IMG/VR virus record: IMGVR_UViG_3300039036_000145
Span: 1 to 34,104 of that record
DNA: 34,104 bases
Origin: a virus
Strand: one strand, 5' to 3'
Shown here in pieces: positions 1 through 34,104 of this stretch (position 1 is its first letter; every line of letters begins with the position of its first letter). Below the pieces are notes generated by a model, which made no database searches, had not been told where the DNA came from, and worked only from the letters and a program-made list of their open reading frames with translations. A program made the position numbers and the translations under genes.

Positions 1-105
1 CTTTGGTTTTAAAGCATGGCAAACATTACATGTCGGTGCTGAGAAATAGAGCATAACCGCCAAATTATCTTTTATTGTTTTTTCTATTGATTCGATTGTA
101 TTCAT
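1..105 (-). CDS. Thioredoxin-family protein, N-terminal fragment (host)
   Basis: Read on the minus strand from an ATG at 105, this gives 35 codons before the window edge: an N-terminal helix, then a hydrophobic strand and the segment YFSAPTCNVCHALKP. The CxxC pair after a YFSAP-like strand is the redox active site of the thioredoxin fold (thiol-disulfide exchange in the cytoplasm). No signal peptide is present. The -10 box TATAAT lies six bases before the ATG with no Shine-Dalgarno sequence, so the mRNA may be leaderless. The gene is host DNA flanking the prophage and only its start is visible. A c-type haem site (CxxCH) was considered because a His follows the second Cys, but the strand before it and the lack of an export signal favour thioredoxin. 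Confidence 0.75.
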   Translation of the reverse strand, partial: MNTIESIEKTIKDNLAVMLYFSAPTCNVCHALKPK

Positions 106-111
106 AGTGAA

Positions 112-117
112 ATTATA
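112..117 (-). promoter_or_regulatory. -10 box of the thioredoxin gene
   Basis: On the minus strand the sequence reads TG-TATAAT, then six bases, then the ATG. This spacing puts transcription start at or next to the start codon. The box is half of a palindrome, attatac-a-gtataat (112-126). The host gene at the other end of the prophage has TATAAT at the same spacing. Confidence 0.5.
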
Positions 118-143
118 CAGTATAATCACAACATCTTCTGAAA

Positions 144-160
144 GCCCGTAAAATAGGGCT
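144..160 (-). terminator. Stem-loop overlapping the left attachment repeat
   Basis: The sequence agccc-gtaaaata-gggct forms a 5-bp stem with an 8-base loop. It lies just past the last late gene on the minus strand and could end the late transcript before it enters the host thioredoxin gene. The T-run is poor in the minus direction; in the plus direction the stem is followed by A residues. Related hairpins occur near 24685 and 33931. Confidence 0.35.
146..158. other. Candidate attL core (13-bp direct repeat)
   Basis: The sequence ccgtaaaataggg is repeated exactly at 33931-33943 near the other prophage end. If it is the core, the empty site would be a spacer of about 106 bp between two divergent host genes. 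A 12-bp repeat, atacagtataat (115-126 and 33979-33990), is the rival candidate but can be explained as host promoter -10 sequence. A near copy (ccgttaaataggg) also occurs inside the prophage near 24686, which weakens the case. Confidence 0.45.
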
Positions 161-173
161 AAAAAAATCTTAA

Positions 174-203
174 TTTGTGTTTTGTGTTAGTTTTGTGTTA
201 AAA
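174..203. other. Left integrase arm-type repeats
   Basis: Copies of TTTGTGTT[A/T] start at 174, 181 and 192. The last one extends to TTTTGTGTTAAAA. The same 12-mer TTTTGTGTTAAA occurs twice near the right end (33797 and 33818) in the same orientation. Repeated short sites inside both ends, roughly one or two helical turns apart, are what tyrosine integrases of lambda type use as arm sites. The repeat is seen directly; the role is inferred. Confidence 0.5.
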
Positions 204-219
204 AAATTGACAATTCTTT

Positions 220-516
220 TTATTTTGTGTGAGGTTTTTTGCGTTTTCGTGTGAGATTTTGTATGATTTTTGCATTTATTTTGATTAATGACCCCTCGTA
301 CTTAAAATCAACATCTTCTTCATAATCACCAGATAATATTTTCTTGCGTATTGTATTCGGATGTAAATCATTTTTTAATGCTACTTCCGTCACTCCATAC
401 CATTCTGGCAACTTTTCATTATGTTTTAATTGTTCATCAACCTTTTCAGTAAGCAGTTGTACTTGTTCGTGCAAATCTAAGATAATTTCGACTAAATAGC
501 TGTGATTCGTTTTCAT
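220..516 (-). CDS. Small HTH DNA-binding protein, excisionase-like candidate
   Basis: The product has 98 residues. Residues 1-35 form a predicted coiled helix (DLHEQVQLLTEKVDEQL). Residues 36-85 read WYGVTEVALKNDLHPNTIRKK followed by a short strand-turn segment, which resembles the winged HTH of MerR/excisionase-type or DUF-style phage DNA-binding proteins. The C-terminus is strongly basic. The start has a good SD (AAGGA). It is the last minus-strand gene before the left end, next to the putative arm sites, so it could be the recombination directionality factor although the integrase is at the opposite end. A tail-operon regulator is the alternative. Function is inferred from fold and place only. 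Confidence 0.5.
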   Translation of the reverse strand: MKTNHSYLVEIILDLHEQVQLLTEKVDEQLKHNEKLPEWYGVTEVALKNDLHPNTIRKKILSGDYEEDVDFKYEGSLIKINAKIIQNLTRKRKKPHTK

Positions 517-566
517 TTTTTATCCTTTCTAATTTATAAAAAATAAAATCTTAATTTGACCTTAAA

Positions 567-1196
567 CTAATTCCACATAGCGTAATCAATAGCTTTGTCA
601 AACTCCTTGTTGAAGTTTCTAGCGAAAACTTTCTCGACAACTGTTCTCGGAGAGATTCTTTTCTTTTGATGCACTATACTTTTCAGAATATACATGACTT
701 TATTTCCACCATAAGGTAATCTTGACTTTCTCCTTCTTTTTGTCTTAGTTTTTCTTGTTCTTCGCTGTATCAGCAATTCCGTCCCATCATCTTCTTTTAC
801 AACAAATGTATTTTTAAGATTTCGAGGTCGTTTAGCTTTTGTTATTTTTTTACTAAAATTCTTCCTCACATTCGTTGTAGCAATAGCCATATGTCCACCA
901 ACTCTATTAGATGTTCGTGTTCCACCATCTATATGATAATTTAAAAAATCAGCCTTTGAGGTGATAGCACCAGTTAAATCCTTTTTATTTGAAAACTTAG
1001 CTTTGATACCTATTGGTGACCGCGCCAGCCATTTATTCCTAATCGTTAGCTTTGACTCAATATCATTTATTACTGATTTTTTAGCTTTAGTTAAGGTTTT
1101 GTTCAAAGCAAGAGATGAGGCAAAAGGTATTTGTTTTTTTTCTAAATCTGTAAAATCCTTCTCAAGACTCTTAATGTTTGTCGTTATTGTGCTCAT
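567..1196 (-). CDS. Minor tail protein, gpZ-like
   Basis: The product has 209 residues. The N-terminal segment has the pattern L-x-x-L-x-K-K-Q-I-P-F-A-x-x-x-A-L-N-K-T that is typical of the lambda minor tail protein Z / prophage minor tail Z family, which acts at tail completion and head-tail joining. The middle is strongly basic (KTKTKRRRKSR near residue 155) and the C-terminus is a conserved-looking helical segment. The gene overlaps the upstream coiled-coil membrane gene by 4 bases, so the two are translationally coupled. In lambda, gene Z lies with the neck genes; here it lies at the distal end of the late operon after the fibre and lysis-type genes, an unusual place. Identification rests on the N-terminal motif and size. 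Confidence 0.6.
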   Translation of the reverse strand: MSTITTNIKSLEKDFTDLEKKQIPFASSLALNKTLTKAKKSVINDIESKLTIRNKWLARSPIGIKAKFSNKKDLTGAITSKADFLNYHIDGGTRTSNRVGGHMAIATTNVRKNFSKKITKAKRPRNLKNTFVVKEDDGTELLIQRRTRKTKTKRRRKSRLPYGGNKVMYILKSIVHQKKRISPRTVVEKVFARNFNKEFDKAIDYAMWN

Positions 1197-1624
1197 ATTT
1201 TGTTCCCTGTGTGTGTGTCACAATACCAATCTATTTTTTCTTGTAAAGTTTGCAGTTGAACTATATCTCTTTCAATCTTCGCAGTAAGTCTTTCAGATTG
1301 ATTCGCGAGTTTATTGTTCGTCCACACACCAAATGAAATAGCGTAGCCTAGTATAACCACGATAAACCATTTTAGTGTACTTGCTGGGACAAATGAGTTG
1401 ATGATTTTATCCTCTTCTCGTATCCTAGTAAATATTTTGTCAAATTGTTTTTGCGTTTTTTCATAATCCTCTTTATGATGTTCTTCTAGTGCATTTACTT
1501 TCTGATGTAAAAGTGCTCTATCTGTTTCAGCTTCAGCTAATTTCATAACAGCATCGCTCAACTTGTCCATATTTTTTTCTGTTCTTAATTGAGCATCCTC
1601 AATTTTTGCCAGCCTAAATTCCAT
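1193..1624 (-). CDS. Coiled-coil protein with one membrane segment (holin/XhlA-like)
   Basis: From the ATG at 1624 (SD GAGG eight bases upstream) the product has 143 residues; an in-frame ATG at 1642 would add six. Roughly residues 1-80 are a long charged coiled coil with heptad leucines. About residues 83-105 (STLKWFIVVILGYAISFGVW) form one transmembrane helix. A short amphipathic helix and a Cys/His-containing tail follow. The layout of coiled coil plus one membrane span next to a phospholipase-like gene resembles XhlA-type lysis accessory proteins or pinholins. A tail or immunity membrane protein is possible. It overlaps both neighbours slightly, so it is in one operon with them. Confidence 0.5.
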   Translation of the reverse strand: MEFRLAKIEDAQLRTEKNMDKLSDAVMKLAEAETDRALLHQKVNALEEHHKEDYEKTQKQFDKIFTRIREEDKIINSFVPASTLKWFIVVILGYAISFGVWTNNKLANQSERLTAKIERDIVQLQTLQEKIDWYCDTHTGNKI

Positions 1625-1629
1625 TTGTG

Positions 1630-1998
1630 CTACCTCTTCCATTTATCTATATCCTCAATCGTCTTCAATCTTCCGTAGTTAAAATGCTTGTGTCCTTCTA
1701 ATCGAACGGCTTTATAATAGGTGTAAGCCCATATGTGATAGTGTGCTTTTTTGAAAAAACCTTTAACCTCTTTTATATCCTCTTTCATAAGTTCATAAAA
1801 AGTATCATCAGCATATTTTCTTAATTCTTCAGTATTACCTCTCCAATAATAAAAATCGTGCTGGTTACATGAGGCTTTGAATATAAAATTCGGTACTTTA
1901 ATAATACTGTTTTTTGCCCCGCAACCGTTGATTATTCCTTTTCTTTTTAACTCGTCTAAATAAGGTTTCACGTCTTTATAGTGAATCATCTGTAACAT
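1630..1998 (-). CDS. Phospholipase A2-like protein
   Basis: From the ATG at 1998 (SD GGAG seven bases upstream) the product has 122 residues; a longer frame to 2034 exists but lacks an SD. The centre reads NGCGAKN, then FIFKASCNQHDFYYWRG, then ADDTFYELMKED. This matches the layout of secreted and phage phospholipase A2-like proteins: a Gly/Cys loop, a C-x-x-HD catalytic dyad, and a later Asp in the A-D-x-x-F helix. The expected role is hydrolysis of membrane phospholipids, either for lysis or during entry. No signal peptide is present. It overlaps the upstream gene by 23 bases and the downstream membrane-protein gene follows directly, which favours a lysis role. The fold call is from motif reading only. 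Confidence 0.55.
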   Translation of the reverse strand: MLQMIHYKDVKPYLDELKRKGIINGCGAKNSIIKVPNFIFKASCNQHDFYYWRGNTEELRKYADDTFYELMKEDIKEVKGFFKKAHYHIWAYTYYKAVRLEGHKHFNYGRLKTIEDIDKWKR

Positions 1999-2467
1999 TT
2001 TGAGTCTCCGTTGGAAATGTGTTAAAAAATTCATCTAATGTTTTTATGCTTTTAACTTTATCTTCTTCAGCTTGTTGTAAACCAACAGTCATTATTTGGA
2101 GCTGAATATTGGCTCCGATTTTTTCTATCAAATATTCTTTTGTTACTCCTCTGGCTGTACATAAAATGTCAATAGTAGGTGTTGGAGCGTTGTTGTCTTC
2201 TGTGTATGCTCTATATTCTTTTTTTTGGTCTTCAAATGTGGATTGTTCTAATTTAGTAAATCTAGCCAGACCATCATCTGCCATTTTTTGGTATCTGCAT
2301 TGCACCTCTTTTATTTTCATAATTTTAAGATTTTCTAATAGAATAATATTCATTTCATCACATTTAGTGATACCCTCTGTTTCTGTCCCTATAAATATAG
2401 CATCATAACCATCAGCGATGATTTTGTAATGATTGTCGTCAATAATTTCTAATGTGTATTTTTTCAT
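1976..2467 (-). CDS. Tail fibre accessory/assembly protein
   Basis: The product has 163 residues. An N-terminal beta-rich segment (about 1-45) is followed by a helical part with a YRAYTEDNNAPTPTID segment, then ARGVTKEYLIEKI and further helices. The pattern of a Y-x-x-x-x-x-N-x-A-x-T-P linker followed by an AxARG-hydrophobic helix resembles helper proteins encoded after tail fibre genes in many Gram-negative phages. It follows the Kelch gene by 5 bases and overlaps the phospholipase-like gene by 23 bases. It may be the chaperone for the Kelch protein. I cannot assign a specific family with certainty. Confidence 0.5.
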   Translation of the reverse strand: MKKYTLEIIDDNHYKIIADGYDAIFIGTETEGITKCDEMNIILLENLKIMKIKEVQCRYQKMADDGLARFTKLEQSTFEDQKKEYRAYTEDNNAPTPTIDILCTARGVTKEYLIEKIGANIQLQIMTVGLQQAEEDKVKSIKTLDEFFNTFPTETQNVTDDSL

Positions 2468-2471
2468 TTTT

Positions 2472-3566
2472 TTATACCTTTGTTAATAATAGTTTTGATT
2501 TTGGTGTAATGTCAAGATTTATTCTTTCTAATAATGTGTTGTCCAAAGTTGTGTTTGCACCATTACCATCAAATAAATAAATAAAATTGTCTTTTAATGT
2601 GCAACTCATTCCGATTTTTGGAATAACATCAACTGTATATGAATCATATTCGCCAGTTGTTAAATCAAATGTCCTGATAGTGTTGTCGTATATAAAACCA
2701 CCTGAATAACCAGCTCCTAATATCATATAAATCTTGTTGTTGTAGTACACCATATTATGACCTAATGATTTTTTAGTGACTATGTCTAAATCATTCCAAG
2801 TCCCGTCTGTGAAGTTATAAAAAGCAAAATTATTGATTGCTCCGCCATTATAACCACCATGTATATATAAGTTGTCTCCAACCAATACTGAAGCATGTAA
2901 ATAAGTTGAGGTGTGTAATGGTGGTAAATAAGTCAGGGATTGTGTGACTAAGTTGTAGCTTATAACATCTGTTGTTATACCCGCCGATGTTGAACCACCA
3001 GTTATAATGAGTTCATCACCTTTTATGTCCATTGTATGACCATATCTACCTGCACCAGTTAATGCAGTTGTTATTTGTGTCCAAGTATCAGTTGTGATGT
3101 TGTATTTCCATAAATCATCTAGTTTTGAGCCATCATCACCACCATAAACATAAATATCATCGTTATATAATGCTGATGCTGGGTATCTTCTGGCTGTTGC
3201 TCCTGATGATAGTTGCGACCATTTATTTAGTTCAATGTCATAAGACCATAATTCGTCTTTGAATGAAGACCCATATTTTCCACCAAACATATAAATTTTA
3301 TTATTGTATAATTCAGTACAACCACCATAACCTTTCTCACCATCTCTAACACCGAATAGTTTGATTTGGTAATTATTTAAAATATTGTTGTCATATTCAA
3401 TGTATTTTGTGGTGTCAAAAGTACCATCTGATGAATAAACGAAACCGCCTACTTTGCTTTTGATTTCTAATAGTGTGTTTGTGGTTTTTTGTACTTGTTG
3501 TTCTTGTTCTTGTTGTTGTGCTAGTTGTTGTTTGTTAAGTTCGTCAAAAAATTCTTGTATAGTCAT
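2472..3566 (-). CDS. Kelch-repeat beta-propeller, likely tail receptor-binding protein
   Basis: The product has 364 residues. Residues 1-45 are Gln-rich and helical (QQLAQQQEQEQQVQ), probably a trimerising or anchoring segment. From about residue 80 there are six Kelch-type units, each with [I/L]Y-[M/V/I]-x-GG or a degenerate form, followed by a Y/W pair (for example IYMFGG...WSYD...KWSQL, IYVYGG...WKYN...TWTQI). Six units can close one propeller. No signal peptide is present, and the gene lies between fibre and lysis-type genes, so a virion adhesin role is inferred. It has its own SD (AAGGA) and an upstream TATAAATAA motif at 3595-3603. Kelch propellers are uncommon as phage tail tips. Confidence 0.7.
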   Translation of the reverse strand: MTIQEFFDELNKQQLAQQQEQEQQVQKTTNTLLEIKSKVGGFVYSSDGTFDTTKYIEYDNNILNNYQIKLFGVRDGEKGYGGCTELYNNKIYMFGGKYGSSFKDELWSYDIELNKWSQLSSGATARRYPASALYNDDIYVYGGDDGSKLDDLWKYNITTDTWTQITTALTGAGRYGHTMDIKGDELIITGGSTSAGITTDVISYNLVTQSLTYLPPLHTSTYLHASVLVGDNLYIHGGYNGGAINNFAFYNFTDGTWNDLDIVTKKSLGHNMVYYNNKIYMILGAGYSGGFIYDNTIRTFDLTTGEYDSYTVDVIPKIGMSCTLKDNFIYLFDGNGANTTLDNTLLERINLDITPKSKLLLTKV

Positions 3567-3594
3567 ATTTTTTCCTTTTTAATGTATATCATCG

Positions 3595-3603
3595 TTATTT
3601 ATA
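3595..3603 (-). promoter_or_regulatory. TATAAATAA motif, candidate late promoter
   Basis: On the minus strand TATAAATAA begins 37 bases before the Kelch gene ATG. It belongs to a recurrent set in this prophage (8012, 13758, 17196, 22470, 23214, 25042). Confidence 0.4.
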
Positions 3604-3640
3604 GACCGATTGCAAAAAATGGTTAAAAAAGAAAAAATCG

Positions 3641-3718
3641 TATAAATAAAATAGTAATCGTTACCAACTTCTAAAAATATTTTTTTTCAAACCCCTACAT
3701 TCTCCAGTAACGATTACT
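3641..3718. repeat. 12-bp perfect inverted repeat with adjacent TATAAATAAAA
   Basis: agtaatcgttac (3653-3664) and gtaacgattact (3707-3718) can form a perfect 12-bp stem with a 42-base loop. The sequence tataaataaaa lies right beside the left arm (3641-3651, plus strand). It fills the gap between the small fibre gene and the Kelch gene. It could be a terminator-like or processing structure, or an operator. The right arm ends two bases before the stop codon of the small fibre gene. Confidence 0.55.
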
Positions 3719-3719
3719 T

Positions 3720-4115
3720 TTATTCAGCCAAAAATCTTACATCTATGCTTAACCATCCAGAAGGACTACCTGGATGACTATCAGTCACTCTTGTGGTTAA
3801 AGCACCATAACCTTTCATGTCAATTCTTACAAAACCGCCTGAACAAGCACAACTATAAATATTGTTTTGAGATGGTCTCCATCCAGAAGGCAAAGTAGTA
3901 ATAGCTGTATTTTCAGTATTAGAACCCCCTTTAATAAGACCTCTAATCCAAACTTCATTTGTTAAGTTGTTTTTTGTACATCTTAATGTTTGCCAACCCC
4001 CATTATAATTCACCCAATTGTTTTGAAGAGTTAGAGTAATTTCTGATGTAGTTAGCTTTTGATTGATTTCATTCTGTACTGTCTGTACATTTGCTATGCA
4101 TGATTCTAAACTCAT
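3720..4115 (-). CDS. Small tail fibre / receptor-binding domain protein
   Basis: The product has 131 residues. The first 20 residues (MSLESCIANVQTVQNEI) resemble the start of the 1106-residue fibre (MSFKGCIDNIIDIQNDV), which suggests a shared anchoring module. The rest is a compact beta-rich domain with NNWVNYNGGWQTLRCTK and LPSGWRPSQN segments, a pattern seen in C-terminal fibre tip domains where a WxNYGG-like strand precedes LPxGYRP. It starts one base after the stop of the assembly gene, with GGAG as SD. It may be an alternative or auxiliary adhesin using the same attachment site as the large fibre. Confidence 0.6.
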   Translation of the reverse strand: MSLESCIANVQTVQNEINQKLTTSEITLTLQNNWVNYNGGWQTLRCTKNNLTNEVWIRGLIKGGSNTENTAITTLPSGWRPSQNNIYSCACSGGFVRIDMKGYGALTTRVTDSHPGSPSGWLSIDVRFLAE

Positions 4116-4116
4116 A

Positions 4117-4644
4117 TTATGCTCCAGTTGTATCGGCTGTAACAGTTGGTAGCGTTGAGTCCAATATCTCTTGTTTTTTAACTAAAAAATTAGTAAAATT
4201 AGCCTGATTTCTTATCAGAATAGCTTTACTTAAACCTTGTAAATCTGTGTGTGTCATTGGTATTTGATTGTTATCCTTATCTAACCAGAAAAACCCTTCT
4301 GGTAAATCACCAACAGATAAAACACTCACAATCAATTGTTGGCTATCATTATCAGCTTGAAAAACTGTACCCATATAAGCAATATCTTCTTGATTGAGTT
4401 TAAAATAATTATCTTTCTCAGCTCTGATTAATGCATTTTTGAGTTCTTCATCACTTCTAAAATCTTTTATGCTTAATGTGTTAGTTTCTATATCAACATA
4501 ATTATAATTATTATTGATTGCTTCCATCCACTCATCATCTGTGAATTCGATAAATGGTTCTGGTATTTCAGATTCAGAATGAATTTCTTCATCATACCAT
4601 CCTAAGATTTTTTGTGTTGTAATGTCATAATTTAATTTTTTCAT
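4117..4644 (-). CDS. Tail fibre assembly-type protein (DUF4376-like)
   Basis: The product has 175 residues. The N-terminal half describes a substrate-like segment (ITTQKILGWYDEEI...PEPFIEFTDDEW). The C-terminal half has the pattern QADNDSQQLIV...WLDKDNNQIPMTHTDLQGL, close to the DUF4376 domain found in proteins encoded right after tail fibre genes. Such proteins are thought to help fibre folding or trimerisation. It follows the large fibre gene by 24 bases, with SD AAGGA. The last eight residues are Thr/Ala-rich (TVTADTTGA). Confidence 0.65.
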   Translation of the reverse strand: MKKLNYDITTQKILGWYDEEIHSESEIPEPFIEFTDDEWMEAINNNYNYVDIETNTLSIKDFRSDEELKNALIRAEKDNYFKLNQEDIAYMGTVFQADNDSQQLIVSVLSVGDLPEGFFWLDKDNNQIPMTHTDLQGLSKAILIRNQANFTNFLVKKQEILDSTLPTVTADTTGA

Positions 4645-4668
4645 TTATATTTCCTTTTTTGATTTATT

Positions 4669-7600
4669 TTAATAACCTATTGCTATCCACGTAATATCAA
4701 CAGAACTATTACTTTGATAAGTTTCAAATCTTCCTTTTTGTGTTTTAAGTGGATTAACAGTAATGTTGTATTGTCCATAATCCCCTGAATAACCATATCC
4801 CATCGTTTGTACATTTGCGCATACATGTGGGAATGCTATTGGGAATACTACAACGTTATCATTTCTATTTTCTAATCGACCCCATTGTATAATTAATCCT
4901 GATGGTAATTTCTGATACCCATTTGCATTTTTTTGTACTGAAAAATCTGCTGGTAAACCTCTAAGTAAATCAGCATCTAATCCGCTTCCAGAACCATCAT
5001 TTCCTGCTGACCAAATAGTATTGCTATTATGTTTTAAACCAGTTGGTGCAGGTGTAATCAGATTTATAAGATCTGCTCCATCGTTTGTAACTTCTATTCT
5101 GAGTTCTTGTGTTTCTCCACCTGCTGGATTTTGTAGGGTAATTGAAGCACTATCAGCAGAACCACCAAATGCATTATCTGGAAATCTAAATCCATTTGTT
5201 GCTCCTGCTCCTGCTCTCAAATAACTATCTGTTCTCAAATTACCTTTAAGATAATTCGATACATCAGTGTCTATATACACACCCCAAGCATTTGTTGGTA
5301 ATTCTCCTTCATAACTACCTCTAAACAAGAAACCATTTGTAATTTTTCCACCAGTAGTATTGTTATCAATTACTGATTGTGTTGCTATACTAGATGCGAG
5401 TGTACCAGTACCATTATGTTCAACTTCATTATAAGCACCTTTAGAATTGGCGATGTTTCCTGCGTATGTAGAATCTGTGAAAGACTTGTTGTATCCTCCG
5501 AATGAATAACTAGCATTTGAAGAAGTACCATCTGTATGTTTTCCTGAGAGTGCTAAGTTCATTCCACCATACATTGCACTAACATTTGATGTACTAGAAG
5601 TGTAATTTCTAGCTACAGAATAAAATCCTTTTATTTCATTGACGGTAGCATTTACATTCTTAGCAGTAGCGTAAGATTGTGTACCATAAGTTCTAGATGC
5701 TGTACCATAAGTAGTCGTGTAAACCTCTAAACCTCTAGTACTCCTTTCTTTATCAGTAGAATTACCACCAGTAGTAGTATCACCTAAATCTATAACTAAA
5801 CCTCGATATACTCTATCTTGGGTGGGAACAGCACTTCCAGATATTGTTCCTGCTATGTAAGCTCCAGAGTATGTAGAGTCAGCAGCACCTGTACCTACAC
5901 TTTGCCAACTTCTACCTGTCATATTAAGAGTGTATCCCGCTCTATCATTTGTAGAATTACTTGCTGATGTTAGAGTTAAAGCTCCACCTTTAATATTAGA
6001 ACTACCTTGACCTTTATAAGAAGTATCAGAACAAAAATGCCACACATTTTTGGCATCATCGTGCCAGATATGGTCAACATTACTTCCGCTACCACTTGAT
6101 ATAAGACCATGACCAGTAAAATTTACATCACCATTAATATTCATATTTCTATTGGCTGTAATGTCTGTATCATTTATTAAAAATTTATCAGCGCCATTTA
6201 CTTTGAATACGTGTCCTAAAACTCCTGCTGTTGGTGTAGTTAAAGAATCATTAGTTCTACTATCATAAACCATTTGTTTTGCATTATTATCAGCACTTCT
6301 TGACACTAAACTAGGAGATGTTGTAAATGTAGTAGATTCTTCCAAACTAAGACTCTGAGGAGGTGTACCATCTCTTGTTATTGTAATCCCTTTTTGTCCC
6401 GTAGTCATACCTTTAGTTGTTACTACTTTATCATTATTAATAGAAAAACTGTTAGTCCAATTTACATCATCTTCTGCATTAGTGCTTTTAGGTGCTACTC
6501 TTAGGTTTATGTTTCCATCAACTGAATCCGAATTCAATTCTATTTCTGCTGCTCCATCACCAGCTTTTGTATATTTTTCACTACCATTAAAATAATTGCC
6601 ATTCCTAAGACCGAAGTTTCCACCACCATCATTCCAATAGATTCTTTTTCCCCCATCGCTATCAATAACAATTGCTCCAGATTCCCCACTTAATCTTATT
6701 GCTCCATCTGTTTTAGAATTGGCTGTCCAATTTGATGCTCTCAATGTTGTTGCTGTGACTTTTGGTATATTTAGTGATTTATCTGATGCTGTAAATGTTG
6801 CAATATTTGGTAATCTTGTTCCTGTACCCGAATAAGTTCCTCCCTCTATAAAAATATCTCCTTGGTCTGATAAAGTTATTGTACTACCTTTGTTTGTTGT
6901 TCCACCAGCACCCAAAAATGACATTTTTCCTGCACTATTTCTATAAGCATTTGAGAATAGCGTTGTATCGTAACCACCATTTGTATATAAACCACCCAAA
7001 CCATTTATAAGAAGATGTGTTGCATTTGACCAAGAATCGGTTGGTCTTGATAAGTGTTGATGAGTATTTATTATTTTTCCATCTCTACCTAATGTTATTG
7101 CAGGTGTATCATAATTATCTAATCTTATACCTAGAGGAGTTCCAGTTGCACCAAATCTATATCTTAAATAATTGTCTTTTTGTTCAATATCAACAACACC
7201 ATCTCCAATATTAAATGCTTGTTTGTGTGTCTTAAAATATCCAACTCCCAATGATTTAGATGTTGTTTGGTCTATATCTTTTCTTAAAAACTGAGAAGCT
7301 TGTAATCCATCAACTTTATCGGCATCTAATCCACTTCCTGAACCATCAACGGAATCATTCCAATCCTTATGCCATGCCCCCCAAGTACCACCAAGTTGTA
7401 CTCTAGTCCATTGAACAATTATTCCATTAGCCGCATTTAATCTTGTTAAAATCTGTTTACAAAATCCGTTTGAGTTTGTGTGTCTTTGAACTTCTAAATA
7501 ATACCATCCAAGTTCTGGCACATTTGCAGTTGTAGCATTCGTAACATTAATATCATAAAATCCTGATGCATATGTAATACCATCAACATTATCTAGGTTT

Positions 7601-7989
7601 TGATTTTCTGGTAAGTTATAAGAACTTTTATATCCTATTGAACCGGTTACTAATCTTGTGTTGGTTGTTTGATTAATATCCCTTCTCATAAACTTTGTGT
7701 CCATATCAGCTTTATTATAAGTAGCTTCAGTTGGCATTACATATGATTTTATCTCATTGTATTTGTTTGTAACATCTGTGTGTGTATATTCTATTAATTC
7801 AGCAGTATTGTCAATTGTATGGTGCTGAGTTGTAATATCCTCATGTTGAACTGTAATATCATTGTGTTGATTGGTAATATCATTGTGTTGATTGGTAATA
7901 TCATTATGTTGGTCTGTAATATTCGTTTGTCTTGCTTTGACATCATTTTGTATGTCTATTATGTTGTCTATACATCCTTTAAAGCTCAT
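4669..7989 (-). CDS. Large tail fibre protein
   Basis: The product has 1106 residues. Residues 1-20 form a short anchor-like module. Residues about 20-60 hold four or five heptads of the NDITNQH type, a likely trimeric coiled coil. Two DGSGSGLDAD segments (about 218 and 998), with their following LxG-type linkers, are typical of long fibres of siphoviruses and T4-like phages. Residues 250-1000 are Gly/Ser/Thr/Asn-rich beta-repeat sequence. The C-terminal 80 residues begin QKLPSGLIIQWG and end WIAIGY, the pattern of the gp53-like fibre tip domain. It is therefore the main host-recognition fibre. It has an SD (AAGGA) and an upstream TATAAATAAAA motif. Confidence 0.88.
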   Translation of the reverse strand: MSFKGCIDNIIDIQNDVKARQTNITDQHNDITNQHNDITNQHNDITVQHEDITTQHHTIDNTAELIEYTHTDVTNKYNEIKSYVMPTEATYNKADMDTKFMRRDINQTTNTRLVTGSIGYKSSYNLPENQNLDNVDGITYASGFYDINVTNATTANVPELGWYYLEVQRHTNSNGFCKQILTRLNAANGIIVQWTRVQLGGTWGAWHKDWNDSVDGSGSGLDADKVDGLQASQFLRKDIDQTTSKSLGVGYFKTHKQAFNIGDGVVDIEQKDNYLRYRFGATGTPLGIRLDNYDTPAITLGRDGKIINTHQHLSRPTDSWSNATHLLINGLGGLYTNGGYDTTLFSNAYRNSAGKMSFLGAGGTTNKGSTITLSDQGDIFIEGGTYSGTGTRLPNIATFTASDKSLNIPKVTATTLRASNWTANSKTDGAIRLSGESGAIVIDSDGGKRIYWNDGGGNFGLRNGNYFNGSEKYTKAGDGAAEIELNSDSVDGNINLRVAPKSTNAEDDVNWTNSFSINNDKVVTTKGMTTGQKGITITRDGTPPQSLSLEESTTFTTSPSLVSRSADNNAKQMVYDSRTNDSLTTPTAGVLGHVFKVNGADKFLINDTDITANRNMNINGDVNFTGHGLISSGSGSNVDHIWHDDAKNVWHFCSDTSYKGQGSSNIKGGALTLTSASNSTNDRAGYTLNMTGRSWQSVGTGAADSTYSGAYIAGTISGSAVPTQDRVYRGLVIDLGDTTTGGNSTDKERSTRGLEVYTTTYGTASRTYGTQSYATAKNVNATVNEIKGFYSVARNYTSSTSNVSAMYGGMNLALSGKHTDGTSSNASYSFGGYNKSFTDSTYAGNIANSKGAYNEVEHNGTGTLASSIATQSVIDNNTTGGKITNGFLFRGSYEGELPTNAWGVYIDTDVSNYLKGNLRTDSYLRAGAGATNGFRFPDNAFGGSADSASITLQNPAGGETQELRIEVTNDGADLINLITPAPTGLKHNSNTIWSAGNDGSGSGLDADLLRGLPADFSVQKNANGYQKLPSGLIIQWGRLENRNDNVVVFPIAFPHVCANVQTMGYGYSGDYGQYNITVNPLKTQKGRFETYQSNSSVDITWIAIGY
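7831..7935 (-). repeat. 21-bp tandem repeat encoding fibre heptads
   Basis: Five 21-bp units start at 7831, 7852, 7873, 7894 and 7915. The second and third differ at one base; the outer ones diverge. They encode the heptads of the fibre coiled coil, so gain or loss of a unit keeps frame and would change fibre length. Confidence 0.8.
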
Positions 7990-8011
7990 ATTTATTCCTT
8001 ATAGCTATTTC

Positions 8012-8022
8012 TTTTATTTATA
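8012..8022 (-). promoter_or_regulatory. TATAAATAAAA motif, candidate late promoter
   Basis: On the minus strand it begins 33 bases before the large fibre ATG and overlaps the 3' end of the upstream gene. Confidence 0.45.
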
Positions 8023-8425
8023 CACAAGTAGTAATTTTTTCATAATCATTGTTTGCGATAACTGTTTCAACATCATCGAGAATCTTCAACTCTAAAAGAA
8101 CATCATTTGATTTTCTGTTCTCTTTCAATAAACTCAAATCATTTGTTAATTCAACATTCCAAATTCTATTCAATCCAAAAAAAGGTGCTTCAATTGTAAA
8201 AGATTCATATCCATAATCAATTTCATTTATCCACCATTCCAAAAGAATTGATAAGTCATAATCTGAAATAACTCTAACTTTTATTTTTGCTGTTTGTTCT
8301 TCTAATCTTGATTTATTATTTAAAAATCTTTTCTTTTGTTGTAACCGCGATGTAAAACCACTTATTAAAATATAAGCTAAAGCGTGTGGGAATTCTCTTA
8401 TACCGTCATTTATTACGCAACTCAT
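8018..8425 (-). CDS. Tail-tip-region protein of unknown function
   Basis: The product has 135 residues. It contains LLEWWINEIDYGYESFTIEAPFFG, the pattern of small tail proteins in which an E-W-W helix is followed by a G-x-x-x-F strand and a P-F-F-G turn. No membrane segment or signal is present. Its ATG overlaps the stop codon of the upstream gene (TAATG), so the two are translationally coupled. It lies between the tail-tip gene and the fibre gene, which suggests a connector between tail tip and fibre. I do not recognise a named family. Confidence 0.5.
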   Translation of the reverse strand: MSCVINDGIREFPHALAYILISGFTSRLQQKKRFLNNKSRLEEQTAKIKVRVISDYDLSILLEWWINEIDYGYESFTIEAPFFGLNRIWNVELTNDLSLLKENRKSNDVLLELKILDDVETVIANNDYEKITTCV

Positions 8426-9837
8426 TACACTATCTCCTCGAAGTCAAAACTTACTTGTATATATTCATCTAATTTATTTTTATTTTTTGTTGTTGTTAAT
8501 TCTGCTTGTAGATTTGTGGCTCTTCCTATTAATTTTGTACTAGAAAAAATATTTTTACTATCACTAGGCAGATTTAGAATGTTGTCACATGAATCAATTG
8601 CAACAACATCTTGTGTGAACTCTTTTGTTTTCAATATCAATGAATCATAATTTTCTAAAGGTATTTCAAAAGTCCCTTTATGTTTTTGTATTCTGTTACC
8701 TTTAATAATCTCTGTATAACCACTTGTATTACTTACTTGTACTTTGTCAAAGTTTTTAATAGCCATTTGAAATTTGAGGTTAGTATCACCCATATCCATA
8801 TGAATTGCTGGAAATACCATACCGAGTTCAGTATGATCACCATAAATATCGAATTTAGCGAAATCAGCAATTTGGTCTGAATAAGCTATAACTGTTGTAC
8901 CCATTTTCTTAACTGTTATTCCATGAGCAACAATGTTTGTATAAGATAAGTCAAAAGTATATGAGGATAATGTGTTGCCACTTTTCATAAATGTTATTTT
9001 TATACTGTCACCAACAACATTTCCAAGAACTACTGATGTCAAAACACCATTTGGAGCAGATTGAGCTGAATAAACACCAACACTTCCACTCATTGTTCCT
9101 TCTTTTGTTGATACTGTATATTGTTTCGTATCGAATAAGGCTGCTTGATTTACTAATCTTTGGTAAATAAGCGTATATCGTTTTTTTGTAACTGTATTTT
9201 TTGGGAGTTGATACCATTGTCCTTCATCAACCTTTTGTTTAAATGCTGTTGTTGAATATCCATTTTTTTTGATAAGTATACCAGCATCATAATCATAAAC
9301 ATAACCAATTGGGTCTGGAATAAGTGAGGCTTTACCATAAACATGAATAGTGGGTAATTTATGGGTGCTACCGTCCGCTTTTAATGTGTATTCTGGTTGT
9401 AGTCTTCTTAGTTTTAATACACTATCAGTTGAAATGGTATGCATTTTTACAGATTGAATTTCTTGATTACAAGAAGAATCTGAAGGTGGTGTAAAAGTGC
9501 TTTCATTTTTTCCATTCCAACCATCAAATATTATGTTGTCTGCATATGAACCAGTAACATCAGTATCCATTATTTGCCAGCAACCTATCCCCTGATTGAC
9601 ATATTTAAGTTTGTAACCTATTCCATCAAGCTGAACTGTTGCATGAGTGTCATATCCTAAATATTCTTGGTACTGAGGCAAAGGGTCTTCATACATTTCA
9701 ACTTCTACTTTATAAACCTCATCGCCTTTTCTTACTAATTCACCGCCATTGTAATCAGCATTTTCATCATAATAATTTATTGATTCTGATATGTTTATTC
9801 CGGTGGTTATTATTTTTACTGGTATATGGAATGTCAT
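8425..9837 (-). CDS. Putative distal tail / tail-tip protein
   Basis: The product has 470 residues. The sequence is beta-rich throughout, with many short strands, an early NYYDENADYNGGELVRKGDEVY segment and no membrane span. About residues 30-60 resemble carbohydrate-binding/chitin-binding-like Y-x-x-G-x-x-V-x-x-x-G-x-x-Y motifs found in tail proteins. It directly follows the tape measure gene (SD AAGGAG), where siphoviruses encode distal tail and tip proteins. No protease or lysozyme motif is visible. The assignment is positional. Confidence 0.5.
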   Translation of the reverse strand: MTFHIPVKIITTGINISESINYYDENADYNGGELVRKGDEVYKVEVEMYEDPLPQYQEYLGYDTHATVQLDGIGYKLKYVNQGIGCWQIMDTDVTGSYADNIIFDGWNGKNESTFTPPSDSSCNQEIQSVKMHTISTDSVLKLRRLQPEYTLKADGSTHKLPTIHVYGKASLIPDPIGYVYDYDAGILIKKNGYSTTAFKQKVDEGQWYQLPKNTVTKKRYTLIYQRLVNQAALFDTKQYTVSTKEGTMSGSVGVYSAQSAPNGVLTSVVLGNVVGDSIKITFMKSGNTLSSYTFDLSYTNIVAHGITVKKMGTTVIAYSDQIADFAKFDIYGDHTELGMVFPAIHMDMGDTNLKFQMAIKNFDKVQVSNTSGYTEIIKGNRIQKHKGTFEIPLENYDSLILKTKEFTQDVVAIDSCDNILNLPSDSKNIFSSTKLIGRATNLQAELTTTKNKNKLDEYIQVSFDFEEIV

Positions 9838-9853
9838 TTTTACTCCTTGTGTA

Positions 9854-12800
9854 CTATTGTTCTATTCTTTCTAATCTGTCTATGACATCATTTAAAGTAA
9901 TATTTGTTGTTGTTATTGCTTCCACAATATCTGTTCTTGTTGCGTCTGGTTCTTGTTCTGTTAAACTCGCAATGTATCTATCAAAGAATGGTCTTAATTG
10001 TTCATCTGTTGTTGCTGTGTTTTTCGCTGTTTGTAAGGCTAATAATGCACTTTCAGTTGGTGATAAATTAGATTGTATCTTTCCAGTAGCAATAGATGTT
10101 GCATATTGAGTTTTTTGTAATAATGATAAAGGCGAATATTCACCCAACCAAGCATCATTTATTGCTTGTTTATTGCTTTCAATAAGGTCTTTATTGGCTT
10201 GTAATAATTCTAAATCACTATCTGTTAAACCATCAACATCTTCACTCAATTGTTTGAATAAATCACTCAATCCAGTTAATGATGTAGCTAATGTAACATT
10301 GAGTTTTGAAGCCATATCTTGTGCTATTTGATAAGGATTTTTAAAAGAATCATTCCAAGTTTTAATGTTATTTTTAGAGGTTTGTAAGGCATCGGTTATT
10401 ATCTTGATAACCTCTGTGTAATCTTGACCAGTTTTATATAACTCATCCTGATATAAATCCGCCAAAGCTATATTATCAGCAAAATCAAGCTCACCACCAT
10501 TCTTCTTTGCTTTGATAGCAAATGCATTAATTTCATCGAGGATTTTTTGGTATTTAGTTATATCGAAATCACCGATTAAATTTTTGGCATCTTTTACTGT
10601 ATAATCATCGAAGTTCAAACTATCAGCTAAGCTATCAGAAACTTTTTGTCCTAGTTCAGCTTTTATTTGGTCCATTTGATTTTCTATTATTTTTAAAGAA
10701 TCACCATATCTATATGTTAATGTTGTTGTGCTTCCTAAATGATAAAATATTCCTTCCCATCTGGCTTTTGTTTTTATTATTTCTTTTCTTACTTCTCCAT
10801 ATTGATCAATTAGTTCTTTGAAATGCGCTTCTTTTAGGTGTAAATCATCTAAATTGTTCTTGAGCGTCTCCAAGCTGTCACCTAAAGAAGTACCAACATT
10901 ACCAAACTTTTCTAATCTTTCGGATGCTTTATCCAATCCCTCCATGAATTTATCGAAGTTGCCATCATAATCTTTTAGTGATACATTTGTTCCAGTTGTA
11001 AAACTTGCTGAATTTATTGTTGAGGTGTAATCTTTTGGAGCAATATTTGCCCCACCCTTTACAGAAGCATTTATTGTTGATAGTGTAGAAGCTACCATTG
11101 CTCCCATTGCAACCATTCTTGGAATTGCTGTATAAGGGTCTCCTGAACCCTGATTCATAATTGCTGATACACCTTGTGCTACTGCTAAAGATGTTTGTGC
11201 TACTAATGCAACTTTTGAAGCGGCACTTCCTTCTTCTGCCATACTTCCAACTGCTCCAGCAACATCACCCCATAATCCTATCTGGTCATTAAGATGTTTG
11301 TTTTTATCTGCTTCTGTTGCTGTGTTTTCTTTAGAATAATTTGTCCATTTTTTCTGTTCACCAGCTACATTTTCAAAAGCCCTAGAAACATTAGTTATTG
11401 ATTTATATTGACCTTTTAAACCATCGGTAAAATCTTTTGTACCTACTCCTTTATAACCCGCTGATTTTTTGTTGATTGTGTCTAATTCTTTTGACCATTT
11501 GGCATAGAATTTAGTCATTTGTTCTGTTGAAAAAATATCTTTTACAACATCATACATTTTTAAGTATTTTTCATTGACTAATTCAATAGGTTCTTTAATA
11601 GCATCTAGTGCTTGTTTTTGTAAATCAAGTGATTCTTGTTGTGCTTGTTTTTGTTTCGCTAATTCGGCTTTCCATAATTGGTCTTTATATTTTTCTAATG
11701 GTGATAAATCTATTGTGTTCCAATCAATTGTTTCTTCTTTTTTCTTATGTGAATCACCGTTATAGTCATCTTTTGTTGATTTTCCAGGTTCTAATTTAAC
11801 AGTATTATTAAGAATTTTTTTAACTAAATCATCATTCATGTTACCTAAGTTGGCAATAGAATCGGTTATATCATCTATTTCTTTTTTAACTGTCTCAGTA
11901 TCTACAACATAGTGCTTTAAACTGATTGGCTTGATACCTGCTTTTTGCCCTATCCATGTATTAGACCAATAATTGTTTGTTTGTTGAATAGTGTCAATGA
12001 CATAATTGATAATTGTGTTGATTTGTTCTTTGAATAATAATGTTAATTCTAAATAACCTTTTAAAGTAGTTTTGTATATTGCTTCATATCCATTAGCTAC
12101 TAATTTAAATATTCTGCCTATATCATAAGCAAATTCAAGCATAGCATCTTTGTTATCTGTTAAGAATTGTGTGAATATTTTTATGTCTTTTTTTGCTTCA
12201 TCAAATAAAGGCTTAGATAATTTACCAGTAAAATCATCCCATTCTGTTGATAAATTTGATACCGCAGTATCGAATGTATCTGGTACTTTAAGTTCACCCA
12301 ATACTTTTTGTAATAATGCTGCTTTATCTGTTGAATTTTTTAACTTTTCATTAGTTAATCCTAATGATGCTAGAAATCTTCCTAAATCTGAATTTGCTAG
12401 AACTGTACCATTTGCTAAACCATCTACACCAGCTAAAAGTGAATTGAATTCTATACCACCAGCTTTAGCCGCAATAGATAATTTTTCTGTGATTTGAATT
12501 AATTCGTTGGTGCTTACACCTGAATTTTTCATCGAAACATACATTGCGTTATAAAGTCTAGTTGTTTCTTTTAGAGTGTTTGGAGTTTTTGCGTTGATTT
12601 CTTGTAATTTTTTTAGAGTATAAGTTGCTTCTTTGTTTGCTTTTATATATTTTTGTGTTGTAGGAGTTGCTTTATCCGCAATAGCAACACTTAAAGTAAC
12701 TAATCCAGCTTTTAAATTTTCAAGGTCTTTATTATAATCAAACCCATTTTCAATAGTTGCTTTGAATGCATAAATTGCTGTGGTTACTAGACCTATTTTT

Positions 12801-12958
12801 GAAGCTAGTGCAACAAATGAAGAACCAGTATTGTTGATAGTAGATGATGTCCTTTTAGCACTTCTATCAACTTGGTCTAATTCTTTATTTAATATTTGGA
12901 GTTCGCCAGTCTTTTTATCAACTGTGACTTGTATTTTAAGTTCTTTTGCTTTCGCCAT
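9854..12958 (-). CDS. Tail tape measure protein
   Basis: The product has 1034 residues, the second longest product here. It is mostly helical, with a basic N-terminus, an early hydrophobic stretch (about 47-65, SSFVALASKIGLVTTAIYAF) and a central Ala/Gly/Met-rich hydrophobic segment (about 560-640, VALVAQTSLAVAQGVSAIM). The segment before residue 210 reads LSIAAKAGGIEFNSLLAGVDGLANGTV, typical of tape measure proteins. It fixes tail length and enters the host envelope during DNA delivery. It follows the two chaperone frames, the usual order. No lytic domain such as SLT or NlpC is visible. Confidence 0.85.
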   Translation of the reverse strand: MAKAKELKIQVTVDKKTGELQILNKELDQVDRSAKRTSSTINNTGSSFVALASKIGLVTTAIYAFKATIENGFDYNKDLENLKAGLVTLSVAIADKATPTTQKYIKANKEATYTLKKLQEINAKTPNTLKETTRLYNAMYVSMKNSGVSTNELIQITEKLSIAAKAGGIEFNSLLAGVDGLANGTVLANSDLGRFLASLGLTNEKLKNSTDKAALLQKVLGELKVPDTFDTAVSNLSTEWDDFTGKLSKPLFDEAKKDIKIFTQFLTDNKDAMLEFAYDIGRIFKLVANGYEAIYKTTLKGYLELTLLFKEQINTIINYVIDTIQQTNNYWSNTWIGQKAGIKPISLKHYVVDTETVKKEIDDITDSIANLGNMNDDLVKKILNNTVKLEPGKSTKDDYNGDSHKKKEETIDWNTIDLSPLEKYKDQLWKAELAKQKQAQQESLDLQKQALDAIKEPIELVNEKYLKMYDVVKDIFSTEQMTKFYAKWSKELDTINKKSAGYKGVGTKDFTDGLKGQYKSITNVSRAFENVAGEQKKWTNYSKENTATEADKNKHLNDQIGLWGDVAGAVGSMAEEGSAASKVALVAQTSLAVAQGVSAIMNQGSGDPYTAIPRMVAMGAMVASTLSTINASVKGGANIAPKDYTSTINSASFTTGTNVSLKDYDGNFDKFMEGLDKASERLEKFGNVGTSLGDSLETLKNNLDDLHLKEAHFKELIDQYGEVRKEIIKTKARWEGIFYHLGSTTTLTYRYGDSLKIIENQMDQIKAELGQKVSDSLADSLNFDDYTVKDAKNLIGDFDITKYQKILDEINAFAIKAKKNGGELDFADNIALADLYQDELYKTGQDYTEVIKIITDALQTSKNNIKTWNDSFKNPYQIAQDMASKLNVTLATSLTGLSDLFKQLSEDVDGLTDSDLELLQANKDLIESNKQAINDAWLGEYSPLSLLQKTQYATSIATGKIQSNLSPTESALLALQTAKNTATTDEQLRPFFDRYIASLTEQEPDATRTDIVEAITTTNITLNDVIDRLERIEQ

Positions 12959-12960
12959 AA

Positions 12961-13272
12961 CTAATCCTTATGTTTTGATGAATTGAATACTGAATGCATT
13001 TGTTTCATCAGCTTGTAATTATTTATACTGTTGCTGTAAAAAGTCGTGTTATAATCCTTAACAAGGTCATAATTTATGAAAGAACCCATACCATTTGAGT
13101 CTAAAGAAGTAAAGAATAAGTCAACCATCGTATAAATGTAATCATCTTCTTGAATCCATACGATTTCGTTATTTCCTAATTCTTCTTTTTTCTCTGCATA
13201 TTCAGCTATTTCTGGTGATAAACAAGACTGTTCTTGTGCATATTGTTCAGCGAAAAGCAAAAGTTTCTTTAC
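12961..13272 (-). CDS. Tail assembly chaperone extension, -1 frame (GT-type)
   Basis: This frame has no plausible start of its own; only a TTG at 13260 with no SD. It becomes open in the -1 frame exactly at the A-AAA-AAG site that ends the upstream gene. A -1 slip reads on as VKKLLLFAEQYAQEQ and adds about 104 residues to the upstream protein. This is the same arrangement as lambda G/GT, where the longer product carries a C-terminal domain that recruits the tail tube protein to the tape measure. The tape measure gene starts three bases later. Confidence 0.8.
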   Translation of the reverse strand, partial: VKKLLLFAEQYAQEQSCLSPEIAEYAEKKEELGNNEIVWIQEDDYIYTMVDLFFTSLDSNGMGSFINYDLVKDYNTTFYSNSINNYKLMKQMHSVFNSSKHKD

Positions 13273-13739
13273 TTTTTTTGTTGCTCCGCTATCTCATCTC
13301 CGATAACCTCAAAGAATTGAGCAAATCTCACATTTTTTTCTTTCAAATATTCTTTTAATTCCTTTGCTTCACCTGAAACAGAAATATCAAATCTCTTTTC
13401 CAATAAGTCATCTATGTCTAATGATTCTAATTTTTTGATGATTGCTTTTACATCATTTTTTAAAGTTGTAATTTCTTTCAATTTTTCTTTGTTTGCCTTT
13501 AGAATGCTTATTCTTTCAGCCGTATCATCAGTAGAATCAGCAATTTCTTTATCTATTGTCATTTCTTCTTGAATGTTTTTTATTTGCTCGTTTTTAGTTT
13601 CCATTTCTTCAACTAATTTAGTTGTTTTGTGTGATGATTTCTCTAAATCTTTTTGTTGTTGTTTTGATAATTCGTGTACTTCTATTTTGAAGCTTTTATC
13701 ATCTATTTTGAAGTCGATGTCATATGTAGTTTTAATCAT
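13269..13739 (-). CDS. Tail assembly chaperone (G-type)
   Basis: The product has 156 residues, highly charged and mostly helical (coiled coil about residues 25-110), ending in AEQQKK. It lies between the tail tube gene and the tape measure gene, where G-type chaperones are encoded. Its last sense codons are AAA AAG before TAA, forming a canonical slippery heptamer. The start is set by an SD (AAGGA), and a TATAAATAAAA motif begins 29 bases upstream. The chaperone is expected to coat the tape measure during tail assembly and then leave. Confidence 0.75.
   Translation of the reverse strand: MIKTTYDIDFKIDDKSFKIEVHELSKQQQKDLEKSSHKTTKLVEEMETKNEQIKNIQEEMTIDKEIADSTDDTAERISILKANKEKLKEITTLKNDVKAIIKKLESLDIDDLLEKRFDISVSGEAKELKEYLKEKNVRFAQFFEVIGDEIAEQQKK
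13273..13279 (-). other. A-AAA-AAG programmed -1 frameshift site
   Basis: On the minus strand the zero frame reads CAA AAA AAG TAA, so the heptamer A_AAA_AAG is in the correct phase and the stop codon follows at once. A GGAG that could act as an upstream SD-like stimulator lies a few bases before it. The -1 frame is open for about 104 codons from here. Confidence 0.8.
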
Positions 13740-13757
13740 TTGTGTTTCCTTTTTTTC

Positions 13758-13768
13758 TTTTATTTATA
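13758..13768 (-). promoter_or_regulatory. TATAAATAAAA motif, candidate late promoter
   Basis: It begins 29 bases before the G-type chaperone ATG. A second copy on the same strand lies at 13914-13924, upstream of a hairpin. Confidence 0.45.
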
Positions 13769-13856
13769 TTGAAAAGAGGTTTTTTTATGATTTTTAGAAA
13801 ATAGTAATGATTTTATTTTAGTTGTTGAATATTTGTTTTGATGAGGGTGCTTAGAG

Positions 13857-13912
13857 TGTTGAGGGATGGATAAAAAACAATGGGAGTAGGAGATGAAAAA
13901 CCATCCTCAACA
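13857..13912. repeat. Inverted repeat in the tail tube/chaperone gap
   Basis: tgttgagggatgg (13857-13869) pairs with ccatcctcaaca (13901-13912) with one bulged base, around a 31-base loop. It lies in the 229-bp gap between the tail tube gene and the chaperone gene. On the minus strand a TATAAATAAAA copy (13914-13924) lies just before it. It may be a partial terminator or an mRNA stabiliser below the highly expressed tail tube gene. Confidence 0.5.
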
Positions 13913-13968
13913 TTTTTATTTATACTGAAATATTAAAAAGAGAGGTTTTTATGCTCTCTTTTTGAAGA

Positions 13969-14886
13969 TTATTTGAATGTAATAGTGAAGTTATCGTCAC
14001 CAGTGTTTGATTCTGCTCTGTAAGTTCTTGTTTCAATAAGTCTATTTGTGTCTGCTGAATCAGAAACACCTTTTAATCTTGCGTATGGAATATTTAACTC
14101 AATAATATTTCCTGCTGTATTTCCTAATGTAATAACGATTGATTTCAATCCTTCATTAACGAAGTCTTTCCAAGCACCGTTTGCTTCATTTTCTTTTGTT
14201 TTTAAAGCTGTAATTTCAATAGTTGGGTCATATTGGTCAAAACTAAATTCAGATTTATCAACTGCATAAATATCATTTAATTCTGCATTCATTTTGAATG
14301 TGAATTCTGTTGCATTTAATGTTGTTCCGCCAACTGTTAAACCTGATACTTTTGATACAACTAAAATATCATTTGTATCTCTTGATACTGTTGGATTAGT
14401 TGCATTAACTGGAGCGGCTGTTGTATAACCTGCAAAACTAAAATCAAATTTAGCTGCTTCACCAACTTTTCCAGAGAATGTCATATCTGCATAAGCACCA
14501 GTAATATTTCTTTTTAAATCATTTACATAAGTTGTGATTGTCGTTGATGGTGTTGCTGCTGATGTTGGTTTGTATTCTACATCTGTATCTGCCGTAACAG
14601 TTTCGTCTAATCCACTTGATAATAATAACTCTCTAATTGCTGGAGCTATACCTGCTGTACCTGATGTTCTTGCTGATGTACCCATATCAATTTTTACTGT
14701 TGTGTGATACTCATCAACTGCTGATGTTTTTGTTCCAAGTGTACCACCTGCAATTTCATCAATTTCAATAACTGCTACTTCTGGGTTTACAATAACCGCT
14801 TCTGATAAAGTTATTGAGTCTGATGTTGTTGGCGTAGCACCCTTTTTAGCTAAAAAAACGGATTTGTTCGTATTTATATATGCCAT
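13969..14886 (-). CDS. Major tail tube protein
   Basis: The product has 305 residues, beta-rich, with Thr/Ala/Gly-rich segments and no membrane span. It contains IEIDEIAGGTLGTKTSAVDEYHTTVKID and a later block of strands, which fits the double-jelly-like fold of siphovirus tail tube proteins. Its place right after the tail terminator and right before the chaperones supports this. It has a strong SD (AAGGA). No sheath gene accompanies it, so the tail is inferred to be flexible and non-contractile. Confidence 0.75.
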   Translation of the reverse strand: MAYINTNKSVFLAKKGATPTTSDSITLSEAVIVNPEVAVIEIDEIAGGTLGTKTSAVDEYHTTVKIDMGTSARTSGTAGIAPAIRELLLSSGLDETVTADTDVEYKPTSAATPSTTITTYVNDLKRNITGAYADMTFSGKVGEAAKFDFSFAGYTTAAPVNATNPTVSRDTNDILVVSKVSGLTVGGTTLNATEFTFKMNAELNDIYAVDKSEFSFDQYDPTIEITALKTKENEANGAWKDFVNEGLKSIVITLGNTAGNIIELNIPYARLKGVSDSADTNRLIETRTYRAESNTGDDNFTITFK

Positions 14887-14906
14887 AATTGTTCCTTAAA
14901 TTTTAT

Positions 14907-15302
14907 TTAAATGTCAAAGTCAACTGTCTCATATTTGACAATAAAAGATAAAGTTGCTCCGCCATAAATATCATCTGCACTTTCAAATTTCATTGTGCTT
15001 CCGATGTATTCTTTGTCATTGAATTCATCAATATTTCCGAATTCTTGGACTACTATTTTGATTAGATTTCGTAATTCTGTTGAAGTATTAGCACCCATTA
15101 CTAAAATGTCTAAATCGATAGACAATGAATGATAGATAGAACCAATAAATCTTTCTTCAACCTCATCATCAGTATCTTTGACAATAAGTGCTGGAAGTTC
15201 ATTTGGATGAATGTCAGTCACAATATGTTCGAAAACACTATTTATTTCGCTAATATTGCTCATCTTTTCATTAATGATGTTTACTATGTCTTGTCTTGTC
15301 AT
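14907..15302 (-). CDS. Putative tail terminator / minor tail protein (gpU-like)
   Basis: The product has 131 residues. The N-terminal helix is followed by HPNELPALIVKDTDDE and a strand-helix-strand pattern (SLSIDLDILVMGANTSTELRNLIKIVVQEFG). This is the layout of tail terminator proteins that cap the tail tube and join it to the head. It lies between the head-tail joining gene and the tail tube gene, as expected. The call rests on size, place and fold pattern. Confidence 0.55.
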   Translation of the reverse strand: MTRQDIVNIINEKMSNISEINSVFEHIVTDIHPNELPALIVKDTDDEVEERFIGSIYHSLSIDLDILVMGANTSTELRNLIKIVVQEFGNIDEFNDKEYIGSTMKFESADDIYGGATLSFIVKYETVDFDI

Positions 15303-15307
15303 TTGTC

Positions 15308-15622
15308 TTACCTATGTTTACTTAAAAATAATAATGCTGTACCATCTGAATTTTGTTGTTTTTCTACTACTTTATAATCTTGTGAATTTATTGTTAGTGT
15401 GTATTTATAATCAACATTTTTGACATCATCAGCATTAACTATTAGTGTTGGTTGTACTGCTGTGATTTCATTATAAGTATCTATTTGTTCATCTGCTTCA
15501 ATAAAAATACCACTAACCGTCAAAGTATCAATACCATTCGTCAAAGTAGCAACAGAACCAAATTCTCTTGGATTGAAAAAAACCCCCTCTAAATCTGCTT
15601 GTAATTGCTCTTTAAAATTCAT
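15308..15622 (-). CDS. Head-tail joining protein (gpFII-like)
   Basis: The product has 104 residues. It starts MNFKEQLQADLEGVFFNPREFG; a D-x-x-x-V-F-F-N-P-x-E-F-x motif near the N-terminus is typical of the lambda gpFII / head-tail attachment family. A small beta barrel then follows (TLTVSGIFIEAD, YKVVEKQQNSDGTALLFL). The protein seals the head portal and provides the tail docking surface. It has SD GAGGA and lies one gene away from the capsid gene. Confidence 0.7.
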   Translation of the reverse strand: MNFKEQLQADLEGVFFNPREFGSVATLTNGIDTLTVSGIFIEADEQIDTYNEITAVQPTLIVNADDVKNVDYKYTLTINSQDYKVVEKQQNSDGTALLFLSKHR

Positions 15623-15625
15623 GGT

Positions 15626-15811
15626 TTAATCCTCTGATTTTTTTCTTTTTGTTGTTTTTACAACTTTATCTTGTGTTTTTTCGATATACTCTTCTGCGAA
15701 ATTTCCATCAAGTAAAAACTTATATTTCATATCTGGAGACACATTAACTATGTCTCCTATTTTGTATGCTTTTCCGCTGATAAAGATGTTTTTCAATATC
15801 TTAAGCTTCAT
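15626..15811 (-). CDS. Small head-region protein
   Basis: The product has 61 residues: a small beta domain (KLKILKNIFISGKAYKIGDIVNVS) and a Lys-rich tail. Its start is four bases after the capsid stop with no clear SD, so it probably depends on coupled translation. Short proteins with a G-x-x-Y-x-x-G-[D/E]-x-V pattern are common between capsid and connector genes in siphoviruses. No function can be named. Confidence 0.55.
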   Translation of the reverse strand: MKLKILKNIFISGKAYKIGDIVNVSPDMKYKFLLDGNFAEEYIEKTQDKVVKTTKRKKSED

Positions 15812-15815
15812 TTAA

Positions 15816-17714
15816 TTATTGACCGATGTTAGTTGTTGCTGAGAATGCTTGTGGTTGTCTTAATGCTACATCATAAGATTGGAATGCATTGATTAAAGTT
15901 TGACCACTTCTTGAGAATGTAAATTCATCAACATTGATGTCTAAACCGCCCCACATACCAACGATAACATTTGAAAAATCACCGAATAACATTGAATTAG
16001 CAGGAACTTGTTTTGATACGATTGTTTTATAACCATTCAATGTTCCGTCTTCACTCATTAGGTATGTAGGATAACCAGCAACTTTTTCAGTTGTTTTTAA
16101 TTGTGCTTTGATTAGTGGATTAGTTACATAAACTGAACTTGTTGTATCTGCATTTGTATCTTCAACAACTGATTCCATTTCGATTGTTTTTGCATATGTT
16201 AAACCACCAATTGCTGCACTCATATCAACAGCACCAATTCCAGTTGTGTTAAGAATACCAATTGGTGCTCCATTTGTACCATCACCATTTAAAATTGCTT
16301 GGTCAATTCCAAGAGCCATTGATTTAACTAAATCGTTATAAACTAAAGCGTGAATAGCTGGATTACCTTGTAATAACATTTGTCTTGAATATTTTGTTGA
16401 ACCAGCGATTGTTTTAGGGTTAAGTCCGATAGTACCGAAGTTAGCGAATGATTCTGGAGCATCACCATTTTCTAAGATGTGAGATACATTTGCTGTACCA
16501 GTTTGAGTTGGGATAGATACATTACCAGTTAAATCTGTTAAGAATGTTGCACCAGTTTGTCCGATTACTGATTTATTTCTTAAAATATCAACAAAGTTTT
16601 GTGGTCTATAATCTTCATGTACTAAAGCTGCACCATTTGTTGTTGTTGTAATATCTCTTTTTAAAACATCTGAAGGAATGATAAATCCTCTTGCTGCTTT
16701 ACCATTTTTAGCCGCTTGAGCATCTGATAATTCTTTTTCATATTTAGCTTCTGTCCAATCACCTGTAATTGCAGCTGTTAATGCTTTTTCAAATGAGTAG
16801 TTTTTGATTTCTGTTTCTGTTAATCCTAGTGTATTTTCCATGTTGTTATTTCCTTTTGATTTAGTTTTAATGATTGTTGGTACTCCAATTGAGTCCAATA
16901 TTTGTGATTTAAAAGCTACTGCTTCAACTCCATCTTCAATTGCTTTTTCAGCTAATTCTTTTTTGTTGAATTTTTCACCTAAAGCAGTAAGTTCTTTTAT
17001 TCTCTTTTTTTCTGCTTTTCTGATTTCTGATGTAATTGCTTCTATATCAACTGATTTTTCTTCTACTTTTTCAACTTCTTCTTCTACTGTTTCAACAGTT
17101 TCAACAGTTTCAGTTTCAGTTTCTTCAATAGATTCAGTTTCTTCAATATTTTCAGTATTGTCTTCTGTCATTTCTGGTTCCTCTGATTGATTTAATTTAT
17201 TTATAAGAGATTCTGATTTTTCATCTGTTTTTTGGAGACTTCTTTCGATTCCAATTGAGGGGTCTGCTGGTACTGTACAAATACTACATTCCAAAACTGT
17301 CCATTTTTTAGCGATATAAGTTGGTATGCCATCTATTTGAGCAGTTTCAACTATTGAATCAACTGTATATCCGACAGAAATTGAGGTTAAAATCTTGTCT
17401 TTTACATCTTGTGATATGTCTTTCCCTAATCCTACTCTTGACATTCTTGCTACCGCATGACCTCTTTTTGTGTCTGGGTTAATGTAAATATCTTCAATAA
17501 TTCCAATTGGTTTGTCCCAATCATGATTAAAAAGTAAGGGGATAGATTTAGTGAGATGTCTGTCAAGATTTACCGCGCCTTCTTCATGGCTTAAAATCTC
17601 ATAGTATTGTCCTCTTAAATAAGGTATTTCCGATGAAAAACTAAACTCGAACGTATAATTGTCTGAATCAAATGTATTTATATTCAGTTCTCTCGTGTAT
17701 TGTTCTTGTTTCAT
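15816..17714 (-). CDS. Fused HK97-type prohead protease, acidic linker and major capsid protein
   Basis: The product has 632 residues. Residues about 20-160 are a U35-type prohead protease: LLFNHDWDKPIG supplies His64, ISVGY supplies Ser113, and LECS supplies Glu142, close to the HK97 triad spacing. Residues about 165-265 are an acidic coiled linker (ETESIEETETETVETVE) resembling a scaffold or delta domain. From about residue 292 the sequence is HK97-fold capsid (residues after AARGFIIPSDVL). Two in-frame internal ATGs with good SDs, at codon 182 (17171) and codon 292 (16841), could give separate scaffold-capsid and capsid products. The first ATG has a weak SD. The protease is expected to remove the linker during maturation. 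Confidence 0.85.
   Translation of the reverse strand: MKQEQYTRELNINTFDSDNYTFEFSFSSEIPYLRGQYYEILSHEEGAVNLDRHLTKSIPLLFNHDWDKPIGIIEDIYINPDTKRGHAVARMSRVGLGKDISQDVKDKILTSISVGYTVDSIVETAQIDGIPTYIAKKWTVLECSICTVPADPSIGIERSLQKTDEKSESLINKLNQSEEPEMTEDNTENIEETESIEETETETVETVETVEEEVEKVEEKSVDIEAITSEIRKAEKKRIKELTALGEKFNKKELAEKAIEDGVEAVAFKSQILDSIGVPTIIKTKSKGNNNMENTLGLTETEIKNYSFEKALTAAITGDWTEAKYEKELSDAQAAKNGKAARGFIIPSDVLKRDITTTTNGAALVHEDYRPQNFVDILRNKSVIGQTGATFLTDLTGNVSIPTQTGTANVSHILENGDAPESFANFGTIGLNPKTIAGSTKYSRQMLLQGNPAIHALVYNDLVKSMALGIDQAILNGDGTNGAPIGILNTTGIGAVDMSAAIGGLTYAKTIEMESVVEDTNADTTSSVYVTNPLIKAQLKTTEKVAGYPTYLMSEDGTLNGYKTIVSKQVPANSMLFGDFSNVIVGMWGGLDINVDEFTFSRSGQTLINAFQSYDVALRQPQAFSATTNIGQ
16839..16857 (-). 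promoter_or_regulatory. Internal RBS and start for capsid alone
   Basis: On the minus strand AAAAGGAAATAACAAC precedes an in-frame ATG (16841-16839, codon 292). The product MENTLGLTETEI would be the bare capsid protein. The SD is stronger than that of the full fusion. Confidence 0.5.
17169..17205 (-). promoter_or_regulatory. Internal TATAAATAAA motif, RBS and start within the fusion
   Basis: TATAAATAAA (17205-17196 on the minus strand) is followed by an SD (GAGGA, seven bases before) and an in-frame ATG at 17171 (codon 182). The 34-base distance from motif to ATG matches that at the other late genes. This start would produce linker plus capsid without the protease. Confidence 0.5.
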
Positions 17715-17887
17715 AACTGTGTCCGTTTATAATTTTTGATTATTTTGAAAAACCAATTTCGCTGTAATCAAGGTTTAAAAAATAGACTCCGAAAATCTAA
17801 AACCAATTATTTTTTCATTGTCTTAAATATATTTATACGATTGGATTGTTTTTTTGTGATTTTTTAAAAAGTTGTAGGGGTTTTTGT

Positions 17888-17948
17888 ATATAGCCAGTTG
17901 TCAGGGGAGAATAACAATGGACTTTTTTTAAAGTTTTTCTGGCTATAT
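17888..17948. repeat. 10-bp perfect inverted repeat upstream of the capsid gene
   Basis: atatagccag (17888-17897) and ctggctatat (17939-17948) form a perfect 10-bp stem around a 41-base loop containing aggggagaataacaatgg. It lies in the 251-bp gap between the portal and capsid genes. The rest of the gap is AT-rich, with a TATAAATA at 17829-17837 on the minus strand about 123 bases before the fusion ATG. A terminator/processing site after the portal gene is likely. Confidence 0.5.
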
Positions 17949-17965
17949 GTAATCTATTTTACATT

Positions 17966-19447
17966 TTATTTTTGATTTTCTGGTTGTTGTTGATGATTAG
18001 GGTCTTTTTTCACTAAATAATCGAAGTCAATCCCTAATTCTTGCATTTTTTGTCTTTCTTGGGCTATTTTAGTCATCGTTTCTTCAAAGTCTTGACCTCT
18101 TTCAGCTAATAACTGTGAATGTGTTGATAAACCATTTTTAAGTGATGTTTCTGCCGCTTTCATATCTTTTTGAGGGTCTATCCAAGCAAAACTTCTTGGG
18201 ATAAAATCCACCGCTTTAAACTTATCTATTTTTGTAATAGGTAAATTGATTTTATTTGTTAAAAAACACATCTCTAACCAATCTGAATAAACTGGATGTA
18301 ATACTGTTTCTATTATAAGATTTTGTAATTCTTTATAAAAATCTCTCTCATCTAACATAGATACTCTAGCAGATGAATAATTTGCTTTTGTCATATCACC
18401 AGTAAGTGTTGCATAAGAGATTTTAAGTGCTGATGCTATTGCTCGTAATGTAGTAGTTGTAAACTCATCAAAGTGAGTATCACTTGTCGGGTTGAATGAT
18501 TGAAAGTTGTATCCCTCTGGGATTATTTCTAATGCTCCAGGCTCAACTTCATTAATAATCTCACCATCTTCTTCATAATCGCCGGTATATTCACCTGCTC
18601 CTTCTGATTTAGTAAAAAATCCCATCTTTGAAGCAGAAATTCTTGCTCCGATAACCTCAGCTTCTAAATAACCATTAAGATTTTTTATCAATTCGATTGC
18701 AGGAGTAATAAAAGGTACACCTCTGTATTGTTCTGGTCTATCAGATACCATAAGATGTATCATTTCATTAGCAGGGACTATATGATATTCTCGTGTTGAA
18801 CTAGTTAGAGAATCGGCTGGATTACCCTTTAAAACATAGTAATTTATCGGTTTGCCGTAATTATCCGTTTGAATACCCATACTAATATTTTTTTCTTTGT
18901 TAAATAGGTTTTCATCAACATAATCAGCTTCAATAAGTTGTAAAGCGAATTTATAATCATTATTGAATTTTTTTACTTTTCTAATAAATATTTCACCATC
19001 TCTAGCTAAGGTTTTAACACTTACCCCTAATAAGTCCGTCAAAGAATATTTACTTGTTACATCACAATTGCCTTTTTTGCTCCATTCGTTGAAGTTTTTT
19101 TCAATCAATTCATTTGCGATAGTATCATATGAGCCTGATAAATCTCTAGCTCTACATTGGAACTTAAAACCATTTGGTCCGACTACATTTTTTGATAAGA
19201 TCCCCAAATACTTATTAATAAAAGCATCATTGTTTGCTAGGTTTCTTGACTTTGCTCTAATAGTCCCTAACGCATATTGTAATTCTGCGTTTGAAGATTG
19301 GTTGAATACAGCCCAATTAGCATTAGTTGCTGAATTTGTTCCAGCTTGAAAAAATCTTTTTTTCGGTTGAGCAAAATTCTTTTTGGCTGGTTGTGTCTCT
19401 GTTTGTTGTGTCTCTGTTTTTTGGGTTTTTCTGAATATTCCAAACAT
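17966..19447 (-). CDS. Portal protein, lambda gpB type
   Basis: The product has 493 residues, the usual length for lambda-family portals. The N-terminus (NANWAVFNQSSNAELQYALG, LRAKSRNLANN-like, YLGILSKNVVGPNGFKF) is the family signature. The C-terminal tail is Gln-rich (QKMQELGIDF...NHQQQPENQK). Twelve copies form the ring through which DNA is packaged and ejected. Its ATG overlaps the upstream stop (TAATG). The order large terminase, connector, portal follows lambda A-W-B. Confidence 0.88.
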   Translation of the reverse strand: MFGIFRKTQKTETQQTETQPAKKNFAQPKKRFFQAGTNSATNANWAVFNQSSNAELQYALGTIRAKSRNLANNDAFINKYLGILSKNVVGPNGFKFQCRARDLSGSYDTIANELIEKNFNEWSKKGNCDVTSKYSLTDLLGVSVKTLARDGEIFIRKVKKFNNDYKFALQLIEADYVDENLFNKEKNISMGIQTDNYGKPINYYVLKGNPADSLTSSTREYHIVPANEMIHLMVSDRPEQYRGVPFITPAIELIKNLNGYLEAEVIGARISASKMGFFTKSEGAGEYTGDYEEDGEIINEVEPGALEIIPEGYNFQSFNPTSDTHFDEFTTTTLRAIASALKISYATLTGDMTKANYSSARVSMLDERDFYKELQNLIIETVLHPVYSDWLEMCFLTNKINLPITKIDKFKAVDFIPRSFAWIDPQKDMKAAETSLKNGLSTHSQLLAERGQDFEETMTKIAQERQKMQELGIDFDYLVKKDPNHQQQPENQK

Positions 19448-19989
19448 TATTTAAACCTCATTTGAATTTTATTTTTATTGATACCTTTTTTCTTTGCTTG
19501 GGCTTGTAGTTCTCGTTGATATAGCATCGCATATTTGTCCTTCAACATTAAAAGTTCTGTTATTGGAGTTTTTTCTAATGTTCTCCCCGCGATTGCATAT
19601 CGTAGTTGGTCATTTGTTGCTCTGCCTAATAAAGTGGCATCTATCGCGTCCAATGTTTTTTTTACCATTGACCTTGTATCAATTGGTGCTGTTGATAATG
19701 CTATATTTTCAAGGACTTTTACCTCACCAGTTTCAATAATTTCAACATTCGTTCCATCGGTGGCTTTTATCTGATAAAAATAAATTCCAGGTTCTAAAAT
19801 CAATGTGTCCGTAGTTGTGAAATCTATATAAAAAATATCATGTATTTCATCACTTGTTAAATCTTTATCTAATGACTGAGAGCCTCTTAAAGATATGGAT
19901 AAAGTCCAACCATTAGAGGGTATTATTCGTGTGTCTGGTGCTTTGTACATCTGATGTAATGATGTCCCTTGGTAAAAATTATTAATCAT
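19447..19989 (-). CDS. Head-region connector-like protein (position of lambda W)
   Basis: The product has 180 residues. The N-terminal ~105 residues form a beta-sandwich-like domain (GWTLSISLRG...YFYQIKATDGTNVEIIETGEV). The C-terminal part has YAIAGRTLEKTPITELLMLKDKYAMLYQREL, similar to small head-tail proteins of the DUF6148/gpW-like kind with an I-x-G-R-x-L helix. It lies between large terminase and portal, exactly where gpW lies in lambda, and its stop overlaps the portal start. The extra N-terminal domain is unusual for that role. Confidence 0.55.
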   Translation of the reverse strand: MINNFYQGTSLHQMYKAPDTRIIPSNGWTLSISLRGSQSLDKDLTSDEIHDIFYIDFTTTDTLILEPGIYFYQIKATDGTNVEIIETGEVKVLENIALSTAPIDTRSMVKKTLDAIDATLLGRATNDQLRYAIAGRTLEKTPITELLMLKDKYAMLYQRELQAQAKKKGINKNKIQMRFK

Positions 19990-19998
19990 TTTTGTTCC

Positions 19999-21969
19999 TT
20001 ATTTCCATCCATTTACGAAACCACTTCTTCTTGGTCTTCTTCTAGGTTGGGTTTTCTGGATGTGTTGTTGGATTGGTTTTTCTGGGTCAATAGTTGACTC
20101 ATTTTCTTTATTTATCTCTGTTTTCTCTTTTCTTTTGTTTTTATCGATGATGTCTTTTACTGATTGTTTGTTATGTTCTAAATTTTTATTCAATAATTTA
20201 AAATTAGGTTTTAAAATGTGCAATGCAGCAGTAGCATATATGAATGTATCCAACTGTTCGTTTCTAGCTCTAATCTTTTTCCATGTTCGTTTTGGAAATC
20301 CTTTACTATAAGTCGTAACTAATTTCTCTGCGGTTAATTCGTTAAAATAATCTTCATCACAATATTTTTTATTAAAATGTATATAACCTGCATTAAAATC
20401 TTCTATTTTTAGTCTTGCGAAAAGATGTTCTTTTGCTGAGAATGTTCCGATTTTATATAATGGTATTCTGTGTGAGTTTGAAAAGCTTGGTTTTCCTGCA
20501 ATAATTGGTTCGTGTTCTGAATTATTTACCCCTTTTATTGCATAAACTTTCTTGTGTAAATTAGTTTTACAATAAGTGTAAACATTTGTTGTTCTGTGTC
20601 CACCTGAATCTATACAAGTCCCTGCTATTTTTAATTCAACCCCATCTTCTCTTGTGTATGTTTTATCTAAGACTGCGGTCAATTCATCCCAAACCACTTG
20701 GTGAACTGGGTCACCTCTTACTTCTCCATGTTCTAAAACCCATGAATCGCCTGATTCTGAATGTCCTAAAATCTGATAACTGAGCCAAGAATCCTGCGTA
20801 TCCACACCAGCTGTAATAACAGAAATGTCATTTGGTATATTATCCCACTCATAAGCTCTGCTCACTAAAGAATCTGGTGAAATTTCTTCGCTGTTCATAT
20901 CCATTGAAAAGGACTCACCTAAAATTTCATTAGTCCATTGTCTTAATTTCATTGGTGATTTTTTAGCTTCTAAAAATTGTGAGACTACTTGCTCTAACTG
21001 TACGAATGGTGAATATAAGGCACTTATATGAAAAGCAGTTTTAAGTGTAGGCTCATAAGGTTTAAATTCTATTGGTTGAAAAATATCATTATCATTGAAT
21101 TCTGTTGCTGTCATCCATTCACCTGATTGTAATGATTCTTGTCTTTCGACATCATTTATTGGTTTTTGGCACTCTACACATTCATAATAAGCTGAACTAG
21201 GTATATGATTTTCATTTTCGTCTTTATCCCATTTAACACCTGACCAAGTTAATCTTTGTTTTGTACCACAATGAGGACAAGGTACTAAAAAGTAATTTTT
21301 TGATTGACAAGATTCGAATTCTGTTTCCATAACAGATTCACCTTTAACCAATGGAGTAGACACGATGAGTATTTTTCTATTAAAAAAAGTTTGTGACCTT
21401 TGTCTCCCAAGATTTATTGGTGAACCTGCATCTCCTGCTGATATTGGATATTTTTCAGCTTCATCAAAAAGGATTACTCGGACTGGCTTTGATGCTAAGC
21501 CGTTTGGGCTGTTTGCTCCAGCAAAAGAAACATAGCCACCCTCAAACTTTTTAAATAATACTGTATCGTCAGATGTTTTTTTCTTTTCTTCAGTAATCAC
21601 ATTACAAATTTTATACATTGGAGCAATTCTGATTTTTGAATAACTTTGTGCTTCTGATAGTGTTGGTTGTACAAGTAAAACTGGTGATGGGTCATTTAGC
21701 GTAAAATAAAGCAAAATATTATTAACACATTCTGATTTACCAATTTGAGAACTAGCAATAAATACTACTTGTTCAACTTCTGGTCGTGTAAAACAATCCA
21801 TAACTTCTTTTAAATATGGTGTAAGTGAGGTTCGCCATTTTCCTGAATAAGCTGATGTCTCCGAGCCTAAAATTCTATGATTATCTGCGAAATCACTAAC
21901 TGTATATCTTGGAGGTGGCTCTACTACTGACACACATTGAGCTATGAATTTTTTTTGTTTTTCATTCAT
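19999..21969 (-). CDS. Terminase large subunit, GpA family
   Basis: The product has 656 residues. The motor domain has an atypical Walker A (SSQIGKSE, about 73-80) and Walker B with catalytic Glu (VILFDEAEKY, about 165-174). A zinc-ribbon with two CxxC pairs (CPHCGTKQR..., YECVECQKP) lies around residues 235-265, as in lambda GpA. A nuclease domain with VDTQDSW-type Asp follows (about 387-395). The C-terminus is basic (PRRRPRRSG). It cuts and packages phage DNA into the prohead. The ATG overlaps the small-subunit stop by 4 bases. Confidence 0.92.
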   Translation of the reverse strand: MNEKQKKFIAQCVSVVEPPPRYTVSDFADNHRILGSETSAYSGKWRTSLTPYLKEVMDCFTRPEVEQVVFIASSQIGKSECVNNILLYFTLNDPSPVLLVQPTLSEAQSYSKIRIAPMYKICNVITEEKKKTSDDTVLFKKFEGGYVSFAGANSPNGLASKPVRVILFDEAEKYPISAGDAGSPINLGRQRSQTFFNRKILIVSTPLVKGESVMETEFESCQSKNYFLVPCPHCGTKQRLTWSGVKWDKDENENHIPSSAYYECVECQKPINDVERQESLQSGEWMTATEFNDNDIFQPIEFKPYEPTLKTAFHISALYSPFVQLEQVVSQFLEAKKSPMKLRQWTNEILGESFSMDMNSEEISPDSLVSRAYEWDNIPNDISVITAGVDTQDSWLSYQILGHSESGDSWVLEHGEVRGDPVHQVVWDELTAVLDKTYTREDGVELKIAGTCIDSGGHRTTNVYTYCKTNLHKKVYAIKGVNNSEHEPIIAGKPSFSNSHRIPLYKIGTFSAKEHLFARLKIEDFNAGYIHFNKKYCDEDYFNELTAEKLVTTYSKGFPKRTWKKIRARNEQLDTFIYATAALHILKPNFKLLNKNLEHNKQSVKDIIDKNKRKEKTEINKENESTIDPEKPIQQHIQKTQPRRRPRRSGFVNGWK

Positions 21970-22448
21970 GATTTTTTCTCATTGACAAATGTTTCTAATT
22001 TACTGAGATTAGTTAGTAGTTCATTTACTTCTTTGTCCAAAATATCTTTTACTACGGCCTTGCTTTTTTTACCTAATAATTTGCCCGCTAATTTGGTCGG
22101 CATCCCCTGTGCCCTCTGTTTGAATACTAATAATACTTTTTGAACCGCTTCAATAGCTTCAGATTTTTTAATCATTGTCCCCTTTTTTTCAGCCACTTGA
22201 ATTGCATTCATTTCAGCAAGAGCTTCTTCTTTTTTTAGTTTGGCCTTGTCCATTGCAGAATTCTTTGAGGTTAGAGCTTCTGATTTATACGCTATATAAT
22301 CAGCAATACATTTTCGTAGGTCATAGTTGCCTCTGCCTTCTGGTTTTTCAAAATATTTGCCTTTTCGCTGAATATTTTCAAAAGTTGTTTGCGATATACT
22401 TAAATAATGACAGATGTCTTGTTTGGTATATTTGTCTTTTGTAGCCAT
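21966..22448 (-). CDS. Terminase small subunit, Nu1-like
   Basis: The product has 160 residues. The N-terminal HTH (TKQDICHYLSISQTTFENIQRKG) resembles lambda Nu1, followed by a helical linker with KLKKEEALAEMNAI, and a coiled C-terminal domain that would bind the large subunit. It recognises the packaging site. The start has SD AAGGA, which may be sequestered by an upstream complementary sequence (22454-22486). A TATAAATAAAA motif begins 32 bases upstream, marking the likely head of the main late operon. Confidence 0.8.
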   Translation of the reverse strand: MATKDKYTKQDICHYLSISQTTFENIQRKGKYFEKPEGRGNYDLRKCIADYIAYKSEALTSKNSAMDKAKLKKEEALAEMNAIQVAEKKGTMIKKSEAIEAVQKVLLVFKQRAQGMPTKLAGKLLGKKSKAVVKDILDKEVNELLTNLSKLETFVNEKKS

Positions 22449-22453
22449 TTGAC

Positions 22454-22486
22454 ATTCCTTATGTTTTTATTTTATTTATAAGGAAT
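22454..22486 (-). promoter_or_regulatory. Hairpin covering the terminase small-subunit SD
   Basis: attccttat (22454-22462) and ataaggaat (22478-22486) are perfect 9-bp complements. On the minus-strand mRNA the SD AAGGA lies in the 3' arm. The 5' arm overlaps the end of the TATAAATAAAA motif, so transcription starting beyond it would remove the hairpin, while read-through from the lipoprotein gene would include it. Confidence 0.45.
22470..22480 (-). promoter_or_regulatory. TATAAATAAAA motif, candidate late promoter
   Basis: It begins 32 bases before the terminase small-subunit ATG and sits inside the SD hairpin. Confidence 0.45.
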
Positions 22487-22514
22487 ATTGGTTTTTGAGG
22501 GATTAATGGGAGGG

Positions 22515-22534
22515 TAGCAGAATAACTTCTGCTA
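22515..22534. other. 8-bp hairpin at the end of the lipoprotein gene
   Basis: tagcagaa-taac-ttctgcta is a perfect 8-bp stem with a tetraloop; it ends on the stop codon of the minus-strand lipoprotein gene. No T-run follows, so termination is uncertain. Confidence 0.4.
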
Positions 22535-23167
22535 GTTAATAGAGTATTCTTCTATTAATTTATACTGTTGATATACTTTGATTGATTGCATATCACCATA
22601 CACTTTATAAGTATCTATATCAGTATTGTATATTTTACTTTTGTACGTAAAAGGTTTAACAAATTTTATACCTATATCAGCATAAAATGAATGGTGTGCT
22701 TCTTTTGCTTCTTCTGGAGACATATGCATTCTTTTTAAAACTAATTGGTTATCACTATTTACACTATATGGAAAATATTCCATGTTGTTAATTTCTATTA
22801 TTCTACTAAAAAACATAAAATCGAAATCTGGGCCTCCACCCCAAATATCATAAACTGTCAATATTTGCGTATCAGCATCATATGAATCATATAAATCAAC
22901 ACTATATGTTATTGTTTCTTGCTCTTCAAGGAATTTGTTTATTCTAGTGTTGTATTCATAAGTTGACTCATATGTATCTTTTGTTGCTAATTTTTTCAAT
23001 TCATTGAATTTGTTGTCATATTCATCCATTGTGTGAATATAAGGTTGAGCATGAGTTGGAACATTTTCAGGAGGTGTATATTCCTCTGTTATCGTTGTTT
23101 CGCCGCCGCATCCTTGTAGTGCTAAAAGTATCATTATTGATACTATTCCTGCTATAGTTGTTTTCAT
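22532..23167 (-). CDS. Prophage-encoded lipoprotein
   Basis: The product has 211 residues. It begins MKTTIAGIVSIMILLALQGC, a type II signal peptide with the lipidated Cys at residue 20 and Gly at +2, which does not look like an inner-membrane retention signal. The mature part is acidic with a Pro/Thr linker, then a mixed fold (TYSVDLYDSYDADTQILTVYDIW). It has SD AAGGAG and its own TATAAATAAAA motif 57 bases upstream. Surface lipoproteins carried by prophages often alter host phage receptors or exclude superinfection; that role is inferred, not shown. It could also be part of the late operon leader. Confidence 0.65.
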   Translation of the reverse strand: MKTTIAGIVSIMILLALQGCGGETTITEEYTPPENVPTHAQPYIHTMDEYDNKFNELKKLATKDTYESTYEYNTRINKFLEEQETITYSVDLYDSYDADTQILTVYDIWGGGPDFDFMFFSRIIEINNMEYFPYSVNSDNQLVLKRMHMSPEEAKEAHHSFYADIGIKFVKPFTYKSKIYNTDIDTYKVYGDMQSIKVYQQYKLIEEYSIN

Positions 23168-23533
23168 TCTATTCTCCTTGTGTTGTTTATTTTACATTAA
23201 TGAAATATAATATTTTTATTTATATTCTATTACCATTTCTTATTAATTATAAGGAATATAACCTTAATTCAATCTTTAATTTTTACCTCTGAGAAACCCC
23301 TTATTATATGGGCATTTTAACCCAATCAGTAATTTTGAAGTCTGTAACTAAAAAAGTTGGGTACTTGCGCATCACCTACGGGTCTTGTTTCTGAAAGATA
23401 GTTAAAAATATTTTGGTGTAAAAAGAGATGTAAAAAAGATGTAAAAAAAAGAGGCGAAAAAGGAGAGTTTATTAAGATAAAATTCAGGTTTTAATTCTTA
23501 TAACTGCTCATCTAAAAAACATAAGGAATAAAA
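23168..23533. promoter_or_regulatory. Divergent intergenic region between late and accessory genes
   Basis: This 366-bp gap separates the minus-strand lipoprotein gene from the plus-strand small-gene array. It holds the TATAAATAAAA motif at 23214-23224 (minus strand), tandem TGTAAAAA repeats at 23415-23450, and a comparatively GC-rich patch around 23360-23395 (cgcatcacctacgggtc) that I cannot explain. The 30 bases before the first small gene resemble the leader of the third gene of the array (near 24155-24182). Confidence 0.45.
23415..23450 (+). repeat. Tandem GRTGTAAAAA repeats
   Basis: Three units start at 23415, 23427 and 23438 (ggtgtaaaaa, gatgtaaaaaa, gatgtaaaaaaaa), spaced 11-12 bases apart, about one helical turn. 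They lie about 85-120 bases before the first gene of the small-gene array and could be an operator. Confidence 0.45.
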
Positions 23534-23833
23534 ATGGAATTAACAATAGCAGAAGAATATAATATTGAGATTATGAGCGATGATTTTATAGAGTTGGTAC
23601 ATAATTATTTTTCGGTTGAAGCTACTGAACGATTTATGAATAGATATAAAGCAAAACTGGATAATCTTGGAGGCTTATTTGAAGGTTGGAAAGAAGTTGG
23701 TGGGAAAGTATGGGAACGCCAACAACAAGAATTATTAGAGTGTTGTAACCCAGAAGAAAAACTATGGGTGTATGAACAAACGGGATATGAAGAATTTTTA
23801 ACAGATGATGTGAGAGAATTGTTCGTATTTTAG
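23534..23833 (+). CDS. Small acidic protein with C-terminal DDVRELFVF, array gene 1
   Basis: The product has 99 residues, acidic and mostly helical (EEYNIEIMSDDFIELVHNYF, LGGLFEGWKEVGGKVWE). No membrane span or signal is present. The last nine residues, DDVRELFVF, recur almost unchanged at the end of the next gene and more loosely at the end of the third. The DNA match runs past the stop codon (tagccaagatt). SD AAGGA precedes the ATG. I do not recognise a family; function is unknown. Confidence 0.65.
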   Translation: MELTIAEEYNIEIMSDDFIELVHNYFSVEATERFMNRYKAKLDNLGGLFEGWKEVGGKVWERQQQELLECCNPEEKLWVYEQTGYEEFLTDDVRELFVF

Positions 23834-23848
23834 CCAAGATTAAATTAA
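23802..23848 (+). repeat. 3' repeat copy 1 (gene end plus downstream)
   Basis: This 47-bp segment matches 24095-24141 at 43 of 47 positions by eye. It covers the last nine codons, the TAG stop and 15 bases beyond, including tagccaagatt. Identity continues into non-coding sequence, so recent duplication or recombination at this point explains it better than protein selection alone. Confidence 0.75.
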
Positions 23849-23892
23849 GATTGGAATCAATATAATTAATAAACAGAGAAAAGGAATTGAAG

Positions 23893-24126
23893 ATGAAAGT
23901 TACAATCCATTCAGCAACAGACTGTTTTGTTTTAACAGTTTTATATTCACACGGTGGTCGAAATAGTATTGTTGTATCATTTGGTGAAGAATATAATAAA
24001 ACAAGAGAAGAAGCATCGAAAGAGTTGAAAGAACGAATTGTTGAAGAGGGTTATGAAATAACATATGATAAATACACACCAGTTGAGTTTTATGCAGATG
24101 ATGTAAGAGATTTATTCGTATTTTAG
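23893..24126 (+). CDS. Small protein with C-terminal DDVRDLFVF, array gene 2
   Basis: The product has 77 residues from the ATG at 23893 (SD AAGGA seven bases upstream; a TTG two codons earlier is less likely). The N-terminal half is beta-strand-rich (VTIHSATDCFVLTVLYSHGG), followed by a Lys/Glu-rich helix (KTREEASKELKERIVEEGY). This looks like a small alpha/beta fold such as dsRBD-like or ferredoxin-like folds. The last residues, DDVRDLFVF, repeat those of gene 1. No function can be assigned. Confidence 0.65.
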   Translation: MKVTIHSATDCFVLTVLYSHGGRNSIVVSFGEEYNKTREEASKELKERIVEEGYEITYDKYTPVEFYADDVRDLFVF

Positions 24127-24141
24127 CCAAGATTGAATTAA
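24095..24141 (+). repeat. 3' repeat copy 2 (gene end plus downstream)
   Basis: This is the second copy of the segment at 23802-23848. It ends gene 2 and runs 15 bases past its stop. The third gene ends with the same peptide pattern (DVKNLFIF), but its DNA is diverged and the non-coding part is absent. Confidence 0.75.
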
Positions 24142-24182
24142 AGTATTTTTTTATATAATCATCTTAAAACATAAGGGATAAG

Positions 24183-24671
24183 ATGAAAGTTGTAGGCGAA
24201 ATACGAAATAAGTACAAAGATGAATTTAACAATCATACAGCAATGAAAGAATTCATGAAACGAGAGGGACTTGAAATCCCTATTAACATCGTGTGTGGTG
24301 GTCTATTCTTTGCTCCTGCGTTGTGGATGACAAAAATCAATAAAATTATGCAATCAAATACTTTAAGTCCTATTGACCTCAACAACTTATTTCAAAATAT
24401 TGGCTGGTTAGTAAGCCCACCTAACGAGATTGAAGATTATAATGAAAATTTATCTGCTGAGTTTGATGAATATTATGATTTTGATGAAGACAATCCATTT
24501 GAGAGTGATTATGCGATGACTAAGATTATTATGAATAAAATTATACCTGCATATGTATCAATGGTTATAGACGATGTGAGGACTATTATACCAGATGATA
24601 TACTGAATGATTATGCTAAAACATATGATTGGCTACTCCAAAAAGATGTAAAAAATCTATTTATTTTCTAA
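24183..24671 (+). CDS. Acidic protein with C-terminal DVKNLFIF, array gene 3
   Basis: The product has 162 residues. It has a helical N-terminus, a hydrophobic stretch (NIVCGGLFFAPALWM, about residues 38-52) too short and mixed to be a sure membrane span, and a very acidic centre (EFDEYYDFDEDNPFESD). The end, DVKNLFIF, parallels genes 1 and 2. Its leader (tcatcttaaaacataaggg) resembles that of gene 1 (tcatctaaaaaacataagg). No family is recognised. Confidence 0.6.
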   Translation: MKVVGEIRNKYKDEFNNHTAMKEFMKREGLEIPINIVCGGLFFAPALWMTKINKIMQSNTLSPIDLNNLFQNIGWLVSPPNEIEDYNENLSAEFDEYYDFDEDNPFESDYAMTKIIMNKIIPAYVSMVIDDVRTIIPDDILNDYAKTYDWLLQKDVKNLFIF

Positions 24672-24796
24672 AAACCTTTGAAATGCCGTTAAATAGGGAG
24701 TTTGAGAGGATTTCTGTAAATCCATTTAGTGAATATACAGAAAGCACAAAAAAAACCAATTAAAATGCCTTATTATTATGGTATTTTCCATCGACT
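24672..24796. terminator. Convergent intergenic spacer with hairpins
   Basis: The spacer lies between convergent genes. aaaatgcc (24762-24769) and ggtatttt (24780-24787) can form an 8-bp stem with one G-U pair. tttctgta and tacagaaa (near 24710-24742) form another 8-bp stem followed by an A-run on the plus strand. The sequence atgccgttaaataggga (near 24683) resembles the hairpins at the two prophage ends. Together these probably stop transcription from both sides. Confidence 0.4.
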
Positions 24797-25018
24797 CTAT
24801 TTTTTTAATTCTAGAACAATTGATTCTATGATGAAATTCAGTAAATATCCTGCAATATTTATCCCATCTTTTCTAGCTTGTTGAATAACGATTTGTTTTT
24901 TCTCTGCACCTGATAATGTTGTGTCGTTGATATACATCATAACTAATTTTTTTATATGTTCTAAGCTTTGACTATCCACTAAACTTCTCAATACTAATTT
25001 AAGAAACCATTTCCACAT
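24797..25018 (-). CDS. Small amphipathic helical protein
   Basis: The product has 73 residues. It begins MWKWFLKLVLRSL, an amphipathic, partly hydrophobic helix, then has a segment LSGAEKKQIVIQQARKDGINIAGYLLNFIIESIVLELKK that reads as two helices. It could lie on the inner membrane, and a holin-like or phage structural accessory role is possible, but no complete membrane span is clear. SD AAGGA is present and a CATAAATAAAG motif begins 34 bases upstream, as in the late genes. It is isolated from the other late genes by the plus-strand array. Confidence 0.5.
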   Translation of the reverse strand: MWKWFLKLVLRSLVDSQSLEHIKKLVMMYINDTTLSGAEKKQIVIQQARKDGINIAGYLLNFIIESIVLELKK

Positions 25019-25041
25019 TTCATATTCCTTGTTTTGATTTC

Positions 25042-25052
25042 CTTTATTTATG
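25042..25052 (-). promoter_or_regulatory. CATAAATAAAG motif, candidate late promoter
   Basis: It begins 34 bases before the ATG of the 73-residue protein and differs from the consensus at the first and last bases. Confidence 0.35.
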
Positions 25053-25137
25053 ATTTAAAAATTGTCATTGATGTTTTTATGATGATTAATAATAGAACTT
25101 CTGGTATGATATTAATATAAAAGATAAAGGAAATATT

Positions 25138-25431
25138 ATGGAAAAAATCTCAATAAATGATACCTATTTTGCAGATAATAAAACATATATGACAGAATCA
25201 GAAATAAGATCATGGGCGCGTGAGAATAATTACGGTGATGAGTTTACAACATTATCATTTTTGATAGAATTATATAATGACAATCATGAGGAACAAATTA
25301 GTTTAATGGAAATTTTTAAAGTTAAGATTGATGATGAGGAAATACTCGTTGAATCGTCAAGAGGTGTTTTATTAGATGTTATGAAAGCACATGGTAAAGT
25401 AAAAGGCCCTACTGGGTGGAAAATAGTTTAA
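25138..25431 (+). CDS. Small protein of unknown function
   Basis: The product has 97 residues, acidic, alpha/beta (YMTESEIRSWARENNYGDEFTTLSFLIELY; ISLMEIFKVKIDDEEILVE). The SD is AAAGGA and a possible -10 (taatataaaag) lies about 25 bases before. It stands alone between the small minus-strand gene and the gene-free region, divergent from the former. A regulator role is possible from its place beside the likely control region, but no HTH is obvious. Confidence 0.5.
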   Translation: MEKISINDTYFADNKTYMTESEIRSWARENNYGDEFTTLSFLIELYNDNHEEQISLMEIFKVKIDDEEILVESSRGVLLDVMKAHGKVKGPTGWKIV

Positions 25432-25754
25432 TTATTTCCACCTTGTTTTGAACTTGATTGATATTATTTATTATGATTGTTGTTGAATACCATTTCATTT
25501 CGAGGCAAGCTCGACTCCTTTTAATGAATTGATTGTCTTATTCATCGGGTTATTGATTTTCAATTTATTTTTATAAGGAAAATGTTCTCTAAATATGCCG
25601 AAGATCATCAATGTTGGGTTTTAAAAAGAAAAATGTTGTTGTAAAATGTATCCTCCACCCTCTATAACCCCCTTACTCCCTCACTTCTAGCTCTACCCTC
25701 CGAATTTTCCAACACAAAAACCAGAACTTTTCGGCTCCTCTCTTTATATACTCT

Positions 25755-25823
25755 CTCTTTTTATATATATATATACTATATTATTATATATATTAATAAA
25801 AAAGTAGTATATATATATAAGAG
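25755..25823. repeat. AT-rich palindrome, possible DNA unwinding element
   Basis: A left arm ending in tatatatatatatacta (about 25762-25778) is complementary to tagtatatatatataag (about 25805-25821), with CTCT/AGAG at the outer ends. The loop is itself A/T only except one G. Such sequence melts easily and could extrude a cruciform. Confidence 0.6.
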
Positions 25824-26107
25824 TAAGGCAATAAGGGCAGTCTGGGGAATTTCAGCTACAACATTTTTTTACACATTTACAACAAAACATACATAACACC
25901 CTACAATAACAACATCTTCTCTTTTTACAACAACAAAAACGGCAAGGATTTTCGTAATATCATAGACTATGGTTAAGGTTTAATTAAGTTTACATAATTC
26001 AAGACATAATAATCAACATCCTGTTTGTTGTGTTTTTATGAAAAAGTATATTTCATCCCTCTCGTAGCAACCCATTTTCTTAAAAATCTACAAAAAAAAT
26101 ATTCCTT

Positions 26108-26391
26108 CATAAATAAAATCATAATTTGAAAATGTTTTGTAAAATGAATAGTAACGAGACAACAATTGCTTTTATGGTTTTTATTTTGGTACTGTCTCGT
26201 TAAAAATTATAATTTTTGTAAAACATACATAAATAAAAATATGAATTCAAAAATTGTAAAAAACTAAAACTTTTTGAATGAGCATATAAATAAAAATACA
26301 AACAACGAATAAATTGAATTTTTTTGTAAAATATTTACATACCATAAATGTACTTAAAACAAACTTTTTTTAGTTGTAACATAAATAAAAG
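26108..26391 (+). repeat. Iteron-like [C/T]ATAAATAAAA and TTTTGTAAAA repeats
   Basis: The first motif occurs at 26108, 26228, 26285 and 26380, all on the plus strand. TTTTGTAAAA occurs at 26135, 26214 and 26322. They alternate with irregular spacing (57-120 bp), unlike strict plasmid iterons. They may be initiator or regulator sites, or the plus-strand version of the late-promoter motif. Confidence 0.45.
26152..26202. repeat. 10-bp perfect inverted repeat
   Basis: taacgagaca (26152-26161) and tgtctcgtta (26193-26202) form a perfect 10-bp stem with a 31-base loop, between iteron-like repeats. Confidence 0.6.
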
Positions 26392-26397
26392 TAGATA

Positions 26398-26526
26398 TAA
26401 AATATTTTAGTAGGCGACCAACCTATCACATCATCTTTTCTTAACTGAAAATGATAAAGGGAAACTTCGGTTTCCTACTAAAGTATTTTAAGGTTAAGAT
26501 TAGATGATGTGATAGTTGGTCGCTAC
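26398..26526 (+). ncRNA. Interleaved inverted-repeat element, possible pseudoknotted RNA
   Basis: There are two long inverted repeats in crossed order. Segment A (26398-26414) pairs with A' (26474-26490) over 17 positions with one G-U. Segment B (26410-26445) pairs with B' (26493-26526): gcgaccaac, tatcacatcatc and cttaac each match perfectly, separated by one bulge and a small internal loop. Between them, ggaaac-ttcg-gtttcc (26460-26475) forms a UUCG tetraloop hairpin. The order is A-B-hairpin-A'-B', which is that of a pseudoknot or two exclusive folds. The -10-like tataaaat (26395-26402) overlaps A, so an RNA starting near 26409 would begin exactly at the base of stem B. An operator or origin DNA element is the alternative. 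Confidence 0.5.
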
Positions 26527-26598
26527 CCACAACATCTTTTCTCATACTCCTTATCTTACTAAATTTTAAGACCAACACAAAACAAGGAGACTAAAATC

Positions 26599-27348
26599 AT
26601 GTCGTTTTTAAATACAAACAAAAAAGGTGACCTAAAAGGGTCAGTACTTACACCAACAGTAGAACAAAAAGAAGCGGATAATAGATTGTTATCACCTAAA
26701 AACATCCCAGATAACACAGTTATTAAATTTAGAATTCTAAAAGATGAAACAGAAACCGTACCATATGCTTTTGAAGGCTATAAATTAAAAAAATATAAGT
26801 TTTATAAGTCTAAATTGCACCCAAAAATGGCACAACATAGCAATCATCACAAGCAACAACTGAATGAATTATGGAACAATGACATCCCTAAAAATGAAAT
26901 GTCTAAATTGTTTGAATATGATTTGTCAAAAGAATATTTGATAAGAATATTTATTACTGATGCCCCAGATGAATTTTTAAAATTAAATAACATTGAAACC
27001 CTCACCGACAGAGTCAAGTATATAAGGGTTTATCCAGCACAAAAAACACACACCGCTAAAAATCATCTATGGTCTACCATTAGCAGTATAGTTGGTATGA
27101 TGGATGATGAGGGTAAATTAGCAGGAAAAGAGACAAACCTCTGGAACTTTGATACTGAGATAGCAAGTCTTGATTTTCAATTACACAAAATCGATAAAAA
27201 AAATATCGAGTATGATGCTAATTACAGCACCTTTGATGATACTTCTATCGTTAGTCAGTTACCAGCATTGAGTGAGTCAATCGAACCGTTGGAAAACTTC
27301 TATGAAGAAGCAACAGACGAATTAATTAATGAATTTTTAGGAGAATAA
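26599..27348 (+). CDS. First replication-operon protein, possible ssDNA-binding protein
   Basis: The product has 249 residues. The N-terminus (SFLNTNKKGDLKGS) is followed by a beta-rich core containing VIKFRILKDETETVPYAFEGYKLKKYKF and YIRVYPAQKTHTAKNHLW, and a strongly acidic tail ending TDELINEFLGE. A beta core plus acidic tail in the first gene of a primase-helicase operon is typical of phage single-stranded DNA-binding proteins, but no OB-fold motif can be confirmed by eye. The start has SD AAGGAG and a structured leader lies 73 bases upstream. Confidence 0.5.
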   Translation: MSFLNTNKKGDLKGSVLTPTVEQKEADNRLLSPKNIPDNTVIKFRILKDETETVPYAFEGYKLKKYKFYKSKLHPKMAQHSNHHKQQLNELWNNDIPKNEMSKLFEYDLSKEYLIRIFITDAPDEFLKLNNIETLTDRVKYIRVYPAQKTHTAKNHLWSTISSIVGMMDDEGKLAGKETNLWNFDTEIASLDFQLHKIDKKNIEYDANYSTFDDTSIVSQLPALSESIEPLENFYEEATDELINEFLGE

Positions 27349-27350
27349 TT

Positions 27351-27872
27351 ATGGGTTTATTAGAAGAATTAGGTTTAACACCACAACAAACACAAGAAAC
27401 ACAAGAAACAGCGGTACAAGAAACAGCGGTACAAGAAACAGCGGTACAAGAAACAGCGGTACAAGAAACAGCGGTACAAGAAACACAAGAAACACAAGAA
27501 ACACAAGAAACCAACACAGACCTTGTTGATATGATGTCAGAAAACAATGAAGAAAAAAAGAAAAAAATTTGTAAGCCAAAATATGGTAAAAAAATAAAAA
27601 TCAAATCAAAATTAAAAAAAGATTTTCCTGATGATTTTCCTGAAGAGGTATCCACAGAACAAGCTGATGCTTTTAATGCTCAATCTTACAAACAAACTAA
27701 TTTAGTAAGAGATTACGCACAATCAAACATTGGTCTATCCGAAGAAGATTATATAGCTAAAAGGCTAAGAGAAATAAAAAGCAATAAGAATTTATCATCA
27801 GGTTTTTCAAATGACAATATCATCAAAATTATAAAAAGAACACAATATTTTATAACTACATACGGTGAATAA
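27351..27872 (+). CDS. Repeat-bearing Gln/Glu/Thr-rich protein
   Basis: The product has 173 residues. Residues about 13-52 are repeats of QETAV (five copies) and QET (four copies). Residues about 65-85 are very basic (KKKKICKPKYGKKIKIKSKLKK). The C-terminal ~80 residues form a helical domain (LVRDYAQSNIGLSEEDYIAKRLREIKS). It lies two bases after the first gene of the operon and two bases before the helicase gene, so it is tightly coupled to replication; a helicase loader or DNA-binding accessory is possible. No named family is recognised. Confidence 0.55.
   Translation: MGLLEELGLTPQQTQETQETAVQETAVQETAVQETAVQETAVQETQETQETQETNTDLVDMMSENNEEKKKKICKPKYGKKIKIKSKLKKDFPDDFPEEVSTEQADAFNAQSYKQTNLVRDYAQSNIGLSEEDYIAKRLREIKSNKNLSSGFSNDNIIKIIKRTQYFITTYGE
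27401..27502 (+). repeat. In-frame 15-bp and 9-bp tandem repeats
   Basis: Five exact copies of acaagaaacagcggt occupy 27401-27475, followed by copies of acaagaaac at 27476, 27485 and 27494, with a partial one at 27503. All units are multiples of three, so slippage would change linker length without frameshift. The copies are identical at DNA level, which suggests recent expansion. Confidence 0.85.
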
Positions 27873-27874
27873 TT

Positions 27875-29554
27875 ATGAGTGCTGCAGAACAAGTAAAAAA
27901 ACAATTATTATCAAACCCTAATCATTATGAGCCAGCGGAAATGACTAAACCCTGGAACATCATTAAGGATTTGGGGTATATTTGTTATGTAGATAAAGAA
28001 GCTAAAAGTACCAGATGGGAGCTATTCTCTCTCAAAAGGACAGCTTCTGGTGAATTAGACCATGTAGTCAAGGACTCTAAACAAAGTTTGATTGATTTTT
28101 TAGACAGTCTTAGTTACCAACAAAACTTCTATCTTGTTGTCCCTAAAACTGAAAAAGGAATTATTATTGATTACACCACAAAAAGATTAAAATTCAGAAT
28201 GTCAGATATGTCTAGGTTTATGCAATTACCATTTGATTTCAAACCTGCAAAAAAATTAACAAATAATGTCTATTATGAAAATAATATAAAAAAAGTAAAT
28301 ACTTATACATATCCTTTAAAACATTCATACACCGGTAAATTTCAATTTACTCCTAAAGAATTAGAACACATAACTCTATTTTTGAAAATTTTAAAAAATG
28401 TAACGGGTGGAAACGATGAAGCTACATATGCCTTGCATTGGTTCGTTAGAAATTATCAAACATTAACACAAGCTGAAAATTGTCTTGTATTATGTGGTGA
28501 ATCTGGAAGTGGAAAAGGGGTGTTATTTGAAATAATAAATGCTCTTTACTCATCTTCTTATGTGTCAAAAGGGTCTAACAAAAACAATATTTTTATAAAA
28601 GTTGAGAATGAAACATTAATGAATAAATTGTATTACTTTGCTGATGAAGTGAAAAATCTTCAAGATTATTGGGAGTCTGTAAAATCATATGTAGCAAATA
28701 GCACATTTCAATTAAAAGCATTATATAAAGGCTCTAAAGATTACCATAACTTTGCAAACTTTATATTTATGACCAACACTCAAATAGGCGAATTACCATT
28801 TACCATCCCAGAACAAGTGGACAGAAGAATTTCTTGTTTTGAAAGTCACAATGTATTGGCTGATAATGATTGGTTCGACGCAGAAGCCTTGAAAAAAAGT
28901 GGGTTTTTGACTAGTAATGAGTTTACTGACACTATCGCTAGATTTTTTAGTACCTTTGAATATGATTTTGAGATTATAAGAAAGCCTTATGATAATGAAA
29001 TCAGAAAAGAGATGTTAGAGGGTGGTTTAGGTGCTACCAGAGGTTACGCACAAGCACTTCTAAGTAAGAATATAGGATGGTTTGAAAAAAATGGAATTCA
29101 TAATATTGATTGGATAAACGCAGATGGCTCTCACGCTAAAAATTATAGTTGGTTCAAACATTTACAAGACATATTTTCAAACGGTTATATATCTGTGAAA
29201 GATATGAAAAACTTATTTCAATTTATGTTCCCGCACGAAAATTATACCCCGAAAGTATTAGCTAGTTATGGTTTGATTTCCACTTCTATGACAAAAACAG
29301 TACATAAATGGGTCAATGGTAAACAAACTGATGAAAAAGAAACAATATCATTTAGAGGTTGTAAATTGTCTAAGTCAATGAAACTAACAGGAGCTGCTAT
29401 TAACAAAAAAAGCAAATATCCTGATATTTTAGACCTTAGTTATTTGAATATAAAAGACACAAGTACAAATATGAATAATGATTATAGTGAGGAGGAACAA
29501 GATGAGATTTATGAACCCGAATATTACTATTATGATGACGAAGACTGTTTTTAG
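27875..29554 (+). CDS. SF3-type replicative helicase (D5-like)
   Basis: The product has 559 residues. The helicase core has Walker A GESGSGKG (208-215), Walker B YYFADEV (253-259), motif C NFIFMTN (295-301) and an arginine pair (DRRI, 317-318) as arginine finger. The N-terminal ~150 residues are a separate alpha/beta domain and the C-terminus has a Tyr/Asp/Glu-rich tail. SF3 helicases form hexamers that unwind DNA at phage origins, usually with a partner primase, which is the next gene. The two genes overlap. The start is two bases after the previous stop. Confidence 0.85.
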   Translation: MSAAEQVKKQLLSNPNHYEPAEMTKPWNIIKDLGYICYVDKEAKSTRWELFSLKRTASGELDHVVKDSKQSLIDFLDSLSYQQNFYLVVPKTEKGIIIDYTTKRLKFRMSDMSRFMQLPFDFKPAKKLTNNVYYENNIKKVNTYTYPLKHSYTGKFQFTPKELEHITLFLKILKNVTGGNDEATYALHWFVRNYQTLTQAENCLVLCGESGSGKGVLFEIINALYSSSYVSKGSNKNNIFIKVENETLMNKLYYFADEVKNLQDYWESVKSYVANSTFQLKALYKGSKDYHNFANFIFMTNTQIGELPFTIPEQVDRRISCFESHNVLADNDWFDAEALKKSGFLTSNEFTDTIARFFSTFEYDFEIIRKPYDNEIRKEMLEGGLGATRGYAQALLSKNIGWFEKNGIHNIDWINADGSHAKNYSWFKHLQDIFSNGYISVKDMKNLFQFMFPHENYTPKVLASYGLISTSMTKTVHKWVNGKQTDEKETISFRGCKLSKSMKLTGAAINKKSKYPDILDLSYLNIKDTSTNMNNDYSEEEQDEIYEPEYYYYDDEDCF

Positions 29555-30395
29555 TATAAATCATATGTCAATCCGAATTGATAAACCTTATATGCAAAAA
29601 ACAGATAAAACATCTCCTTATGGTTTCAGTTATGTGCCGATGAAATGGGAAGATATAGGAAAAAAGCTTAAAGCTAATGTAAGTTATACAGCTGGGGCGA
29701 TGAAAGACAATCACCGAAAAGAAACAAATTATATTCAATGTACTATGGACTTGATTATGTATGACATTGATGATGGAATGACTGTTGAAGAATGTCAAGA
29801 AACCCTCAAAGATGTAAAACACATAATTTTAACAACCGAAAATCATAAAAAAGATAAACACGGAATTGTGTGTGACCGATTTCGAGTGATTATTCAAATG
29901 GATACGTCTTTAGTTGAATGTAATAGTGAGGAATATAAACAAGCATACAAAACATTAGGTACAGAATTAGGTTTGCCTTATGATAACGCAGCCCAAGATA
30001 TTTCAAGATTTTTCGCTTCATTTGCGGGTGCTGAATATTATTATAATGATGGTGAACCGATTGATTTCAATGATTATATTTTTAAAGCACGAAGAAACTT
30101 AATTATAAAACGAAGGAATAGTGGCTTATTAACAATGAACAGTTATTCATCTGGGGCAAAAATAAATCAACAAATAACACCAGATAATTTGAAAAATAAC
30201 GCAACATTCATAAAATATAAAAACGAGATTGTTCCTGGTAATATGCATTTCGGAATGATGTCAATTATTGGTTATTTTAGGAAATCAGGATGCCAAGAAC
30301 AAGATGTACTTGAATGGCTTTTAGCACATTACCCACAAAGTAAAGAGGGTATTTATAACAGAATCAAAGTGTACAACAAACCTTTCAAACCATGA
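29502..30395 (+). CDS. Archaeo-eukaryotic-type primase (AEP), frame broken near the C-terminus
   Basis: From the ATG at 29502 (SD GAGGAGG) the product has 297 residues; an ATG at 29567 is the other option. It contains YDIDDG (Asp88/Asp90), then TTENHKKDKHG (His115) and DRFRVIIQMD (Asp134), and DISRFFASF, the metal- and nucleotide-binding pattern of AEP primases. It overlaps the helicase gene by 53 bases. The frame ends early at TGA 30393-30395; in the +1 frame a sensible C-terminus continues for 35 codons (HDDYDLVTKAWIDYYDGTNF...). So the intact protein is likely about 330 residues. Primers made here would feed the upstream helicase. Confidence 0.75.
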   Translation: MRFMNPNITIMMTKTVFSINHMSIRIDKPYMQKTDKTSPYGFSYVPMKWEDIGKKLKANVSYTAGAMKDNHRKETNYIQCTMDLIMYDIDDGMTVEECQETLKDVKHIILTTENHKKDKHGIVCDRFRVIIQMDTSLVECNSEEYKQAYKTLGTELGLPYDNAAQDISRFFASFAGAEYYYNDGEPIDFNDYIFKARRNLIIKRRNSGLLTMNSYSSGAKINQQITPDNLKNNATFIKYKNEIVPGNMHFGMMSIIGYFRKSGCQEQDVLEWLLAHYPQSKEGIYNRIKVYNKPFKP

Positions 30396-30498
30396 TGATT
30401 ATGATTTAGTTACTAAAGCATGGATTGATTATTATGATGGCACAAATTTTACCTTGAGACAAGACAAAGTATTAACGAGAGAGTGGAAGAAACTATGA
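30391..30498 (+). pseudogene. Out-of-frame C-terminal segment of the primase
   Basis: The +1 frame from CAT at 30391 reads HDDYDLVTKAWIDYYDGTN and on to TREWKKL before TGA at 30496. The composition and lack of an own start suggest it is the displaced end of the primase. The shift point is around cctttcaaaccatga. It could be a mutation, a sequencing error or a programmed +1 shift. Confidence 0.6.
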
Positions 30499-30533
30499 AA
30501 AATTTTTCTAACTCCAACAAAATCAAAAAGCAA

Positions 30534-30546
30534 CATAAATAAAAAT
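30534..30546 (+). promoter_or_regulatory. CATAAATAAAAAT motif upstream of small genes
   Basis: This plus-strand copy begins 42 bases before the 66-residue gene and matches the motifs at 26108-26391. It may start a separate transcript for the small genes and the methyltransferase. Confidence 0.35.
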
Positions 30547-30575
30547 AAAAGAAAAAACAAAATGGGAGAAAAAAA

Positions 30576-30776
30576 ATGATTAAATCACACACAGCTAAAT
30601 TACAGACAATGTTACATATGGATAGATACGTGCATAATATAACTAAAGATGAGTTAGATGAGTTAGTACACTTATATACTGGAAGATCTTGGATGCTATC
30701 CATAGCTAGAAGAGCAAACAACAACAAAACAGTTTTGGAGTATTTTACCGATAAATACCCAGAATATCTAATATAA
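30576..30776 (+). CDS. Small protein of unknown function
   Basis: The product has 66 residues: a basic N-terminus, then helices (NITKDELDELVHLYTGRSWMLSIARRANNNKTVLEYF). SD GGGAG lies eight bases before the ATG. It starts the small-gene part of the operon and is followed by a membrane peptide gene. No family is recognised. Confidence 0.55.
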   Translation: MIKSHTAKLQTMLHMDRYVHNITKDELDELVHLYTGRSWMLSIARRANNNKTVLEYFTDKYPEYLI

Positions 30777-30786
30777 GGAGAAAAAA

Positions 30787-30954
30787 ATGATTATTTTAAT
30801 AGGAACAACGATAGGAACAGCTGCGTTTTTAGTATATTTAACAATAAAAGAAAGACAAAAAAAACATCAAAAAAGATTAGAGGAATTAAGACTCCTAAAT
30901 GATATAAGAACAATGATTGTAGCAATGGGTTATAACAAAATGCCACCAAAATAA
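30787..30954 (+). CDS. Small single-span membrane protein
   Basis: The product has 55 residues. It begins with one hydrophobic helix (MIILIGTTIGTAAFLVYLTI), then a basic coiled segment (KERQKKHQKRLEELRLLNDIR). The SD AAGGAG is good. This is too short for standard ORF cut-offs but has all the signs of a real gene. The layout (N-terminal membrane anchor, charged cytoplasmic tail) fits small phage inner-membrane proteins; a spanin or holin role is possible but unproven. Confidence 0.6.
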   Translation: MIILIGTTIGTAAFLVYLTIKERQKKHQKRLEELRLLNDIRTMIVAMGYNKMPPK

Positions 30955-30982
30955 AAACATCTAAAAAAAGGAGAATAAAACA

Positions 30983-31882
30983 TTGAAAAATTTTGATTAT
31001 ATTGTTGGAAACCCACCTTATCATTATCCAAGTGGAGTAAATCCTGCAGAAAAGTTATATGTTGATATAAGTATTAAATGTTTGGAAATCCTGAAACCAG
31101 ATGGAATCATTTCTTTTATAACACCTGCTGCTATAATGCAAAAAGGGTTATTAAATAAAGTATTTAACAAAATAAAAAATAATATTATTTCAGTTAATTT
31201 TGATTCTGATAAATTTTTTAATATTGGTCAGACTGTTATTACTTGGAATTATTCACCAAATTATACAGGTATGATTAGTTTGATCGAAGATGGCAAAAAA
31301 AGAGTGGTTGAAGGAATCGATGATGTATACCGAAAAAAAGATGCGGATTTCTATAAGATTATGAAGAAGGTGGATATCACATATAATAACAAAGATAAAC
31401 TTAGGGTTTCAATCTGTGGTAGTGGAACTGTGCAAAAAAAAATTTCTGATACTAAAACTGATGAATATACAGAAGAAGTCTGGTGCAATTCTAAAAAACA
31501 TAGGATAAAATATTGCAAAATGTCAGATAAAGTTAATGTGTTAAACGAGAAAAGATTAATTATTCCTTATGTTGGTGGTTGGTCTGAAGGTGCATTTATT
31601 TCTGATTTAGAGGTTAATAAGAATACTACTTTGTCACATAAGGGTATAAAGCAAAATGAATTAGAGAACATGAAAAATTATTTAAATTCTAAGCTTATTT
31701 CTTATTTAGTCGTAAACTTTTCAATAGTAGTTAAACCTAGTGCATATTACACATTTGTATCCAAGCTTCCTGAGCTTGATTTTTCTAAACCATGGACAGA
31801 TGAAGAATTATACAAAGAATTCAACATCACCGAAGAAGAACAAAAAATAATTGAAGATTGGTACGAAGAATGGAAGAACTAG
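30983..31882 (+). CDS. N6-adenine DNA methyltransferase, catalytic/target-recognition half
   Basis: The product has 299 residues from a TTG start (SD AAGGAG). It begins at once with FDYIVGNPPYHYPSG, the catalytic motif IV (NPPY, residues 10-13) of N6-adenine methyltransferases of the Eco57I/gamma kind, then DGIISFITPAAIM. The C-terminal part (LPELDFSKPWTDEELYKEFNI) resembles the end of such phage enzymes. The SAM-binding motif I is absent and is found in the next gene. It probably works as a two-subunit enzyme that modifies phage DNA. No restriction enzyme gene is nearby. Confidence 0.75.
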   Translation: MKNFDYIVGNPPYHYPSGVNPAEKLYVDISIKCLEILKPDGIISFITPAAIMQKGLLNKVFNKIKNNIISVNFDSDKFFNIGQTVITWNYSPNYTGMISLIEDGKKRVVEGIDDVYRKKDADFYKIMKKVDITYNNKDKLRVSICGSGTVQKKISDTKTDEYTEEVWCNSKKHRIKYCKMSDKVNVLNEKRLIIPYVGGWSEGAFISDLEVNKNTTLSHKGIKQNELENMKNYLNSKLISYLVVNFSIVVKPSAYYTFVSKLPELDFSKPWTDEELYKEFNITEEEQKIIEDWYEEWKN

Positions 31883-32289
31883 AAGAATTTCATTATTCAG
31901 AAGACAGAGATGATAGGGTAAAAGATACCGCAGAAGTTTTTACGCCTGATTCACTAGCTCAAGAGATGTTAGATTCTCTTGATATAGATTGGAATAATCC
32001 TCCTCAAGATGAAACATTTATTGACCCTACTTGTGGTTCAGGAAACTTCTTGGTTGCTTTAGCAAGACGAGACATTCCTTTAAATAATATTTATGGTGTT
32101 GATCTTATGAGTGACAATATTGAAACAACAAAACGAAGATTACGAGAAATCTTTTTAGAAAAGGGAATGAATCCGGAAGCTATTGAATTCCATCTTGATA
32201 GAAATATTATTTGCGAAGACGCTTTAACATACCATTATGAATTCTGGTGGTACGAAGATCCAACAAAAATAGCGGATTTCTTATTCTAA
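31870..32289 (+). CDS. N6-adenine DNA methyltransferase, SAM-binding half
   Basis: From the ATG at 31870 the product has 139 residues; a TTG at 31858 is also open. It contains the motif X-like segment TAEVFTPDSLAQEM (about 20-33) and the motif I DPTCGSGNFLVAL (about 52-64) that binds S-adenosylmethionine. It ends DPTKIADFLF, just where the NPPY motif would follow in a single-chain enzyme. Its start overlaps the previous stop by 13 bases in another frame. Together the two genes make one methyltransferase with its halves in reversed order. Confidence 0.75.
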   Translation: MEELEEFHYSEDRDDRVKDTAEVFTPDSLAQEMLDSLDIDWNNPPQDETFIDPTCGSGNFLVALARRDIPLNNIYGVDLMSDNIETTKRRLREIFLEKGMNPEAIEFHLDRNIICEDALTYHYEFWWYEDPTKIADFLF

Positions 32290-32290
32290 A

Positions 32291-32310
32291 AAAGGGTGAA
32301 AAACCCCTTT
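32291..32310. terminator. Bidirectional terminator between methyltransferase and integrase
   Basis: aaaggg-tgaaaaac-cccttt forms a 6-bp stem with an 8-base loop. On the minus strand it is followed by a T-run and lies just after the integrase stop; on the plus strand it follows the methyltransferase stop at once. Confidence 0.65.
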
Positions 32311-32315
32311 AAGAG

Positions 32316-33473
32316 TTATGCAGCATATAATGATACAGATTGTATTTTGCCAGTTACATTACTAGATTTAACATATCTCTCTAAAGTAACAGCAACATTA
32401 GCATGACCCAACATTTTAGACAAACTTACAATATCAAGTAAATCATTCACCAAACAATTTGTAGCAAAAGTATGACGTAAATTGTACATTCTTCTATGTT
32501 CAACACCTATAAAACTAAGATAAACACCCCATAAGTTACTTGTAATAGTCCCCGTACTCTTAAAAATATCACCATTAGTTTTTGAAAATACAATATTACT
32601 GGTTTTAATTTTTAATTGATTTTTCAGAGCAATTTTTGCTTCATTCGACATATCAATCATACGAATACCAGCTTTTGTTTTTGGTGACTTAATAACCCCT
32701 GACCTATTAGTTTTATTAATATTTATCGTTTCGTTTTCAAAGTCTATATCATCCCAAGTCAAAGCCAACATTTCGCCAATTCTCATTCCAGACCCCAATA
32801 ATACATAAACCATATTTTTGAATGTTTCTCTATGTTGTTTTACTGATGTAATTGTGGCTGCTTCAATAAAATCATCAAGACCACCCATTATTTTTTTAAC
32901 ATCTGTATCACTAAATGCTTCAGAAATGTATTGAGAATTATTATTTACATTTGTTGTTTTTGGTATAGATACACCCAATGCAGGATTTCTATCTATTGTT
33001 CTATCATCAACAGCAACAGCAAAAACACTTTGCAAGACTGATTTAATAGGTTGTATTTTACTTAATTTATGTTCTTGATATAACCAACTATACCATCTCT
33101 TTACATCTAATGGCGTTATGTGTTTTATATCCATATTTTTAAAAAAAGGTTTTATATAACGCTCAATTCTATTTGAATACTGTTTTAGTGTGTTATCTGT
33201 TATATCGCCTTTTTTCAAATCAATTAAAATCTTTGTGTAATCCATAAAAGTCTTTTCTGGTTCTTTAACAACATCTAGCAACCCACTCAAATCAAGTAAT
33301 AATTTCTCTCCATGTTTTTCTAAGAATTTAATATTTGCTTTTGTTGACTTTTTCTTAGTTGCTTTTCTGAATAATTTACCATTGATATAGCCATGAAGTT
33401 GTAATTTGCCACCCCTATCATTTACTTTAACTTTTGTAATTTCAAATGTCCCTAAATCGTTTTCTATTATCAT
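32316..33473 (-). CDS. int: Tyrosine recombinase integrase
   Basis: The product has 385 residues. An N-terminal arm-binding-like domain (about 1-65) and a SAM-like core-binding domain (about 75-165) precede the catalytic domain. The catalytic residues are Arg231 (GSGMRIGEM), Arg333 and His334 (NLRHTFA), His357 (LGHANVAVT) as in the R-x-x-H/R box, and nucleophile Tyr367 (LERYV). It joins attP and attB. The length and order are normal and no truncation is seen. The gene has SD AGGAG and reads inward from the right end. Confidence 0.92.
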   Translation of the reverse strand: MIIENDLGTFEITKVKVNDRGGKLQLHGYINGKLFRKATKKKSTKANIKFLEKHGEKLLLDLSGLLDVVKEPEKTFMDYTKILIDLKKGDITDNTLKQYSNRIERYIKPFFKNMDIKHITPLDVKRWYSWLYQEHKLSKIQPIKSVLQSVFAVAVDDRTIDRNPALGVSIPKTTNVNNNSQYISEAFSDTDVKKIMGGLDDFIEAATITSVKQHRETFKNMVYVLLGSGMRIGEMLALTWDDIDFENETININKTNRSGVIKSPKTKAGIRMIDMSNEAKIALKNQLKIKTSNIVFSKTNGDIFKSTGTITSNLWGVYLSFIGVEHRRMYNLRHTFATNCLVNDLLDIVSLSKMLGHANVAVTLERYVKSSNVTGKIQSVSLYAA

Positions 33474-33521
33474 TTCAATCTCCTATTTATTAATTATGTT
33501 GCGTTTTAACTGAATCTTATT

Positions 33522-33725
33522 TTAAGAATTAACCATCATCTCTGCAATTTTTTTGTAAAAGAATAAGGCACTTTTTCCTTCATTTTCAATATCTTCTAAA
33601 GCCAGTTGTATAAAAAATTGTTCATCATCTGATAATGATTTAATAAATCTCTCCAACTCTTCATCTCTAACAATGATTTCCAATCCGTTGTAATCTTTGA
33701 TTTTAATCCCGTTGTAATTTGTCAT
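33522..33725 (-). CDS. Small acidic protein upstream of the integrase
   Basis: The product has 67 residues, acidic (EELERFIKSLSDDEQFFIQLALEDIENEG), helical after a short N-terminal beta hairpin. It lies 48 bases upstream of integrase on the same strand and has SD AAGGA. Genes in this place are often excisionases, but excisionases are usually basic with HTH features, which this lacks. A regulator of the integrase is the alternative. Confidence 0.5.
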   Translation of the reverse strand: MTNYNGIKIKDYNGLEIIVRDEELERFIKSLSDDEQFFIQLALEDIENEGKSALFFYKKIAEMMVNS

Positions 33726-33796
33726 TTCCTGTTCCTTTTTATTATCTAATTAACAGTTTATATTCTTGTAAATAAAACGCAAATTAATGTGTAAAA

Positions 33797-33830
33797 TTTT
33801 GTGTTAAATTTGAGTATTTTTGTGTTAAAA
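33797..33830. other. Right integrase arm-type repeats
   Basis: TTTTGTGTTAAA occurs at 33797-33808 and 33818-33829, 21 bp apart, two helical turns, in the same orientation as the left copies (181-203). A short hairpin, gggg-cgtaaa-cccc (33846-33859), follows. Confidence 0.5.
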
Positions 33831-33930
33831 ATAAGAGTGGAAAAAGGGGCGTAAACCCCCATAAATACACACTTAGAGAGGTTTTTTTGAGTGGACAGAG
33901 ATTATATGTAAGTATAATAGGTGTCAAACT

Positions 33931-33943
33931 CCGTAAAATAGGG
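33931..33943. other. Candidate attR core (13-bp direct repeat)
   Basis: The sequence ccgtaaaataggg matches 146-158 exactly. It sits in an inverted-repeat context (aactcc...ggagtt, 33927-33957). The 12-bp repeat atacagtataat (33979-33990) further out is the rival core. Confidence 0.45.
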
Positions 33944-33984
33944 GGTTTTAAGGAGTTATAATACACACAGCACAAAGAATACAG

Positions 33985-33990
33985 TATAAT
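33985..33990 (+). promoter_or_regulatory. -10 box of the AEC transporter gene
   Basis: TATAAT is followed by six bases and then the ATG at 33997, with no SD. This is the same spacing as in the thioredoxin gene on the other side, so both host transcripts may be leaderless. Confidence 0.5.
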
Positions 33991-33996
33991 TCTTTT

Positions 33997-34104
33997 ATGA
34001 GTTCAATAATTTTTTCAATCTTAAGTATCTATGTTTTTATCATTATGGGCTATCTTGCTAAACGCAGCTTTAAAGAGCAAATAGATGACAGAACTATCAC
34101 ACTC
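33997..34104 (+). CDS. AEC-family transporter, N-terminal fragment (host)
   Basis: 36 codons are visible: a hydrophobic first helix (SIIFSILSIYVFIIMGYLA) followed by KRSFKEQIDDRTITL. The pattern hydrophobic helix, then MGYLAKR and DDRT, is that of the first helix and loop of auxin efflux carrier (AEC) type inner-membrane permeases. The gene is divergent from the thioredoxin gene across the prophage. Only the start is in the window, so the call is tentative. Confidence 0.6.
   Translation, partial: MSSIIFSILSIYVFIIMGYLAKRSFKEQIDDRTITL

Follow-up and report, generated by a model that had tools for sequence, protein, structure and literature searches.

Known C-terminal docking motifs and the phage carrying the array

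In phage T4, the C-terminal peptides of gp43, gp55, and gp33 are interchangeable and bind one partner, the T4 sliding clamp (PMC2988020), and the ends recorded in NC_000866 are SLDFLFG, SLDFLYEAND, and TLDFLL. In bacteria, the beta clamp is bound through the motif QL(S/D)LF (PMC9690074). Here, three adjacent small genes of a phage (genes 1, 2, and 3) were found to end in DDVRELFVF, DDVRDLFVF, and KDVKNLFIF, respectively, i.e. in a common C-terminal peptide (D/K)-D-V-(R/K)-x-L-F-(V/I)-F; a preliminary description of the locus had reported these ends, that of gene 3 as DVKNLFIF. The array resembles the T4 system in that the same hydrophobic and acidic end is placed on unlike proteins of one phage, but the sequence is LDFL(F/Y/L)-like in T4 and DVRxLFVF here, and the T4 genes do not form an adjacent orphan array. 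Among the ORFs scanned against PHROGs, which are part of the ORFs of a record that may be incomplete, no phage-encoded sliding clamp was identified.

With the beta-clamp motif, genes 1–3 share a short (D/E/N)-L-F element in the vicinity of the C-terminus (ELF, DLF, and NLF, then VF or IF and the stop codon), but the leading Gln is absent and V is present instead (VRELF, VRDLF, and VKNLF), a six-residue reading puts D at the Gln position, and two more residues, (V/I)-F, follow LF. The C-terminal tip of SSB is similar in its acidic residues followed by hydrophobic ones and in the terminal Phe; in the closest related prophage, for example, an SSB-like protein (L235, 2563–3039) ends in DDEAILF. 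Genes 1–3, however, lack Pro-Phe, contain a basic residue within the motif, and have bodies that are not SSB-like. The ends LFVF, LFVF, and LFIF also differ from the LAA type of ssrA-like degrons. We do not assign the tails to any clamp-binding, SSB-tip, or degron family, and by analogy with T4 we propose, at somewhat less than even confidence, that they act like a C-terminal docking peptide.

The window, i.e. the whole stretch of DNA analysed, is IMG/VR virus record IMGVR_UViG_3300039036_000145 (34,104 bases, 31% GC). In profile searches including PHROGs, the portal, large and small terminase, major head, tape measure, and tail genes were located on the minus strand and the replication and methyltransferase genes on the plus strand, and a phage integrase was identified by a profile match close to the right end of the window. 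The phage is a temperate siphophage and a distant orphan, no close relative being present in the collections searched. Its tail-tube protein is closest to those of Nitratiruptor phages NrS-1 to NrS-3 (28% to NrS-1), the relatives of its integrase include Nitratiruptor and Helicobacter phages, and a prophage contig reached via Campylobacterota genomes (G309:C67) has the terminase, portal, and tail tube in common at ~40% identity (40% for the tail tube). The best terminase match is Roseobacter phage CRP-406 (44%). Because the relatives of the tail tube and integrase and the contig G309:C67 point to Nitratiruptor, Helicobacter, and Campylobacterota, the host is probably a Campylobacterota bacterium. 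The Nitratiruptor temperate siphophages NrS-1 to NrS-5 and G309:C67 are the nearest relatives by the tail tube, but relatives of genes 1–3 and the DVRxLFVF-type end were not found in them.

Several other features were observed in the window. A Kelch-repeat protein (2472–3566; several Kelch profiles, best E 9e-41) is encoded among the late genes. An AT-rich region of ~1.2 kb with no obvious gene (25431–26599), located directly 5' of the replication genes, contains inverted repeats, 26398–26439/26449–26490 and 26423–26445/26493–26515 (91%), as well as direct repeats, and is a possible origin or operator region. The gene for a DUF5906-type replication protein (27875–29554) overlaps the next primase/helicase ORF (29478–30395) by ~77 nt in a different frame, and the pair could represent two genes or a single frameshifted gene. 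Two overlapping plus-strand ORFs (30983–31882 and 31858–32289) specify an adenine methyltransferase with its parts in swapped order, the first containing NPPY (mad2 profile positions 357–428) and the second the SAM-binding part (mad2 positions 268–351), which would reflect either the motif order of the beta class or a gene that has been permuted or frameshifted. An Rfam scan and a tRNA scan gave no matches.

The three genes and their shared ends

The features of the array are as follows.

23499..23504, plus strand: TATAAC, candidate -10 box of gene 1 (sequence reading)
23534..23833, plus strand: gene 1, orphan small protein of 99 aa ending in EEFLTDDVRELFVF (ATG, AAGGA leader, positive coding score)
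23792..23848, plus strand: copy 1 of direct repeat D1, comprising the last 13 codons of gene 1, the stop codon, and 15 nt (direct-repeat search, 86%)
23861..23866, plus strand: TATAAT, candidate -10 box of gene 2, beginning 13 nt past repeat copy 1 (sequence reading)
23893..24126, plus strand: gene 2, orphan small protein of 77 aa ending in VEFYADDVRDLFVF (ATG, AAAAGGAA leader, positive coding score)
24085..24141, plus strand: copy 2 of direct repeat D1, comprising the last 13 codons of gene 2, the stop codon, and 15 nt (direct-repeat search, 86%)
24154..24159, plus strand: TATAAT, candidate -10 box of gene 3, beginning 13 nt past repeat copy 2 (sequence reading)
24183..24671, plus strand: gene 3, orphan protein of 162 aa ending in DWLLQKDVKNLFIF (ATG, ATAAGG leader, positive coding score)
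24645..24671, plus strand: tail of gene 3, DVKNLFIF and the stop codon, with the peptide alike and the DNA diverged (substitution test)

Codon usage favours coding on the plus strand for all three genes and disfavours the antisense ORFs (the antisense score of gene 1 is negative). The start of gene 2 is most likely the ATG at 23893; a TTG is present at 23887. A generic promoter scan revealed no surplus of promoter-like sites in the array region, which is AT-rich. The preliminary description had remarked on the likeness between the leaders of genes 1 and 3. This likeness is mostly the generic ribosome-binding leader of the phage: AAGGA-type leaders stand before many of its genes, and the CATAAGGAAT and TATAAGGAATA leaders also occur 5' of the small terminase and tail-fibre genes, respectively. 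It does, however, extend back to TATAA(C/T) in both genes. On the opposite strand, the array is adjoined by a putative lipoprotein gene (22532–23167, minus strand; N-terminus ...LALQGCGG) without relatives, which is possibly another accessory gene.

When the last eight residues were compared using BLOSUM62, the three gene pairs scored 37, 32, and 31 and ranked first to third of the 4,852 pairs of neighbouring ORFs on the same strand that were taken from the window and related phage loci, the next pair scoring 26. Furthermore, none of ~1,830 other ORF ends scored more than 13 against the tail of gene 1. The oddity of the shared ends is therefore real and statistically strong, and it is a single, unreplicated instance. 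For gene 3, it can be argued that a recently duplicated patch is confined to genes 1 and 2 and that DVKNLFIF is a coincidence in an AT-rich genome, since the tail DNA of gene 3 does not match the repeat and codons rich in A or T tend to specify K, N, L, F, and I. Such a coincidence is very improbable, given that the next best of the ~1,830 other phage ORF ends reached 13 as against 31 and that gene 3 directly adjoins the other two.

The proteins had been described as having unlike bodies with a constant C-terminal peptide, a description borne out by shuffling. With the last nine residues removed, 946 of 2,000 shuffles were as good as the real alignment for genes 1 and 2 and 529 of 2,000 for genes 1 and 3, i.e. 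no similarity was detected, and removal of the last 14 residues likewise left both pairs at shuffle level. The BLASTP matches between genes 1 and 2 (42 residues ungapped, 40%, E 8e-6) and between genes 1 and 3 (27 residues, 41%, E 0.002) are thus tail-driven. This judgement of modularity draws on three sequences of a single record. When genes 1 and 3 were modelled from single sequences with AlphaFold2, the models (pLDDT 45 and 42, respectively) were too poor to judge the exposure of the tail.

The main rival to a docking peptide is ordinary homology through a C-terminal segment of common descent: genes 1–3 would be fast-diverged paralogues or chimeras with a C-terminal helical subdomain of ~14–40 residues, in which the likeness would have survived in the last 8–9 residues only, the tail being part of the fold. 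The length of the ungapped alignments fits this explanation, and a longer, eroded common C-terminal segment is possible. In addition, an internal DDVR segment of gene 3 (YVSMVIDDVRTII; 24551–24580) resembles the tail region of gene 1, with 70% DNA identity over 30 nt, although the resemblance at the protein level is weak (123 of 2,000 shuffles equally good). We nevertheless regard ordinary homology as somewhat less likely than docking, because the similarity of gene 1 to the other two vanishes with the tail, the proteins differ twofold in length (77, 99, and 162 aa), and the weak match that remains between tail-less genes 2 and 3 (17–33 of 2,000 shuffles equally good) lies elsewhere in the proteins.

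The repeated DNA junction and apparent constraint on the peptide

A DNA match of 43 out of 47 bases running past the stop codons of genes 1 and 2 had been noted previously; it is part of a longer direct repeat of 57 nt (86%), which includes 15 nt beyond the stop. In both copies, TATAAT starts at the same distance, 13 nt after the end of the repeat, and may be the reason why the non-coding part of the repeat was kept. When the window was searched under relaxed settings with the tail DNA as the query, only the two copies of genes 1 and 2 were found (0 in 100 shuffles), and in neither this search nor the repeat search did the tail DNA of gene 3 match the repeat.

These properties of the repeat also accommodate a DNA-level feature, in which the junction would act as a promoter, an operator, or a site of recombination that happens to overlap the gene ends, and the peptide would be a by-product. 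The extension 15 nt beyond the stop and the constant spacing to TATAAT are in its favour, but we consider it quite improbable because gene 3 has the peptide without the DNA, which random change almost never produces, and because the tail codons of copies 1 and 2 differ at third positions.

In the last nine codons, gene 3 differs from gene 1 at 12 of 27 bases and from gene 2 at 9, and the resulting changes in the peptide are mostly conservative (R to K and V to I). Random substitution at these distances gave an equal peptide score in 3 of 200,000 trials for gene 3 versus gene 1 and in 95 of 200,000 for gene 3 versus gene 2. Since gene 3 keeps the peptide despite 12 differing bases, which random substitution rarely achieves, the peptide itself seems to be constrained, beyond the copied DNA patch. 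The substitution test was run after the peptide match had already been noticed, and the ranking of 4,852 pairs is the better guard against such bias. The match between genes 1 and 2 alone would be little proof, because the underlying DNA was itself copied: all three of their tail-codon differences are at third positions (one changing E to D; chance ~1 in 27), and the score survives random substitution in 7% of the open cases. For gene 3, the tails may be homologous, with the peptide under selection, or convergent, and either way the likeness would lie at the level of the peptide.

The preliminary description also interpreted the array as cassettes with constant ends and a variable body. In partial agreement with this, the repeated junction (tail codons, stop codon, 15 nt, and then TATAAT at a fixed spacing) stands between body 1 and gene 2 and again between body 2 and gene 3; it is absent between gene 3 and the sequence that follows. 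Integron cassettes carry attC, an imperfect palindrome, and an integron integrase acts on them; the junction here is a direct repeat, and the only recognised integrase is of the phage type. A phage cassette system, with a variable body, an invariant end made up of the docking peptide, the stop codon, and the promoter junction, and recruitment of effector bodies by recombination at the junction, has little probability in our view. As a separate observation, tandem GATGTAAAAAA units located 5' of gene 1 (23422–23450) match the DNA at the start of the gene 3 tail (AAAAAGATGTAAAAAA) at 16 of 16 positions, and are perhaps a cassette-end relic or an A-rich chance match.

Distribution and possible role of the tail

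Profile searches of genes 1–3 (Pfam, PHROG, NCBIfam, PADLOC, and PDB sequences) yielded no convincing relative, and tblastn in phage records gave nothing under E = 7. Pattern-based searches likewise identified no relatives of genes 1 and 3 in IMG/VR or of genes 1–3 in GTDB, and none of these searches brought up a homologue for any one of the bodies. Gene 2 had marginal profile matches only (E >= 0.03); its matches to GARS_C (Pfam E 0.03) and, over residues 23–64, to a cellular protein of ~433 aa present in many genomes (E 0.05–0.3) were judged to be due to chance.

The tail itself was sought as DDV(R/K)xLF(V/I)F or DV(R/K)xLF(V/I)F at a stop codon. Successive scans of IMG/VR returned 0, 1 (L002), and 13 matches, and a scan of GTDB species genomes returned at least 117. 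Among the matches listed, almost all frames ending in the pattern are very short, and the longer ones (60–325 codons) have mostly variant ends (DVS, DVN, and FFxF), come from unrelated organisms, and are unlike genes 1–3; all were treated as chance. No convincing gene with a DVRxLFVF-type end was found in the IMG/VR scans, among the GTDB matches listed, or, with the tail pattern, in 228 genomes of the family of G309. In Campylobacterota, the pattern occurs in 6 of 397 genomes, which is not above the reversed-pattern control, in frames of at most 29 codons. The tail is thus known from one phage only, whose close relatives are unsampled. The expectation that many unrelated small proteins of related prophages would carry the tag was not borne out in IMG/VR, in Campylobacterota, or among the GTDB matches listed, and a tag widespread across phages or hosts is not supported by these sequences. 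The original observation stands, and its broader interpretation as a tag is only partly supported.

This distribution bears on a role in proteolysis. Proteases commonly recognise free hydrophobic C-termini, and instability is frequent among small regulatory proteins of phages; the LFVF end could accordingly be read by a host protease (Lon, ClpXP, or a tail-specific one), which would leave the three proteins short-lived. We find a degradation signal improbable, as the tails are unlike the ssrA-type end and as such an end would be expected in other phages of the same hosts, whereas the matches in Campylobacterota do not exceed the control.

Our tentative preference, held at somewhat less than even confidence, is that genes 1–3 are accessory genes with one C-terminal docking peptide for a common partner, spread by local duplication. 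They would make up a small island of moron-like accessory genes, placed between the late and early modules, in which every gene has a ribosome-binding leader and perhaps also a promoter to itself. Local duplication or recombination would have copied the C-terminal segment and the downstream junction between genes 1 and 2, and the end of gene 3 would derive from an older copy of the segment. The peptide would then have stayed under selection as a docking element, i.e. a short linear motif with a hydrophobic free C-terminus, bringing three different bodies to one common partner of host or phage origin, and would operate like the interchangeable C-termini of T4 gp43, gp55, and gp33 on the T4 sliding clamp. 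One candidate partner is a replication hub, for example the host beta clamp, since clamp-binding peptides end in a way similar to the core (E/D/N)-L-F; this identification is a long shot, and the missing key Gln of the bacterial motif counts against it.

A peptide conserved on unlike orphan proteins offers a direct handle on the function of the three genes, beyond database annotation. If the cassette system were true, new small effector bodies would be directed to one fixed partner, and if the layout of constant tail and variable body were general, it would be a cheap means by which phages could bring new small proteins to a single target.
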